Shown here piece after piece: positions 1-64,000 of a stretch of 64,000 nucleotides of DNA. The DNA is taken from the NCBI RefSeq assembly GCF_001428545.1, contig NZ_LMHZ01000012.1, positions 62,546-126,545 on the forward strand, in the 5' to 3' direction. The stretch is from Noviherbaspirillum sp. Root189. Its GTDB lineage: Bacteria; Pseudomonadota; Gammaproteobacteria; Burkholderiales; Burkholderiaceae_D. The translations under genes were made by a program, and so were the position numbers. The notes below the pieces were generated by a model, which saw only the letters and a list, made by a program, of their open reading frames with translations, searched no databases and was not told where the DNA came from. Position 1 is the stretch's first letter, and each line of letters opens with the position of its first letter.

Positions 1-174
1 GCCGGCGCGAACGTGTGGGACCTTGACCCCCTGCAGGATGACCAGGAACTCGACTCGCGCCAATCCACCGGTGCAGTCTATTGGGAAGGTGCTGTTACAC
101 TGAAACGCGATGGCCGGCGGGTCGGACGTGGATACCTTGAATTGACCGGATACCTGAAGCCAATGAAGCTATGA
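1..174 (+). CDS. AttH / carotenoid 1,2-hydratase-like lipocalin protein, C-terminal end only
   Basis: Frame 1 is open from the first base and ends with TGA at 172-174, giving the last 57 residues of a protein that starts outside the window. The segment [11 protein letters not shown] followed by [10 protein letters not shown] is the typical end of the AttH-like lipocalin domain (carotenoid 1,2-hydratase superfamily), usually a periplasmic or exported protein associated with ABC transporters of the LolCDE/MacB type. The stop overlaps the ATG of the next gene by 4 bases (ATGA), so the two are probably translationally coupled. The family call rests on this short end only; substrate unknown. Confidence 0.7.
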
Positions 175-1958
175 CAGAAAAACCCTCGCGCGACCGACAA
201 AAGAGCAGCATCGCCACGCTGAAAGGCTTGCTGCCTTTCCTGATGCCTTACAAAAAACAGTTTGTGCTGGCCGGGATTGCCCTGTTGCTGGCCGCGGGCT
301 CGACGCTTGCCATTCCATACGCCTTCAAGCAGATGATCGATCTTGGCTTCGGCGCGGCAGGCGAACAGAGCACGACCCATATCGACCTGTATTTTCTGGC
401 GCTGTTTGGCGTTGCCAGTGTGCTGGCGATTGCTACCGCAGCGCGTTTTTACATGGTGTCATGGCTGGGCGAACGGGTGACGGCCGACTTGCGCAGCGCT
501 GTGTACCGGCACGTCGTCACGCAGAGCCCGGAGTTTTTCGAAACCACGCAGACCGGCGAAGTCCTGTCTCGACTGACCACCGATACCACGCTGATTCAGA
601 CACTGGTCGGCACCAGCATCTCGATGGCCCTGCGCAACACGCTGCTCTTCGTGGGCGGTCTTGTCATGCTGTTTGTGACCAGCGTGAAGCTATCATCGAT
701 CATCATCGTCATGCTGGCGGCGGTGGTGCTACCTATCGTGCTGTTCGGTCGCCGTGTACGTGCCCTATCGCGCGACTCGCAGGACCGGGTGGCCGATGCC
801 TCGGCACTGGCAGGCGAGATCCTGAATGCCATGCCGACCGTGCAGGCATTCACGCACGAAAAAGAAGAAGCAAGCCGCTTCGGCGCTTCCATCGAGCGCG
901 CCTTCAGCGCAGCGATGCGCCGCATTCGCGCCCGCTCGATGTTGACGATGATGGCGATCCTGCTGGTGTTCGGCGCCATCGTGTTTGTGCTTTGGCTGGG
1001 CGCCCACGCCGTGATCCAGGGGCGGATGACCGCCGGTGAACTCGGCCAGTTCATTCTGTACGCGACGATCGTGGCCGGCGCAATCGGTGCGCTCTCGGAA
1101 GTGCTGGGAGAGGCACAACGTGCGGCTGGCGCGGCGGAGCGATTGCTGGAATTGCTGGCCGTGCGTTCCCCGATTCAATCGCCCATGCATCCCGTTTCTC
1201 TGCCACCGCGCACCGCTCAGGGTGCGTCGCTCAGCCTTCGCCATCTGGGCTTTCATTATCCTTCGCGTCCGCAATCCGCAGCCTTGTCGGATCTGACGCT
1301 CGATATTGGCGCGGGCGAAACAGTCGCGATTGTCGGGCCTTCCGGGGCCGGTAAAACAACCCTCTTCCAGTTGCTGCTGCGGTTTTACGATCCACAGCAC
1401 GGCAGCATTCTGCTCGACGGCGTCGATATCCGTCAGCTCGACTTGCACACACTGCGCGAGGCAATTGGCGTCGTACCCCAGGACACGATCATCTTTTCCG
1501 CCAATGCGATGGAAAACATCCGCTATGGCCGGAGCGATGCCAGCGACGACGAAGTCATCGCTGCTGCGAAACAAGCCGCCGCCCATGAATTCATCGAGCG
1601 CCTGCCGGAAGGCTATCGGTCGTTCCTTGGCGAGCGAGGTGTGCGGCTGTCGGGTGGTCAACGTCAGCGCATCGCGATTGCCCGCGCCCTGCTGAAGAAT
1701 CCACCGCTGCTGTTATTGGATGAAGCGACCAGCGCGCTGGATGCTGAATCCGAGCGACTGGTCCAGGCCGCACTGGAAGCCGCGATGGTCGGCCGCACGA
1801 CGCTGGTCATCGCACACCGACTGGCGACGGTCCAAAGAGCCGATCGCATCATCGTGATGGAGCATGGCCGCATCATCGAAAGCGGGACGCATGCTTCCCT
1901 GGTAGAGCGTGGTGGGTTGTATGCCAGCCTCGCGGCGTTGCAATTTTCACAAGCATGA
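171..1958 (+). CDS. ABC exporter, fused membrane and ATPase domains (MsbA/LmrA type)
   Basis: This 595-residue half-transporter has an N-terminal six-helix exporter domain (about residues 20-320) and a C-terminal nucleotide-binding domain. The Walker A is GPSGAGKTT (about 390), the signature LSGGQRQR (about 493) and the Walker [13 protein letters not shown] (about 513), followed by the switch histidine in VIAHRLAT, so the ATPase site is intact. Such proteins work as homodimers in the inner membrane and export lipids, drugs or peptides; the sequence alone does not show the substrate. Its ATG overlaps the stop of the preceding lipocalin-like gene, so the two form one transcript. It is not necessarily the essential lipid A flippase MsbA, which is usually encoded beside lpxK. 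Confidence 0.93.
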
Positions 1959-2077
1959 ATGTGTCCTTATGGCTTGGTGATGCGACATAAAGCCGCCACA
2001 CTACGCGTTTGGATAACTTAAAATAGCGCAACATCCAGAAATTCAGACTCCGTCCGACCCCAACCGACCGCCGCCCC

Positions 2078-3052
2078 ATGAAGCAATATCAAGAACTCAT
2101 CCAGACTATTCTCGACTCCGGAAGCTGGCAGGAAAACCGTACTGGCATCCGCACCATCAGCATTCCGGGCGCGATGATGCGCTTCGACTTGCAGAAGGAC
2201 GGTTTTCCGGCCGTCACGACCAAGAAGCTGGCTTTCAAGTCCGTCATGGGTGAACTGGTTGGATTCTTGCGCGCCACACGCAGCGCGGCCGAATTTCGGG
2301 CACTGGGTTGCAAGGTCTGGGACCAGAATGCCAACGAAAATGCGGACTGGCTCGCCAATCCCTATCGAATGGGACAAGATGACCTGGGCCCGGTCTATGG
2401 CGTCCAATGGCGTGCATGGCCGGCTTACAAGTTGCTCGACGCGGATAAGCAACAGCAGATCGACGATGCACAGAAACGGGGTTTCCGACTCGTTTCCGCA
2501 CTCGAAGACAACGGCAAGCCGAAAGTCCTTTTGTATAAAGCCATCGACCAGTTGCGCGAATGCCTCGACACCATCATCAAGAATCCCGGCAGCCGCCGCA
2601 TCCTGTTCCACGGCTGGAACTGCGCCGACCTTGACGCGATCGCATTGCCGGCCTGCCACCTGCTCTATCAGTTCCTGCCGAACGCATCGACCAGGGAAAT
2701 CTCGCTGTGCCTGTATATCCGCAGCAATGACGTCGGCCTCGGCACGCCATTCAATCTGGCCGAAGGCGCAGCTCTGCTGCATCTGGTCGGACGACTCACT
2801 GGTTACAAGCCGCGCTGGTTCACTTATTTCATTGGCGACGCCCACATCTACGAGAATCATCTCGACATGGTGAAGGAACAGCTTGCGCGTACACCGTATC
2901 CGGCACCGCGCTTCGTGATATCCGATCGCATTCCGGATTACGCGAACACTGGGCTGTATGCACCCGAATGGCTGGAAAAAGTCGAACCGAGTGATTTTTC
3001 GCTGGAAGAGTATCAGCATCACGCGCCGATTACGGCGCCGATGGCGGTATAG
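2078..3052 (+). CDS. thyA: Thymidylate synthase, long form
   Basis: ThyA converts dUMP and 5,10-methylene-tetrahydrofolate to dTMP and dihydrofolate in the cytosol. The catalytic cysteine is C193 in [10 protein letters not shown], and the folate/dUMP motifs [24 protein letters not shown] and GDAHIYENH are all present. The protein has 324 residues against 264 in E. coli. The surplus lies mainly in one insertion of roughly 40 residues after WRAWP (about 117-156) and a shorter one near 83-100, as I recall for Burkholderiales ThyA. No strong Shine-Dalgarno precedes the ATG; a TAAAAT hexamer at 2019-2024 could be the -10. Dihydrofolate reductase, its partner enzyme, lies 9.5 kb downstream beyond a copper island. 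Confidence 0.96.
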
Positions 3053-3190
3053 CGAACGAAGTTACTTGTATAAAAGATAGCCTCAGGTTCGGTGGACCAG
3101 TTATTTAGAAGTCATGGACCGCGGGCATTCTCTGACAATGCGCACAACCTGCCCGTCATGCGGCACACCAGCAAATAGCATCAACCCGAT

Positions 3191-3694
3191 TCAGGGCAAA
3201 TTTAGATTAATCTCTTTGCCCATCGGTGGATAGCAAACACCGGTCTTTTCATTGCACCCTTGATAATTGGCCGCGAGCGTGATGTTCTTCGCATTTGGAG
3301 CCCGTTCCAGTGCAATCTCAGCCTGAACTGGTTTTTCGTAGGTTTCCATTCTGCCAAATGTTGGGTCGTTCTTTACCTTGCCCGGAGGGAGTTTGACCGA
3401 TTTGATTGCCACTCCACGCGCGTTTTTTAGCGCAAAGCGAATTCTGTCCCTGTAGAGGTAATAACCGTCTGCGGGTATCAGGTCTACAACCAGCGTGGTG
3501 GGACCGGAAGCGACTACCTTCAGTTTGAAGGCCAGGTCGGGTTCCAGGAGTTCCTCCTCTTTTGAACTTGAAAAGAGATCACTCAGCCGCTTCTGCATGC
3601 CAGGGCTTGTCGATTGCTGGGCCATGATGGATGGATGAGCCGACAAGAAAACCAACGCGAGCATCAGATATCTGGATAGGTGGTGTTTCAACAT
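3191..3694 (-). CDS. Free-standing DsbD N-terminal (DsbD-alpha-like) periplasmic domain
   Basis: The 167-residue protein has an N-terminal signal peptide (cleavage probably after AHPSIMA, about residue 25). The rest resembles only the immunoglobulin-like alpha domain of the thiol:disulfide reductase DsbD. The redox pair is visible as YQGCNEKTGVCYPP, the segment in which E. coli DsbD-alpha carries Cys103 and Cys109. The transmembrane beta and thioredoxin-like gamma domains are absent, so it must receive electrons from another protein if it acts as a reductase. It is the last minus-strand gene after the copper operon, 170 bp downstream of the CusF-like gene, suggesting a role in keeping periplasmic copper proteins reduced. 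That role is inference, and it could also be transcribed separately. Confidence 0.8.
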   Translation of the reverse strand: MLKHHLSRYLMLALVFLSAHPSIMAQQSTSPGMQKRLSDLFSSSKEEELLEPDLAFKLKVVASGPTTLVVDLIPADGYYLYRDRIRFALKNARGVAIKSVKLPPGKVKNDPTFGRMETYEKPVQAEIALERAPNAKNITLAANYQGCNEKTGVCYPPMGKEINLNLP

Positions 3695-3864
3695 GGTGTG
3701 TTTCGGATTCGTAATTCGTAGTATGAGTGTACAGGGTTGAACGCAAGTCTTATCGCCAACGCGCCGCTCCAGCGCGTCGGCTTCCGTCGTTGCAAGACCA
3801 TGCGTTCATCATCAAAACAGCAGGCATGATGCTCGCGCGCCATGACCGCATTGAGGGATTGGTA

Positions 3865-4200
3865 TTACTGCTTTACCTGGATTTGTGTGACTGTAAATTT
3901 GCCACCAATCTTCTCGGCTAAAAAACTTACTTTGTCGCCCTGCTTTACTTTATCTACCATCTCGGGCTCTTTTACCTGAAATACCATTGTCATTGGAGGC
4001 ATCTCAAGATTTTTAAGCTCGCCATGCCTGATGGTGATTTTCCTGGCTTCCTTATCGACCTTCCGGATTTCGCCTTCCGACATCTGGCCATCCGACTGAG
4101 CAGATGCGGAGGGCGTTGTCTCATCTGACGCTGCATGACTGCTAAATGGAGCAGTACCCAGAATTGCCGCAGCGAGCGCAAGTTTCGCGACAGTATGCAT
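3865..4200 (-). CDS. CusF-like periplasmic copper-binding protein
   Basis: The protein has 111 residues: a signal peptide ending near SHAAS, an Asp/Ser-rich linker, then the small OB-fold CusF domain. Copper ligands of CusF are recognisable as the histidine in ITIRHGEL and the two methionines in PPMTMVF. The tryptophan that caps Cu(I) in E. coli CusF (NWPEMTM) is methionine here (EMPPMTM). CusF normally hands Cu(I) or Ag(I) to the CusCBA pump, but no RND pump lies in this window, so here it may act as a metallochaperone for the neighbouring oxidase or efflux protein. An AAGGA sequence lies 8 nt before the ATG. It is 21 bp downstream of the DUF411 gene in the same operon. Confidence 0.88.
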   Translation of the reverse strand: MHTVAKLALAAAILGTAPFSSHAASDETTPSASAQSDGQMSEGEIRKVDKEARKITIRHGELKNLEMPPMTMVFQVKEPEMVDKVKQGDKVSFLAEKIGGKFTVTQIQVKQ

Positions 4201-4221
4201 TTTCGAGTCCTTTCGTTTATA

Positions 4222-4665
4222 TCAGTTGTAATGCTTGTACACGGAATACTTGCCGTTGCCTTGTACCAGCATCACGTCATACGGATCGTTACGGTGCCCC
4301 TCCATACCAGGCGAACCCATCGGCATCGAAGGCACTGCCAGGCCCTTTGCCTTGGGCTTTTCCGCCAACAAGCGCTTGATTTCGGCGGCTGGCACGTGGC
4401 CTTCCAGCGCATAGCCCTGGATCAGACCGGTGTGACATGAACCAAGCTCCTCGGGGATACCAAATTTCTCTCGATAATCGGAGGGGTTGGCGACGTTCTG
4501 CGTTTTAACCTTGAAGCCGTTACTCTCCAGGTGTTTGACCCATTCTGTGCAGCAACCGCAATACGCACTTTTGTAGACTTCGATAATCGGTGCGGCTGCC
4601 ATGGCGGACAGGTGCAGCGTCAGGGCTCCGACGAGTGTGGCTTGTATTAGTAAGTGCCGTTTCAT
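4222..4665 (-). CDS. DUF411 secreted metal-binding protein
   Basis: The start at 4665 was chosen because an AAGGA lies 7 nt upstream and the protein then begins with a clean signal peptide (MKRHLLIQATLVGALTLHL). The mature part carries the DUF411 signatures: VYKSAYCGCCTEWVKHL near the N-terminus, GSCHTGLIQGYALEGHVP in the middle, and a Met/Gly-rich tail PSMPMGSPGMEG. The CxCC and SCHT groups are likely metal ligands. DUF411 proteins recur in copper and silver resistance clusters, but their exact reaction is not established to my knowledge. Only 2 bp separate it from the cupredoxin gene, so the two are co-transcribed. Confidence 0.9.
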   Translation of the reverse strand: MKRHLLIQATLVGALTLHLSAMAAAPIIEVYKSAYCGCCTEWVKHLESNGFKVKTQNVANPSDYREKFGIPEELGSCHTGLIQGYALEGHVPAAEIKRLLAEKPKAKGLAVPSMPMGSPGMEGHRNDPYDVMLVQGNGKYSVYKHYN

Positions 4666-4667
4666 GA

Positions 4668-5192
4668 CTATCCTTTCTTTACAGTGATTTTTCCAACCAT
4701 ACCGGCTTCGAAATGACCCGGGATCAGGCATGCGTAGTAATACTCGCCCGCCTTGGTAAACTGCCACACCATTTGTTCTTTCTTGCCTGGGCCGACATGC
4801 GACATATACGGCTCGTCATGCTCCATGCCAGGGTGCCTTTTCATCAGTTCACCATGCGCCTTCAGTTCGTCCATCGTGCCGATCACCATTTCGTGCATCA
4901 TCTGTCCCTTGTTGGTAACGACAAACTTAATGGTCTCGCCTGCCTTGACGGCGATATCCACCGGGTCGAAGCGCATGGTGTCCGACATGCCGATGACAAT
5001 GGTCCTCGTGACATTTTTCGGGTCACCTTGTTTACCAAACGCATGCTCGTCTGTGGAGACGGCTGCTTTGGCATTGGCATCGACCTGTATGTGTTTTTCT
5101 CCGGTGTGCGCATAGGCGGGCGATGCACTAACTGCGACCATGAGCGACATGGCGAAGGCGGAAAGCGTGTTGATTGTGTTTTGCTTGTTCAT
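4668..5192 (-). CDS. Cupredoxin-family periplasmic copper protein
   Basis: The start at 5192 gives 174 residues with a signal peptide (cleavage around SPAYAHTG). The C-terminal half is a plastocyanin/azurin-like fold. The type-1 copper ligands are all present: His in QMMHEMVIG, then Cys, His and Met in YYYACLIPGHFEAGMVG. Additional Met/His residues (MKRHPGMEHDEPYMSH) may bind further copper. It sits directly after the multicopper oxidase gene and before DUF411. It could pass electrons or copper to the oxidase; that pairing is inferred from order. A longer upstream reading frame exists but would run into the oxidase gene and lacks a signal peptide at its start. Confidence 0.92.
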   Translation of the reverse strand: MNKQNTINTLSAFAMSLMVAVSASPAYAHTGEKHIQVDANAKAAVSTDEHAFGKQGDPKNVTRTIVIGMSDTMRFDPVDIAVKAGETIKFVVTNKGQMMHEMVIGTMDELKAHGELMKRHPGMEHDEPYMSHVGPGKKEQMVWQFTKAGEYYYACLIPGHFEAGMVGKITVKKG

Positions 5193-5224
5193 CTGATTTT
5201 CGTTGCGGTGTACGCTGATATGTT

Positions 5225-6628
5225 TTAGTGGTGTCCGCCGTGACCGGTCGGCTTCCTGACTGTCATTTCGAGATTTCCGGCACTGTTCGCCGACGGCATT
5301 GACTGACCACCTGCCGAACCGCTGCGTGCAGGAACCGGGGTTTCGCCCGTCCATTCGTAGGCGACAGTGCCCGCCGGATGCTTATACCAACCGGGATCTT
5401 TGTAATCCCCCGGCTTCTGCTCTTTGCGCACCTTGACGACCGTGAACATCCCGCCCATCTCGACGCCACCAAATGGCCCCTGCCCTCCCATCATCGGGAG
5501 CGTGTTGTCTGGAATGGGCATTTCCATCTCGCCCATGTCCGCCATCCCACGCTCGCCCATGACCATGTAATCCGGAACCAGCTTGCTGATCTTTTGGGCG
5601 ACGCCGCGATGGTCCGCTCCGATCATGGTCGGTACGTTGTGACCCATCGCGTTCATCGTGTGGTGAGACTTATGGCAGTGGAAAGCCCAATCTCCCAGGT
5701 CAGTAGCTTCAAACTCAATGGCCCGCATCTGTCCGACCGCCACGTCGGTTGTCACCTCTGGCCAGCGGGATTCCGGACGCGTCCATCCACCGTCGGTGCC
5801 CGTTACAAAAAACTCGTGTCCATGCAGGTGAATCGGGTGATTGGTCATCGTCAGGTTGCCAAACCGGATGCGCACCTTGTCGCCCTGCCGCACGTTCATC
5901 GAGTCGATGCCCGGAAAGACCCGACTGTTAAAGGTGAACAAATTAAAGTCCAGCATGGTGTTGACCTTCGGCGTGAAGCTTCCTGGTTCGATGTCGTAAT
6001 TACTCAGCAGGAAAACGAAATCCCGGTCTACCTTCATAAAATCCCGGTTCCTGGGATGGGTTACCCAAAACCCCATCATGCCCATTGCCATCTGCGTCAT
6101 CTCGTCCGCATGCGGATGATACATAAACGTGCCGGGTCGTTTGGCGACGAATTCGTAGACAAAGGTTTTCCCGGGCTTGATGCCTGGCTGGGTCAAGCCT
6201 GTAATGCCGTCCATGCCATTCGGCAGGCGTTGGCCATGCCAGTGGACGCTCGTATGTTCGGGCAGCTTGTTCGTCACAAAAATACGCACGCGGTCACCTT
6301 CAACCACCTCGATGGTTGGTCCAGGCGATTGTCCGTTGTAACCCCACAGGTTGGCTTTCATGCCAGGCGCCAGTTCACGAACCACCGGCTCCGCGACAAG
6401 ATGAAATTCCTTGACGCCGTTATTCATGCGCCATGGCAGTGACCAGCCGTTCAAGGTCACGACCGGATTATATGGACGCCCGTTTGGCGGTATGAGCGGC
6501 GCCTGTGTCGCGGCACCTTCCATGATCGGTGCCTCGGGGAGCGACGCTGCACCGACCCGGCTTACCATTCCTGCGCCGACCAATGCGGCGGCACCTGTAA
6601 AAAAATCTCTGCGTGAAACCATTTTCAT
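5225..6628 (-). CDS. Multicopper oxidase of copper resistance (CopA/CueO-like, Tat-exported)
   Basis: The 467-residue precursor begins with a twin-arginine signal (SRRDFFTGAAALVGAG). All four copper-site motifs of laccase-type oxidases are seen in order: HWHGQRLPNGMDG, YHPHADEM, HPIHLHGHEF and HCHKSHHTMNAMGHNVPTM. A Met-rich stretch (about MADMGEMEMPIPDNTLPMM) follows, as in cuprous oxidases. It likely oxidises Cu(I) to Cu(II) in the periplasm with reduction of O2. Two ATGs compete: 6628 (AAGGA 4 nt upstream) and 6622 (10 nt); I list the longer. The gene lies 7 bp after the outer-membrane efflux gene and upstream of the cupredoxin gene in the CueR-controlled operon. Confidence 0.94.
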   Translation of the reverse strand: MKMVSRRDFFTGAAALVGAGMVSRVGAASLPEAPIMEGAATQAPLIPPNGRPYNPVVTLNGWSLPWRMNNGVKEFHLVAEPVVRELAPGMKANLWGYNGQSPGPTIEVVEGDRVRIFVTNKLPEHTSVHWHGQRLPNGMDGITGLTQPGIKPGKTFVYEFVAKRPGTFMYHPHADEMTQMAMGMMGFWVTHPRNRDFMKVDRDFVFLLSNYDIEPGSFTPKVNTMLDFNLFTFNSRVFPGIDSMNVRQGDKVRIRFGNLTMTNHPIHLHGHEFFVTGTDGGWTRPESRWPEVTTDVAVGQMRAIEFEATDLGDWAFHCHKSHHTMNAMGHNVPTMIGADHRGVAQKISKLVPDYMVMGERGMADMGEMEMPIPDNTLPMMGGQGPFGGVEMGGMFTVVKVRKEQKPGDYKDPGWYKHPAGTVAYEWTGETPVPARSGSAGGQSMPSANSAGNLEMTVRKPTGHGGHH

Positions 6629-6635
6629 TTCTTCC

Positions 6636-8072
6636 TTAGTGTTCTGCGCCGCCAACTCCGGCGGACGCGGCACTGCGAGTCCGCCCACCACTAGCATTTG
6701 CCCCGTCTGCACCGCCCGACCCATTGATCGCTGCCTGCAGATCTGTTTCTGAAATCCAGAAATCGCGTTGCGCCTCGATGGCGGCATTCACGCTGGTAAT
6801 CTGGTCACGGGCGTCGGCGAGCAATTCAAAGACACTCGCCAGCATCCCGTTATAGCGAAGAAGGACTTCGTCGGAAATCTTCTTCCGCAATGGGACGACC
6901 TCGGCCTGATAGTGCTTTGCCAGGTCATAGGTCGTGCGGTATGCGGAGTATGCCTCTCGTACCTGTGACCGTGCACGCACAGCAATATCGGCTGTACGAT
7001 GGACCGATTGCATATACGTGGCCTCTGCTTTTGCTGTACGGGCGCCGCCCCAATCAAATATTGGGAGTGCAAGCTCGATTTCATAGCCGTTCGCCCGTGG
7101 AGCACCAGTCTCGCTTTTGTTCTGATAACCGGCATCAAACACATTGATAAAGCGGGTTGCCCTGGATAAGCCAAGTGCGCTTGCCGTCGCTTCGGCATCA
7201 TGCCTGGCCATCTGAATGTCGAGACGTTGTGACATGGCCAATTGCTCTGCGTCTGCCATGTCGTCAGGGGTCTTCGGCAAGTCCGGAAGCCTGTCGCGCA
7301 GCTTGAATGCCGCACTTGGTCCCCAGAGTCCCAGCAGACGCGTGAGCTGTTCACGGGCAGCGGTCGCGTTATGGCGGGCACGGGCGACCTGCGCAGTCGC
7401 CTCGGCATAGAACACTTGCTGGCGCGCCTGGTCGAGCTTGCTGAAGTTGCCTACCTGAGCCATCCGCCGTGCGAGTTCGTCGCCGGCGTCGGCGGCGGCC
7501 TGTACCTGTTCCATGTACCGAGCTGTTTGCTGCGCAGCTACCGCATTGAAATAGGCGCGACGCGTGTCAGCGGCAAGTTGCACGGCTTGAGATGTGGCTT
7601 GCAGCTTGGCTTGTTCAAATCGTCGTTGCTCGATTCCACTTCGAATCGGGATGGTCAGGAGGCCTACCAGGTCGAACATGACGCTGCGTTCGATTTCAAC
7701 ATCTTCACCGCCGCGCAGACGTCCAAAGGAAAATCCGGGGTTGCGCAGACGGCCGGCCTGGATCAGATCGGCTTCCGCCACGCCCAACTCAGCAAAGGAT
7801 GCCTGCAGACCTTTATTGTTGAGCAAGGCAATCTGGACCGCGGTATCCGCTGTCAGCGGCTGTGCCAACAGCTGATGGACTTGCCCGGAAGTCGAACCGG
7901 CGTCCCGAGATGGTTTCGAAAACTGAACATCCTGGCCAGTCCGCTTGCCGGTCATCGTTGACACCGACTCCAGTCCGCCATCTTTCGAAAAATTAGCGCA
8001 ACCGGTGAGGACCAAAGCAAGCAGGCCCGCCAGGGCGAACGAGCGGCCCGGCATATATTGTTTATCAGTCAT
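6636..8072 (-). CDS. TolC/CusC-type outer-membrane efflux lipoprotein
   Basis: The start at 8072 gives 478 residues beginning with a lipoprotein signal whose lipobox is LTGC (ALVLTGCANF). The rest has two repeats typical of the outer membrane efflux family, rich in Ala/Gln helices, with the familiar segments AELGVAEADLIQAGRLRNPGFSFG and ALPIFDWGGARTAKAEA. Such proteins form trimeric outer-membrane channels. No membrane-fusion or RND gene accompanies it; instead it precedes the multicopper oxidase by 7 bp, an order I recall in other Burkholderiales copper clusters. It may recruit a pump encoded elsewhere or export copper taken from the periplasm; this is inference. Confidence 0.92.
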   Translation of the reverse strand: MTDKQYMPGRSFALAGLLALVLTGCANFSKDGGLESVSTMTGKRTGQDVQFSKPSRDAGSTSGQVHQLLAQPLTADTAVQIALLNNKGLQASFAELGVAEADLIQAGRLRNPGFSFGRLRGGEDVEIERSVMFDLVGLLTIPIRSGIEQRRFEQAKLQATSQAVQLAADTRRAYFNAVAAQQTARYMEQVQAAADAGDELARRMAQVGNFSKLDQARQQVFYAEATAQVARARHNATAAREQLTRLLGLWGPSAAFKLRDRLPDLPKTPDDMADAEQLAMSQRLDIQMARHDAEATASALGLSRATRFINVFDAGYQNKSETGAPRANGYEIELALPIFDWGGARTAKAEATYMQSVHRTADIAVRARSQVREAYSAYRTTYDLAKHYQAEVVPLRKKISDEVLLRYNGMLASVFELLADARDQITSVNAAIEAQRDFWISETDLQAAINGSGGADGANASGGRTRSAASAGVGGAEH

Positions 8073-8082
8073 ATTGCCCACC

Positions 8083-8415
8083 TTAGTGATGCGTGCGGTG
8101 GTCGGCTGGAGTACCTTCCATCGGCACTTCCGCATCCGCGCCATGCTTCACAACGGGTTGACTTGCATCGGCTTTTATCTGGCCGACGTGGCCTCCGAGC
8201 CTGCCCATTTCTTCATTGGCAGACCGCCAGACCTTATCCGGTGTTTTCTCTTCATCTCCGGACGCGCGATAGCCCTTGAACGCAGACTCGTAGCCCATAC
8301 TGGTGATGGGCGCGTTGGCGTCGGTGGGGGCGAACTGTGCTTGTTTTTGTTGCGCAGTAGCAGTCATGGGAACGACGACCCATGCGACAACTGCAAGCCA
8401 TTGCTTGGATGACAT
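8083..8415 (-). CDS. Small secreted protein of the copper operon, function unknown
   Basis: The start at 8415 gives 110 residues with an N-terminal signal peptide ending near VPMTATAQQ. The mature protein is short, hydrophilic and without cysteine. It contains ITSMGYESAFKGYRASGDEEKTPDKVWRSANEEMGRLGGH and a C-terminal His-rich tail (DHRTHH). Similar small proteins accompany efflux lipoprotein/copper oxidase pairs, but I know no assigned function. It is 10 bp upstream of the efflux lipoprotein gene, so it belongs to the same transcript. Metal binding through the histidines at the end is possible but not shown. Confidence 0.8.
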   Translation of the reverse strand: MSSKQWLAVVAWVVVPMTATAQQKQAQFAPTDANAPITSMGYESAFKGYRASGDEEKTPDKVWRSANEEMGRLGGHVGQIKADASQPVVKHGADAEVPMEGTPADHRTHH

Positions 8416-8537
8416 TGCTTTCCTCAAAATCGGCAATACAGACGTGCCAGACATGCCAGACGTGCGTTGACACGAAAAACGACGTGAGCCGGAGACAAGG
8501 CAGGCGAACAAAGCCTGCCGCCAGGCCACGGCAGCGA

Positions 8538-8978
8538 TTAAGCGAAAAGATGTCTTGGAGGACGTTCCAGCCCAGCAGGAATAAAGCCGGTGTAGGAAAT
8601 TACAGGAGGATTGACTGCCGCTTCAACACTGCTGAATGCAGGCATCAAAGATACAGTTGGCGGCGGTGCTGCGGCGCCAAAACAGCAAGCGGCGCAGGCG
8701 CTGCAATATGACGTTTTGTGAACGTGTTTGGTGTCCGATGACGTGTCAGTGTCAGCTACGTCGATGTCCGTGTCAGCCAATGCAGTATTTACATCAGGGC
8801 TCTCATGATGATGAGGAAGGGACCCGGCATCGTGATGATGCTCGGCACCGTTCGTCGTAACAGCCGACATGTCATGGTGCTGCGGACCGCAAGACGCTTT
8901 GACGGCAGCCGCCATGCCCTGGATGGGCAAAGCGGCTATTAGTAGCCAAAGCAAAAATGTCTTGAGGACACGCATCAT
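8538..8978 (-). CDS. His/Cys-rich secreted metal-associated protein (CzcI/CopL-like)
   Basis: This is the first gene after the CueR-type promoter at 9030-9060. The ORF can begin at either of two adjacent ATGs (8978 or 8975) and encodes about 146 residues. A signal peptide (FLLWLLIAALPIQGMAAA) is followed by a His-rich stretch (HHDAGSLPHHHESP), an acidic Asp/Thr segment and a Cys cluster SYCSACAACCFG. The composition resembles CzcI or CopL-type small proteins encoded ahead of metal-efflux operons, which are thought to sense or buffer periplasmic metal. The precise family is uncertain. No clear Shine-Dalgarno is visible. The promoter leaves a leader of only about 45 nt. Confidence 0.75.
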   Translation of the reverse strand: MMRVLKTFLLWLLIAALPIQGMAAAVKASCGPQHHDMSAVTTNGAEHHHDAGSLPHHHESPDVNTALADTDIDVADTDTSSDTKHVHKTSYCSACAACCFGAAAPPPTVSLMPAFSSVEAAVNPPVISYTGFIPAGLERPPRHLFA

Positions 8979-9029
8979 ATAAGTAAATCTGGAAAATGCC
9001 TTTGGTTGCCAGTTGCAAGTCACCCCGGT

Positions 9030-9060
9030 ATTGTAGACCTTCCTACAGGAGGCAGGTCAA
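9030..9060 (-). promoter_or_regulatory. CueR-type promoter of the copper-oxidase operon
   Basis: Read on the minus strand this is a -35 TTGACC (9060-9055), a 19-bp spacer and a -10 TACAAT (9035-9030). The spacer contains a CueR/HmrR dyad; on the plus strand ACCTTCC (9037-9043), 7 bp, GGCAGGT (9051-9057). The over-long 19-bp spacer is the hallmark of MerR-family activated promoters. It faces the gene at 8978 and so should control the whole run down to at least 3865. Confidence 0.85.
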
Positions 9061-9193
9061 GCCTTGGATGGCATTAATCGTCCGAAGTTGCCAAATAGGG
9101 CTTCGGGCTTCGAACATCGACGGAGAGAAAACACATTTCTCTTTTGGAAATGGAGATTTCAACGGAGCGGATCGAGCAGATGACGCAAGTCGT

Positions 9194-9649
9194 TTAATGT
9201 GCACAATCTGACGCACGCCTTCCCGGCGCGTCATGCTGTTTATGCGAAGCGTCCATGCCCTCCTCATTCGCCAGCCCGAGCAGGATCGGACAATCCGGTC
9301 GATCGTCACCGGCACAATTGAACGCAAGGTGTTTCAGTGTATCGCGCATCTCCGTCAGCTCCTGGATACGCCGATCAAGATCCGCCACGTGTTCGTGTGC
9401 GATCGCCTTGACATCCTTGCTGGCCCTGCTGCCATCCTGCCAGAGGGACAGCAGGTCGCGGATCTGTTCCAGTGAAAAGCCGAGTGTGCGGGCACGCTTT
9501 ACAAAGCGCAGGATATGCAGGTCGTTCTGGCCATACGTACGGTAGCCGGAATCGGTTCGCGCCGATGCCTTGATCAATCCAATACTCTCGTAGTAGCGGA
9601 TCATCTTTGCCGACACGCCGGTTGCGGTCGCAGCTTGTCCAATATTCAT
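9194..9649 (-). CDS. cueR: Cu(I)-responsive MerR-family regulator CueR/HmrR
   Basis: The 151-residue protein has the MerR winged helix at the N-terminus (MNIGQAATATGVSAKMIRYYE), the dimerisation helix, and the metal loop NCAGDDRPDCPIL. The two cysteines of the loop, seven residues apart, and the following proline match CueR/HmrR, which bind a single Cu(I). It activates promoters with 19-bp spacers by distorting the DNA. Two such promoters are present in this window, ahead of copA and ahead of the copper-oxidase operon. The gene lies 33 bp after copA on the same strand, so it is probably co-transcribed and autoregulated. AAAGGA lies 7-8 nt before the ATG. The C-terminal tail (HKQHDAPGRRASDCAH) adds possible ligands. 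Confidence 0.95.
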   Translation of the reverse strand: MNIGQAATATGVSAKMIRYYESIGLIKASARTDSGYRTYGQNDLHILRFVKRARTLGFSLEQIRDLLSLWQDGSRASKDVKAIAHEHVADLDRRIQELTEMRDTLKHLAFNCAGDDRPDCPILLGLANEEGMDASHKQHDAPGRRASDCAH

Positions 9650-9682
9650 GTCAGTTTCCTTTCTTTTCCAGCACCGTAATCA

Positions 9683-12154
9683 TTACGCTTGATGAACATC
9701 CGGCCGGGTAACGGCGGGCCGGGGTTTCCAGCGGCGCAGCAGCAAGGCATTCGACACGACGCTGACAGAACTGAACGCCATGGCGGCCCCTGCGATGACA
9801 GGATTGAGCATACCGAATGCAGCCAGCGGAATTCCGACCAGATTGTAGATAAATGCCCAGAACAGGTTCTGCTGGATTTTTGCATAGGTGCGCTTGGATA
9901 TATCGATGGCGTCAGCGACCAGTACAGGATCGCCGCGCATCAACGTGATACCTGCCGTATGCATGGCGACATCGGTTCCTGTGGACATCGCGATGCCCAC
10001 ATCTGCCGCCGCAAGGGCGGGTGCGTCGTTGATACCATCGCCCACCATGGCGACCCTGCGACCTTGGGTTTTAAGCTGGGCAACCACGTCGGCCTTATCC
10101 GCTGGAAGGACTTCCGCCCTGAATTCATGAATGCCTACGGCCTCGGCCACTGCGCGCGCACTGCCGGGATTGTCGCCAGTCAGCATGATCGAATGCACGC
10201 CCATGCGTTCGAGGCGCGCGACGGCGTCACGCGCCGACGCTTTCACCGTATCGCCGAATGCCAGCAAGCCGATCAGGCGGGCATCATCCGATTCTGCGCG
10301 GGCCAGCCAGGAGACCGTACGTCCGGCGGCTTCATGCAACGCTGCCTGTTTTTCCAGCACCTGGATGGATGCACCGATTTCCTGCATCAGCCGCTTGTTA
10401 CCCAGATACACGACGGCACCTTCGACGTTGGCCTGAACACCTCGACCGGGAAGCGCCCTGGCTTCCGTCGCGGCTTTCAGTATCACCGCTTTTGCGATGG
10501 CAGCCTGCTTCACGGCGGCGGCCAGTGGGTGATCGCTGTATTGCTGGACGGCGTGTGCCAGTTCGAGGACTTCGCGTTGAGCGTCGCGGGCTTCAGGATC
10601 TTGTGCTGCTCCCTCGATCGCAACGACCGCCGGCTTGCCTTCGGTCAGTGTGCCGGTCTTGTCGAATGCTACCGCAGACACGGCATGCGCGGTTTCGAGC
10701 GCCTCGGCATCTTTGATCAGAATACCGTATCGGGCGGCCACACCAGTGCCCGCCATGATGGATGTGGGTGTCGCCAGGCCAAGCGCGCACGGGCAGGCAA
10801 TGACTTGCACGGCGACCGCATTGAGCACGGCCTGCTGCCAGTCGCCGGTCAACCATCCCCAGGCCAGAAGCGTCACGACGGAAACCAGCAATACCACCGG
10901 TACGAACACCGCGCTGACGCGATCGACCAGGCGCTGGATGGGCGCCTTGACGGCCTGTGCGTCTTCGACCAGCTTGATGATTTGCGACAGCATGGTGGCG
11001 CTACCGACGGCGGTGGCTTCCAGCACCAGCAAGCCTTCCGCGTTGATGGCTCCCCCGGTCACACCGTCTCCCGGGCCCTTCGCGACCGGCAGGCTTTCAC
11101 CGGTAAGCAGGGATTCATCGAGATGACTGCTGCCTTCGACAATCCTGCCGTCGACCGGCACCCGCTCGCCAGGTCGTACGACCACCATATCGGCTGTGCG
11201 AACGGCTTCCACCGGCACCTTCAGATCACGCCCGTCCCTGCGCACCGTTGCTTCGACGACACGTAACGATTCCAGCGCGCGCAGTGCGGCAACCGTCTGC
11301 TGCTTGGCCCTGCCTTCCAGCCACTTGCCAAGCAGGACCAGGGTAATCACGACGGCGGAGGATTCAAAATAAAGATGAGCACTGCCTTCGTGGCCCGCAT
11401 GCTGCAGGAGAAGATACAGCGACAGGCCATACGCGGCGCTGGTGCCGATTGCAACCAGCAGATCCATGTTGCCGGAACGGGCCAGCAGCGCCTTCCAGCC
11501 GGCTTTATAGAAACGCGCGCCCAGCCAGAATTGCACGGGGGTCGCCAGCAACCATTGAACCCATCCAGGCAGCATCCAGTCGCTGCCGAACAGCATGCCG
11601 ATCATGGGCAAGACCAAGGGCAGGCTGAAGGCCGCCGACGCCGCCACCGGCCACCATGCCGGCAAGCCGCCGGATGTCTTTTCTTCAGGCGTATGGCGGG
11701 CGATGGACGCTTCGTAGCCGGCTTTGCGCACTGCCGCGATGAGCGCTTCCGCAGTGACACCGGTCGCCTGTACCTGGGCTTTTTCAGTCGCCAGATTGAC
11801 ACTGGCATCCTGGACACCGGCGACTTTCTTTAATGCCTTTTCCACCCGCGTGACGCAGGAGGCGCAGGTCATTCCGGTGATCGACAAGGAGACTGGCTCC
11901 ACGGCAACGTGATAGCCAGCCTTTTCGACTGCGCCTGTGAGCGCTTCCAGCGATATGCCAGGCTGTGCCTGGACCGTGGCCTTTTCCGTCGCCAGGTTCA
12001 CGCTTGCGCCATTGACGCCAGGAACCTTGGCAAGTGCCTTTTCAACACGCGCAACGCACGATCCGCAGGTCATGCCTTCGACGCCGAAACTCAGTTCGGT
12101 CAAGGTCAGGGTGCGGGCGGTGCTGTTGCGGTCAGCTTGCAATACGGTATCCAT
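9683..12154 (-). CDS. copA: Cu(I)-exporting P1B-type ATPase CopA
   Basis: This 823-residue inner-membrane pump moves Cu(I) out of the cytosol. Two N-terminal heavy-metal-associated domains carry GMTCGSC and GMTCASC (about residues 23-28 and 91-96). Eight membrane helices follow, with the transport motif CPC (VIACPCALG), the phosphorylation loop [12 protein letters not shown] ([12 protein letters not shown]), HP (SDHPLAAA) and [10 protein letters not shown]. The start at 12154 is supported by GGAG 6 nt upstream; the upstream ATG at 12166 would place that GGAG inside the gene. A CueR box and 19-bp-spacer promoter lie at 12180-12210. cueR follows after 33 bp. This is distinct from the multicopper oxidase also called CopA in Pseudomonas. 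Confidence 0.97.
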
Positions 12155-12179
12155 AGGGTGCTCCATTAGCTATACCTGC

Positions 12180-12210
12180 AGGATAAACCTTCCAATGATA
12201 GCAAGGTCAA
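12180..12210 (-). promoter_or_regulatory. CueR-activated copA promoter
   Basis: On the minus strand: -35 TTGACC (12210-12205), a 19-bp spacer, -10 TATCCT (12185-12180). The dyad on the plus strand is ACCTTCC (12187-12193), seven bases, GCAAGGT (12201-12207), close to the described CueR/HmrR operator. The transcript would begin about 20 nt before the copA start codon at 12154. Confidence 0.9.
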
Positions 12211-12607
12211 GCTAAATTCCAGATCCTTAAGGAATATACAATCCGAGGCCGAATTACTAAAAACGCACCGCCCAAAACCCTGGTCGGCTCAGGGCGATCC
12301 GGCAATCTTTTTAATACATCCAGTCCAACCGGTTTGAACCAGTGCTGGTCGAGTCCAGCCTGGTAAGCGAAGCGATCAAGGTGGGGGCGTCAGTGTGGCA
12401 CCGTATAATGGCGGCGGTTTTAGCAGACGTATGGGGACTGCGCCGCCGAAGGCGCCATTGAGCTTATTGGTCTAACCCGCCTTTTGAGCCGGTTTAGGCA
12501 ATTAGCAGTTCGAGTCCATAGGTCGTCGATAATTCCGCATTTTGCCGCCCCAGCCGATGCGGCAAAAGCCGCAATAACAAGTTAACTCTTCGATAATGCA
12601 CTTTTTC
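12211..12607. other. Intergenic region between copA and folA; possible promoter and hairpins, no gene recognised
   Basis: No protein-coding frame of convincing composition is seen. A TATAAT lies at 12404-12409 on the plus strand without a good -35. Downstream of it are GC-rich short hairpins (GCGCC/GGCGC around 12450) and a TTCGAGTCC that recalls a tRNA T-arm, but no cloverleaf can be folded. This may be the long leader of folA or an untranslated small RNA. Confidence 0.35.
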
Positions 12608-13105
12608 ATGATCCAGTCACCACTTACCATCGTCGTCGCCACCGATGCACAACGCGGAATCGGTATCAATAATTCGCTGCCATGGCGCTTGAAGGAAGAC
12701 ATGGCGCACTTCAAACGCACTACGGTGGGACATCCGGTGATCATGGGGCGTAAAACGTTTGAATCGATTGGCAAGCCGCTGCCCAATCGGCGCAACATCG
12801 TTATCACACGTAATCCGGACTGGCAGCAGGAGGGTGTCGAAGCGGTAACGTCGGTGGACGCGGCGCTGCGACTCGTCGAGGGTGTGCCGGCCTGCATCAT
12901 CGGTGGCGCGCAGATCTACACCGAAACGCTGCCACGCACATCCAGACTGGTCGTTACCGAGATTGCCAGAACTTTTAATTGTGATGCTTTTTTTCCTGAA
13001 ATCGATGCAAAGGATTGGAAAGAAGTGACCCGCGAACAGTACCATTCCCAGGAGAACGGGTTTGATTATGCGTTCGTCACTTATGAAAGAATCCAAGGGA
13101 ATTAA
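12608..13105 (+). CDS. folA: Dihydrofolate reductase
   Basis: FolA reduces dihydrofolate to tetrahydrofolate with NADPH, closing the cycle opened by thymidylate synthase. The motifs are clear: VVATDAQRGIGINNSLPWRL (substrate loop and Trp), EDMAHFKRTT (catalytic Asp/Glu region), VIMGRKTFESIG, LPNRRNIVITR and CIIGGAQIY. The protein has 165 residues from the ATG at 12608. An alternative ATG at 12596 adds four residues (MHFF); neither has a visible Shine-Dalgarno, and I prefer 12608 because it starts right before the first beta strand, as in other DHFRs. thyA lies 9.5 kb upstream, separated by the copper genes. Confidence 0.95.
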   Translation: MIQSPLTIVVATDAQRGIGINNSLPWRLKEDMAHFKRTTVGHPVIMGRKTFESIGKPLPNRRNIVITRNPDWQQEGVEAVTSVDAALRLVEGVPACIIGGAQIYTETLPRTSRLVVTEIARTFNCDAFFPEIDAKDWKEVTREQYHSQENGFDYAFVTYERIQGN

Positions 13106-13365
13106 TGTCCGGCCTCGGTTTTCATGTGCGTGGCCCGCACGCTGGGGAAGATCGATCCGATCACATCCGCCAGTCTGGCTGCGGCGCGGACCGCTTCAGG
13201 CGTTCCTGAAGCGAGTCGACAGCCTGACCAGATCTGATTCGATCCTTACCCGGCACTTTTCACACACATTTCACTCATATCTGCGAAAATCCCGGTTTTC
13301 GTAATTTTGGCGCGCAAGCTCTCCCGCCCAGGCGTCTCCCTCGTACCCTTCATCCTGGAGACCAC

Positions 13366-15624
13366 ATGAAATTCCGCTTTCCCATCGTCATCATTGACGA
13401 AGACTTCCGTTCCGAGAATACCTCGGGCCTAGGCATTCGCGCGCTCGCCGCAGCCATGGAGAAGGAAGGCATGGAAGTCCTGGGCGTGACCAGCTATGGC
13501 GACCTGTCGCAGTTCGCCCAGCAGCAATCCCGCGCATCGGCTTTCATCTTGTCGATTGACGATGAAGAGTTTGGCGGCGGCACGTCGGAAGAAACCGACT
13601 TCGCGCTGAAATCGCTGCGCGCGTTCGTCGAAGAAATCCGCTACAAGAACGCCGATATTCCAATCTACATTTACGGTGAGACCCGTACCTCGCGCCATAT
13701 CCCCAACGATATCCTGCGCGAACTGCACGGCTTCATCCATATGTTCGAGGACACGCCCGAATTTGTGGCGCGCCACATCATCCGTGAAGCGAAGTCCTAC
13801 CTCGATAGCCTGGCGCCACCCTTCTTCCGTGCGCTCGTTCATTACGCGCAGGATGGTTCGTATTCATGGCACTGTCCCGGCCACTCCGGTGGCGTCGCGT
13901 TCCTGAAGTCACCGGTGGGCCAGATGTTCCACCAGTTCTTTGGCGAGAACATGCTGCGCGCCGACGTCTGCAACGCGGTGGAAGAACTCGGCCAGCTGCT
14001 CGACCATACCGGCCCGGTCGCCGCGTCGGAACGCAATGCGGCGCGTATCTTCAATGCCGATCACTGCTACTTCGTCACCAATGGCACGTCGACCTCCAAC
14101 AAGATGGTCTGGCACTCGACGGTCGGCCCCGGCGACATCGTCGTGGTGGACCGCAACTGCCACAAATCCATCCTGCACTCCATCATCATGACCGGCGCGA
14201 TTCCGGTGTTCCTGATGCCAACCCGTAATCACCTCGGCATCATCGGACCGATCCCGCTGGAAGAGTTCAAGATGGAGAACATCCGCAAGAAGATCGAGGC
14301 CAATCCCTTCGCTCGCGAAGCGAAAAACAAGAAGCCGCGCATCCTGACCATCACGCAATCGACCTATGACGGCGTGCTGTACAACGTCGAGACGCTGAAG
14401 GAAATGCTGGACGGCGAGATCGATACGCTGCACTTCGATGAAGCGTGGTTGCCGCATGCGACGTTCCATGACTTCTACAAGAACATGCACGCCATCGGCA
14501 AGGACCGTCCGCGCGCCAAGGAATCGCTGATCTTTTCGACCCAGTCCACGCACAAGCTGCTGGCCGGTCTGTCGCAGGCATCGCAGATCCTGGTCCGCGA
14601 TTCGCAGACGGTCAAGCTGGACCAGGACATGTTCAACGAAGCCTACCTGATGCATACGTCCACATCGCCGCAGTACGCAATCATTGCGTCCTGCGACGTG
14701 GCGGCTGCGATGATGGAACCGCCGGGCGGCACCGCGCTCGTCGAGGAAAGCATTTTCGAAGCGCTGGATTTCCGCCGTGCGATGAAGAAGGTCGATCAGG
14801 AATGGGGCCAGGACTGGTGGTTCCAGGTATGGGGACCGGACGTCACCTCGGAAAACGGCATCGGCACGCAGGAAGACTGGCTGATCCGTGCGGAAGACGA
14901 CTGGCACGGCTTCGGCAAGCTGGCGCCAGGCTTTAACATGCTGGACCCGATCAAGGCGACGATCGTGACGCCAGGACTGTCACTGGACGGCAAGTTCGGC
15001 GAGAGCGGCATTCCGGCCTCGATCGTGACGCGTTACCTTGCCGAGCACGGCGTTATCGTCGAGAAGGCTGGCTTGTATTCGTTCTTCATCATGTTCACGA
15101 TCGGCATTACCAAGGGCCGCTGGAACACGCTGCTGACCGCGCTGCAGCAGTTCAAGGACGACTACGACAAGAACCAGCCGATGTGGCGCATTTTGCCGGA
15201 GTTCTCTGCGGCCAATCCGCGTTATGAGCGTGCGGGACTGCGTGACCTCTGCCACCAGATTCACGATATGTACAAAACGTATGACGTGGCACGCCTGACG
15301 ACCGAGATGTACTTGTCGGATATGCAGCCGGCGATGAAGCCGTCCGATGCCTTTGCGAAGATGGCGCATCGGGAGATTGAGCGTGTGGCGATCGATGAGC
15401 TCGAAGGTCGGGTGACGGCAATTCTGCTGACGCCCTACCCACCGGGTATTCCGCTGTTGATCCCGGGCGAGCGATTCAACAAGACCATCGTCGATTACCT
15501 GAAGTTCGCACGCGATTTCAATGAGAAGTTTCCTGGCTTCGAGACCGATGTGCATGGCCTGGTCACGCAGGAAATAGCTGGGCGGCGTGGGTATTACGTT
15601 GATTGTGTACGTCAGGATGACTAA
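13366..15624 (+). CDS. PLP-dependent Orn/Lys/Arg decarboxylase (arginine decarboxylase type)
   Basis: The 752-residue protein has the three-part layout of fold-III amino acid decarboxylases. An N-terminal flavodoxin-like wing covers about residues 1-130, the PLP core follows with the Schiff-base lysine in STHKLLAGLSQAS, and there is a C-terminal domain with PYPPGIP. PLP contacts include GTSTSNK, DRNCHKSI and LHFDEAW. Length and segments such as LLDHTG and VVDRNCHKS resemble E. coli AdiA (755 residues). Ornithine or lysine cannot be excluded as substrate. It produces a polyamine or consumes cytosolic protons. It ends in a strong terminator at 15678-15705. No antiporter gene is adjacent, which argues for polyamine supply rather than an acid-resistance pair. 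Confidence 0.9.
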   Translation: MKFRFPIVIIDEDFRSENTSGLGIRALAAAMEKEGMEVLGVTSYGDLSQFAQQQSRASAFILSIDDEEFGGGTSEETDFALKSLRAFVEEIRYKNADIPIYIYGETRTSRHIPNDILRELHGFIHMFEDTPEFVARHIIREAKSYLDSLAPPFFRALVHYAQDGSYSWHCPGHSGGVAFLKSPVGQMFHQFFGENMLRADVCNAVEELGQLLDHTGPVAASERNAARIFNADHCYFVTNGTSTSNKMVWHSTVGPGDIVVVDRNCHKSILHSIIMTGAIPVFLMPTRNHLGIIGPIPLEEFKMENIRKKIEANPFAREAKNKKPRILTITQSTYDGVLYNVETLKEMLDGEIDTLHFDEAWLPHATFHDFYKNMHAIGKDRPRAKESLIFSTQSTHKLLAGLSQASQILVRDSQTVKLDQDMFNEAYLMHTSTSPQYAIIASCDVAAAMMEPPGGTALVEESIFEALDFRRAMKKVDQEWGQDWWFQVWGPDVTSENGIGTQEDWLIRAEDDWHGFGKLAPGFNMLDPIKATIVTPGLSLDGKFGESGIPASIVTRYLAEHGVIVEKAGLYSFFIMFTIGITKGRWNTLLTALQQFKDDYDKNQPMWRILPEFSAANPRYERAGLRDLCHQIHDMYKTYDVARLTTEMYLSDMQPAMKPSDAFAKMAHREIERVAIDELEGRVTAILLTPYPPGIPLLIPGERFNKTIVDYLKFARDFNEKFPGFETDVHGLVTQEIAGRRGYYVDCVRQDD

Positions 15625-15677
15625 GCTGTAGTTGTACTAGTAGTTGTACTAGCAGTTGTCCTCATCACGAAGTCGCG

Positions 15678-15705
15678 AAAGGCACCCTCACGGTGCCTTT
15701 CTTTT
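15678..15705 (+). terminator. Rho-independent terminator of the decarboxylase gene
   Basis: GGCACC (15681-15686), loop CTCAC, GGTGCC (15692-15697), then TTTCTTTT. The stem is extended by AAA/TTT on both sides. It lies 54 bp after the stop codon. Confidence 0.9.
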
Positions 15706-16053
15706 ATCCAGTGACGCTCCCGCACCCCGAATCGGCGTGCATTATTACCCGTTACACCGCTCCCTCGGACAACGAGACTGAGAACTCCATCGCTAAAGCC
15801 TTCAGCCTTCGCATTCACGCCTGCCGTCAGCGCTGCAATTTACATTCAGAAACATCTCTCTCAATTGAGATACATCTTATCTCCATCTTTCCGTTCATCA
15901 TTCCATTCGATGCTTTCAGGCAACAATTCGGCTGTCGACGGTAAGGATGTCTAAGGCGAATTTGTGGTCATGCATTGAGACATGCGAAAAAGCATGTAAC
16001 CGAACACTTGCAACACCAACGGATGTTGTCGTAACGGCTCCTGAGGAGGGCTG
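15706..16053. other. Intergenic region without recognised gene
   Basis: A frame of 83 codons is open on the plus strand across this stretch, but it begins inside the terminator, has no ribosome binding site and resembles no protein I know. Nothing else is seen before the palindromic repeat that starts at 16054. Confidence 0.4.
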
Positions 16054-16167
16054 CCTCCCCTGCATGGGGAGGTTTTGGGTGGGGGCGCGAATGCGTGTAG
16101 TACGTGGTATCGCATGTAGCCCCGCCCCTACCTGTCCCTCTCCCTTTGCGGGGAGAGGGGTTTTTTT
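16054..16167. repeat. Compound palindromic repeat ending in a terminator-like hairpin
   Basis: Three nested or serial inverted repeats are seen. First CCTCCCC (16054-16060) with GGGGAGG (16066-16072). Second a GGGTGGGGGCG arm near 16078-16088 facing GCCCCGCCCC near 16119-16129. Third CCCTCTCCC (16136-16144) with GGGGAGAGGG (16150-16159), followed by seven T. The same design recurs at 44072-44182, so this is a dispersed repeat family. The last hairpin with its T-run could terminate plus-strand transcription. Confidence 0.75.
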
Positions 16168-16186
16168 CATATTTTGATAGTCGCTC

Positions 16187-17116
16187 TTAGAAAATCGAAC
16201 GAGACGTGAGCGTGGTAAAACGTTCCAGTGCATAGGTCCCTGCCAGCGAGTTTCCATTCGCTTCAAGTCCTGGCGACCACACCGCGATGGCGGCCTCTCC
16301 GGGCAAAAGTGCAAGAATTCCCCCGCCCACACCGCTTTTTGCCGGCAATCCGACACGATAAGCGAAGTCGCCCGCGGCATCATAGGTACCGCAGGTCAAC
16401 ATCAAGGCATTAAGACGTTTTGCCGAACTGGGATCGAGAATTTCCTGCCCTGTCCAGGGAACCGTTCCATGCTTCGCAAGAAAGGCCCCTGCCTTCGCCA
16501 GCTCACTGCAGGTCATCGTGATGGAACACTGGCGGCAATACGTATCAATCACTTCACTGACATCGTTGTGCAGGTTGCCGAAGTTCTTCATGAAATAGGC
16601 AATCGCACTATTCCGGTTTGCAGTCTTCTGCTCGGACTGCGCGACTGCCATGTCAAAGTCGATCGTCGGGTCGTCGGCAAGCATGCGCATGAACTGCAGG
16701 ACAGCAACATCAGCCTGTACAAACCGGGAGACCAGGATGTCGGTGATGACCAGCGCACCGGCATTGATGAAAGGATTGCGCGGGATGCCGCGCTCATGTT
16801 CCAGCTGAACCAGCGAGTTGAAAGGATTGCCGGAGGGTTCACGTCCTACCCGTTTCCAGATATTGTCCCCTTCGCGCGAAAAAGCCAGCGCAAGAGCAAA
16901 CAGTTTGGTGACGCTCTGAAGGGAAAATTTGACGTCAGCATCCCCGGTCGAGAAGGTGCGTCCATCAAGGCAATACACGGCCATGCCGAAACGTTCGGAC
17001 GAGGCTTTACGTAGCTCGGGAATATAGTCGGCGACATGGCCGCGCCCCAGCAATGGGCGGACTTCTTCCTGTATGGACTCCAGGACTTGCTGGTAATCGG
17101 GCTGGGCGGTGATCAT
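16187..17116 (-). CDS. glsA: Glutaminase A
   Basis: The enzyme hydrolyses L-glutamine to glutamate and ammonia. The serine beta-lactamase-like fold is marked by SLQSVTKLFAL (catalytic Ser and Lys), NPFINAGALV, the central NRNSAIAYFMKNFGN and the C-terminal SGVGGGILALLPG. From the ATG at 17116 it has 309 residues, matching E. coli GlsB (308). A longer frame would need a TTG at 17152 and adds 12 residues unlike the family. No strong Shine-Dalgarno is seen at either. It stands alone on the minus strand, next to the boundary of the A+T-rich glycosylation cluster. Confidence 0.95.
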   Translation of the reverse strand: MITAQPDYQQVLESIQEEVRPLLGRGHVADYIPELRKASSERFGMAVYCLDGRTFSTGDADVKFSLQSVTKLFALALAFSREGDNIWKRVGREPSGNPFNSLVQLEHERGIPRNPFINAGALVITDILVSRFVQADVAVLQFMRMLADDPTIDFDMAVAQSEQKTANRNSAIAYFMKNFGNLHNDVSEVIDTYCRQCSITMTCSELAKAGAFLAKHGTVPWTGQEILDPSSAKRLNALMLTCGTYDAAGDFAYRVGLPAKSGVGGGILALLPGEAAIAVWSPGLEANGNSLAGTYALERFTTLTSRSIF

Positions 17117-17320
17117 TGTTACTGGTCGGCTGCAGACTGGATTAGACTTCAATCACTGTATTCTAGGCGATCGTTTCCCGAATGTTGTTCGGGATAAAAA
17201 CGTCTTAATTCCATTCCCACGGCAACCAGGCCGCCCTTGCCGGACTTACGCGGATGGTTCAGCGTCTCAGGTTTGTATTGACCCACTAAAAATCTGCTCA
17301 AGTCACAATCTTGAACGGGC

Positions 17321-18556
17321 TTAGGATATCGCAGCGGACGGCGATACGCTCTTGCGGCCCCTTCCCATGCGTAGGAGGAGTAACAATTTATTCCGAACAT
17401 AATTGGAAGCGCCAACCTCAAGGAATCTATGCGACAACGCTGCTACCAAAATCGATGCCACAGTGGTGAGAATTAGCATAGAAAACCCGCTCGTTAGATC
17501 CCCTCTTTCTAGCCTGACGAACAACTTCGGTAACGTCTCTTGTACAAGTGGATGCCAAAGGTAGAGGGAGAATGAAATATCGCCAAGATAAGAGAGCGAG
17601 GCCGGTGCATCAATCTGGCGCTGCTTACTCCCAATTGCGAAAATCAACATCATTGGTATCAGGGAGCATCCCCATTCGAGGACGCCGTGTCCCATTTCGA
17701 ACTGGGTCATATATTGCCAGATAACAAATGACACTGATGCGAACAGAAGCAGATTAATGACCGTCTTATTGGAAATCGAGATTCGCGAACGGTAAATTAG
17801 CCCGATAAAGACACCTACTGCAAATTGCCAAATGATTGGTGACGTTATTAGGTTCAGGTACGCTCGCTTAAACCCAAAGTCCGTATGTGTGCCCAGTACG
17901 ACTATTCCATTCAAATAGGGAATCAGGAGTAGCGATATGCTTAACCATGCCGCTAAAATTGCCCATCTGGCGCGGCCGAACAGCATAGATAGAGCAAAGA
18001 TTACGTAGAAATACATTTCGTAACTGAGTGACCATCCTACTGAAAGCACAGGAAACCCGAAGTCAGGCGGAGCGCCATTTCCAATAGGGAGGAAGAACAG
18101 AGAATAAACAAACCTGCGTAAATTCCCCGCCTCTTGAAGGTAACTCAGTCCATCCAGGCTAACGAACAGATACGCAATTGTCGCAACCGCGTACACCGGC
18201 CACACACGCGAAAAGCGCTTCACCAAGAACTCTGCGACGTACACTGGCGAGCCATCTGACCGGGCAGTCGTATGAACCATAATAAAACCGCTCACGATAA
18301 AGAAGAGCGCAACTCCCATTGAGCCGCCTGGACCAAATAATTGGTATCCTAGTCCCGTACCATACGGACTAACAAAGCGACTGCCATGATAAAGAACGAC
18401 GATTAGTGCGGCAGCGCCACGAAAGGCTTGAATAAAGTCAAGCCGAGCTTCCGGTTGTGCGACAACCTGCCTTGCACCATTTATAGAGGCAGCCAGTGAC
18501 ATATTCGACGTTGCGAGCGACGAACCCATTGAATTAGGATGAAGGTTAACGGCCAT
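17321..18556 (-). CDS. Acyltransferase-3 family membrane protein (OafA/Oac-like)
   Basis: The 411-residue protein has about ten hydrophobic segments and the family's N-terminal signature: IQAFRGAAALIVVLYH with the conserved Arg and His, then GSMGVALFFIVSGFIM. Acyltransferase-3 enzymes move acetyl or similar groups onto cell-surface sugars in the inner membrane. Base composition is lower in G+C than in the housekeeping genes, like the rest of this cluster. It is the last gene of the minus-strand run that includes the GT-C-like protein and DprE1/DprE2 homologues, with gaps of about 100 bp. It is therefore the candidate for acylating the arabinose-containing product; that target is inference. 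No clear Shine-Dalgarno is seen. Confidence 0.88.
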   Translation of the reverse strand: MAVNLHPNSMGSSLATSNMSLAASINGARQVVAQPEARLDFIQAFRGAAALIVVLYHGSRFVSPYGTGLGYQLFGPGGSMGVALFFIVSGFIMVHTTARSDGSPVYVAEFLVKRFSRVWPVYAVATIAYLFVSLDGLSYLQEAGNLRRFVYSLFFLPIGNGAPPDFGFPVLSVGWSLSYEMYFYVIFALSMLFGRARWAILAAWLSISLLLIPYLNGIVVLGTHTDFGFKRAYLNLITSPIIWQFAVGVFIGLIYRSRISISNKTVINLLLFASVSFVIWQYMTQFEMGHGVLEWGCSLIPMMLIFAIGSKQRQIDAPASLSYLGDISFSLYLWHPLVQETLPKLFVRLERGDLTSGFSMLILTTVASILVAALSHRFLEVGASNYVRNKLLLLLRMGRGRKSVSPSAAIS

Positions 18557-18666
18557 CTGATTGTGAGTTTATTGCGTTGGATTGCGCATTATGCAGTTAA
18601 TGCCATAAGAATTGGCCCTGACCTCTACGTGAGAAGAGGCACACCCCTTATGGATAACTGCGGGCG

Positions 18667-19974
18667 TCAGGAACCATTTCGTGAAAGAAGCCTTTCAGTA
18701 TGTTCACGAAGTCTTTTCTCATGCCGCTTCTTACTGCCCAAGAACTGCGGATAGCTCCAGTCGAACAGATACTCCGGATACTGATCAATACTCGGTTCAC
18801 TATTCCACGCAGCCGTCCATTGATTAAATAGCCCTGAATAGGTATTTACTGCGATGGAAAATAGTATTGATAGTGCCAGAAGCCCTATCCCGACTTTAGC
18901 CCGAAGCCCGTATATGGAGACGGGCCAAGTGAATAACGTTAATAAGAAAAGGCCCGGCAATACGTCAGTCATTAACCGGGCTCCGAAAGAGTACCCAGCC
19001 CACCAATGAGGAAATCTCGAAATAAATAAAAGATGAATAACTGGCCAGGCAAGTCCGACTAACAGCCACGACTTTTTTATGGACCAGCTTTTCTCCCCAC
19101 TCCGGTAACACAACCATGCGATCAAGATAAATGGCGAATAGATTAACAATCCGCGCGCCGGGCTAAGCAAGTTACCGTAAAGTGCTTGAGCAAAATAGCC
19201 ACCGGCCAAGCGCTTGGGTAGATAGTAATCTGGAAGAATCTGCCCAAATTCATGCAAGCTAAAACCGATGAAACAGCCGATAAGCACAGCTAAGAGTAAT
19301 GCGCATTTGACAGCCGATTTCCTATGATGCGTAAAGAGGAAAAGTAACACGCAGGGAGAAAGCAATGCCAGAGTGGGACGGCACAGATAAGCGAAGAAAA
19401 GGAAGAGAGCAATTCCTGGCCAAACGCCAGGGCTGTTGTCTTGAGCCGACTTGACGGCAAAGTAAATCGCTAGAAAGGAAAATACAACAGCAAAATTATG
19501 TGACCATAGCGCGGTGCCGGAAGTACTCGCTAACGAAGTACCAAACCAGAATGCGCTGCTGACAAAGAGCGCATTCCAGGGCCCTAAGAAACGCCTTGCA
19601 AGCATAATCATCAAGGCAAGGGTCGCTACGGCAGTAATTGACGCAATCATCATCTGAATCTGGTATTCAGATTGAACTATTTGAAATCCCCATCCTTTCG
19701 CCACTGCCACAAAAGGAATGCTGGCGATCGACGTACCAATTGGGAAATAATAATAAAAATGCCCGTTCTTCTCATGTATAGCTACACCATAGCCATTCCG
19801 AACCTGGGCATCATAATGGTCGAGCTTAATCGTTTTATGGTCGATAATGGATTCGGTCACTAGCAGTGACGCACGTGGATCTGAGCCACCGTATCGCAAG
19901 TTGGAAAACGTTACACATAAAAACGCGATTACCAGAACCAACAAGCTTAAAACATTTATTCTTTTTGTGACCAT
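18667..19974 (-). CDS. Polytopic membrane protein, candidate GT-C glycosyltransferase
   Basis: The 435-residue protein has roughly ten to twelve membrane helices and a hydrophilic first loop that is rich in Tyr/His/Lys/Asp (ESIIDHKTIKLDHYDAQV, NGHFYYYFPIG). The layout, with acidic residues in the first extracytoplasmic loop, resembles lipid-phosphosugar-dependent GT-C glycosyltransferases, but I recognise no named family. GGAGG lies 7 nt before the ATG. The gene sits between the acyltransferase and the DprE1/DprE2-type genes, so it is the best candidate to transfer arabinofuranose from polyprenyl phosphate to an acceptor in the periplasm. The acceptor is not encoded nearby (no pilin or O-antigen gene is seen). 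Confidence is high that it is a gene and moderate for the role. Confidence 0.75.
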   Translation of the reverse strand: MVTKRINVLSLLVLVIAFLCVTFSNLRYGGSDPRASLLVTESIIDHKTIKLDHYDAQVRNGYGVAIHEKNGHFYYYFPIGTSIASIPFVAVAKGWGFQIVQSEYQIQMMIASITAVATLALMIMLARRFLGPWNALFVSSAFWFGTSLASTSGTALWSHNFAVVFSFLAIYFAVKSAQDNSPGVWPGIALFLFFAYLCRPTLALLSPCVLLFLFTHHRKSAVKCALLLAVLIGCFIGFSLHEFGQILPDYYLPKRLAGGYFAQALYGNLLSPARGLLIYSPFILIAWLCYRSGEKSWSIKKSWLLVGLAWPVIHLLFISRFPHWWAGYSFGARLMTDVLPGLFLLTLFTWPVSIYGLRAKVGIGLLALSILFSIAVNTYSGLFNQWTAAWNSEPSIDQYPEYLFDWSYPQFLGSKKRHEKRLREHTERLLSRNGS

Positions 19975-20104
19975 AATTTATCCTCCAATTGGTGGGCAAC
20001 ATTCTGCATGTGCCCATAATCCAATTGGACCTTGATTAAGCAATTTAATAATACCGGCTTTGGCAAGCAGCCGAGCCCGGGACAAGCTTTTTTGCCGGTT
20101 ACTC

Positions 20105-20857
20105 TTAGATGTTCAGCTTGTTGAATATTCGCGAAGGAAGATGCTTGATGACCAGCATGATCAACTGCCATTTTCCTGGTACATAAGCAACGGCGCGCCC
20201 AGTGTCAGCCGCTTTAACAATTCTCATTGCAACGTCTTCAACAGAGGCAAGTTTAGCGCCTTGGCTTTTTAACTGTGCCGTCATTGGCGTATCAGTCGGC
20301 CCGGGTTTGATTAAAACGACGCGTATATCTGTACCCGCAAATCGATGTTGCAACCCTTGAGCATACCGTGTGACGAGGCCTTTCGCCGCTCCGTAGACAT
20401 AATTGGATTTTCTTCCGCGATCACCAGCGACTGACCCAATGATGATTAGTGTGCCTTGATTTGCTTTAGCCATATGTCCTGCAAATGCTTCAGCAAACAA
20501 TACAGGCGAGACAGCATTAATCTCTAACGCATTTTGGCATGCCGCCAAATCTGATTCACAAACCTTTTGATCTGGCAGCGAGCCATGTGCAATTAACACT
20601 ACATCAACTGCGCCAGCAGCAACGATACTGTCGGCTGCGGCTTGAATCGCAGCAGGCTCATCGAATCTCGTTGACATTGTGCGAACAATAGATTGCGAAT
20701 TCCTGACTCGGAGATCTGCGGCTACCCTCTCGATACGCGTGCCATCCCTTCCTACAAGCGTTAGGTCAACATTTTCCCGTTCAGTCCATAAACGGGCGCA
20801 ATGTTCGGCAATGGCGGAAGTCGCCCCAATGATGACGATTCTTTTTTTGTTTTTCAA
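20105..20857 (-). CDS. dprE2: DprE2-like short-chain reductase (polyprenylphosphoryl-2-keto-ribose reductase)
   Basis: This 250-residue short-chain dehydrogenase has the cofactor loop GATSAIAE, the catalytic Ser in GSVAGDRGRKS and the YGAAK motif (Tyr and Lys). Its best-known relative of this form is mycobacterial DprE2 (Rv3791), which reduces the 2-keto intermediate made by DprE1 to polyprenylphosphoryl-beta-D-arabinofuranose. Directly upstream, one base away, is the DprE1-like gene, the same order as in mycobacteria. The start is TTG at 20857: no ATG is available because an in-frame stop lies shortly upstream, and GGGA precedes it, so translation is probably coupled to the DprE1 stop. Confidence 0.88.
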   Translation of the reverse strand: MKNKKRIVIIGATSAIAEHCARLWTERENVDLTLVGRDGTRIERVAADLRVRNSQSIVRTMSTRFDEPAAIQAAADSIVAAGAVDVVLIAHGSLPDQKVCESDLAACQNALEINAVSPVLFAEAFAGHMAKANQGTLIIIGSVAGDRGRKSNYVYGAAKGLVTRYAQGLQHRFAGTDIRVVLIKPGPTDTPMTAQLKSQGAKLASVEDVAMRIVKAADTGRAVAYVPGKWQLIMLVIKHLPSRIFNKLNI

Positions 20858-20858
20858 T

Positions 20859-22157
20859 TTAATATCCCATTAAGCGACGTGACAATGCTGAGGAAATGCC
20901 TGGGTCGCGATACTGCATAAATTCGATATGACGGGGATAACCGGATTCAAAGAGATCTCGTGGCATTCGCGCGTCCTTTGCCGGATACAAGCGTCCTCCA
21001 CTGTCTCTCACGATGGCGTCAAGCCGGTCAAAAAGCTTCAAGGTTTTTTCGCCGTTGTTTGGAAAATCCAGTGCCAGGGTTACGCCCGGCTGTGGGAAGC
21101 TTAGCATTCCAAGAGACTGACGGTGACCAAAGGTTTTCAGGACGGCCAAGAAGGAGCCTTCGCCGGAACGCGCAATTTCCTTAAGCATGGCATGAATCGG
21201 CAATTTTCCCGCAGTTCTAGGAACGACACTCTGATATTGATAAAACCCCTTGGGTCCGTACATCCGATTCCAATGCAGCAAATTATCAAGGGGATAAAAG
21301 AAGGATTCGTAGTGTGCTGTCTGGCGCCCTGCCTTCATCTTCTTCAGCGTAAAGTAAGCCGAATTGAAAGGACGAAGCGATAGTCGATTAACCAAGGAAA
21401 CTGGGGGCACGAACGGCATTGAAAAACTTCGTGACTTGCGCGGCTCCGGAATTTTGGCATCAATATGCCTGCCACGCATAAATAGGCCGCGGCTCTCGGT
21501 TCCGGACAAGCAGTCAATCCAGGATACGGTATGCTCCCATTCTGCTTCGGAAGCATCAGACAAACTGAAAAAATCGTCCAGATTTCCGAAGGGGATAGAT
21601 TCGGTATCGAGCCACGGACTCGCTACTCGTTTTAATTGTATTTCTGCTTCAACTATTACACCCGTTAAACCCAAGCCGCCTACTGTAGCCGCAAACCATG
21701 CCGAAAGGCGCTCTGGGCCGCATTCGATAATCTCTCCATCGGTTCGGACCAGCCGAATTCTATGTAAGTGGTTACCAAAAGAGCCAACAGCATGATGATT
21801 CTTTCCATGTATGTCGTTAGCAATGGCGCCGCCCACAGTCAACAACTGCGTACCTGGTGTAGTTGGAAGAATCCATCCTTGTGGAATGGTGAGCTTTTGA
21901 ATGTCGCGCAACAGAACACCGGCCTCACACACAAGTCGGCCAGTCTGTCGATTGAATTCGATAAAACGATCCAGCCCAGTTGTAATCCAGAGGATTCCAT
22001 CTGGATTGAGACAGCTATCCCCGTAGCTCCGGCCCATACCATAAGCCAGACCGGGTCGCTTAGATACCAGCACGTCGGGTACGCTGCTGCGATCGCTTAG
22101 TTCAACGACCTCATGTGGAAATTCCCCAAGGCGGCCCCAAGAGGAAATGCGCTTCAT
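20859..22157 (-). CDS. dprE1: DprE1-like FAD oxidase (polyprenylphosphoryl-beta-D-ribose 2'-oxidase)
   Basis: The 432-residue flavoprotein has the FAD-binding motif YGMGRSYGD (about 39-47) and VGGAIANDIHGKNHH followed by GSFGNH (about 108-130), which are diagnostic of DprE1. The active-site lysine is kept in LYPAKDAR. At the position of mycobacterial Cys387, the target of benzothiazinones, the sequence reads GVTLALDFP, so Ala replaces Cys. It oxidises C2 of polyprenylphosphoryl ribose, the first half of the epimerisation to arabinose. Its start overlaps the stop of the GtrA-like gene by 4 bases (ATGA), and the DprE2-like gene follows after one base. Confidence 0.92.
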   Translation of the reverse strand: MKRISSWGRLGEFPHEVVELSDRSSVPDVLVSKRPGLAYGMGRSYGDSCLNPDGILWITTGLDRFIEFNRQTGRLVCEAGVLLRDIQKLTIPQGWILPTTPGTQLLTVGGAIANDIHGKNHHAVGSFGNHLHRIRLVRTDGEIIECGPERLSAWFAATVGGLGLTGVIVEAEIQLKRVASPWLDTESIPFGNLDDFFSLSDASEAEWEHTVSWIDCLSGTESRGLFMRGRHIDAKIPEPRKSRSFSMPFVPPVSLVNRLSLRPFNSAYFTLKKMKAGRQTAHYESFFYPLDNLLHWNRMYGPKGFYQYQSVVPRTAGKLPIHAMLKEIARSGEGSFLAVLKTFGHRQSLGMLSFPQPGVTLALDFPNNGEKTLKLFDRLDAIVRDSGGRLYPAKDARMPRDLFESGYPRHIEFMQYRDPGISSALSRRLMGY

Positions 22158-22555
22158 TTCCCATCCTTTCGGAAGACGAAATGCTTATCCAAGTGGTACT
22201 TCGCCACGTAACCTATTGTCAGTCCGATGATGCCGCCTAAGTAACGCATTTCTTTGCTTGCGAATAGAAAATGAAAAATGAACTCCGATCCCCAAAAGAT
22301 GACCGTCGTCAGGAGACCCATTGCGGTATAAATCACAAATGTCTGACGGTCGTGTGCCGCATCGCGTGCACGAAAATTGAATATGTATCGCTTATCAAGG
22401 ATGTACTTGACCACTAGCCCAAGGCCGGTCCCGGCAATCACGGACAACAGGACGGCAAAAGCGCCTTGGTAACAACGGAGGAGTATGTCTTGAGCTGCAA
22501 TATTTGCAATGGTCGCAATTAATGCGAGAATTGCGTATGTGGTTGCCATTTTCAT
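22154..22555 (-). CDS. GtrA-family small membrane protein (Rv3789-like)
   Basis: From the ATG at 22555 the protein has 133 residues and four predicted membrane helices, the full length of a GtrA-family protein. The segments VVKYILDKRYIFNF and GYVAKYHLDKHFVFRK are the two paired Lys/Asp/Phe motifs of the family. The longer open frame upstream is not credible because it covers the divergent UbiA gene. In mycobacteria the GtrA-like Rv3789 lies beside dprE1 and has been proposed as a flippase or anchoring partner for decaprenylphosphoryl-arabinose. The same role is inferred here. It is first in the operon GtrA-DprE1-DprE2-GT-acyltransferase; only 37 bp separate it from the divergent UbiA gene. 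Confidence 0.9.
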   Translation of the reverse strand: MKMATTYAILALIATIANIAAQDILLRCYQGAFAVLLSVIAGTGLGLVVKYILDKRYIFNFRARDAAHDRQTFVIYTAMGLLTTVIFWGSEFIFHFLFASKEMRYLGGIIGLTIGYVAKYHLDKHFVFRKDGK

Positions 22556-22592
22556 TTGGCAAATTCTCCAATATATCACCAAGGTTATCAAG

Positions 22593-23477
22593 ATGCACAA
22601 TACCGTCACAGCGCGACCACTCCTTGCGCAGTTTTTTGGAGTGGTCGCTCTGATGCGTCCAAAGCAGTGGATAAAAAATGGATTCGTCCTTGCCCCTCTC
22701 ATTTTTTCAGGCGTTTTTTTAGATTTCAGCGCGATCAGGCAGGCCCTCATTGCCGTCGTGCTCTTCTGCATCGCATCTTCGTCAACGTACATCATCAATG
22801 ACATGCATGATGTCGATCGTGATCGACGTCATCCTAAAAAGTCGAAGACTCGTCCACTGGCGGCTGGCCTGGTATCGTTTCCGATGGCATTTGTCTTGTT
22901 GATCCTCCTTTGGAGCGCACTATACTTTGGATGGCTACTTGCACCGGCTGTTGTAGAGGTTATTGCGGCCTATCTATTGTTGAATATTGCCTATACCTTC
23001 GCCTTGAAGCATCAGCCAGTTCTCGATATCTTTACCATTGCAATCGGTTTTGTGTTGCGAGTTTATGCCGGTGCAGTTGCATTGACCGTGCCCGTATCAA
23101 ACTGGATGTTTGTGACCACGCTTTGCCTTGCGCTGTACCTGGCGGCGGTAAAGCGGCGCCAGGAGTTGTCTCAAAGTGGAACAGAAGGGAGAAAAGTCCT
23201 AGAGAAGTATTCTGTTTCATTAGTTGACCGTTACGCTGAAATGTCGGCGATGGGTGCGCTAGTTTTTTACAGCATGTTTGTGATGTCTGCAAAGCCAGAA
23301 CTAGTCATTACAGTTCCGTTAGTGTTATTTGGATTATTTCGATACTGGTTCGTGGTAGAGGTACTTGAAGCGGGAGAGTCCCCAACAGACGCACTGATCG
23401 CTGACTGGCAATTGCTGCTTACGGTCGTTTTGTGGATGGCTTCCTGCGTTTGGGCATTATGGCCAGGACGGGTATGA
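22593..23477 (+). CDS. UbiA-family polyprenyl-phosphate phosphoribosyltransferase (DPPR synthase-like)
   Basis: The start at 22593 has AAGG nine bases upstream and gives 294 residues with about nine membrane helices. The Asp-rich motif is N69-D70-x2-D73-x3-D77 (INDMHDVDRDRRHPKK) followed by TRPLAAG. This HPKKxxTRPLAAG form is that of the DPPR synthase branch (Rv3806c) rather than quinone prenyltransferases. The enzyme would join phosphoribosyl pyrophosphate to polyprenyl phosphate, the first step to the arabinofuranose donor. The downstream phosphatase-like gene overlaps it by 4 bases. The gene diverges from the GtrA-DprE1-DprE2 run. The polyprenyl chain used (decaprenyl, undecaprenyl or octaprenyl) cannot be told from sequence. 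Confidence 0.88.
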   Translation: MHNTVTARPLLAQFFGVVALMRPKQWIKNGFVLAPLIFSGVFLDFSAIRQALIAVVLFCIASSSTYIINDMHDVDRDRRHPKKSKTRPLAAGLVSFPMAFVLLILLWSALYFGWLLAPAVVEVIAAYLLLNIAYTFALKHQPVLDIFTIAIGFVLRVYAGAVALTVPVSNWMFVTTLCLALYLAAVKRRQELSQSGTEGRKVLEKYSVSLVDRYAEMSAMGALVFYSMFVMSAKPELVITVPLVLFGLFRYWFVVEVLEAGESPTDALIADWQLLLTVVLWMASCVWALWPGRV

Positions 23478-23902
23478 ACATGGATTTGTCTTACGCCCTT
23501 ATACCATTCCTCGCCTGGCTCGTTGCCGGAAGCACTAAATTCCTTATTAATACGATTAGGGCAAAACGTTTTGCTTTTGATCTTATCGGATACGGTGGTC
23601 TGCCGAGCAACCATAGCGCTATTGTTAGCAGTACCGCAGCGTTGATTGCTCTTAAGGAGGGTATTGGCCACCCTGCCTTTGGCTTGGCAGTCACCCTAGC
23701 GTTTATCGTCATATTGGATGCGAACAGCCTGCGGCGGCAGATCGGAGCGCAAGCTGCCGTTATTAATCGCCTCACCACGCCATCGGAAGGTTTAAAACCA
23801 TTGCGCGAACGCATGGGACATACGCGCACTGAGATTGCTGCCGGGGTTTTAGTAGGAGTTGTTGTCGCATTCGTTACGTATACGTTTATTCCTATTTGGT
23901 GA
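23474..23902 (+). CDS. Divergent PAP2-family (DUF212) membrane phosphatase candidate
   Basis: The protein has 142 residues starting at an ATG that overlaps the UbiA stop (ATGA at 23474). It has four hydrophobic segments and the DUF212 signatures GGLPSNHSAIVSS, DANSLRRQIGAQA and LRERMGHTRTEIAAG. In the mycobacterial pathway a PAP2-type enzyme (Rv3807c) removes the 5-phosphate from decaprenylphosphoryl-phosphoribose; this gene is in the right place to supply that step. The Asp, Arg and His residues conserved here are compatible with phosphatase chemistry, but the activity of this divergent family is an inference. Confidence 0.8.
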   Translation: MNMDLSYALIPFLAWLVAGSTKFLINTIRAKRFAFDLIGYGGLPSNHSAIVSSTAALIALKEGIGHPAFGLAVTLAFIVILDANSLRRQIGAQAAVINRLTTPSEGLKPLRERMGHTRTEIAAGVLVGVVVAFVTYTFIPIW

Positions 23903-24025
23903 GCTTAACTAATACGGTGTCGCGCATATAACTTGATAAGCGTTGATTTCTCGTTATGGGACGTAGGGTCGTGATGAATTGCCGTTCTTGCTGTGATCCG
24001 ACAACGGGTTAGTCCAGAGATGACT

Positions 24026-24195
24026 TCATAAACGCCTCCGGAGCAGAATCATAGCCAAGGCAAGGGAGACAAAGCCGGTGTAATGTTCTATGCACCGGTT
24101 CCATCAGGTAGGCACGCGCTTGAGCTTGTTGAGTCATGCGAAAGTGCGTTCGATTTTCCAGCGTGGGGTGTACCGCCGCAGTGCTCGGCCGGACC
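24026..24195 (-). pseudogene. Decayed IS5-family transposase, C-terminal end
   Basis: Read on the minus strand one frame gives LRRYTPRWKIERTFA, a stop, then a degraded stretch with a second stop, then HYTGFVSLALAMILLRR and a final stop at 24026. These two pieces are the end of the DDE domain of IS5-type transposases (WKIERTFAW and the hydrophobic end ALAMILLRR). The Trp codon after RTFA has become TGA. The N-terminal two thirds and the terminal repeats are missing. It marks the right edge of the A+T-rich arabinose cluster and lies 60 bp downstream of dcd. Confidence 0.8.
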
Positions 24196-24254
24196 ATGGC
24201 GGCTGTGGCCTCACCTTCATGTGCAGAGAAGATGAGGTCATTTTTTATTGATGT

Positions 24255-25382
24255 TCAGGTCTTTGGCAGTGTCACGCCTATCTGCCCCTGATATTTACCG
24301 CCACGGTCTTTATAAGACACATCGCAGACTTCATCCGATTCGAAGAAGAGTACCTGCGCCACGCCTTCGTTAGCATAAATTTTTGCAGGAAGCGGCGTCG
24401 TGTTTGAAAATTCCAAAGTCACAAATCCCTCCCATTCCGGCTCAAAGGGGGTGACGTTGACAATGATCCCGCAGTTGTGGACGATTACGCCGTCCTCGAG
24501 CGCGAAGTTTTGACCCTCTGGAACCGTCAAGCAAAATACCGCATGCGTGCCCGCTCGTTTTCGCACTGAAACGACACGGTGATTTGAGGGCATGCTTGCG
24601 TCCGCATCGACTGCTTCCGTAACGGATGTCGGCAAACCGGCAAAGCGCCTCTTACACGCCTCAAGCAATTGGCTGGTCATCGCTAACGTGCCCGATAGCG
24701 GTCGATAAACCAACTCGGCGGCGCCAGTCCCATATCGATAAAGCGGCATCAATCGTTCGTCCGGCACCAAGTCCTGTGCCATAACGTAGCTTCCATCGCG
24801 ACGCATGAAACGATGATCTAGGGTCGCTGCGATTACTCGGCCATTGTCGAGCTCGATTTCCAGCAACTCATCGTATCCGACTAATCGCGGTGCGACGAGT
24901 TGCGCAACACCCAGGTCACCTCCGGGAAGCATGGTGTATCCATAGTATTCCTCATCGGGATGTAAGGCCATTGCCTGCAGCGTCATTGCGGGACGACCCA
25001 CGAGTGCAACTTTAGTATCGCCCGAAAAACAACGTGCATAAGTGGACTTACCAAGACATATGGTTAGCACATTACGTGGAATTCGAAAGTATTCCACTGT
25101 TCTCGCCAATGCAAACGAATTGGGTGGAATGATGCAATAGCCCTTGCCGGAAACGTCAACGAAGTTATTTTCATCGAAGTTCTTTGGGTCGACAATTGTG
25201 GTGTTTATATTTGTGAAGAGCTTGAATTCGTCGGCACAGCGTATATCGTATCCATAGCTTGATGTACCGTAAGAGACGATCTTATGCCCATCAACCGTCT
25301 TTACCTGATTTGGCTCGAACGGTTCAATCATGCCTGCCTCGGACGCCATGCGGCGGATCCACTTGTCGGATTTGATACTCAT
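24255..25382 (-). CDS. dcd: dCTP deaminase interrupted by an in-frame intein
   Basis: The gene encodes a 375-residue precursor. Residues 1-117 and 304-375 together make a 189-residue dCTP deaminase, the normal family length. Residues 118-303 are an intein. The host enzyme deaminates dCTP to dUTP, feeding dTMP synthesis through dUTPase and ThyA. The N-part ends in GKSTYAR and the C-part begins [16 protein letters not shown]; in E. coli Dcd the corresponding KSxxAR carries Ser111 and Arg115 of the active site and the later VLEF the catalytic Glu138 (here VTLEFSN). The precursor should be inactive until spliced. No Shine-Dalgarno is evident before the ATG. An IS remnant lies just downstream. Confidence 0.95.
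24474..25031 (-). other. Mini-intein within dcd (residues 118-303)
   Basis: The insert starts with Cys ([10 protein letters not shown], block A) and has block B as [12 protein letters not shown] with the Thr-x2-His pair. It ends with block [15 protein letters not shown] and block G GVIVHN, followed by Cys as first residue of the C-extein. Cys1, penultimate His, terminal Asn and Cys+1 are the residues needed for class 1 splicing. At 186 residues it is too short to hold a homing endonuclease of the LAGLIDADG type, and none of its motifs is seen, so it is a mini-intein. It sits between Arg117 and Cys of the deaminase active-site motif. Confidence 0.93.
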
Positions 25383-25521
25383 TGTTTTCGCGGGTGTAGT
25401 GAAATCGGGTCACACAGCATGAGCGTGCCAGTCGATGACGATCGAAGCATCCTGATGCCGCATGGAGTTTCCCGCGATTTTACGCGAAAACGGGAGCCGG
25501 ACGCGCTTTCGCGCCCGCAAA

Positions 25522-26847
25522 TTACACCGACTGGCTGGCTGGCTCCGCCGGAGAGCCGTACGGGGTATGGAAGACCGACGCCTGGTCGACAAATTGCTCC
25601 TGGACGCACTCGGCATAAGCCTGTTTGAGGAGGGTCGGATCCTGCAGCAAACGGTCTTTCCACTCTCCGAGCCTGACCTGATGCTGGATCAGGCCACGCA
25701 GGATGTTGGCATGTTCGGTGATACCCACGACATTGCAACCAATCAGGATATCCCGGCTGAACTCCAGCCGCATGTAGCGGAAATGCGTCTCGTCAGCGAC
25801 CTCTACCCACTGGCCGCCTCGTATTCCCTGCCAATGGCCGAAGGACGATGAAATCAGGCCCATGGTGTCGAACACGTCGATCTGGCGCAGCCCGCGCTGC
25901 ACCGCATGCTTGTCGCTCATATTGAGCGCCGCGCAGTAAGCCTGGTCGGCTGCATTCGGTTGTACGCCCGCAATGACGCTGCGGCCGCACGCTTCGTCGA
26001 AGGTTTCGGCGCAGTCCCCGGCGGCATAGATGCCCGGCATATTGGTCTGCATGGCAGCATCGACCACCACGCCCTGGACGAACTTGATGCCGCTCCCCTT
26101 CAGGAAATCGATGTTCGGCGTGCTGCCGGTGCAGTAAACCACCAGGTCAGCCTGCAATTGCACACCGCTCGACAGGCGGACGATGCGTGGCGAGCCGACT
26201 TGCTGCAATGTGTTGCTGCCAATGGCAACAACACGGGTCGAAGTGTGTACCTTGATGCCCTTGCGCTCGCACCAGCGCTGCACCATATCGCCCGCGCCCT
26301 TGCTCAATGCGCCCGCCATCATGCGGTCACGTTTTTCAATAATGGTCAGGTCGACGCCGCGCGATGCCAACGCCTCCATCACCAGGCAGCCGATGAAGCC
26401 GGCGCCAATCACGACAACACGGGAGCGCGGCCGTGCAAGCTGCATGATCTGACGCGCATCGTCCAGCGTCCAGCAGGCGTGCACGCCGGGGAAATCAATA
26501 CCCGGGATCGTGGGGACACGGGGACGCGAACCGGTCGCGATCAGCAGCTTGTCAAAAGAGAGGATACCGCCGTCTTCCATCTTGATGGTACGGGTCCGGC
26601 TGCTGATGTGTACGGCACGGCCGGTAATCTGTTGAATACGCTGGCGCGCGAAATAATCCTTGTCGCGCCGCAGTTGCGTGCTGGACTCGCTGATTTCGCC
26701 TGCGATCAGGTTTGGGAGCGCCATACGGGAATATGGCATTTCGACTTCGTCGCCGACGAGCACAATGTCATCCGCCGGCGCATTCTTGCGCAGGGTTTCA
26801 GCGGCGATGACTCCGGCAGGCCCGTTGCCGAGAATGACGTGTTTCAT
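25522..26847 (-). CDS. NAD(P)H/FAD-dependent oxidoreductase, nitrite-reductase-like fold
   Basis: The start at 26847 gives 441 residues. The N-terminal FAD-binding loop is LGNGPAGVIAAETL, the second Rossmann motif for NAD(P)H is VVIGAGFIGCLVMEAL (about 145-160), and the late FAD motif is GIYAAGDCAE. The ATGSRPR segment is typical of pyridine nucleotide-disulphide class oxidoreductases similar to rubredoxin, nitrite or nitric oxide reductases. There is no CxxC redox pair, so it is not a disulfide reductase. The electron acceptor is unknown. About 280 bp upstream of the start is an FNR/ANR-type promoter (27135-27175), which suggests use at low oxygen. AGGTGG precedes the ATG. It has a C-terminal extension of about 100 residues that I cannot assign. 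Confidence 0.85.
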   Translation of the reverse strand: MKHVILGNGPAGVIAAETLRKNAPADDIVLVGDEVEMPYSRMALPNLIAGEISESSTQLRRDKDYFARQRIQQITGRAVHISSRTRTIKMEDGGILSFDKLLIATGSRPRVPTIPGIDFPGVHACWTLDDARQIMQLARPRSRVVVIGAGFIGCLVMEALASRGVDLTIIEKRDRMMAGALSKGAGDMVQRWCERKGIKVHTSTRVVAIGSNTLQQVGSPRIVRLSSGVQLQADLVVYCTGSTPNIDFLKGSGIKFVQGVVVDAAMQTNMPGIYAAGDCAETFDEACGRSVIAGVQPNAADQAYCAALNMSDKHAVQRGLRQIDVFDTMGLISSSFGHWQGIRGGQWVEVADETHFRYMRLEFSRDILIGCNVVGITEHANILRGLIQHQVRLGEWKDRLLQDPTLLKQAYAECVQEQFVDQASVFHTPYGSPAEPASQSV

Positions 26848-27000
26848 GTCGCGGCCCCACCTTCCTGTCTTGTCGCAACCCAAATGGGAGCCTTGGTCTG
26901 ACGGGGGTGCGTTGTCTGCGTTGCGTGTGTTGTTTTTGATCGATGCATTTCCTTCTCCCTGTGGATGAGGACTGATACCAATCCCAACCCATAACGCACC

Positions 27001-27118
27001 ATGAGATCGCGTCTTTTTCTGGGGGCGCCGAGCTGCCTGCCTGCGTTGCACTCGTCGTCAATAGCTCGCTATTGACTCCTCCTGCGCCTTGCCAGTCAAA
27101 AAAATCCATCGATCTCAT
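27001..27118. repeat. MITE-like palindromic element
   Basis: The element begins ATGAGATCG (27001-27009) and ends CGATCTCAT (27110-27118), perfect inverted ends. T-rich segments just inside each end also pair imperfectly. In the centre is a perfect palindrome, GTCAATAGC-TC-GCTATTGAC (27057-27076). It codes for nothing convincing, though a 106-codon frame crosses it. The structure suggests a non-autonomous mobile or dispersed intergenic repeat. No second copy was noticed in this window. Confidence 0.65.
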
Positions 27119-27134
27119 TTGTCACGTTATAGCG

Positions 27135-27175
27135 ACTATATCGGCGCAATGATGCTATTTGTTGAAAAAGATCAA
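27135..27175 (-). promoter_or_regulatory. FNR/ANR-type promoter facing the FAD oxidoreductase
   Basis: The plus-strand sequence TTGAA-AAAG-ATCAA (27162-27175) is one base from the FNR/ANR consensus TTGAT-N4-ATCAA. On the minus strand a TATAGT (27140-27135) follows, so the box is centred about 41 bp before the predicted start, as in class II FNR-activated promoters. The transcript would run through the palindromic element (27118-27001) into the gene at 26847. The rest of the 26848-27307 gap holds no gene I recognise. Confidence 0.6.
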
Positions 27176-27307
27176 CACGAGAATATGACCTGGAACAAAA
27201 GGAACGGAATACTGCCCCGAGGTTTGATCTAAACAGGTGTTTGGCAGGCCGGATTGTGGTGTTTGATTTGCAATGTTGCAAGTCATGACGCCGCGCAGGG
27301 ATCCACG

Positions 27308-30300
27308 TTAGCGCTGCATGGACTCCCAGACTTTCTGGAGGCGCTTGACCGACACCGGCATCGGCGTCCGTAATTCCTGCGCAAACAGGGATACCCGCAA
27401 CTCCTCCAGCAACCAGCGGAATTCAAGCATCTTGGGATCGCCGCTTTTCTGCCGGTCCTTGAGCGCACGTTGCCATGGCGCTGCAACCTGCATCCATTCG
27501 GCCATCAGACGTGCATCACGCGCCGGATCGGCCCGTAGCTTCTCCAGCCGTACGTTGATCGCCTTCAGGTAGCGCGGAAAATGGCTGAGCTGTGTGTAAT
27601 CGTTGTCCGCGATGAATCGCTTGCCGACCAGTGCCTGCAGCTGTGACTGCATGTCCGCCGCGCTCGCAGCATGCGCCTTCGCCCCCTGCAGCTTTTTCGG
27701 GAGCGTGTAGTACTCGGCCAGTACCTGTCCCGCCAGCCGTGCAATCTCATTGACCAGCAAGCTGATGCGCGACTTTCCTTCGTCCTTGCGCTGGTTGAAC
27801 TCCTGCGCATTCTTCGGTAGCGGATCCTGCATGCAGGCACGCTCCAGCCCGGCCTGAATGATCTGGTCGCGCAACTCTTCCTGCGATCCCAGCGTCATGT
27901 ATTGCATACCCATTTGCTGCAGTCCGGGGATATTCTTTTCAAGGAACTTGATCTGCTCCTTGAGCTGCAGCGCAAACAGCTTGCGCAATCCAACCCGGTG
28001 CACCCGCGCCGCTTCGGCCGGATCGTCGAAGACTTCGAGATCGCAGTGACTGCCCTTGTCCACCAAGGCCGGAAAGCCGATCAGGCTTTGCTTGCCTTGC
28101 TGGATTTCCAGCAGTTCGGGCAGTTCGCCGAAGGACCATGTGGTCAGGTTCTGCTGGTCCGCGGAGGATGACCTGGACGCTCCGGACCCTTCCGAGGCCG
28201 CTGCCTTCGGCTTTGCCGCAGCGGATGCCGCTGGTGCCTCGCCGCCGGCCACTGGAGCAACCGTGGTTTTCTCGGCGATCTTCTGGAAGCTTTCGCGCGC
28301 CTGGCTGCCGAACTCCGCCTGCAGGTTCGACAGGTTACGGCCCATCTCCAGCTGGCGTCCATGCTCATCAATGATCTTGAAGTTCATGAAGTGGTGTGCC
28401 GGCAGCGTCTCCAGCTTGAAATCCGTGGTCTTGGGCGTGACACCGGTCTGTTCGCGCACATCAGCGATCACGGCATCGAGCAGATTGCCCTTGCCGAACT
28501 CGGCGCGCTCGCAGAATCTGGCGGCGTAGTCCGGCAACGGCACGCAATGCCGGCGCAGCTTTTGCGGCAGCGACTTCAGCAGCAGATGCACCTTTTCCTT
28601 CAGCATGCCGGGCACCAGCCATTCGCAGCGGTCAGCCGATACCTGGTTGAGCACATACAGCGGCACGGCGAGCGTAACGCCGTCGCGCGGGCTGCCCGGC
28701 TCGAAGTGATAGGACAAAGTCATCGCAACGCCGCTGACCGTCATCGTTTTTGGAAACAGGTCCGTCGTGATGCCTGCCGCCTCATGCCGCATCAGATCAT
28801 CCCGGTTCAGATGCAGAAGCTTGGGATTTTTAGCTGTAGCTTCCTTTAGCCATTTCTCGAACGCGATACCGGTGTGTATTTCCTGCGGGATCAGCTTGTC
28901 GTAAAAGGCGGCAATCAGTTCCTCGTCGACCAGCACGTCCAGGCGGCGCGACTTGTGCTCGAGGTTTTCGATTTCACGGACCAGTTTCTGGTTATGCGCC
29001 AGGAACGGAGCGCGTGTTTCGTATTCGCCATCCACCAGCGCGCTGCGGATGAAGATGTCGCGCGCTTCCGCCGGATTGATCTGTCCATAGTTGATGCGGC
29101 GCTGACTGTAGACCACCAGGCCGTAGAGCGTAGCGCGCTCGCTGGCCGTGACCTGCGCAGTGCGCTTTTCCCAGCGTGGATCGCCGTAGGATTTTTTCAG
29201 CAGGTGACCGCCGACGCGTTCCAGCCAGTCGGGCTGGATTTGCGCAATGCAGCGCGCATACAGGCGTGTCGTTTCGACTAGTTCTGCACCCATGACCCAG
29301 CGTCCGGCTTTCTTCGCAAGATTCGATCCCGGCCAGATGAAGAACTTGATGCCGCGCGCTCCAAGGTAATGCGGCTCATCGTCGGCCTTGTAGCCCACGT
29401 TGCCAAGCAGTCCTGTCAGCAAGGCCGTATGCAGCTGCTCGTAGGTCGCTGGCGCCTCATTGAGGCGCCAGCCCTGCTCGCGTACCAGCGTCAATAGTTG
29501 CGAATGCACATCGCGCCATTCGCGCAGCCGCAGTTGCGACAGGAAGTTCGCTCGACAACTGTCCATCAGTTGCCGGTTCGACTTCTTTTGTTCGATGGCT
29601 TCTTCAAACCATTTCCAGATCTTCAGGTAGGTCTGGAATTCAGACTTTTCGTCCGCAAATTTTTTGTGGGCGTTGTCCGCCGCATCCTGCGCCTCGACAG
29701 GCCGCTCGCGCGGGTCCTGCACCGACAGGGCCGAGGCGATGATCAGCACTTCACTGAGCGCCGCATTGTCGCGCGCGGCGAGGATCATGCGCCCCACCCT
29801 CGGATCCAGCGGCAGCTTGGCAAGCTGCCTGCCAAGCGGGGTCAGCTGGTTGGCATCATCGACCGCACCCAGTTCCTGCAGCAATTGATAGCCGTCGGCA
29901 ATCGCGCGGCCCATCGGCGGCTCGATGAAGGGAAAGGTTTCGACATCGGCCAGCCGCAGCGACTTCATGCGCAGGATGACTGACGCCAGCGAAGAACGCA
30001 GGATCTCCGGATCGGTAAACTTCGGACGCTGCAGGAAATCCTGTTCGTCATAGAGACGGATACAAACGCCGGCAGCCACCCGGCCACAACGCCCGGCGCG
30101 CTGGTTGGCGGCGGACTGGGCCACCGGTTCGATCTGCAGTTGCTCAACCTTGTTGCGATAGCTGTAGCGTTTGACGCGGGCAAGGCCGGCGTCAACAACG
30201 TAGCGAATGCCGGGCACGGTCAGCGAGGTTTCCGCAACATTGGTGGCCAGCACGATGCGTCGTGCATTCGAGGTCTTGAACACCCTTTCCTGTTCCTGCA

Positions 30301-31240
30301 CGGACAGGCGCGCAAACAGAGGCAGGATTTCGACATGTGGCGGATGATGCTTCCGCAAGGCTTCCGCCGCGTCGCGGATCTCGCGTTCGCCGGGCAGAAA
30401 CACCAGTACGTCTCCGGGACCAATCCGGGCCAGTTCATCGACGGCGTCGACCACCGCATCCATCAGGTCGCGCTGCTCCTTCTGGGCAGCCGACCGGCCA
30501 TCGGGTTTACCATCGGTTTTCCCATCATTCTTATCTGCCGGTTCCACCGGGCGATAACGGACCTCCACCGGGTATAGCCGGCCCGAAACCTCGATGACCG
30601 GTGCCAGCTTGTCGCCACGGGAAAAATGCCGGGCAAACCGGTCGGCATCGATGGTTGCCGACGTAATAATGATTTTCAGGTCAGGACGTTTGGGCAGCAG
30701 TTGCTTCAGGTAACCGAGCAGGAAGTCGATGTTGAGGCTGCGTTCATGCGCTTCGTCGATAATGATCGTGTCGTACTGCCTGAGCAGTGGATCGGTCTGC
30801 GTTTCGGCCAGAAGGATGCCGTCGGTCATCAGTTTGACGGACGCACCTTTGGAAAGGGTATCGGTAAAGCGCACCTTGAAGCCGACATGTTCGCCGAGCG
30901 GCGTGCCGAGTTCCTGGGCGATGCGCTTGGCGGTGGACGATGCGGCAATACGGCGCGGCTGGGTATGGCCGATCAGGCCCTTGCTGCCGCGTCCAAGCTC
31001 CAGGCAGATTTTGGGCAACTGCGTGGTCTTGCCGGACCCCGTTTCCCCGGACACGATGATGACCTGGTTCGCGCGCAGGGCATCGGCAATCTCGCGCCGC
31101 CGGCCCGAGACGGGCAGCTCTTCGGGAAAGACGATGGGCGGCAGCGGATTACGGACAACCGGCGCGGGAGGTACGGGGGCTTTTGCCTGCGGATGGCGCG
31201 GCTTTTGCGGTGTTTTTTGGGCTTGTTCTGGTGCTGACAT
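27308..31240 (-). CDS. hrpA: DEAH-box ATP-dependent RNA helicase HrpA
   Basis: The 1310-residue protein has the full HrpA layout. Motif I is SGETGSGKTTQLPK (64-77) and motif II DEAH (162-165), with SAT, ATNVAETSLTVPG and QRAGRCGR for motif VI. The helicase-associated domains and long HrpA-specific C-terminal region (DUF3418) follow. HrpA unwinds RNA and helps resolve stalled ribosomes and process mRNA in the cytosol. A low-complexity insert rich in Ala/Pro/Lys occurs at the N-terminus and another (about 1010-1050) in the C-terminal half. No Shine-Dalgarno is seen, and a TATAAT lies so close that the mRNA may have only a few untranslated bases. It diverges from argA. Confidence 0.96.
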   Translation of the reverse strand: MSAPEQAQKTPQKPRHPQAKAPVPPAPVVRNPLPPIVFPEELPVSGRRREIADALRANQVIIVSGETGSGKTTQLPKICLELGRGSKGLIGHTQPRRIAASSTAKRIAQELGTPLGEHVGFKVRFTDTLSKGASVKLMTDGILLAETQTDPLLRQYDTIIIDEAHERSLNIDFLLGYLKQLLPKRPDLKIIITSATIDADRFARHFSRGDKLAPVIEVSGRLYPVEVRYRPVEPADKNDGKTDGKPDGRSAAQKEQRDLMDAVVDAVDELARIGPGDVLVFLPGEREIRDAAEALRKHHPPHVEILPLFARLSVQEQERVFKTSNARRIVLATNVAETSLTVPGIRYVVDAGLARVKRYSYRNKVEQLQIEPVAQSAANQRAGRCGRVAAGVCIRLYDEQDFLQRPKFTDPEILRSSLASVILRMKSLRLADVETFPFIEPPMGRAIADGYQLLQELGAVDDANQLTPLGRQLAKLPLDPRVGRMILAARDNAALSEVLIIASALSVQDPRERPVEAQDAADNAHKKFADEKSEFQTYLKIWKWFEEAIEQKKSNRQLMDSCRANFLSQLRLREWRDVHSQLLTLVREQGWRLNEAPATYEQLHTALLTGLLGNVGYKADDEPHYLGARGIKFFIWPGSNLAKKAGRWVMGAELVETTRLYARCIAQIQPDWLERVGGHLLKKSYGDPRWEKRTAQVTASERATLYGLVVYSQRRINYGQINPAEARDIFIRSALVDGEYETRAPFLAHNQKLVREIENLEHKSRRLDVLVDEELIAAFYDKLIPQEIHTGIAFEKWLKEATAKNPKLLHLNRDDLMRHEAAGITTDLFPKTMTVSGVAMTLSYHFEPGSPRDGVTLAVPLYVLNQVSADRCEWLVPGMLKEKVHLLLKSLPQKLRRHCVPLPDYAARFCERAEFGKGNLLDAVIADVREQTGVTPKTTDFKLETLPAHHFMNFKIIDEHGRQLEMGRNLSNLQAEFGSQARESFQKIAEKTTVAPVAGGEAPAASAAAKPKAAASEGSGASRSSSADQQNLTTWSFGELPELLEIQQGKQSLIGFPALVDKGSHCDLEVFDDPAEAARVHRVGLRKLFALQLKEQIKFLEKNIPGLQQMGMQYMTLGSQEELRDQIIQAGLERACMQDPLPKNAQEFNQRKDEGKSRISLLVNEIARLAGQVLAEYYTLPKKLQGAKAHAASAADMQSQLQALVGKRFIADNDYTQLSHFPRYLKAINVRLEKLRADPARDARLMAEWMQVAAPWQRALKDRQKSGDPKMLEFRWLLEELRVSLFAQELRTPMPVSVKRLQKVWESMQR

Positions 31241-31250
31241 ATCGTGGCGA

Positions 31251-31300
31251 ATTATACAGAGCCTGAACTAACCGACTCGGCGACAAGCTCTGTATATAAT
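31251..31300. promoter_or_regulatory. Symmetric divergent promoter region of hrpA and argA
   Basis: A 10-bp inverted repeat, TATACAGAGC (31253-31262) and GCTCTGTATA (31287-31296), frames the 58-bp gap. Each arm merges with a TATAAT: minus strand 31256-31251 for hrpA, plus strand 31295-31300 for argA. The -35 regions are poor. The -10 for argA covers the first in-frame ATG (31299), so transcription would start near the second ATG at 31308. The hrpA transcript would start about 4-5 nt before its ATG. Confidence 0.55.
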
Positions 31301-31307
31301 GCGCATC

Positions 31308-32618
31308 ATGGAAAATCCAATAGAGTTCGTTCAATGGCTGCGCTCGGTTGCGCCGTACATTCACGCTTTTCGCGGTAAAACCTTCGTGGTGGCCTTCCCA
31401 GGCGAACTGGTGATGGCCGGTGCCCTGCCCCTGCTGGCGCAGGATTTGTCGCTGTTGCATGCACTCGGCATCAAGGTCGTGATCGTTCACGGTTCGCGCC
31501 CCCAGGTTGAAGAGCAACTCGGCTTGCGCAACCTGAAAGCCCGTTACCACAACGGGCTGCGGATCACGGACGCGCCGGCAATGGAATGCGTCAAGGAAGC
31601 GGCCGGAGAGCTGCGCCTCGATATCGAAGCCGCGTTCAGCCAGGGCTTGCCGAACACGCCGATGGCGCATGCCGCGATTCGTATCATTTCCGGCAACTTC
31701 GTGACTGCCCGACCGATTGGCGTCATCGACGGGGTCGACCTCGAATTTACCGGCGTGGCGCGCAAGATTGCTTATGAGACCATCCACCCGATATTAAGTG
31801 CCGGCGGCCTGGTCCTGCTATCGCCGCTGGGCTTCTCGCCGACAGGCGAAGCCTTCAACCTGACCATGGAAGACGTGGCGGTGGCCGCAGCGACGGCATT
31901 GAGGGCCGACAAGCTGATTTTCATCACCGAAACCCCGCTGATGAGCGATGTCGAAGGCCGCGACGTGCGGGAATTGACTGCGGCGCAAGCCAACACCTTG
32001 CTCAATGCCAGCGTCCTGCCGCCTGATTCGGCTTTCTATCTGCAGCATTGCGTCAAGGCATCCCGTAGCGGGGTGCCGCGCTGCCATATCGTGCCTTTTG
32101 AGATGGACGGTTCCGCGCTGCTGGAAATCTTTACCCACGACGGCGTGGGCACCATGGTCAGCACCGAAAACCTTGAGACCCTGCGTGAAGCGACCATTGA
32201 AGACGTGGGCGGCATCCTCAAATTGATTGAACCACTGGAAGCCGACGGCACGCTGGTCAAACGCGGACGTGAACTGATCGAACGCGAAATCGACTATTTT
32301 TCTGTCATCGAGCACGACGGCGTTATCTTTGGCTGCGCCGCGCTCTATCCTTTCCCCGCGGAGAAAATGGCCGAAATGGCATGCCTTACCGTCAATCCGG
32401 AGGTGCAGAGCCAAGGCGACGGAGAACGGATCCTCAAGCATATGGAAAACCGGGCACGCGCCGCCGGTTTCAACAAGTTGTTCGTCCTGACGACGCGTAC
32501 CGCCCACTGGTTCATCAAGCGTGGCTTCGTGCCGGCAACGGTCGACGATCTGCCCAAGGACAGGCAACATATGTATAACTGGCAACGCAAGTCGCTGGTA
32601 CTGATCAAGCAACTTTAA
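31308..32618 (+). CDS. argA: N-acetylglutamate synthase
   Basis: The enzyme acetylates glutamate with acetyl-CoA, the first step of arginine synthesis. The N-terminal two thirds are an amino acid kinase fold (VVAFPGELVMAG, VIVHGSRPQVEEQL, GRDVRELT), used for arginine feedback. The C-terminal third is a GNAT domain with MACLTVNPEVQSQGDGERIL for acetyl-CoA binding. From 31308 it has 436 residues. The ATG at 31299 lies inside a perfect -10 hexamer and no Shine-Dalgarno precedes either; I therefore take 31308, possibly as a leaderless start. yggX follows after 56 bp on the same strand and may be co-transcribed. Confidence 0.95.
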   Translation: MENPIEFVQWLRSVAPYIHAFRGKTFVVAFPGELVMAGALPLLAQDLSLLHALGIKVVIVHGSRPQVEEQLGLRNLKARYHNGLRITDAPAMECVKEAAGELRLDIEAAFSQGLPNTPMAHAAIRIISGNFVTARPIGVIDGVDLEFTGVARKIAYETIHPILSAGGLVLLSPLGFSPTGEAFNLTMEDVAVAAATALRADKLIFITETPLMSDVEGRDVRELTAAQANTLLNASVLPPDSAFYLQHCVKASRSGVPRCHIVPFEMDGSALLEIFTHDGVGTMVSTENLETLREATIEDVGGILKLIEPLEADGTLVKRGRELIEREIDYFSVIEHDGVIFGCAALYPFPAEKMAEMACLTVNPEVQSQGDGERILKHMENRARAAGFNKLFVLTTRTAHWFIKRGFVPATVDDLPKDRQHMYNWQRKSLVLIKQL

Positions 32619-32674
32619 AACCGCAGGTCCTCCAACCGGAGAGACCAACAATTTGAATCGATAAGGAGTAGAAC

Positions 32675-32947
32675 ATGGCCCGCATGGTCCACTGCGTCAA
32701 GCTGAACAAAGAAGCCGAAGGCCTGGATTTTCCGCCCTATCCCGGGGAACTCGGCAAACGCATATACGAAAGCGTCTCCAAGGAAGCATGGGCCGGCTGG
32801 CTGAAGCATCAGACCATGCTGGTTAATGAAAACCGCCTCAACCTGGCGGATGCGCGCGCACGCAAGTATCTCGCGACCCAAATGGAAAACCACTTCTTTG
32901 GTTCGGGTGCGGATGCGGCGTCCGGTTACGTACCACCCTCGGAGTAA
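32675..32947 (+). CDS. yggX: Probable Fe(2+)-trafficking protein YggX
   Basis: The 90-residue cytosolic protein matches YggX over its whole length: [19 protein letters not shown] with the conserved Cys7, the [20 protein letters not shown] core, and [14 protein letters not shown]. YggX protects iron-sulfur clusters from oxidation and is linked to iron trafficking and DNA glycosylase MutY in enterics. An AAGGAG lies 7 nt before the ATG. It ends before the terminator at 33001-33037. argA lies just upstream. Confidence 0.96.
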
Positions 32948-33000
32948 GAAAAATACAGAAGTACGCAAAATAAGCAGGCGTAACCGTCTGCCCAAAAACA

Positions 33001-33037
33001 AAAGCCCGCCGGCATCATGCCGCGGGCTTTTGTTTTT
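33001..33037. terminator. Bidirectional terminator between yggX and rpiA
   Basis: The stem AAAGCCCGCCGGCA / TGCCGCGGGCTTT closes on TCA and is flanked by T-runs on the plus strand (TTTTGTTTTT) and by A-runs before it, which give T-runs on the minus strand. It can end both yggX and the convergent rpiA. Confidence 0.9.
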
Positions 33038-33077
33038 CAAGCATGCCGGACTGTCGCCGGCTTACCGAGGCTACCTG

Positions 33078-33749
33078 TCAGAAGGTCAACTTTTTTACAC
33101 CTTCCGCCGTGCCCAGCAACGCCACATCCGCCCCGCGCTGCGCGAACAGGCCCACTGTCACCACACCAACGATATTGTTGATTTCCGCTTCGAATGCCTT
33201 TGGATCGGCGATTTGCAAGCCGACCAGGTCGATAATCATGCAACCGTTATCGGTCAGCAACGGCTTGCCGTCCTTCAGACGCAAACGCGGTTCGCCGCCG
33301 AGCGTCTTCAGCTTGCGGGCAACGGCCGCCTGCGCCATCGGAATCACTTCGATCGGCAGGGGAAACTTGCCGAGCATATCGACAAGTTTGGACCCGTCGG
33401 CGATGCAAATGAATTGCCTGGCCACGGATGCCACAATCTTTTCGCGAGTCAGCGCCGCCCCGCCTCCCTTGATCATGGCGCCGGCATTGGTAATTTCGTC
33501 AGCGCCGTCGATGTAGACGGACATCGATTCAACGTCGTTGAGGTCAAGCACCTGGATACCGTGGGAACGCAGGCGCTCCGCGGTCGCTTCCGACGACGCG
33601 ACCGCGCCCGTGATGCGGTCTTTGATCTTGCCGAGTTCGTCGATGAAAAAATTGGCGGTGGAACCGGTGCCGACGCCGATGATTTCGCCGGAAGGAACAT
33701 ATTCGATTGCGGCGCGGGCCACGGCTTGTTTCAGTTCGTCTTGGGTCAT
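33078..33749 (-). CDS. rpiA: Ribose-5-phosphate isomerase A
   Basis: The 223-residue enzyme interconverts ribose-5-phosphate and ribulose-5-phosphate in the pentose phosphate pathway. Key motifs are present: [15 protein letters not shown] (phosphate loop), YIDGADEI with the catalytic Asp residues, and [14 protein letters not shown] with the catalytic Lys and Glu. The gene stands alone on the minus strand but supports the nearby sugar-phosphate genes zwf and tal. It also supplies the ribose phosphate from which PRPP for the arabinose pathway would be made. The start at 33749 fits the family length (E. coli 219). Confidence 0.97.
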
Positions 33750-33948
33750 GATGCGGTGCTGCCGGTCTTGCCGAGTGCAGTTACTACGCTCAGCGACGGC
33801 AGTGTTGGTTGATGGAAGCCGATATTTTAAGGGCTGAAGCGTGCGGATTCAGGTTTTTTCTTTTTCAACTGTCCGACGCCGGCAAAGGGAATGGTAGACT
33901 TGCCATAAAGCATGAACATGCGTCAATCCGTTCTGAAGTGATGTGAAA

Positions 33949-34311
33949 ATGACAACCGTATTGGTAGTAGACGACAGCAGAGTATCCCGTATGCTGTCCC
34001 GGCAATTCCTGCTGCAGAAGCAGCCCGACTGGACGATTGCCGAGGCAGCCAGCGGCGAGGAAGCGATCGACAAGCTTGACAGCGTCACACCGGACCTGGT
34101 GTTGCTGGACCTGAATATGCCCGGCATGGGCGGACTTGCCGCCGTCACCGAGATCCAGGCGAAATGCCCCGGCACACGCATCATCCTCCTGACCGCAAAC
34201 GTGCAGGAGGCAATCCGTGACAAAGCCAAAGCCATGGGCATCGGCTTTGCGGAAAAACCGATTACCGAAGCCCGTATCGACCAGATCATCGCCTCTTTCG
34301 AGAAACCGTGA
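33949..34311 (+). CDS. Single-domain CheY-like response regulator
   Basis: The 120-residue protein is only a receiver domain: acidic pair D8-D9 in VLVVDDSR, phospho-acceptor D54 in LVLLDLNMPG, the switch Thr in IILLTANV and the conserved Lys in EKPITE. Being without output domain it must act by protein contact. A GTG six bases upstream (33943) is the only other start; the ATG at 33949 fits the first beta strand. It overlaps the next gene, a CheC-like protein, by one base (TGATG), so phosphorylation and dephosphorylation partners are co-translated. No histidine kinase is encoded next to it. Confidence 0.92.
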   Translation: MTTVLVVDDSRVSRMLSRQFLLQKQPDWTIAEAASGEEAIDKLDSVTPDLVLLDLNMPGMGGLAAVTEIQAKCPGTRIILLTANVQEAIRDKAKAMGIGFAEKPITEARIDQIIASFEKP

Positions 34312-34925
34312 TGTTTCAGCTCACCGAACTTCAGCATGACGCGCTGGTGGAAATGTTCAACCAGGGCGTAGGACAGGCCGCAGCGGCCATGAGCCGCATC
34401 GTGAACGAGGAAGTCACGATGTCCGTGCCGATGGTCCAGTTCCAGAGCCGTGCCGAGGTGGCAAAGACATTGGGTAGCGGTGAAGGCCGCCGTATTTGCG
34501 CGATTGCGCAGCAATTCAACGGCGCATTCAATACCGAAGCTTTCCTGATGTTCCCCGAAGAGAAAAGCCTGGAAATCGTCCGCCTGATGGTGGGACAAAG
34601 CCTCTCGCTCGAAGAACTGAGCGAGATGGAACAGGAAGCGATGAGTGAAATCGGCAACATCATCCTGAATTCCTGCATGGCGACGCTGGCCAATGCGTCC
34701 GGGCGCGAACTGCAGGGCTCTCTGCCGATGTACCACGTCGGCACCAGCGACGACATCCTCGGCCAGAATGGCAAGCAATGGGACGGCGTGGTGCTAACCC
34801 TGACAATCGATTTCAACATCGAGCGCCATCATATTTACGGCTATGTCGCCTTCCTCCTCGACATGCCGGCACTGCAGGACCTGCAGCACTATATCGACGG
34901 CTACCTGGCCAAATTGACCGGTTAA
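34311..34925 (+). CDS. CheC-family phosphatase-like protein
   Basis: The 204-residue protein has two CheC-type helices. The first, LVEMFNQGVGQAAAAMSRI, is altered from the consensus E-x3-N-x2-N-A. The second, EQEAMSEIGNIILNSCMATLAN, is intact with Glu and Asn as in the phospho-CheY phosphatase active site. The remaining core (HIYGYVAFLLDMP) fits the CheC/CheX/FliY fold. It probably dephosphorylates the response regulator encoded one base upstream. Starts: the ATG at 34311 overlaps the upstream stop; a GTG directly before it is possible. The diguanylate cyclase gene follows after 27 bp. Confidence 0.88.
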   Translation: MFQLTELQHDALVEMFNQGVGQAAAAMSRIVNEEVTMSVPMVQFQSRAEVAKTLGSGEGRRICAIAQQFNGAFNTEAFLMFPEEKSLEIVRLMVGQSLSLEELSEMEQEAMSEIGNIILNSCMATLANASGRELQGSLPMYHVGTSDDILGQNGKQWDGVVLTLTIDFNIERHHIYGYVAFLLDMPALQDLQHYIDGYLAKLTG

Positions 34926-34952
34926 ACTTACTGCAAAACGGAAAAGAGGCAA

Positions 34953-35900
34953 ATGCAAAGCTTGCTACAAGGCGTGCTGAAAGCTGTCCGGACCGGCATC
35001 ATCGTGTTTGATGCCGAGCAGCGCGTCGTCCTGTGGAATCACTGGATGGAACAGCACTCGCACGTTGCTGCAGCTTCTGTGCTCGGCAAGGCTTTCAGCG
35101 AAGTCTTCCCCGACATGGTCGATGGCCGTACCCACATCGCGATCGACGCGGCGCTGCAACACAATTTTGCCTCTCTGCTGTCACAGACCCTGAACAAGGC
35201 GCCCTTCCCGCTCTTCGTCAATCCGGCCGATGCTGACAGCGGCCTGCGCATGCAACAGGCGGTTCATGTGATGCCGCTCGAAGTCGATACCATGCCGCGT
35301 CATTGCGTGGTGCAAATTACCGATGTCAGCATGGCGGTTTCGCGCGAACGCAAGCTGCGCGAGATGGCGCTCGAACTGGAATCCCAGACGCTTGTCGACG
35401 GCCTCACCGGCATCGCCAACCGTCGCCGTTTCGATCTGCACCTGGATGATGAATTCCGGCGTGCCAAACGCAATGGATCACCGATCTCACTGATCATGAT
35501 CGACGTTGATTCCTTCAAGGATTTCAACGACAACTATGGCCACCAGCGCGGTGACGCCTGCCTGGTGGAGATTGCCGCTGCGCTCGTGCGCGTGCTCAAC
35601 CGGGCACGTGACCTTGTGGCACGTTATGGCGGCGAAGAGTTCACCGTGGTCTTGCCGGACACGAATGAAGATGGTGCGCTACAGGTGGCTGAAGCAATGC
35701 GCGCGGAAGTGGAAGGCTTGTGCGTCGAGCATGGCTTTTCCGGCGTGGCCAAACATGTGACCATCAGCCTGGGCGTCAGCACGATGGTGCCGGAACTTAC
35801 CACGACGACCAGTAGCCTGGTGCATGCCGCGGATCGTGCCCTGTATCAGGCCAAGCGCTCAGGCCGAAATTGCGTGATGGTGAATAGCGAAGGCAAATAG
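34953..35900 (+). CDS. PAS-GGDEF diguanylate cyclase
   Basis: The 315-residue protein has an N-terminal PAS-like domain (about 1-125, GIIVFDAEQRVVLWNHWMEQHS), a short helical linker, and a GGDEF domain (about 145-310). The catalytic motif is GGEEF (226-230), with the product-inhibition site RxxD (RARD, 217-220) five residues upstream, so it should make c-di-GMP and be feedback-inhibited. No membrane segment is seen; it is cytosolic. It is the third gene of an operon with a CheY-like regulator and a CheC-like protein, suggesting that phosphosignalling controls the cyclase. The sensing ligand is unknown. Confidence 0.93.
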   Translation: MQSLLQGVLKAVRTGIIVFDAEQRVVLWNHWMEQHSHVAAASVLGKAFSEVFPDMVDGRTHIAIDAALQHNFASLLSQTLNKAPFPLFVNPADADSGLRMQQAVHVMPLEVDTMPRHCVVQITDVSMAVSRERKLREMALELESQTLVDGLTGIANRRRFDLHLDDEFRRAKRNGSPISLIMIDVDSFKDFNDNYGHQRGDACLVEIAAALVRVLNRARDLVARYGGEEFTVVLPDTNEDGALQVAEAMRAEVEGLCVEHGFSGVAKHVTISLGVSTMVPELTTTTSSLVHAADRALYQAKRSGRNCVMVNSEGK

Positions 35901-35955
35901 GCAGGAGCCCTGCGCCCTGCATGGCGTACTGAACTGCGCCTTCGCTGTGTTGCCA

Positions 35956-36579
35956 TCATTTGCGCAGCGATGCCGCTGCTGCCGCCAATGAAGTAATCAT
36001 TGCCCAGTCCCCCGCCTGTATTGCCTCTTTCGGCGTCAACCACGAACCGCCAACGCATACCACGTTCTTGCAGGCGAGGAATTGCGCCGCAGTTTCCTGC
36101 GAAATGCCGCCGGTCGGGCAAAAACTGACATCCGGCAGCGGTCCTGCGATTGCATTGAGCATCCCGACCCCACCGGCCGGCACGGCGGGAAACAGTTTCA
36201 GTTGTCGAAACCCCGCTTCGCGCGCCGCCATGACTTCAGACGGCGACATCACGCCGGGCAGCAAAGGCAGGCCGCTCGATTTTGCGGCATCGATCAGGCT
36301 GGGCGTCAGGCCGGGCGACACACCGAATACAGCGCCGGCGTCACGCGCCGCACGAAACTCCTCGGATTGCGTCAGCGTCCCGACACCCACAATTGCATCG
36401 GGCACCTGGTCCGCCATGGCACGGATTGCCGACAAACCGTGCTCGGTGCGCAAGGTCACTTCCAACACGCGGATACCGCCGGCCACCAGTGCCTTGGCGA
36501 GGGGGACGGCGTGTTCGATACGTTCAATCGCGATCACCGGAATCACCGGAGAACTGCGCATGATGTCGAGAAGATTCAT
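35956..36579 (-). CDS. eda: KDPG aldolase of the Entner-Doudoroff pathway
   Basis: The 207-residue enzyme splits 2-keto-3-deoxy-6-phosphogluconate into pyruvate and glyceraldehyde-3-phosphate. The Schiff-base lysine is K128 in FRQLKLFPA and the catalytic glutamate E40 in RVLEVTLRT. GVGTLTQSEE, the proton-channel segment, and PTGGIS for phosphate binding are also present. It follows edd on the minus strand after a 47-bp gap that holds a short tandem repeat. Regulation is likely by HexR through the operator upstream of edd. Confidence 0.97.
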   Translation of the reverse strand: MNLLDIMRSSPVIPVIAIERIEHAVPLAKALVAGGIRVLEVTLRTEHGLSAIRAMADQVPDAIVGVGTLTQSEEFRAARDAGAVFGVSPGLTPSLIDAAKSSGLPLLPGVMSPSEVMAAREAGFRQLKLFPAVPAGGVGMLNAIAGPLPDVSFCPTGGISQETAAQFLACKNVVCVGGSWLTPKEAIQAGDWAMITSLAAAAASLRK

Positions 36580-36602
36580 GATGTATTTAGCTTGATGGAT
36601 GG

Positions 36603-36629
36603 TTGTGGTTATTGTAGTTATTGTGGTTA
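36603..36629. repeat. Three 9-bp tandem repeats in the edd-eda junction
   Basis: Plus strand: TTGTGGTTA, TTGTAGTTA, TTGTGGTTA in tandem. On the coding strand this reads TAACCACAA, TAACTACAA, TAACCACAA and the first TAA is the stop codon of edd. Copy number may vary between strains. Confidence 0.7.
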
Positions 36630-38540
36630 TTTACGGGTAATGAGCGAATCTTCATCGGAGAAAGATTGCTGCTCCGGTACCGCAAGCGAATTATCCTGCT
36701 CCTGAGGCATATTGAGCGGCGGCGGCAACCCGAATGTCGCCGCACCCTCTTCCGCGGTACTGACTGAGTTGCGGAACATCGCAAACAACTCGCGGCCCAT
36801 GCCGACATGGCTGCTGGTCAGATCCACGGACGGCGTGCCACGCACATTCCACTCTGTTTCTGCAACGAGCGCCTGCAAGATGCCGGCTTCCGCATCGACG
36901 CGGATCATGTCCCCATTCCGCACGCGGCCCAGCGGTCCGTCGGCCAACACTTCCGGCGACACATGAATCGCTGCCGGGACCTTGCCGGACGCGCCCGACA
37001 TGCGGCCATCGGTGACTAGCGCGACGCGGCGGCCGGCGTCCTGCAGATTGGATAGGGCCGGTGTCATGGCATGCAGTTCCGGCATGCCGTTGGCGCGCGG
37101 CCCCTGGAAACGAACGACGGCAACAAAGTCGCGGTCAAGTTTGCCCGCCTTGTAGGCGTCCATGAAATCTTCCTGCGAATCGAACACGATGGCGGGCGCT
37201 TCGACGACGCGATGTTCCGGCTTGACGGCAGATACCTTGATGACCGCGCGACCGAGGTTGCCTTGCAGCAGGCGCAGGCCGCCGTCGGGAGAAAACGGAT
37301 CTTTCGCGGTACGCAGCACGTTCGCATCCCCGCTTTCGACGGGCGGTGTCTTCCATACAACTTGCTGGCCGTTGAGGAAAGGTTCGGCACAATGTGCGCG
37401 CAAGCCCTGCCCCATGACAGTCGTGACGTCTTCGTGCAGACGTCCGGCATCCAGCAGTTCGCGGATGACGAAGCCTGTGCCGCCAGCGGCATGGAAATGA
37501 TTGACGTCGGCCTCTCCGTTCGGATAAATGCGCGTCAGGAGCGGTACCGCGCCCGACAATTCATGAAAATCGTTCCAGTCGATCACGATCCCTGCGGCGC
37601 GCGCCATCGCAACCAGATGCAGCGTGTGGTTGGTCGAACCACCGGTCGCCAATAAAGCCACGATGGCATTGACAATCGCTTTTTCATCGACGATGCGTCC
37701 CACGGGAATATACGTCTTGCCCTGCTGACTGATCTCGACCGCGCGACGCGCTGCGGCAGCGGTTAGCGCGTCCCGCAATTCGGTGTTGGGAGTAACAAAA
37801 GCGGTGGCGGGCATATGCAGGCCCATGACCTCCATCAGCATCTGGTTGCTGTTGGCGGTGCCGTAAAACGTACAGGTGCCGGCACCATGATAAGACTGCG
37901 ATTCGGATTCCAGCAATGCGTCACGCCCGAGCTTGCCCTGTGCATACAACTGGCGTACCTTGGCTTTTTCAGAGTTGGAAATACCGGTGGTCATTGGTCC
38001 CGCAGGAATGAAGACAGCCGGCAAGTGCCCAAAATGCAATGCGCCGATCAGCAGGCCGGGAACGATCTTGTCGCAGACGCCGAGGTAGACGGCGGCATCG
38101 AACATGTTATGAGACAGCGCAACGGCGGTCGCCATGGCTATCGTGTCGCGCGAGAACAGCGACAGCTCCATACCCGGCTGGCCCTGCGTGACACCGTCGC
38201 ACATCGCAGGCGTGCCGCCGGCAAACTGGGCGACTCCGCCAACGCTGCGCACGGTTTCCTTGATGATATGAGGAAAGCGTTCAAAAGGCTGGTGTGCCGA
38301 CAGCATGTCGTTGTAGGCCGAGACGATGGCAACCGATGGCGCCTTTTGCTCCTTGAGCCTCAGTTTGTCGTTCGCGGGAAATGCGGCAAAACCATGGGCG
38401 AGATTGGTGCACGCCAGTGCGCTACGGTGCACGCCCTGCAGGCGGGCGGCCTCCATTCTTGCAAGGTAAGCGGAGCGATAGGGTTTGCTGCGCGCGATGA
38501 TGCGTTGCGTGACGGTATGAATGACAGGATGAAGTGACAT
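36627..38540 (-). CDS. edd: 6-phosphogluconate dehydratase
   Basis: The 637-residue enzyme of the IlvD/Edd family dehydrates 6-phosphogluconate to KDPG and carries an iron-sulfur cluster. Recognisable segments are [34 protein letters not shown] (cluster Cys), GVCDKIVPG (second Cys), [14 protein letters not shown] (third Cys) and the C-terminal [22 protein letters not shown]. The C-terminal end is extended by a Gln/Glu-rich tail. It is the first gene of edd-eda. A HexR-type palindrome at 38562-38576 lies 22 bp before the start codon. The pgi gene diverges. Confidence 0.96.
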
Positions 38541-38561
38541 AATTCGGATTCCGCTGTTTTT

Positions 38562-38576
38562 CGTAATTTTACTACG
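38562..38576. promoter_or_regulatory. HexR-like operator upstream of edd
   Basis: CGTAATTTTACTACG is a near-perfect palindrome of the type TGTA-A/G-T-W3-A-Y-TACA bound by HexR. It lies 22 bp upstream of the edd start, where binding would block transcription. Confidence 0.6.
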
Positions 38577-38725
38577 TATTTTTGAAGACTGTTCCAGAGC
38601 TCTTCATAAGAAGCTTCGCTTGGTTTTTCTCTGCTACCGATGGAAAAGATGGAAAACTCACACCACAAATACACATATTCCTTACTGAGAAAACGCAAGA
38701 CTCGATAGACAGGAATTCAATATGA

Positions 38726-38740
38726 TGTAGTGAATTTACC
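38726..38740. promoter_or_regulatory. HexR-like operator upstream of pgi
   Basis: TGTAGTGAATTTACC resembles the HexR palindrome (TGTA at the left, TTAC at the right, A+T core). It lies 24 bp before the pgi start codon. Together with the site at 38562 it brackets the divergent edd/pgi promoters. Confidence 0.5.
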
Positions 38741-38763
38741 AGAATTTATGTATAGTTAAATTA

Positions 38764-40446
38764 ATGACGACCTCCGGCCCGCAACGAATCGACATGCATC
38801 AACTTCCTCCTCTTCACGACGCACCCGCCTTTCAGGCGCTGCAGCGGCACTATACGGACGCCAGCCAGTGGCATTTGCGTACCTTGTTTTCGGGACATCC
38901 CGATCGCTTCACGCAATTTTCGCTTGAAGCCGCCGGCTTGTTTCTTGATTACTCCAAGAACAGGATGGATGGAACGACGCTCTCGCTGCTGATGGAACTG
39001 GCGCGGGAACGGCATGTGATCAAGCATCGCGATGCCATGTTTGCCGGCGAAAAAATCAACTCCACCGAGCAGCGCGCGGTCCTGCATACCGCACTGCGCG
39101 CACCACGCGGCGCGACCGTCATCGTCAATGGACAAAATGTGGTGCCAGAGGTTCATGCGGTGCTAGATCATCTGGGCGAGTTCACGGAGCGCGTGCGCTC
39201 GGGAAAGTGGTTAGGCCGTAGCGGCAAGCCCATGACGGACATCGTCAATATCGGCATTGGCGGCTCCGATCTCGGCCCTGAAATGGTGTGCCGGGCGTTA
39301 CGTACGCATGCCCAGCCCGGGCTCAATCTGCACTTCGTCGCCAATGTTGACGGCCACGACCTGGTCGCGGTGCTTGCCAGAGTGCAGCCCGAGACCACGC
39401 TCTTCGTCATTGCTTCCAAAACCTTTACCACGCGCGAAACCATGATGAACGCCCAGTCGGCGCGTGCATGGTTCCTGCAGACAGGCAAGGAAACCGATCT
39501 TGCCAGGCACTTTGTCGCGGTGTCGACAAATGCAAAGGCGGTCAGCGAATTCGGCATCGACACCGACAACATGTTTCCGTTCTGGGATTGGGTCGGCGGG
39601 CGCTATTCGGTCTGGTCGGCAATTGGACTGCCGGTTGCGCTCGCCATCGGCATTGATGGGTTCCAAGAATTTCTTGCCGGTGCCCATGCAATGGACAAGC
39701 ATTTCCGCACGGCGCCGCTGGAACGCAATATGCCGGTTATCCTGGGCATGCTTGGCGTGTGGTATCGCAACTTCTTTCAGTGCGGCTCGATATCGATTGC
39801 GCCCTACCACCAGGATCTCGCCCAGTTTCCCGCGTATCTGCAGCAACTGGATATGGAAAGCAATGGCAAGCAGGTCACCATGGCCGGCAAAAGCGTGGGC
39901 GCTGACACCGGCCCTGTAGTCTGGGGCGATGTCGGTACGAACGGACAGCATGCCTACTTCCAATTGCTGCATCAGGGGACGACAATGATCCCTGTCGATT
40001 TCATTGCGGCCTTGCAGCCGACGCACGCGTTACCGTCGCATCATGCGGTGCTGCTTGCCAATTGCTTTGCACAGTCGGAAGCGCTGATGCGCGGCAAGGA
40101 CGCTGATGAAGTACGCAAAGAGTTGCAGGATCAGGGTTTGCCTGAGGACCAGATTAACGCATTGTTGATGCACAAGGTTTTTCCAGGCAATCGACCGAGC
40201 AATACGATCCTGATGGAAAAGCTCACGCCGGCAGCGCTCGGTGCGCTCATTGCGCTTTATGAACACAAGGTGTTCGTGCAAGGCGTGGTGTGGGGGATCA
40301 ACAGTTTTGATCAGTGGGGGGTCGAACTCGGCAAGGTATTGGCCAAGAATATCGAGCCGGAGATCAACGGCGCGCCGCGTCCGGATTTGCATGACAGTTC
40401 AACAAATGGACTGATTGCAAGGGCGAAAGCAGCGCTGAGTGATTAG
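38764..40446 (+). CDS. pgi: Glucose-6-phosphate isomerase
   Basis: The 560-residue enzyme interconverts glucose-6-phosphate and fructose-6-phosphate. Signatures: [14 protein letters not shown], the active-site stretch [20 protein letters not shown] (PGI signature 1), [12 protein letters not shown], and the second signature [18 protein letters not shown] with catalytic Lys. The start at 38764 has no obvious ribosome binding site; a later ATG at 38794 (MHQLPPLHD) is an alternative. It leads the plus-strand group pgi-zwf-hexR-tal. In a cell without phosphofructokinase it would feed fructose-6-phosphate back into the Entner-Doudoroff route; I cannot tell whether Pfk is present. Confidence 0.97.
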
Positions 40447-40617
40447 GCTAAACCGATGTGCGTGATGAGTTAAACGACTGCATTGCGCATTGCATGGTCC
40501 CCCGCATGCTTCCACGTGCATGGCTGGCTCGGCATGCATGCGCGGGGCTCACACCAGCAAACTTCAACCGAAGCGACAAGCTTCCCTTTCCAACGCTCCG
40601 CATCCACCACATATATC

Positions 40618-42108
40618 ATGGCCTTATCCGACTTCGATCTTGTACTCTTTGGCGGCGGCGGCGACCTCGCCATGCGCAAACTGCTGCCGGCGATGTACAA
40701 CCGTCACCGCGCCAATGACTTGCCTCCCGCCGCGCGCATCATTGCTGTCGGACGCCATCCGTGGAGCCACGACGAATTTCTCAACACGCTGGAACAGAAC
40801 GCGCGTCCTCACATCCTGCAAGACCATTTCAACGATGCAGCGTGGGAAAGTTTTCGCAAACGATTGTCCTATGTATCGCTCGATGCCAGTGACGGCCATA
40901 CCTACGGCGCGTTGGCGCAGACCATGCGAAACGATGCGGACAACAAGACAGGAACGCCGGTCACGCGCGTGTTCTACCTCGCCATGCCGCCCAACCTGTT
41001 TGCCACGATCTGCCGCCACCTGAAGGAATGCGGCCTGGCGACACCCGAGTCGCGGGTCGTCCTCGAAAAACCCCTGGGGCGCGACCTTGCCAGCGCAAGA
41101 CAAATCAATCATGAAGTCGGCCAGGTATTCGCCGAATCACAGATCTACCGCATTGACCATTATCTCGGCAAGGAAACGGTGCAGAACCTCCTGGCCCTGC
41201 GCTTCGGCAATGTCCTGTTCGAACCATTGTGGCGACGCGAATGGATTTCCGATGTCCAGATCACCATCGCCGAAGAACTGGGCGTAGGCAATCGCCTCGA
41301 TTACTACGAGACCGCCGGCGCACTACGCGACATGCTGCAAAATCACCTGCTGCAGCTGCTCTGCATCGTCGCCATGGAACCGCCCGTATCCACCTCACCC
41401 AATGCCGTCCGCGACGAGAAGCTCAAGGTGCTGCGTTCACTCAAGCGTTTCACCCCGCAAATGCTCACGCAGAACGTGGTGCGCGGCCAGTACCGGTCGG
41501 GTCATGTCGATGGTGTCGCCGTACCCGGCTACCGCAAGGAGCCCAATGCCAATCCGACCTCACGTACCGAAACCTTCGTCGCAGTGAAAGCGGAGATCGA
41601 TACCTGGCGCTGGGCCGGCGTGCCGTTTTACCTGCGTACCGGCAAACGCATGGCCGACCAGCTCGCGGAAATCGTGGTGCGCTTCAAGAAAATTCCGCAT
41701 TCCATTTTCGCCCGCCCCAACAGCAGCTTTCAGTCCAACAGCCTGATCATCAGCCTGCAGCCGGATGAAGGCCTGCAGATGAACCTGATGGCCAAGACGC
41801 CGGGCGATGGCATGCGCTTGCGCCCGGTGGAACTGGAACTGGATTTCCGCGAAACCTTCAAGATGCCGCGCATGGACGCTTACGAGCGTTTGCTGCTTGA
41901 TGTGCTGCGCGGACAACTGACGCTCTTCATGCGTAGCGATGAACTCGAAGCCGCATGGGAATGGGTAGAGCCCATCCTTGAACACTGGGAACAGGAAGGC
42001 GACGATCCCTTGCCTTATACTGCGGGCACGTGGGGCCCTGCAGCCGCCAGTGCGCTGATCAGTCGCGATGGCCTGCAGTGGCGCGAAGAATCCATTCCCG
42101 AGAAATAA
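40618..42108 (+). CDS. zwf: Glucose-6-phosphate 1-dehydrogenase
   Basis: The start at 40618 gives 496 residues, the normal length; a longer frame upstream codes an implausible Cys/His-rich leader. The enzyme oxidises glucose-6-phosphate to 6-phosphogluconolactone with NADP or NAD. Motifs: the coenzyme loop FGGGGDLAMRKLLPA, EKPLGRDL, and the substrate/active-site RIDHYLGKETVQNL with the catalytic His region. hexR begins three bases after its stop, so they form one transcript. A 6-phosphogluconolactonase gene, often found here, is absent. Confidence 0.97.
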   Translation: MALSDFDLVLFGGGGDLAMRKLLPAMYNRHRANDLPPAARIIAVGRHPWSHDEFLNTLEQNARPHILQDHFNDAAWESFRKRLSYVSLDASDGHTYGALAQTMRNDADNKTGTPVTRVFYLAMPPNLFATICRHLKECGLATPESRVVLEKPLGRDLASARQINHEVGQVFAESQIYRIDHYLGKETVQNLLALRFGNVLFEPLWRREWISDVQITIAEELGVGNRLDYYETAGALRDMLQNHLLQLLCIVAMEPPVSTSPNAVRDEKLKVLRSLKRFTPQMLTQNVVRGQYRSGHVDGVAVPGYRKEPNANPTSRTETFVAVKAEIDTWRWAGVPFYLRTGKRMADQLAEIVVRFKKIPHSIFARPNSSFQSNSLIISLQPDEGLQMNLMAKTPGDGMRLRPVELELDFRETFKMPRMDAYERLLLDVLRGQLTLFMRSDELEAAWEWVEPILEHWEQEGDDPLPYTAGTWGPAAASALISRDGLQWREESIPEK

Positions 42109-42111
42109 GCC

Positions 42112-42981
42112 ATGCTGCTTGATTCCATCCGTACACAGCTGGACGCGCTTTCCAAGTCGGAAAAAAAGGTGGCGCTGGCGGTGCTGAAGAATCCGGACCT
42201 CGCGGTCTCCGGCAACATCACTGCGCTCGCAAAGAATGCGCAGGTGTCGGAGCCGACGGTCGTTCGCTTTTGCCGTGCTCTCGGCTATGACGGCTGGCAT
42301 GAGTTCAAGCTCAAGCTTGCGCAGACTCTCGCGCTGGCATTACCGCAGACGGATGAATCGCCGCTGCAGGATGATCTGGCCGCCGATCTGGTCAACAAGA
42401 TCTGCAGCCGTTCGATCAACACGCTGCTCGACCTGCGCAACAATTTGCAACCAGCCGCCATCGAACGTGCGCTGGATGTCCTTAACCGTTCGAATAAGAT
42501 TGAATTCTGGGGACAGGGCACGTCGGGCATCGTCGCCTCCGACGCCCAGCACAAATTTTTCCGCTCGGGCGTGCCGACCGTCGCCTACTCGGACCCGCAT
42601 ATCCATGCCATCTCGGCGGCCCTGCTCAAGAAAGGCGATACGGTGGTTGCCATCTCCCAGCGCGGTAACAGCACTGCCTTGCTGCACAGCGTGCAACTCG
42701 CGCGCCGGGTGGGCGCCGATGTGGTCGCCCTGACGCCGAGCGGCACACCGCTGTCCGACCTGGCGACGGTGCTGGTACCGATCGACCTCAGTTTCAATAT
42801 CGATCCGTACACGCCAATTTCCGCACGACTGGCCCATCTGGTGGTCATCGATATTCTTGCGGTCGGCCTGGCGCTGAAGGGTGGACCGGAATTCAGGAAA
42901 AAAATGCAAAATGCACAAAAGGCGCTGCAGAAACTGGATATGCAGTTCGATTCCTTCCTGCGCCATCCGCCAAAGCTCTAG
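42112..42981 (+). CDS. hexR: RpiR-family regulator HexR
   Basis: The 289-residue repressor has an N-terminal helix-turn-helix of the RpiR type ([46 protein letters not shown]) and a C-terminal SIS sugar-phosphate isomerase-like domain (about 120-255, with [14 protein letters not shown]). In proteobacteria HexR senses KDPG, which releases it from DNA. Two HexR-like palindromes lie between edd and pgi in this window, supporting the assignment. It is encoded three bases after zwf, an arrangement common for hexR. Confidence 0.93.
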
Positions 42982-43067
42982 TTGCATATTGTCATGACGC
43001 ACATCTAACCATAGTCATCCGATGGGGTTATCATGCTGGTTTCCCGTTCCTCATTGGCGCATTTCCC

Positions 43068-44003
43068 ATGAACCAGCTCGAACAACTGAAGCAGTACACG
43101 ACCATCGTTGCCGATACCGGCGATTTCCAGTCCATCGAGGCGTTTGCACCACGCGACGCCACCACCAATCCCTCGCTGATCCTGAAAGCGGTTCAGAAGG
43201 ATCAGTACAAGCCGCTATTGGAAAAAGCCGTGCGTGACAACGCGGGCAAACCGACAGGCGACGTCATCGACCGCCTGCTGGTCGCTTTTGGCACGGCAAT
43301 TCTGAACATCATTCCTGGGCGTGTATCGACCGAAACCGATGCCCGTCTTTCCTTCGATACGCAAGCCACCATCGACAAAGGCCGTGCGCTGATCGCCTTG
43401 TATGAAGCCGCCGGTGTTTCGCGCGAGCGCATCCTGATCAAGATCGCCTCGACCTGGGAAGGCATCCGCGCAGCGGAAGTGCTGGAGAAGGAAGGTATTC
43501 GCTGCAACATGACGCTGCTGTTTTCGCTGCCTCAGGCGATTGCCTGCGCCGATGCGCAAGTACAGTTGATCTCGCCGTTCGTTGGCCGTATCTATGACTG
43601 GTACAAGAAGTCGACTGGCCAGGAATACACCGGCGCAGACGATCCGGGTGTTCAGTCCGTCAAGCGGATCTATAACTACTATCGCAAGTTCGGCTACAAG
43701 ACCGAAGTCATGGGGGCGAGCTTCCGCAACACTTCGCAGATTACGGAACTGGCCGGCTGCGATCTGCTGACCATCAGTCCCGAACTGCTGCAGAAACTGG
43801 CTGACAGTGATGCGCCGATCGCTCGCCAATTGAGCCTTGAAGAGGCACAGGGGGCCGAGTTGCAGAAGCTCACACTCGATGAAAAGTCGTTCCGCTTCAT
43901 GCTGAATGAAGACGCCATGGGCACGGAGAAACTGTCCGAAGGGATTCGGTTGTTCTGTGCTGATGCGGTGAAGCTGGAAAAGATGGTCGAGGCTTTGCGA
44001 TAA
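43068..44003 (+). CDS. tal: Transaldolase
   Basis: The 311-residue enzyme moves a dihydroxyacetone unit between sugar phosphates in the non-oxidative pentose phosphate branch. Motifs: [12 protein letters not shown] (signature 1), the Schiff-base lysine in [15 protein letters not shown] (signature 2), and [21 protein letters not shown]. It belongs to the TalB (long) class. It follows hexR by 86 bp on the same strand and completes the sugar-phosphate group with rpiA, zwf and pgi. Some 270 bp of repeat-bearing spacer follow it. Confidence 0.97.
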
Positions 44004-44071
44004 GGTTCAGTTCGGTCGAACGATTTCCAGCGGCGAATGAAAGAAAAGGCCGTTGTACATCGCTGAACCGC

Positions 44072-44182
44072 TCCTTCCCCCTTTTAGGGGGAAGGTTGGG
44101 ATGGGGGTGAAAAGGTTGGTCCGAAGCAGGTGCTTGCTCGACCTCCACACCCCCACCCTAGCCCCCCCCTAACAGGGGAAGG
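44072..44182. repeat. Compound palindromic repeat (same family as at 16054)
   Basis: CTTCCCCC / GGGGGAAG hairpin (44072-44093), then GGTTGGGATGGGGGTG facing CACACCCCCACCCTAGCC (pairing over about 16 bp), then CCCCCCCT / AGGGGAAGGG. The three-stem design matches the element at 16054-16167. It lies between tal and the convergent rarA and may serve as a terminator-like barrier. The rest of 44004-44278 holds nothing recognised. Confidence 0.75.
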
Positions 44183-44278
44183 GAATCTGACGGCGATGGT
44201 TGCGAGATCGTTTGATTCAGCTGGCTGACGATAATCTACTCAAGCCCAAAAACACCACTTCAACACTTACACCACCCC

Positions 44279-45574
44279 CTACTTCTTCTCGTTCTTCTTC
44301 GCTTCCCGGTCGAGTGTCTTCAGGTACGCAAGTTTTTCCCCTATCTTTCCTTCCAGCCCGCGTGGCGTAGGCTGATACCAGTTCGGCTCCCGCATGCCTT
44401 CCGGTAGATAGGTTTCTCCGGCCGCATAGGCATCCGGTTCATCATGTGCATAGCGATAGAGCTTGCCGTAGCCGAGTTCCTTCATCAGCTTGGTCGGCGC
44501 ATTGCGCAGATGTTCCGGCACCGGTCGTGATTTGTCCTTGGCAATGAAGGCACGTGCGGCGTTATACGCGTTGTAGACAGCATTTGATTTTGCCGCACAG
44601 GCGAGATACACCACGGCTTCGGCCAGCGCGAGTTCGCCTTCCGGCGATCCAAGTCGCTCATAGGTTTCTGCCGCATCGAGTGAAAGCCGCAAGGCGCGCG
44701 GATCGGCCAGGCCGACGTCTTCCGCCGCCATGCGAATGATGCGACGTGCGAGGTAGCGCGGATCGGCACCGCCATCAATCATGCGCACGAACCAGTAAAG
44801 CGATGCATCCGGATTCGAGCCGCGCACCGATTTATGCAGTGCAGATATCTGGTCGTAGAAGGCATCACCGCCCTTGTCGAAGCGGCGCAGATTTTCCGCC
44901 AGTGCGGTGGACAGCAAGGCTTCATCCACCTCCTGCTGGTCGCTTGCAGCGGCGGCCCTTGCGACGATTTCAAGGTTGTTCAGCAGTTTGCGTCCGTCTC
45001 CGTCAGCGCTGGCGACGAGGGTAGCCTTGGCATCCGGCGTAAAATCCAGGCCGTCGAGTTCCTGGATGCAGGCGCGATCCACCAGCGCATCAAGATCCTC
45101 GTCCGACAAGGACTTCAACACATAGACCGCGGCACGCGACAACAACGCGCCATTCACTTCAAATGAGGGATTTTCCGTCGTTGCGCCGATGAAGGTGAAC
45201 AGTCCGCTTTCAACATGTGGCAGGAAAGCATCCTGCTGGCTTTTGTTGAATCGATGTACCTCGTCCACGAACAGAATGGTGCGCCGCCCGGAATTGGCCT
45301 TGACCACCTGGGCGCGCTCGACAGCCTCGCGGATATCCTTGACGCCCGACAGCACCGCGGACAGCGCGATGAATTCCGCATTGAAGCTGTCAGCCATGAG
45401 CCGGGCCAGCGTCGTCTTGCCGACACCCGGCGGCCCCCAGAGGATCATGGAATGCGGCTCGCCGGATTCAAACGCAACGCGCAAGGGTTTGCCCGGTCCC
45501 AGCAGATGATGCTGGCCGATCACGTCGTCGAGCGTTTGCGGGCGTAGCCTTTCGGCGAGTGGGATGGAGTTCAT
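44279..45574 (-). CDS. rarA: Replication-associated recombination protein A (RarA/MgsA)
   Basis: The 431-residue AAA+ ATPase acts at stalled replication forks. Motifs: [22 protein letters not shown] at the start, Walker [14 protein letters not shown], Walker [24 protein letters not shown], sensor 1 [13 protein letters not shown], and the C-terminal tetramerisation part with [20 protein letters not shown]. It is third in the ftsK-lolA-rarA run on the minus strand, a conserved order in beta- and gamma-proteobacteria. Its 3' end is rich in Glu/Lys/Asn codons. Confidence 0.96.
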
Positions 45575-45658
45575 GGCGTCGGACGGGTCAGCCCCGCCTT
45601 TCTTGTTTTAATCTGCACGAAAACAGCGCCGTATCCGGGCGCCGCCATTGTTTATTAA

Positions 45659-46318
45659 TTATTGCTGAAAGACGTCGGCGCCTTTGGGTACCGCAAACCG
45701 AAACTGGTCGGCAGCCATTGCCGGGTTCTTTTCAAACTTCTTGAACGACAGCAGCGACACCTGGCCAAAGGAATCACGCAATTCCATCGCCAAAGGTACA
45801 CCATCCTTGAGGCCGATGCCGATACGGTCGAAGGTCGTGTCCTTGCTCTTGGGCGTCGCTTCCAACCACTCCAGCCCGTCCTTGGTGCCGGCATCCTTCA
45901 GGGTGAAATTCTTTTCGAGGTCATTGCTGCCGAACAGGATGGCCGCCGGTGACGAACCGAGGGCATTGCCGAGCTGCCTGACGGTCACCTGGTTCAGATC
46001 TTTGTCATAGATGTAGAGCTTTTCGCCATCCGCCTGCAGCAACTGTTCATACGGCTTCTGGTAAGTCCAGATGAACTTGCCCGGACGGGCGAACATGAAG
46101 GTGCCCGTCGACTCATTGGAGACCTTGGCACTGCCGTCCATCATCTTGACCTGGCGCTGCGTAAATTCGCCCTTTGCCGACTTGGTCGACTTGACGAAAG
46201 ATTTGAACTGGTCGAGCGCCGATGCGCTTGCGACGACGGGCAATACCATCGCGAGCACAGCAAGCGCGCGCATGGCGGGAAGCAGACGGGGAAAGCGAAC
46301 CGATCTTTTTTGTGTCAA
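45659..46318 (-). CDS. lolA: Outer-membrane lipoprotein carrier LolA
   Basis: The 219-residue periplasmic chaperone carries lipoproteins from the LolCDE complex to the outer-membrane receptor LolB. A signal peptide ([19 protein letters not shown]) precedes the LolA half-barrel, with [44 protein letters not shown] and the C-terminal [11 protein letters not shown]. The gene starts 9 bp after ftsK stops. An upstream Met-start extension of about 20 residues ([15 protein letters not shown]) forms the positively charged n-region. Confidence 0.95.
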
Positions 46319-46327
46319 AGCGTTTTC

Positions 46328-48667
46328 CTATTCCTGGGTAGTGCCGGCCGGAACAAGGATTTCGCGGTTGCCATTCGATTGCATCGAGGAAACCAAACCG
46401 CTCTGCTCCATTTGTTCCAGCAACCGGGCTGCGCGATTGTAGCCGATCCGTAAATGTCGCTGCACGAGGGAGATGGATGCGCGGCGGTTCTTCAGTACGA
46501 CGGCGACGGCCTGATCGTACAAGTTGTCAGACTCGCCGCCGCCTGCAGCGGCTTCTCCGCCGAAAGCAGCATCGCCCCCCTCTTCGGCTACGCCTCCTTC
46601 TAAGATTCCTTCTATGTAATTCGGTTCCCCCTGGGCCTTGAGGTGCTCGACCACGCGGTGCACTTCATCGTCCGATACGAAGGCGCCATGCACGCGCACC
46701 GGCAAGCCGGTACCGGGCGGCATGTAAAGCATGTCACCCATGCCGAGCAACGTTTCGGCGCCCATCTGGTCAAGGATGGTACGCGAGTCGATCTTGCTGC
46801 TGACCTGGAAGGCGATGCGCGTCGGGATGTTGGCCTTGATCAGGCCGGTGATCACGTCGACCGATGGGCGCTGCGTGGCAAGAATCAGGTGAATGCCGGC
46901 TGCCCGCGCCTTCTGCGCGATACGGGCAATCAGCTCTTCCACCTTTTTGCCGACTACCATCATCAGGTCAGCCAATTCGTCGATGATGATGACGATCGTC
47001 GGCAGTTTTTCGAGCGGCTCAGGCGCATCCGGGGTCAGGCTGAAGGGGTTGGGAATCTTTTCTTCCTTCTTGTCCGCCTCGGCGATCTTGGTGTTATAGC
47101 CGGCAAGGTTACGCACGCCCAGCTTGGACATCAGCTTGTAGCGGCGCTCCATTTCGGCGACCGCCCAGTTCAGCGCGTGACCCGCCTGGCGCATGTCGGT
47201 GACAACCGGCGCCAGCAAGTGCGGGATACCTTCATAGACCGACATTTCCAGCATCTTCGGGTCGATCAGGATCATCCGCACATTGTTGGGATCGGATTTG
47301 TACAGCAGCGACAGGATGGTGGCATTGATACCCACTGACTTACCGGAACCGGTCGTACCGGCGACCAGCAAGTGGGGCATCTTGGCCAGGTCGGCCACCA
47401 CCGGATTGCCGGCGATATCCTTGCCGAGCGCCACGGTCAGGCTTGACGCACTGTCGTTGTAGATCTTGGAACCGAGGATTTCGGTCAGGCGCACGATCTG
47501 GCGTTTCGGATTCGGCAGTTCGAGCCCCATGTAGTTCTTGCCGGGGATGGTCTCGACCACACGGATCGAGGTCAGCGACAGCGAACGCGCAAGGTCACGC
47601 CCCAGGTTGACGATCTGGCTGCCCTTGACACCGGTCGCCGGCTCGATTTCGTAACGGGTGATCACCGGACCGGGATAGGCGGCGACCACCTTGGCTTCCA
47701 CGCCAAAGTCGGACAGCTTTTTCTCGATCAGGCGGCTGGTGAATTCCAGGGTTTCGATGCTGACGGTTTCCTGCGCCGGCGGCGGCTCATCCAGCAGCGA
47801 CAGGGGCGGCAGGTTGGTGTCGGGAAGATCGGCAAACAGGGAAACCTGTTTTTCCTTTTCCACGCGCTCGGATTTCGGTACCGCGACCACCTGTGGCTCG
47901 ATGCGGATCGGCGGCGCCTCGACAATCTTGGCACGCTCCTGCACCACCACTTCCTCGCGCTTGACCGCGGCAACCTGACCGACCTTACGGTCTTCGCGCG
48001 CGGCATACAGGTTTTGGACGCGCTCGACCAGGGTTTCAATGACGCCGCCAATACGCTCGGCCACAGCGAGCCATGAAACATGGAAGAACAGGCTGAAGCC
48101 GACGCCGAACAGCAGCAGCAAAAATAAGGTCGCGCCGGTAAAGCCGAATGCGTGCTGCGCTGCGCTGCCGATCAATTCTCCGAGTACGCCGCCCGGCGCG
48201 CGTGGCAGTTGGGCCTTCAACGAATACATGCGCAGATATTCGATGGCGACACTGCCGAGCAGCATCAGTACGAAACCGATGGCGCGTACCCATACTTCGG
48301 TATGGTGTTCGGGCTCGGGTTCTGTCTGGAGCAGAAACCGCTGGGAAAGCCGGCGATAGCCTTTCATGACGGAGCGCAGCAGGAAGACACAGCACCACCA
48401 GGCCGAAAAACCGAAGATGAACAACATCAAGTCGGCCAGCCAGGCACCGATGCGCCCGCCCCAGTTGTGCAGATGCGGCACCACATTAGCTTGCGACCAG
48501 CCGGGATCGGTCTTGGAATAGGTCAGAAAAATAAGAAACAGATAAACGGTAACCACCGTCAGCACGAACCAGCGTGCTTCCGACAGCAGGCGTACCAGCC
48601 GGTTAGGCAGCGGATTGGCTTCCGGCGGGCTGGTATTACGGGTATAGGCTTGGGTTGTTCTACTCAT
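46328..48667 (-). CDS. ftsK: DNA translocase FtsK
   Basis: The 779-residue protein couples division to chromosome segregation. It has four to five N-terminal membrane helices (about 25-215), a linker, and an AAA+ motor with Walker [14 protein letters not shown] and Walker [13 protein letters not shown]. The C-terminal winged-helix gamma domain (about 705-775, [32 protein letters not shown]) reads the KOPS sequences and activates XerCD. The linker is shorter than in E. coli FtsK (1329 residues), as usual outside enterics. It is first in ftsK-lolA-rarA and diverges from trxB. Confidence 0.97.
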
Positions 48668-48800
48668 AACTTATGTGAAATTCGGGAAGCGCCGCTTCCG
48701 GGCGTGTGATCAGCGGATTTTGGTCGACGCTCCGCCTCGCAGGGCATGTTCGACTATAATCTTAACCAGTTTTTCGGGTGCAATACTGACAGGCCGTTGA

Positions 48801-49850
<1,050 letters not shown>

Positions 49851-49994
49851 TAGCGGCCCCAACCCAGGGCGTAATAGGTCAGCATTGGTATAAGACCTCG
49901 CGTGTACGGAACCTGCAATGCGGATTCCGTACAAAGTAGTATCCCGGGACGCCATCGCAGGCCCTCTGCATCCCGGCCAAAGGAATAGCCCATC

Positions 49995-50633
49995 ATGTCT
50001 GGCCCCATCAAGGATTTTGCCGCGCTCAAGTCCCTGCGAGCGGAGATCAAGGCAAAGGAAGAAGCCCGCAAGGCAGCGGAAGAAGAACGGCTGCGCCGCG
50101 AGAAAGAAAGCCGGCGCGATGCCGAACTGTTCCGCAGTGCGATTGGCGAGGTTGCGCCCTTGCGTTCCGCACCAAAGGTGCAACCCGTCACGCCGCGCCC
50201 TGCCCCGATCGCCCGTCAGCATCTGGCCGATGAACAGGCCGCGCTGCAGGAATCACTCTCCGACGAGTTCAATGTCGACACGCTGCTCGACACCGATGAA
50301 GCGCTCAGCTATGCGCGGGCCAATATCGGACCGGACACCTTGCGCAAGTTGCGTCGCGGCCACTGGGTTATTCAGGCACAGCTCGACTTGCATGGATTGC
50401 GTCGCGAGGAAGCCCGTGAGGCGCTGGCGGAGTTCTTGCGCAACGCCGTCAAGCGGGGCATACGCTGTGTCCGCATCATCCATGGGAAAGGCCTGGGTTC
50501 GGTCAACAAGGAACCGGTGTTGAAGAGCAAGGTACGCAGCTGGCTCGTGCAGAAGGAAGAAGTGATCGCCTTTTGCCAGGCGCGGGCAGCGGATGGCGGC
50601 GCAGGCGCACTGGTAGTGTTGCTGAAAGCTTGA
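49995..50633 (+). CDS. Smr-domain protein (SmrA/SmrB-like)
   Basis: The 212-residue protein has a charged coiled-coil N-terminus (LKSLRAEIKAKEEARKAAEEERLRREKE) and a C-terminal Smr domain (about 125-210). LDLHGLRREEA and IIHGKGLGS are its two motifs (DLHG and HGKG). Smr domains act as nicking or RNA-cleaving endonucleases; E. coli SmrB cleaves mRNA between collided ribosomes. That function is possible here but not shown. It is downstream of trxB by 144 bp and may form its own unit. Confidence 0.92.
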   Translation: MSGPIKDFAALKSLRAEIKAKEEARKAAEEERLRREKESRRDAELFRSAIGEVAPLRSAPKVQPVTPRPAPIARQHLADEQAALQESLSDEFNVDTLLDTDEALSYARANIGPDTLRKLRRGHWVIQAQLDLHGLRREEAREALAEFLRNAVKRGIRCVRIIHGKGLGSVNKEPVLKSKVRSWLVQKEEVIAFCQARAADGGAGALVVLLKA

Positions 50634-50838
50634 TTGTGCGCGTGTATAGCGCGGACAATGCATGCAAGCTGCTCTCCGCCTGGTCATTACACGATCACAT
50701 AATTACACAGTCTCCCCATACCGGGACGCACTCAGGTTGTTCTCCATCCGGACGCAACACAGGGCGGCATTAGCAGGCAATTGCGCATTTTTCTACTTCC
50801 CCAGTATCATGCGCTGATTCCCACTCCATCCTGAGCGC

Positions 50839-51441
50839 ATGTCCCTGATCAAAATCCTCGAAATCCTCGCCATCCTGGTCGGTGCATTTTCCGGCTTCAT
50901 CGAGGCAAGGCAAAAGAAGATGGACGTAGTCGGGATCTTTACGGTAGCGTTTATTACCGCGTTCGGCGGTGGAACCTTGCGCGACATCCTGCTCGATAAG
51001 CGCCCGCTGTTCTGGGTCACCCATCAGGAATACGCAATCCTTATCTTCATACTGGCATTGGTGGCGGCACAGGCCATCAAGACGCTACGCAGACTGATTT
51101 CAGAACGCATGATCGTGATCGCGGATGCGCTTGGTCTCGGGCTGTTTTCCATCGTGGGGGTGTCGCAAGCATTGGAAGCCGGCATGCCGATCTTCATCGC
51201 GTCGATGATGGGCGTCATCACCGGCATTTTTGGCGGCATACTGCGCGATATCGTCTGCAATGAAATCCCGATGGTGTTGCGAGATGGCCGGCCTTATGCC
51301 ATCTGCTCGTTTGGGGGATGCTGGATGTACCTGCTCATGCAAAAAACCGGCATTCCGCCAGATTTTTCACTGTGGACCAGTGCGCTTGCCATTGCGATCG
51401 CGCGACTGGTCACCTGGCATCGGGGCGTGCGGCTGGAATAA
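50839..51441 (+). CDS. TRIC/UPF0126-family membrane protein (YicG-like)
   Basis: The 200-residue protein has seven predicted membrane helices in two repeats, each with the glycine-rich motif GGGTLRDILLDKRPLFW or GGILRDIVCNEIPMVLR. This is the UPF0126 family, whose relatives are trimeric intracellular cation (TRIC) channels. A role in potassium or other cation flux across the inner membrane is likely but not proven for this group. It is convergent with glnB, with 22 bp between the stops. Confidence 0.92.
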   Translation: MSLIKILEILAILVGAFSGFIEARQKKMDVVGIFTVAFITAFGGGTLRDILLDKRPLFWVTHQEYAILIFILALVAAQAIKTLRRLISERMIVIADALGLGLFSIVGVSQALEAGMPIFIASMMGVITGIFGGILRDIVCNEIPMVLRDGRPYAICSFGGCWMYLLMQKTGIPPDFSLWTSALAIAIARLVTWHRGVRLE

Positions 51442-51463
51442 ACCCGGCTTCGCGCCCAAATGA

Positions 51464-51814
<351 letters not shown>

Positions 51815-51863
51815 TTAGTAAATCGTCTACAAAATCTCAAGGCCGGCAAGTTCTATCCAACGA

Positions 51864-53930
51864 TTATATTTCGACACGTGATGCATCGGGAATATTCTTC
51901 AGGTCCTCAAGCCAGACAACAGCCTCGGAATCACTCGGCGCACGCCAGTCACCGCGAGGAGAAAGCGAGCCGCCTGAACCCACTTTAGGCGAATTCGGTA
52001 CGCAGGACCGCTTGAACTGGCTGGTCTTGAAAAACCTGTACAAGAAAATGCCCAAGTTGCGTTTAATCGCTGCCAGGTCATATTCGTTGCGTGCAACGTG
52101 GCCCCCTTCGGGCCAGCGACCGGCTTCCCGGTCGTTCCAGGCGGAGTAGGCAAGGAATGCCACCTTGGACGGCGCAAAACCGAAACGCAGCGTGTAATAC
52201 AAATTGAAATCCTGTAGTTCGTAGGGCCCGATGACGCCTTCTGTCTTTTGCCCGGGTTGCTTATTGGACTTGCCAGGCACCAGTTCCGGACTGATATCGG
52301 TATCGAGGATATTGATCAGCACGTCTGACCCGGAATCACCGATCTGCCCGGTCTCGGCGACCCAGCGCACCAGATGTGTGATGAGTGTCTTGGGTACGCT
52401 GGCGTTCACGTTGTAGTGCGACATATGGTCGCCGACGCCATAAGTGCACCATCCCAGCGCAAGCTCACTCAGGTCGCCGGTACCAATGACGATGCCGTTC
52501 CGGAAATTGGCGATCCGGAACAGGTGGCTGGTACGCTCGCCCGCCTGCACGTTCTCGAAGGTGATGTCGTAGTCTTCCTTGCCTTCCGAATACGGGTGTC
52601 CGATGTCCTTGAGCATCTGAAGGCAACTTGGCCGGATATCGACCTCGCTTGCGGAACAGCCGACCACCTCCATCAACTGCCTTGCCTGCAGCAAGGTTCT
52701 GTCGCTGGTGGCGAAGCCGGGCATGGTAATGCCGATGATGTTGGTACGCGGCAGGCCCAGCCTGTCCATGGCTTTGGCACAGACCAGCAGTGCATGCGTC
52801 GAGTCAAGGCCGCCCGATACGCCGATGACAACCCTGGAGATCCCGGAAGCCGACAGGCGCTGCACCAGCGCCTGGACCTGGATGTTATAGACTTCTTCGC
52901 AGCGCTCATCGCGCCGCCTTGCATCGGAAGGCACATAAGGGAAGCGCTCGACGCTCCGGTTCAGGCGCATTGGCTTGTCGAGTGGCAGGTCGAGCTGGAA
53001 AGACACGACCCTGAATTTCGCCACTTCCAGCTGGTGCCGTTGGACCGAATGCCCGAAGGTGCCGGTACGCATGCGTTCGCGCGACAAGCGCTCGAGATCG
53101 ACGTCGGCGTAGATTAAATGTGAGTCATCCGAAAAGCGCTCCGATTCGGCGAGCTTCTCGCCGTTTTCATAGATCAGCGCTTGTCCATCCCAAGCCATGT
53201 CAGTCGACGATTCGCCCTTTCCTGCCGATGAGTACAGATAGGCAGAAAGGCAGCGGGCCGACTGTTGCGACACCAATTGATGCCGGTAGCCGGACTTTCC
53301 GACCACGATATTGGATGCCGACAGGTTGACCAGCACCGTCGCACCCGCAAGCGCGGCGAAAGACGATGGCGGAATCGGCACCCACACATCCTCACAGATC
53401 TCGACATGGAACCGGAACAGCGGAAGGTTTTCTATCTCGAACAGCAGCGCCGCGCCGAAGGGAACGGTCTGTCCACACAGCGTGATCACCTCGGTCGTTG
53501 CACTGTCCGCGGCATTGAACTGGCGCGCCTCATAAAACTCACCGTAGTTAGGCAGGTAGCTTTTGGGAACGATGCCATGGATGCGTCCGCCGGACACGAC
53601 GGCCGCGCAATTGAACAGCCGGTGTTCGACCCGCAACGGGAGACCGACGATCATGGCGATCGGCAATGTTCGGGAAGCCTCCACGATTGTCGCCAGCGCA
53701 TCGATGCAGGCATCAAGCAAGGCGCGTTGATGAAACAGGTCGTCGCAAGTATAGGCGGACAGGCCCAGTTCCGGAAAAGCGATGAGCGCTGCGCCCTCGC
53801 CCGCCGCCCTGGTGGCAAGGACGATTGTCTCGGCGGCATTCGATACAGGATCCGCAACGCGGCAGCGTGGAACGCCTACTGCGACGCGTGCAAAGTCATG
53901 GGAATAAATGCTGAAAAATTCTTTAGCCAT
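51864..53930 (-). CDS. nadE: Glutamine-dependent NAD(+) synthetase
   Basis: The 688-residue enzyme amidates nicotinic acid adenine dinucleotide to NAD with glutamine. The N-terminal nitrilase-type glutaminase domain (about 1-300) shows its Glu-Lys-Cys triad in [19 protein letters not shown] and EICEDVWVP. The C-terminal synthetase domain has the ATP loop GVSGGLDST. This long two-domain type resembles the mycobacterial NadE (679 residues) rather than the ammonia-only E. coli enzyme. It is followed by glnB, so nitrogen signalling and amide-dependent NAD synthesis are neighbours. Confidence 0.97.
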
Positions 53931-54137
53931 CTTTTTTCTTTACATTTGGGAAGCGACACGACATCAAACATGTCTACAGTTTTTGCGTAGAATGAACAAC
54001 ATAACCGGAAGTCGTATAACGGGTCAGGCCACGAGGGACAAGTCCGAATAAATAATATATTAACGATGCTTGCGCCTTGCGGAGCACTGTAGCCCAAAGC
54101 GGTCTCTGCCAAAGTGCTGCCGTACATCATTCATGCC

Positions 54138-55352
54138 ATGGGAACCTGGCAGCGCCGCTTTTACTTCCACAGAGGCAACGATTTCGACCCTCGGACAGTC
54201 AAGTTATCAATAGTGAATTATCGCACGCGAATCATTTCTTCTCTTTCGGACCTTGGCCAGCAGGCATGGGATTCTCTTGTCTTACAGCAAACGGAGCGCA
54301 ATCCGTTTCTGTCGTACGCATTTCTGCATGCACTGCATGAATCCGGCTCGGCATCACCCAGATCCGGCTGGCAGGTACAGTACCTGACGCTATGGAAAGC
54401 CGAAGTTTTGGAAGCCGCACTGCCCCTCTATGTCAAATCGCACTCCTACGGCGAGTACGTTTTCGACTGGGCCTGGGCTGATGCCTACCGGCGAAATGGC
54501 TTGGCGTATTACCCGAAATTATTGTCAGCGATTCCTTTCACACCGGTTTCCGGAAGCCGCCTGCTGGCAAGCGGTCCGGAAGCAAGAGCGGCGCTGATTG
54601 CGGCCTTGTGCGAACTTCAGGCGAATAACGATCTGTCCTCGACACACATCCTGTTTCCTCCGGAAGCGGAAGCCAAGGCATTACATGAAGCCGGTTTCAT
54701 GCTGCGCAGTGGTGTGCAATTCCACTGGTTGAACAACGGCTACCAGGATTTCGAACAATTCCTGTCCACGCTCGACCGCAAAAAGCGCAAGAACATCCGT
54801 GCCGAGCGCCGCAAGGTGGAAGAAGCCGGCGTTCGTTTTCGCCGCGTCGGCGGACACGACGCCACTGACGCCGACTGGCGCTTCTTCAAGCGCTGTTATG
54901 ACCATACTTATGCCGCGCACTATTCCACCCCGTATCTGAACCTCGATTTCTTTCGTCAGATCGGCACGTCGATGCCCGACAATATCCTGATCATCATTGC
55001 CGAGCGAGACGGCCGCCCCATCGCTTCCTCTCTTGTCATCCATGACGAACGCAACCTGTACGGCCGATATTGGGGGGCGATCGAAGAAGTGCCCTGCCTG
55101 CATTTCGAAACCGCCTATTACCAGCCGCTTGAATTCTGCATCGAGCGTGGCATTCAGTGTTTTGAAGGCGGTGCGCAAGGCGAGCACAAAATGGCGCGCG
55201 GCTTTCTGCCGCAAAAAACCTGGTCCGCACACTGGCTTGCCCATCCTTCGTTTGCCGATGCGATCGAACGCTTTCTCGAACAGGAAGTTGGGGGCATCGA
55301 TGCCTACATTGACGAATTGAACGAACATAGTCCCTTCAGGCAGGCAAAATAA
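54138..55352 (+). CDS. DUF482 (COG3146) GNAT-like protein, function unknown
   Basis: About 404 residues from the ATG at 54138. A GTG at 54114 or a GTG at 54213 (reading VNYRTRI as start) are alternatives, and the family normally begins close to the latter. Marker segments: NPFLSYAFLHALHESGS, EYVFDWAWADAYRRNGLAYYPKLLSAIPFTPV, KKRKNIRAERRKV and ECFEGGAQGEHKMARGF-like (here IQCFEGGAQGEHKMARGF). The C-terminal half has a FemAB/GNAT-type acyltransferase fold. The family has been called peptidogalycan biosynthesis-related, but no reaction is established. The gene stands between nadE and a Ser/Thr kinase gene. Confidence 0.85.
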   Translation: MGTWQRRFYFHRGNDFDPRTVKLSIVNYRTRIISSLSDLGQQAWDSLVLQQTERNPFLSYAFLHALHESGSASPRSGWQVQYLTLWKAEVLEAALPLYVKSHSYGEYVFDWAWADAYRRNGLAYYPKLLSAIPFTPVSGSRLLASGPEARAALIAALCELQANNDLSSTHILFPPEAEAKALHEAGFMLRSGVQFHWLNNGYQDFEQFLSTLDRKKRKNIRAERRKVEEAGVRFRRVGGHDATDADWRFFKRCYDHTYAAHYSTPYLNLDFFRQIGTSMPDNILIIIAERDGRPIASSLVIHDERNLYGRYWGAIEEVPCLHFETAYYQPLEFCIERGIQCFEGGAQGEHKMARGFLPQKTWSAHWLAHPSFADAIERFLEQEVGGIDAYIDELNEHSPFRQAK

Positions 55353-55462
55353 CCAACAGTCAACCAAAGCCACCATATATCTGAACGAAGGCTGGCAACC
55401 GTACACATTTACTGCGTGTATTGCTTGCCAAAAACATCACTTCACGGCATTCTCACGTCATC

Positions 55463-56521
55463 ATGACGATGCCGCCGCCAGCCGTTTTTTCTCATAGCCT
55501 GCCCGCCAACAGCAGGATCGGCCGCTTTTGCGTGACACGCGAACTGGGGCGCGGCACAGCCGGGTGTGTCTATCTGGCGCACGACCCCGTGATTGCCCGC
55601 GATGTGGCTATCAAAACCTTTAATCCGCGCCTCAATCTCGCCGAGAAGGTGCGCTTTGAACAGCAGTTCATCAACGAAGCACGTGCTGCGGGACGACTGT
55701 CCCACCCGCATATCGTCACGGTGTACGATGCGCTCAATGAAAACGGCACCACCTATCTGGCGATGGAATATTTGCAGGGACGCGAACTGAACCGCATCCT
55801 GGAAAACGGGCATCGTTATACACCCGATGAAGTCGCTTCGATCGCATGGAAAATCGCAGATGCCTTGCATCATGCGCATGGACGCGAAGTCATCCATCGC
55901 GATATCAAGCCGTCCAATATCTTCATGGTGAAGGATGATCATCCGAAGCTGATCGACTTCGGCATCGCACGCTCGCCGAACCGCCTCGCGGAGCGGCATG
56001 CGCCCGCGGACGAACCCTACACCATGGTCCGCGATAACAAGCTTCTCGGCACGCCCAATTACATGTCTCCCGAACAGGCCACGGGCAAAGCCATCGATAT
56101 GCGTACCGATATCTATTCGCTCGGTACGGTGATGTATGAAATGCTGACAGGACACACACCCTTCAACGCAGAGCGCGCAGACAAACTGATTCAGCAGATC
56201 GCCTATAAGGCAGCGGCGCCGCCCATCGAAGTCGACGCCCGGGTGCCGGCAAGCCTGTCGCATATCGTCATGAAGGCCATGGCAAAGCGTCCGGAGAAAC
56301 GCTATCAGACGGCGGAAGAACTTGCGCTGGATCTGAAGCGCTACCTGCTGAAGGAAAGACGTGCACGCAAGCACATGCGAATTTCCATTCCTGCCGTTTC
56401 GACAGCATCTGACAGCAATGAAACGACATCATCGGCTACCGTCGATGTGCGCACGGTGGCCGCGGGTGCAGGTGCCGTTGCGGTTGCGGTTGCCTGTGTC
56501 GCCTATGTGCTGCTGCGCTGA
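55463..56521 (+). CDS. Hanks-type Ser/Thr protein kinase with C-terminal membrane anchor
   Basis: From the ATG at 55463 the protein has 352 residues; a TTG at 55421 would add 14. The kinase domain (about 20-300) shows the Gly loop ELGRGTAGCVY, VAIK, the catalytic loop HRDIKPSN and DFG in LIDFGIAR, then GTPNYMSPEQ. All residues for catalysis are present. A basic linker and one hydrophobic helix at the very end (AVAVACVAYVLL) anchor it, so the kinase faces the cytosol and there is no extracellular sensor domain. It converges with an HDOD protein gene across a strong hairpin. Targets unknown. Confidence 0.93.
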   Translation: MTMPPPAVFSHSLPANSRIGRFCVTRELGRGTAGCVYLAHDPVIARDVAIKTFNPRLNLAEKVRFEQQFINEARAAGRLSHPHIVTVYDALNENGTTYLAMEYLQGRELNRILENGHRYTPDEVASIAWKIADALHHAHGREVIHRDIKPSNIFMVKDDHPKLIDFGIARSPNRLAERHAPADEPYTMVRDNKLLGTPNYMSPEQATGKAIDMRTDIYSLGTVMYEMLTGHTPFNAERADKLIQQIAYKAAAPPIEVDARVPASLSHIVMKAMAKRPEKRYQTAEELALDLKRYLLKERRARKHMRISIPAVSTASDSNETTSSATVDVRTVAAGAGAVAVAVACVAYVLLR

Positions 56522-56533
56522 TTCGTCATCAGT

Positions 56534-56571
56534 CGTACGCGACTCGACCAGGAGTCCTGGTGAGTCGTACG
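56534..56571. terminator. Long hairpin between convergent kinase and HDOD genes
   Basis: The centre ACCAGGA-G-TCCTGGT (56547-56561) is a perfect inverted repeat. It is extended by ACT/AGT and CGTACG arms (56534-56539 and 56566-56571) with small bulges. No T-run follows on either strand, so it may act as a Rho-assisted or RNA-stabilising hairpin rather than a classical terminator. Confidence 0.6.
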
Positions 56572-56608
56572 CATTTGCGATCGGTTATGTCCCGCAAACC
56601 AGTGACAA

Positions 56609-58261
56609 TCAACGTGCCCGCAGCGCCGTCAACACCTGCCCCTTCAAGGTTTTGATCAACGCGGTCTCGTCGGGCGGCACTCCTTCCGGCGCGGCCTGTG
56701 TACGGTCTGCATAAAAGAAGCCCAGCGGCTTATTCTGGACCACCATTGGCAGGACGATGAAGCTGCGTGCGTCAGGCAGGAGCGATCGGTGCCACCCGGG
56801 TAACAAAGCACGAATCTTTGGCACGCTGGCATCCGCAATCATCAGGTCCGCATCGTTCTCCATCGCCAGATGGAATAGGTCATGCGACGCGGCGGCGGGG
56901 AATACAAATCCAGCCTGCCTTTGTGCGAAGTCGTCGCCCATCGAAATACGCGCGCGAAATTGCTGTGTCTGGCCATCCTTGAGGCAAATGGTGGCAAAAC
57001 TGAAACCCATGCTGCCGTACAGCGTTTCCAGCACAAGAAGCAGCAAATCATTCACCTTGCAACGTCCGGACGCCATCATGTGCGTCACGTCCTGTACACC
57101 GGCAAGCAACAGGTCGCGCGCATTCATCGGCTTCCCGCTGGCATGGCGGTCACTCACGAACACCGCCTGATCGTCAGCAATCAGATCCAGCAGCAGTTCG
57201 CTCGGCAGGCCGGTATCTGCCGATGTGTCGGCGTCGACATTGGCATGGTTGCTGTTGCGGTCAGCTCCCGAAGCGGACTCAGTGACAGAATCCGGATGAT
57301 CGTCCACATGCATGACCAGTTCCGCATTGCTGGCAAGGACCCGGGTTTCTTCGGCTACGCTGGCAAATAGCTGGCTCAGCTTGGCCTGATCGAGATTGAG
57401 TGCGTGCCCAAACCGGGTCAGCACCGCCTTGCCCGCCGCATCCTGTCCCGGATCATTCATGTCAGGGATAAGACGCGCCGCCGCGGAGCTGAACGCTGAA
57501 ACTTGCTGCAGCCATTCCTGCCTTCCCTTGGCTGGCTTCAGTACGCCTGCGGGCGGCGAAGACAGGGCGAGGACGATCGTCTCGGGGATATTCCACTCGC
57601 GTAGCACAGCTTCACCCAGCAAGTCGAAACTGCAGCCCAGGACTTGCATCGACGCCTGGACCGGGGTGAACTTGCCGCTCTCGACCAGCCGCGCAATCTC
57701 GGTATAGAGACCATGATCGTGCGACGCAACCAGAAGCCGTCCGATATTCTTGAATAGCGCCGCGATTGCCGCTTCCTCCGCATCCTTGTACTGGCTGCGG
57801 CGCGCCATTTCACGACCGACGATGCTTGCACATAATGCATGGTTAAGTTCGGTGCGCACATTCTTGGCATGCCGCGTCGACATGCCGTCGACCAGCAGCA
57901 TTGCCAGCGCGCTGGTTTTCACGACATCGAAACCAAGCAGGAAGATTGCCTTCGATACCGTGGTGACCGGCGTGCCGGAAGCGGTGCGATAGGACACCGT
58001 ATTGGCGATGCGTAGAATCTTTTGCGTCAGTGCGACGTCGGACAGGATGAAATGCGCCAGCGCCCTGACCGCTTCATCGTCTGACGATGCCATTTGCACA
58101 ACCCGCGAGACCGAACTGCCCAGCGCGGGCAAGTCCGCTTCGGCACTGATCTTTTGCAGCAGGCGGTCGCGCGCGCGGACGGCGGAATCATCATCATTGA
58201 CACTGGCTGCCGATACAGGTGCAGCCACAGTTCCGCTTGGTGCCGTATTGTCGAAAACCAC
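56609..58261 (-). CDS. HDOD-domain signalling protein with GAF-like C-terminal domain
   Basis: The 550-residue protein starts at GTG (58261), set by AGGAG seven bases upstream. The HDOD domain (about 38-240) is marked by DLPALGSSVSRVVQMASSDD, LSDVALTQKILRIANTVSYRT and ALFKNIGRLLVASHD, in which the HD-type metal residues are changed, as in HDOD proteins without phosphodiesterase activity. The C-terminal part (about 385-545) looks like a GAF sensor (LYGSMGFSFATICL, FIVLPMVVQNKPLGFFYADR). Such proteins organise signalling, motility or surface-attachment responses. It is convergent with the Ser/Thr kinase gene; a functional link is possible. Confidence 0.9.
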   Translation of the reverse strand: MVFDNTAPSGTVAAPVSAASVNDDDSAVRARDRLLQKISAEADLPALGSSVSRVVQMASSDDEAVRALAHFILSDVALTQKILRIANTVSYRTASGTPVTTVSKAIFLLGFDVVKTSALAMLLVDGMSTRHAKNVRTELNHALCASIVGREMARRSQYKDAEEAAIAALFKNIGRLLVASHDHGLYTEIARLVESGKFTPVQASMQVLGCSFDLLGEAVLREWNIPETIVLALSSPPAGVLKPAKGRQEWLQQVSAFSSAAARLIPDMNDPGQDAAGKAVLTRFGHALNLDQAKLSQLFASVAEETRVLASNAELVMHVDDHPDSVTESASGADRNSNHANVDADTSADTGLPSELLLDLIADDQAVFVSDRHASGKPMNARDLLLAGVQDVTHMMASGRCKVNDLLLLVLETLYGSMGFSFATICLKDGQTQQFRARISMGDDFAQRQAGFVFPAAASHDLFHLAMENDADLMIADASVPKIRALLPGWHRSLLPDARSFIVLPMVVQNKPLGFFYADRTQAAPEGVPPDETALIKTLKGQVLTALRAR

Positions 58262-58444
58262 TTATAGGCTCCTGAGTATGCGTATGCTGATAGGGCCTAT
58301 GATGAGCCATAGCCTGCACCTTGTCGATGCGCCGCGCCGTTCAGGCATGCGGCTCCCTTCTCCTCTATCGGCAAGAATGCAACAATATTGAGGCTGGCGC
58401 CCAGGTTTTTATAGCTGGACATGAACCGTAGGCAATGACCCGCA

Positions 58445-59341
58445 TTAGTCCTTCCGCAACCCGTTTTCCACGGCATCAAGGAATAACCTTACCTTGGACG
58501 ACAGATAGCGGTTCGGCAGATAAATTCCGTACAGCCACTTCTGCGGCTGCGCTTCAAATCCGGGAAGGAGGCGCACCAGCCGTTTTTGGGCGAGATCATC
58601 CTCGATCATGAAATCGGGCAGCAAGGCGAGACCCATGTCGCGTAGCGCGCATTGCCTGAGCCACTCGCTGTTACCGCAGCGGACACGAGGCGTCACCTGC
58701 ACTTCGATGCTTCGACCTCCGGAAGTAAACTGCCATACATCCCTCGGCGAATTCGTGGTATCCGACAGGCAGTCGAGGGTGGCAAGGTCGGCCAAGTCGG
58801 CGAGGTCACGGACTTTTCGCCGTTTGAGATAGGCCGGACTGGCGACCAGATTCCAGCCTATCTTGCGCAGCCTGCGCGCGTAGACGTTCATGGGGATGTC
58901 ATCGACAATGCGCAGCGCAATATCAATCGATTCCTCGGCCAGATCGAACAACTGGTTTGAAAGCGTCAAATCAAGCTGAATCTGCGGATAGGCGGCCATG
59001 AAATCATGAACGATATCGCCAAGGCTGGCATTGGCGAGGTTGGGTGGCGCGGTCACACGCAGTACACCTTGTGGCGTATCGAGGCGTCGCAAGACCTCTT
59101 GTTCGGCGGCGGCCACATCCGACAGAATCGCCTTGCAACGATGATGAAAAATTTCGCCTGCCTCGGTCAGGTTAATGCTTCGCGTCGTGCGATGCAAAAG
59201 GCGCGTATGCAATTCCTTTTCAAGGGCGGAGATTTGTTTGCTGACATGCGAGTTCGAGACTTCCAATCGCGCGGCGGCCAGTGAAAAGCTGCGCGTATCC
59301 GCGACGGCGGCAAAGACAACGATGCGCTGAAGATCTAGCAT
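58445..59341 (-). CDS. LysR-family transcriptional regulator
   Basis: The 298-residue protein has the N-terminal winged helix (LQRIVVFAAVADTRSFSLAAARLEVSNSHVSKQISALEKELHTRLLHRTTRSINLTEAG) and a C-terminal effector-binding domain with two Rossmann-like lobes. It is divergent from the EamA-like exporter at 59454, with 112 bp between start codons, the usual arrangement for a LysR regulator and its target. The ligand is unknown; regulation of the exporter is inferred from position. Confidence 0.94.
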   Translation of the reverse strand: MLDLQRIVVFAAVADTRSFSLAAARLEVSNSHVSKQISALEKELHTRLLHRTTRSINLTEAGEIFHHRCKAILSDVAAAEQEVLRRLDTPQGVLRVTAPPNLANASLGDIVHDFMAAYPQIQLDLTLSNQLFDLAEESIDIALRIVDDIPMNVYARRLRKIGWNLVASPAYLKRRKVRDLADLADLATLDCLSDTTNSPRDVWQFTSGGRSIEVQVTPRVRCGNSEWLRQCALRDMGLALLPDFMIEDDLAQKRLVRLLPGFEAQPQKWLYGIYLPNRYLSSKVRLFLDAVENGLRKD

Positions 59342-59453
59342 ATTTTCCGTATAAAAATAATCCTTTTCCAGGAACCACTTTAATCATCACACGGAAATAA
59401 TACAATCTTCACATCGTCACCTGCCAAGTGCCAAGCGCCACCGGCTCACTGTC

Positions 59454-60329
59454 ATGAAACCTGCGGATATCCTCCTCGCCCTGCTTGTCGTCGTTATCTG
59501 GGGATTTAATTTCGTCGTCATCAAGGTCGGTCTGCAAGGTTTGCCACCGATACTATTCAGCGCCTTGCGTTTCGCTTGCGCCGCACTGCCGATGGTTTTC
59601 TTCGTTCGCAGGCCTGCCATACCGTGGCGCCTTCTGGCGGGGTATGCGACTTTCCAGTTCGCGTTGCAGTTCACCTTGCTTTTTTCAGGAATGAAGCTCG
59701 GTTTTCCGCCCGGTCTGGCTTCGCTTGTGGTTCAGTTGCAGGCCTTCTTCAGCATTGGTCTTGCGGTCATGCTATTGGGCGAGCGACCGATGAAAGCACA
59801 ACTGTTTGGCGCACTCGTTGCCTTCAGCGGCATGGTCCTCGTCGCCATCCATCTACAGGCCACCGCCACAATCATTGGTTTTCTTCTTGTAATGGTCGCG
59901 GCGTTTTGCTGGGGAGTGGGCAATATTTTTACCAAGCGCATGGGAAAGGCAGATGCGTTGACCTTGGTAGTGTGGGGATCGCTTCTCGCGGCACCGCCCC
60001 TGTTCGTCGCATCCCTGCTGATTGAAGGACCGTATGCCATTGCAACGGCGTTTTCCCGATTGAACTGGCTGTCCGTCGGCGCGGTGTTGTTCCAGTCTTA
60101 TCCAACCACCATTCTCGGCTTTGGCATCTGGTCAGTCTTGATGCGCCGGTATCCCACCGCGACCATTGCCCCGTTCAGCCTGCTGGTCCCCGTTGCCGGC
60201 ATGATCAGTGCGTCGCTTGTGCTGGGCGAACCCTTGCAGTGGTGGAAAATTGCAGCCGGCGTACTGGTCTTGTGCGGACTGGCGCTTAACCAGTTCGGCG
60301 GAATGCTCGTAACGCGATTCGCCAAATAA
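59454..60329 (+). CDS. eamA: EamA-type drug/metabolite transporter
   Basis: The 291-residue protein has ten membrane helices in two EamA repeats. It closely follows the E. coli O-acetylserine/cysteine exporter EamA in segments LALLVVVIWGFNFVVIKVGL, AGLRF-like ALRFACAALP, GLASLVVQLQAFF and CWGVGNIFTKRMG. It probably exports an amino acid or related metabolite. Regulation by the divergent LysR gene is likely. A perfect bidirectional hairpin terminator begins at its stop codon. The symbol reflects similarity; the substrate is not proven. Confidence 0.88.
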   Translation: MKPADILLALLVVVIWGFNFVVIKVGLQGLPPILFSALRFACAALPMVFFVRRPAIPWRLLAGYATFQFALQFTLLFSGMKLGFPPGLASLVVQLQAFFSIGLAVMLLGERPMKAQLFGALVAFSGMVLVAIHLQATATIIGFLLVMVAAFCWGVGNIFTKRMGKADALTLVVWGSLLAAPPLFVASLLIEGPYAIATAFSRLNWLSVGAVLFQSYPTTILGFGIWSVLMRRYPTATIAPFSLLVPVAGMISASLVLGEPLQWWKIAAGVLVLCGLALNQFGGMLVTRFAK

Positions 60330-60355
60330 AAAGCGCACTGCAAAGTGCGCTTTTT
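60328..60355. terminator. Bidirectional terminator between eamA and ppa
   Basis: AAAAAGCGCACT (60328-60339), loop GCAA, AGTGCGCTTTTT (60344-60355): a perfect 12-bp stem with A- and T-runs, functional on both strands. It overlaps the eamA stop codon. Confidence 0.93.
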
Positions 60356-60411
60356 AAAACATCAGCATGTTTACCATTGCCTCAGCGAAGAGGCATCATG
60401 GTGCGCACCGC

Positions 60412-60951
60412 TTACTGGTCTTGTGACTTGCGGTAGGCTTCTGCGCTGGCGAGAATTTCTTTCTTCGCTTCTTCCGGGCCATACCAGCCGTCAATCTTTA
60501 CCCACTTGCCTTTTTCCAGATCCTTGTAGTGCTCGAAGAAATGCTGGATCTGCTGCAGGCGCAGGTCATTGATGTCTTCCGGCTTCTGCCAGTGGGTGTA
60601 GATCGGGAGAACCTTGTCCACTGGCACGGCGAGCAGCTTCGCATCACCACCGGCTTCGTCCGTCATCTTCAATACGCCGATCGGGCGGCAGCGCACCACC
60701 ACACCGGGGATCAGCGGAAACGGTGTAACCACGAGCACGTCGACGGGATCGCCATCATCGGAAATGGTTTGCGGAATGTAGCCGTAATTGCAAGGATAGT
60801 GCATGGCCGTGCCCATGAAACGGTCGACGAAAATGGCGCCGGTTTCCTTGTCTACTTCATATTTGATTGGGTCGGCATTCATCGGAATCTCGATGATTAC
60901 GTTGAAATCGTCAGGAAGATTGCGTCCGGCCGGGACTTTATTCAGGCTCAT
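60412..60951 (-). CDS. ppa: Inorganic pyrophosphatase
   Basis: The 179-residue cytosolic enzyme hydrolyses pyrophosphate released in biosynthesis. Signatures: [34 protein letters not shown], and the metal-binding DGDPVDVLV with its three Asp residues. Length and class match family I PPase. A TATAAT-type -10 on the minus strand lies at 60997-60992. The start codon has a GAGAG-type Shine-Dalgarno. It is convergent with eamA. Confidence 0.97.
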
Positions 60952-61133
60952 GTTGCTCTCTCAAAAAGTAAGGAAAATTTCATAATGCGCGATTATAACG
61001 GCTTCGCCAGGAGCTTGTGCGGCGCAACAGATCGGGCCCTGCGCGCAATCAATCATCAATTGCCACAGCCTAGCAAGCGGGGCTTACACGAGGCTGAACT
61101 CGGGAAGCTAGACTTTTGGGCGGTTAAACCGGC

Positions 61134-61159
61134 ACCTTGTGCAACGCGTTGCACAAGGT
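61134..61159. repeat. Perfect 26-bp palindrome after hemY
   Basis: The half-site ACCTTGTGCAACG (61134-61146) is followed without spacer by its exact complement in reverse. It lies 5 bp beyond the hemY stop codon. No T-run follows on the minus strand. It may be a terminator stem or a protein-binding site. Confidence 0.75.
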
Positions 61160-61164
61160 ATAAA

Positions 61165-62358
61165 TCACAGCATTGTCGCCAGTGCGCACTGCCGGTAATG
61201 TGATGCCGCCTCCTCGGGCTGGTTCAATGCCTCGTGCAACTGCGCAAGCTTAAGATGTGCTTGACGCACAATTTCCGAATCTGCAGCTTCATAAAGCGCT
61301 TGTTCGAGGTGGCGTTGTGCCTTGCCCCACAGTTTCTGGCGCAGGCAAAGCGTGCCGAGTGTGAGTGCAAGCTCGGGGTCCGTCGGGTGTTTCTGGGCCC
61401 ACTCCTCGCAACGCTCGATTTGCGACAGCAATGCCGGCGAACCTTCGGCTGCCGCAGATTCCCCGTAGGCTCGTACAAGCCGGTCGTCCCACTCCACGCT
61501 CAAGGCTTTTTCGACGACCATCCTGGCATCATCATGCAGTCCTCTGGCATTAAATGCCATGGCGGCGCGTACCGCGACATAAGGTTGAACCCGGTCTTCC
61601 GTGGGAATGGTCGCCCAAACGCGACGAATCGATTCGGCGTCATGCGCCTGCGTCGTCAACAAATCTTCATAGGCAAGTTCGCGCAAGCGTTGGGACAAGG
61701 CAGGATGCAAGGCATTGCGTTTGTCCAGCAGACGCACCAGGCGAAGCACTTCCGGCCAGTTCTTGCCGCGCTGGTTCGCCTTCAGCGCGAGTCGCAGCGC
61801 ATGGATATGCCGGGTGCCGCTGGAGTTGAGCTCTCTCACCGCTTCAAGCGCGCTCTCAGGTTCATGCCCATCGGTCGACAGCTCAATGGCGGTCATCAGG
61901 CGTGCTGTCTTGAGGCTGGGCTCCTGCACCTTTGAAAGCCAGAGGTCGCGGCGGGCGGACTGGCTCATCCGGTGCGCAGCTCTTGCCCCGATCAGGGCGG
62001 ACAGGCCGGCGTTCTCCGGAGATTCGCCGGCACGGGTCGCCGCCTTTTCCGCATGGCCGAAACGACCTTCGAACAGCGCTTTGAGCGCATCGCGCAACGC
62101 GCGGTTACCTTCGCGCTCACGCTTTTCGCGGCGATATGCCGCGACCCGTTGCGGCATCTGCTGCGTGCTGCGGATGGCGTTCATGATGGCGTAGACCAGC
62201 ACAAACAGCAGCACGACCAGGACGATGAACAGGTTCAGCGACAGGTCAATACGATACGGCGGATAAAAGAACACCACATTGCCAGGGTTGAACCGGGCGC
62301 CGACGGCGAGGCCAATCGCCGTGGCCAGCAGGATGACGAGCGTAATGAGGAAGCGCAT
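61165..62358 (-). CDS. hemY: HemY-like heme-biosynthesis-associated TPR membrane protein
   Basis: The 397-residue protein has two N-terminal membrane helices (about 1-20 and 38-62), the HemY_N domain (RFNPGNVVFFYPPYRIDLSLN), and a row of TPR-like helices up to the C-terminus. HemY of this type is encoded at the end of the hemDXY/hemCDXY group and is membrane-bound; its exact role in heme synthesis or membrane stress is unsettled. It is not the protoporphyrinogen oxidase of Bacillus with the same name. It starts two bases after hemX stops. Confidence 0.92.
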   Translation of the reverse strand: MRFLITLVILLATAIGLAVGARFNPGNVVFFYPPYRIDLSLNLFIVLVVLLFVLVYAIMNAIRSTQQMPQRVAAYRREKREREGNRALRDALKALFEGRFGHAEKAATRAGESPENAGLSALIGARAAHRMSQSARRDLWLSKVQEPSLKTARLMTAIELSTDGHEPESALEAVRELNSSGTRHIHALRLALKANQRGKNWPEVLRLVRLLDKRNALHPALSQRLRELAYEDLLTTQAHDAESIRRVWATIPTEDRVQPYVAVRAAMAFNARGLHDDARMVVEKALSVEWDDRLVRAYGESAAAEGSPALLSQIERCEEWAQKHPTDPELALTLGTLCLRQKLWGKAQRHLEQALYEAADSEIVRQAHLKLAQLHEALNQPEEAASHYRQCALATML

Positions 62359-62360
62359 CG

Positions 62361-63527
62361 TTATGGCTTCGCCTTGTAATTGCGCACGGCGCTCAGGCTT
62401 TCGTTGAGCGTGGGCATTTCGATGGAAAGATTACTTGCCTGCACCTGCCGCAACAGCGCCTGCGTGGTCTGCGTCTGCCGCGCCCGCGTATCGAAATACC
62501 GTGCGATAGCATCCTGTGCAGCGATCAGATCACTGCGAAATGCCGATTCATTGCGCGTCAAAAGCGCAAGACGTGCATTGAGCAGTCGCAGCTTCAGGTT
62601 TTCACGCGCATAGTAGGCCTGCGTCGGCGACAGCAACAGAACGTCAGGTGATTCGACTTCGCGCACCCGGATCAACTGCCGGATTTCCGTCCACATTTCG
62701 TTGGTCCAGCTATACCATTTGTTTTCAAGATCAGCGATCCAGTCGGAATTGCCACTTCCCTTGCCGGTCGGCGCCTGGGCCGCCGCAGCCTTCTCCGCGC
62801 GCCGTGAGGTCTTTGGCTGGCTCGCCGGCAGCACAGGCTTTTCATCCGACAGCAAAGGCATGTTGTCAATCTGGCCAATGACGCTGTCAAGGCGCAGCGC
62901 AATGCCGGTCAGATCGACTGCGGGAACGGCTTTCAGGCGTTCAAGATCTTTGGCGATGGCACGGCGGATGATGATGAATTGCGGCTTGTCCGAACGGGAC
63001 AGGCGGTTATCGGCATTTTGCAGAGCGATGATGGCACCCTGGAGATTACCGGCGAGCTGCAACTGCTGGCTGGCGGTCGACAGGACCTGTTCGATCTCCG
63101 CGAGCGCCCAGTCGTCGCGATTACGATTGAGCTCCTGGTACAGTTGTTCAAGCGCCAGTTGCTGGCTTTGCGCTTCGGTTTGCTTGCTTTCAAGGACATT
63201 CACCTTGGCCTGCAACTCCTTGGTGGCATCCTGCAAGGACTTGGCGACGACCCGCGTCTCCGCGCTGACGGATTCGCCGGTCTTCAGTCGTTGCGCAATG
63301 TCTTCCCGCAGGTTGCCCAGTTCTTTCTGCGTGGCCCACCACTGCGCCAGTAGCAGCACAGCCAGGGCTCCCAGCCCCCCGTAAATCAGTTTGCGCTGGT
63401 TCATGGCGGCGGCATGATCATTTTGCAAAGGCGTGCGCGGCAAGACAACGTCCGGTCCAGGCGACGCTGCATGGGAGGTGGCGGTTGCGGGCTGGCCGCC
63501 ATCGGAAGAGGAAGGTAATTCATTCAT
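62361..63527 (-). CDS. hemX: HemX-like membrane protein (putative uroporphyrinogen-III C-methyltransferase)
   Basis: The 388-residue protein has a Pro/Ala/Ser-rich cytosolic start, one membrane helix (about 47-66, IYGGLGALAVLLLAQWW) and a long coiled coil (about 70-140). The HemX domain follows with WALAEIEQVLSTASQQLQLAG and YYARENLKLRLLNARLALLTRNE. It lacks the SAM-binding site of real uroporphyrinogen methyltransferases, so the commonly used enzyme name is doubtful; it may scaffold heme enzymes. Its ATG overlaps the hemD stop by 4 bases. Confidence 0.92.
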   Translation of the reverse strand: MNELPSSSDGGQPATATSHAASPGPDVVLPRTPLQNDHAAAMNQRKLIYGGLGALAVLLLAQWWATQKELGNLREDIAQRLKTGESVSAETRVVAKSLQDATKELQAKVNVLESKQTEAQSQQLALEQLYQELNRNRDDWALAEIEQVLSTASQQLQLAGNLQGAIIALQNADNRLSRSDKPQFIIIRRAIAKDLERLKAVPAVDLTGIALRLDSVIGQIDNMPLLSDEKPVLPASQPKTSRRAEKAAAAQAPTGKGSGNSDWIADLENKWYSWTNEMWTEIRQLIRVREVESPDVLLLSPTQAYYARENLKLRLLNARLALLTRNESAFRSDLIAAQDAIARYFDTRARQTQTTQALLRQVQASNLSIEMPTLNESLSAVRNYKAKP

Positions 63528-64000
63528 GCTCGAAATTGTAACGCGGCAATGAGTTGATCGTCGCCGGAACCGGTTTCGGCGATGCGATGAAATCCCAGCG
63601 AACGCGCGGTTTCCGCGATGCGGACATGCGGCACAACGAGTCGATGCTGTTGCATTTTGACTACGCCACTCGCGCCTTCAAGGTCTCTGACCAGGTCCAG
63701 CAGGATACGCAGCGCTTCTGAACTGGTAATGATCCATTCGGCATCCCCATGAACCAGCTCCGACAATTGCCGGCGGCGGGTATGGTCCAGTCCTGGGGCA
63801 ACCCGGCGATAGGCTGCGAGCTGTTCAACCTGCACGCCTTTGGCGCGCAAGGCATCGGCTAGCAGCTCGCGGCCGGTTTCGCCACGAATGATCAGCACGC
63901 GCTTTCCACGTAAGGCATCGATATCCAGCGTTTCCAGCAGTGTCTGGGAGTCGGTACGAAGCCGATTGGCCGGGCTGATGATCCGGGTGGTTGCCGGTGT
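63524..64000 (-). CDS. hemD: Uroporphyrinogen-III synthase, C-terminal part (cut by window end)
   Basis: The reading frame is open to the last base of the window and codes for the last 158 residues. It covers the second lobe of HemD, with GKRVLIIRGETGRELLADALRAKG, the Tyr region VEQLAAYRRV, and WIITSSEALRILLDLV. HemD closes hydroxymethylbilane to uroporphyrinogen III. A GTG at 63898 lies inside this lobe and is not the start. It overlaps hemX by 4 bases, so hemD-hemX-hemY are one operon; hemC is expected just beyond the window. Confidence 0.94.
   Translation of the reverse strand, partial: TPATTRIISPANRLRTDSQTLLETLDIDALRGKRVLIIRGETGRELLADALRAKGVQVEQLAAYRRVAPGLDHTRRRQLSELVHGDAEWIITSSEALRILLDLVRDLEGASGVVKMQQHRLVVPHVRIAETARSLGFHRIAETGSGDDQLIAALQFRA

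Follow-up and report, generated by a model that had tools for sequence, protein, structure and literature searches.

The window analysed here is the whole stretch of 64,000 nucleotides from Noviherbaspirillum sp. Root189 (contig NZ_LMHZ01000012.1). Its interval 17321-23902 comprises seven genes, encoding AT3, GT-C, DprE2, DprE1, GtrA, UbiA and DUF212 proteins:

17321..18556, minus strand: AT3 family membrane acyltransferase P0001 (Pfam Acyl_transf_3, 101.9 bits)
18667..19974, minus strand: GT-C candidate P0002 (Pfam PMT_2, 32.2 bits, cut-off 26.1)
20105..20857, minus strand: DprE2-type short-chain reductase P0003 (Pfam adh_short, 98; NCBIfam PRK07102, 246.3 bits, and DprE2, 154.1 bits)
20859..22157, minus strand: DprE1-type FAD oxidase P0004 (Pfam FAD_binding_4, 66.4; NCBIfam DprE1, 326.6 bits)
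22154..22555, minus strand: GtrA family protein P0005, true start near 22555 (gtrA_1, 181.4 bits; GtrA_DPMS_TM, 27.4)
22556..22592, no strand: short divergent intergenic region (start codons from the N-termini of relatives)
22593..23477, plus strand: UbiA-type polyprenyl-phosphate phosphoribosyltransferase P0006, true start near 22593 (Pfam UbiA, 67.9 bits; PRK12324, 218 bits)
23474..23902, plus strand: DUF212 divergent PAP2 protein (Pfam DUF212, 111.2 bits)

The genes form two divergent transcription units. The start codons of GtrA (22555) and UbiA (22593), picked from the N-termini of relatives, are ~37 bp apart, and ATGA overlaps are present at the UbiA/DUF212 and the GtrA/DprE1 junctions. 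This bears out the first-pass annotation, which had described two divergent, tightly coupled operons. The five genes it had named are all present, without internal stops and from the expected families, but the interval also contains the PMT_2-type GT-C and the Acyl_transf_3 gene, which it had not listed. Its low G+C content and a candidate for its flanking IS remnant were found as well: G+C amounts to 48.2% in 17321-23902 vs. 57.5% in the remaining window, and GC3 to 0.42-0.53 in the seven island genes vs. 0.61-0.78 in the six genes measured elsewhere in the window; the intein-bearing dcd has 0.55. Beside the island, around 24000-24230, the minus strand carries a degenerate transposase-like frame with stops, which we liken to IS5-type transposases. 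A search of plasmids with this DNA yielded no match. Low G+C and a transposase-like remnant could also be signs of a defunct import in the course of decay, and in another cassette from this genus (G006, L115) a DprE1 match is missing and DprE2 takes up two ORFs. However, all seven ORFs of the window are open, with conserved motifs and overlapping start and stop codons, and we consider decay highly improbable.

P0006 has decaprenyl-phosphate phosphoribosyltransferase as its best NCBIfam match (PRK12324, 218 bits, below the cut-off of 234). It matches PDB entry 8j8j with E 9e-38 and carries the NDxxDxxxDxxHP motif. It matched nothing in the PDB at E<=0.01 other than decaprenyl-phosphate phosphoribosyltransferases. 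When 82 UbiA-type proteins were placed in a quick tree, P0006 fell within 33 stand-alone phosphoribosyltransferases (SH-aLRT 98). The two other UbiA-family proteins of the genome lie outside that set (SH-aLRT 96; very long branches). Three short UbiA rows (L036, L056, L086) are placed on the HAD side of the tree. The first-pass annotation had asked whether the protein groups with quinone or other prenyltransferases; it groups with the decaprenyl-phosphate enzymes, and PDB matches and tree together rule out a quinone or heme prenyltransferase. A DPPRS-type UbiA, distinct from the other UbiA-family proteins of the genome, characterizes Gram-negative D-Araf donor cassettes and is found here, as is their side-by-side DprE1 and DprE2.

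The best NCBIfam match of P0004 is DprE1 (326.6 bits), and its residues 3-417 align to solved mycobacterial DprE1 structures with E 1.5e-69. For P0003, DprE2 is the second-best NCBIfam match (154.1 bits); PRK07102 (246.3 bits) is also under its cut-off. Since both proteins miss the curated cut-offs of NF053785 and NF053786 (500 and 250 bits), they are not filed as mycobacterial-type DprE1/DprE2 equivalogs. P0005 exceeds the gtrA_1 cut-off (181.4 vs. 50 bits) and is a candidate lipid-sugar flippase or accessory protein. Of the DprE1 residues of the window, K119 and H121 are conserved throughout an alignment of 85 sequences; K394 is conserved in 84, with one gap, and H122 in 78. A cysteine at the mycobacterial drug-binding position occurs in none of the 85 (Ala 80, Thr 3, Ser 2). 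We take this position to be Cys387; the window's DprE1 has Ala there. Covalent benzothiazinone-type inhibitors need the cysteine of mycobacterial DprE1. Because it is absent from all 85 sequences, such inhibitors are predicted not to bind these homologues in that way.

The scores of DprE1, DprE2 and UbiA below the curated cut-offs leave room for another outcome: The donor could be a different pentofuranose or an unrelated sugar on a lipid, with the DprE1/DprE2-like proteins using a different substrate. Related systems make ribofuranose and xylofuranose (PMC11127046). Against this, a DprE2-type ORF ends beside DprE1 in 80 of 81 loci, the window included (68 by strict adjacency and 12 as over-long overlapping ORFs; the last locus is at a contig end), and a UbiA of this kind is near DprE1 in 75 of 81. 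Moreover, Kelly et al. report that cases with Araf have DprE1/E2 homologues and that xylose goes with an epimerase of the ORF13 type (PMC11127046). A different sugar is, in our view, very unlikely. Cassette gene content and UbiA grouping point to polyprenyl-phosphate-D-arabinofuranose as the likely donor.

The phosphatase step would fall to DUF212. The gene had been annotated as a PAP2-like phosphatase; DUF212 is indeed the divergent PAP2 family, but no other Pfam model matched the protein at E<=0.01. In 14 of the 80 other DprE1 loci, DUF212 sits next to a UbiA gene of divergent orientation. It is located beside 14 of 33 short UbiA genes but beside none of the 41 long ones (Fisher p 1.8e-6), and all 41 long UbiA proteins match both Pfam UbiA and Pfam HAD. 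This mutual exclusion, which is new here, suggests that DUF212 and the fused HAD domain, by their gene distribution, look like alternative 5'-phosphatases. For 19 of 34 short UbiA genes no DUF212 was within reach; four of these genes are at contig ends. The epimerase pair DprE1/DprE2 was found mixed with both phosphatase types, a further new observation. The PSNH and R.GH...E positions are invariant in 15 DUF212 sequences. When a DUF212 model was run against the PDB with Foldseek, nothing matched at E<=0.001, and 5jki, a PAP2-type phosphatase of B. subtilis, came seventh. In a second structural comparison with 488 of those chains, a designed protein came out on top (Z 7.4), followed at ranks 2-8 by lipid/acid phosphatases with Z 5.6-6.8, values under the stated trust level for helical proteins. 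We assign these phosphatases to the PAP2 superfamily. Among the papers listed for 'DUF212' or 'divergent PAP2', none dealt with this pathway, judged by titles and abstract openings. DUF212 is given a testable role as the probable 5'-phosphatase of polyprenyl-phosphoribose.

One scan revealed 576 stretches encoding DprE1 relatives. Among the best 80 of these loci, the divergent DUF212-UbiA|GtrA-DprE1-DprE2 layout recurs in 11. A DprE1 match with at least 44% identity over nearly the full length is present in only 3 of 59 other relatives. The nearest relatives belong to other families and classes. This patchy occurrence, together with the low G+C content, fits the horizontal gain proposed earlier, and the cassette was probably acquired in this way. 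An origin in Actinobacteria is unsupported: In the UbiA tree, the five proteins from Microbacteriaceae make up a starred group of their own, and the DprE1 tree, too, keeps Microbacteriaceae away from the window, together with Demequina and one Acidobacteria row. The label of a mycobacteria-like pathway in a Gram-negative chromosome holds for the protein families; such a locus is not unusual, given the 576 stretches and the Gram-negative D-Araf systems already published (PMC11127046), and its nearest relatives are proteobacterial, not actinobacterial. The pathway is most familiar from the bacteria of tuberculosis, but the cassette type has been described before and is evidently common among Gram-negative bacteria.

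PMT_2 is the only Pfam match of P0002. A search of 397 other genomes in the phylum sample found a full-length relative (45% identity) in one, G490, which is also the only one of the 397 with a UbiA above 60% identity (72%; next 41%). The joint occurrence has p 0.0025, a value that stems from one independent genome and a 60% line set after the data were seen. G490 possesses all five cassette genes at 65-69%. Its GT-C gene lies some 1.47 Mb from them and belongs to an ABC-exported polysaccharide locus, whose other products include an ABC-2 transporter, an ATPase with Wzt_C, a ManC-type protein and a pair of GT4-type enzymes. An AT3 gene directly follows this GT-C (L104), as in the window, where we noticed no polysaccharide locus. 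Three further matches of P0002, weaker and partial (27-29%; G578, G660, G476), were left out as relatives. At E<=1e-15, the UbiA match of G578 is of the long type (31%), and G660 and G476 have none. P0002 had no match at E<=1e-5 in plasmids or in 398 other genomes of the order, and none at E<=10 among PDB sequences. A two-row model applied to 389 further genomes of G490's order obtained one match, to a C-terminal part that is missing from P0002. The structure prediction of P0002 (pLDDT 46.7, two sequences as input) was unusable. In 10 of 18 DUF212-type cassettes a many-TM protein is encoded no more than about 130 bp away (one is AT3-like); 8 are without a counted one. Save for the two from Acinetobacter, these neighbours are mutually unmatched at E<=1e-4, which agrees with a fixed donor part to which different transferases are added. 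Fragments at L025 are related to the many-TM protein of L023. The GT-C next to the cassette is itself a rare protein. Both this rarity and the single full-length relative are new here. On these sequence data, P0002 is likely a D-arabinofuranosyltransferase and a candidate new arabinosyltransferase, and P0001 might O-acylate the added sugar or the acceptor glycan.

A pilin or TfpW was not noticed in the window. Elsewhere, the genome has two PF00114 pilin matches. On a contig other than that of the window (G000:C25, L116), one of the two genes has, 66 bp behind it, the gene for a GT-C-like protein of 586 aa with many TM segments and TPR repeats, which was not found in the 14 other genomes of the genus searched. 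The same donor might thus serve a type IV pilin as in P. paraeruginosa, with this protein transferring arabinose and the window's GT-C doing otherwise. There, pilA is located with tfpW and tfpX (PSPA7_5159-5161), and the donor genes PSPA7_6245-6251 lie on an island (PMC12369383). However, a relative of the 586-aa protein is found beside a pilin-like gene in G048 (L130), whose DprE1 matches are weak and partial; by eye, the next gene there is family-2 glycosyltransferase-like. The protein family is thus not bound to arabinose. Furthermore, the window has its own transferase candidate in the operon. We regard the pilin as an unlikely acceptor. The 586-aa protein showed no similarity to P0002 or to one Acinetobacter GT-C.

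We favour, with a probability of roughly 0.68, an imported donor cassette with its own surface-glycan arabinosyltransferase. We infer the enzymatic steps, the lipid, the flipping, the acceptor and the AT3 role as follows. UbiA would join PRPP and polyprenyl phosphate, presumably undecaprenyl phosphate, to polyprenyl-phosphoryl-5-phosphoribose, from which DUF212 would strip the 5'-phosphate. Oxidation by DprE1 and reduction by DprE2 at C2 would yield polyprenyl-phosphoryl-D-arabinofuranose. GtrA could aid transit of the lipid-linked arabinose to the periplasmic side, where the GT-C (18667-19974) would transfer D-Araf onto a surface glycan. AT3 may acylate the product. The recurrence of the cassette shows that many Proteobacteria share the D-arabinofuranose donor pathway, a tuberculosis drug target, as a module that is apparently movable. 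More tentatively, and with the odds somewhat against it, the epimerase pair might form a mobile 'plug-in' cassette with either of two unrelated 5'-phosphatases and unrelated acceptor-specific transferases; the window's GT-C would then found a new family of D-arabinofuranosyltransferases decorating an ABC-exported surface polysaccharide, and AT3 would cap the arabinose.

Compared to the mycobacterial DPA pathway (Rv3806c, Rv3807c, Rv3790, Rv3791, Rv3789), the window has the same predicted reaction order and a homologous DPPR synthase and DprE1, but its proteins score below curated cut-offs, Ala occupies the presumed Cys387 position and DUF212 is the phosphatase candidate. Harvey 2011 and Kus 2008 reportedly described a P. 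paraeruginosa D-Araf pathway with TfpW and pilin, and we assume that its cassette includes DprE1/DprE2 homologues. PSPA7_6245-6251 encodes this pathway, and PA7_6246 is a separate phosphatase (PMC12369383, PMC11127046). It resembles the window in its Gram-negative host, a PPPRS without fused phosphatase plus a separate phosphatase (a candidate one in the window), the genomic island and the D-Araf product, which is predicted for the window. By description, the window differs in the GT-C candidate and AT3 in its operon and in the lack of a noticed pilin or TfpW. The three-component pentofuranose system of Kelly et al. 2024 consists of PPPRS, a MATE flippase and GT136 (PMC11127046). Its PPPRS is HAD-fused, in contrast to the stand-alone UbiA plus DUF212 of the window, and its MATE is adjacent; the eight region proteins scanned contained no MATE match, and GtrA is present instead. 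Its transferase is a GT136, whereas P0002 is a GT-C candidate by its PMT_2 match. Both systems would share a PRPP-derived polyprenyl-phosphate ribose, an epimerase step and a periplasmic transferase of the GT-C type.

The interval 17321-23902 holds the predicted genes for a polyprenyl-phosphate-D-arabinofuranose (D-Araf) donor, UbiA, DUF212, GtrA, DprE1 and DprE2, followed by a GT-C candidate with many transmembrane (TM) segments, P0002, and an acyltransferase, AT3:

22593-23477, plus strand: UbiA-family protein; ATGA overlap with DUF212
23474-23902, plus strand: DUF212 protein, downstream of UbiA
22555-22154, minus strand: GtrA; start about 37 bp from the plus-strand unit
22157-20859, minus strand: DprE1; ATGA overlap with GtrA
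20857-20105, minus strand: DprE2, after DprE1
19974-18667, minus strand: P0002 (435 aa, many-TM), 130 bp past DprE2
18556-17321, minus strand: AT3 acyltransferase, 110 bp past P0002

All five donor genes named in the first-pass annotation are present, but the interval comprises seven ORFs, with P0002 and AT3 as additional ones. The proposed arrangement in two divergent, tightly coupled units was confirmed by the short spacing and the ATGA overlaps, and the lower G+C content by values of 48.2% in the island and 57.5% in its surroundings. A degenerate transposase-like frame with several stops (about 24000-24230, minus strand) is located between the island and dcd. The adjoining dCTP deaminase gene dcd (24255-25382, minus strand) carries an in-frame intein at about 24471-25031, which comprises about 187 aa (residues 118-304), follows GKSTYAR and matches Pfam and TIGRFAM intein models. 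In cyanophage CL131, a self-excising intein in dCTP deaminase is reported as demonstrated (PMC6293099). The intein-bearing deaminase is matched by 97 phage records, one of them with a place covering at least 80% of the protein.

With 218 bits, UbiA matches decaprenyl-phosphate phosphoribosyltransferase best in NCBIfam (cut-off 234), and the PDB entries found at E≤0.01 are solely 8j8j and 8j8k, both of this enzyme. The motif NDxxDxxxDxxHP is common to UbiA and 8j8j. Two further UbiA-family proteins of the genome score 233.6 and 222.7 bits with the general Pfam model vs. 69.7 bits for the cassette protein. A quick tree, built from 82 proteins, places the cassette UbiA among 33 stand-alone phosphoribosyltransferases (SH-aLRT 98); the other two lie outside this set on very long branches. 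This bears out the earlier assignment as a phosphoribosyltransferase, against which a grouping with quinone or other prenyltransferases had been named beforehand. DprE1 aligns over residues 3-417 to mycobacterial DprE1 (E 1.5e-69). Among 85 aligned DprE1 sequences, the K394 position is Lys in 84 and a gap in one, K119 and H121 are kept in all and H122 in 78. The position of the drug-binding cysteine, which we take to be Cys387 in mycobacteria, is occupied by Ala (80), Thr (3) or Ser (2). The chemistry that we infer for the cassette, lipid carrier included, would yield polyprenyl-phosphate-D-Araf, and GtrA would flip it.

A pattern scan of the species-genome collection returned at least 589 candidate stretches, at least 576 of which encode a DprE1 relative (tblastn E≤1e-3). 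The best 80 of these were compared; according to their titles, they originate mostly from Proteobacteria, some from Actinobacteria and few from others. Near the window's organism the gene is patchy, since only 3 of 59 other relatives, G006 from the same genus and G015 and G032 from the same family, carry DprE1 with at least 44% identity over nearly the full length. Among 16 genomes chosen from the DprE1 loci, ArgA is nearest to that of Undibacterium hunanense (84%) and Noviherbaspirillum pedocola (81%).

Two types of donor module were found. In the best 80 loci plus the window, UbiA is long in 41 cases, short in 34 and not within reach in 6. All 41 long proteins have matches to the Pfam models UbiA and HAD and correspond to the fused phosphatase type described in PMC11127046. 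DUF212 adjoins 15 of the 34 short UbiA genes but none of the 41 long ones (14/33 vs. 0/41 with the window excluded; Fisher p 1.8e-6). Every one of the 41 long UbiA genes points in the same direction as DprE1, and the 15 next to DUF212 are without exception divergent. The complete five-gene layout, in which GtrA immediately precedes DprE1, occurs in 11 of the best 80 loci and in the window. Four of the 19 short UbiA genes without DUF212 sit at contig ends, and three short ones (L036, L056, L086) are yet on the HAD side of the UbiA tree. Two interchangeable 5'-phosphatases would be expected to leave such a complementary pattern. The invariant residues of 15 DUF212 sequences (K22, P44-S45-N46-H47, R113, H116, E120) resemble PAP2 phosphatase motifs. 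Foldseek alone found no significant match for the structure model (pLDDT 79.6). In a second-look alignment, PAP2-type phosphatases occupied ranks 2-8, but their Z scores reached only 5.6-6.8 and a designed protein ranked above them. Distribution, motifs and weak fold match together make it likely that DUF212 is the predicted 5'-phosphatase. According to Kelly et al. (PMC11127046), P. aeruginosa likewise needs a stand-alone phosphatase, PA7_6246, which belongs to a different structural family.

The modules appear to have exchanged parts. The UbiA tree needs 3-4 long/short changes and the DprE1 tree 16-18, of which its well-supported branches alone force only 3-4. G006 has the same divergent cassette with 70% (UbiA), 71% (DUF212) and 65% (GtrA) identity to the window vs. 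44% for DprE1 and 42% for DprE2. In G490, which belongs to another order, the five proteins (UbiA, DUF212, GtrA, DprE1, DprE2) share 69, 66, 65, 69 and 65%. Label changes and identities suggest that the epimerase pair DprE1/DprE2 has been replaced. The direction of transfer is something we infer. G006 contains a second cassette (L115, 8770-11138) with UbiA and DUF212 of 72.5% identity each, a DprE2 split over two ORFs and no DprE1 match.

P0002 exceeds the cut-off of Pfam PMT_2 (32.2 vs. 26.1 bits), which we take to be a GT-C superfamily model (clan). Within the order, 398 other genomes gave no relative, and among 397 other genomes of a phylum sample only G490 has a full-length one (45% identity). 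In the same sample, the only other UbiA above 60% is also from G490 (72%; next 41%), a coincidence with a chance of 1 in 397 that rests on one genome and on a 60% line set after the data were seen. Partial P0002 matches occur in three genomes of this sample: the only UbiA in G578 is of the long type (31%), and neither G660 nor G476 has a UbiA match at E≤1e-15. The G490 relative is encoded about 1.47 Mb from the cassette, together with an ABC-2 membrane protein, a Wzt_C-domain ATPase, a ManC-type protein and two GT4-type glycosyltransferases. Directly 3' of it lies an AT3 gene, as in the window. It has about 120-130 additional C-terminal residues and shares with P0002 D32, past the first hydrophobic stretch, the region where GT-C enzymes are described to retain a catalytic Asp (PMC11127046). 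In ten of 18 DUF212-type cassettes (the 15 DUF212-linked ones plus L107, L114 and L115), a protein with many TM segments is encoded no more than about 130 bp away; one of these ten proteins resembles AT3. Compared mutually at E≤1e-4, these proteins do not match except for two from Acinetobacter. The five genes are thus read as the constant donor part and the GT-C protein as a variable part, which would be acceptor-specific; acceptor and AT3 role are likewise putative. Near the cassette of N. pedocola (L025, 13662-15089), two ORFs make up a transferase-like gene whose relative in Undibacterium (L023) is a single ORF. The Acinetobacter cassettes (L057, 6413-8122; L064, 6577-8241) are followed by many-TM proteins with Sel1 repeats and without a match to P0002.

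As first annotated, the window has no recognisable pilin: outside the island, inspection of the ORFs brought up neither a pilin nor a polysaccharide locus. ORFs beyond 10000-31000 were checked by eye and against a pattern for pilin N-termini, those within it by eye, and the Pfam scan covered eight proteins of the island region. Pilin as D-Araf acceptor is a possible reading, for two pilin matches lie elsewhere in the genome, on contigs other than the window's. One of the pilin genes precedes a gene for a 586-aa protein that has many TM segments and carries TPR repeats at its C-terminus (L116, 5126-7525, contig C25). This protein is possibly a pilin glycosyltransferase; its gene is in the same place as tfpW beside pilA in P. 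paraeruginosa as described in PMC12369383. A search of 14 other genomes of the genus did not find it, and of 45 further genomes 3 gave weak matches. One of these, G048, also has the match adjoining a pilin-like gene, but its DprE1 matches are only weak and partial, and a gene resembling a family-2 glycosyltransferase (by eye) comes next. A pilin acceptor is therefore not favoured over one served by P0002.

A literature search, in which not all matches were checked in full, found nothing on the DUF212/HAD alternation or on P0002-type GT-C proteins. Related systems are described in the published accounts. In P. paraeruginosa, the pili carry D-Araf, and a genomic island holds the donor genes PSPA7_6245-6251 (PMC12369383). 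TfpW is described as a glycosyltransferase that attaches polymers of D-Araf to pilin (PMC11841053). Devosia submarina, studied in a project on Gram-negative deep-sea bacteria, produces an all-alpha-D-Araf polysaccharide (PMC8707391). A general scheme for pentofuranose side chains assigns DprE1/E2 to the Araf-containing cases (PMC11127046). In the light of these Gram-negative D-Araf systems, the cassette is a further example of a described type.
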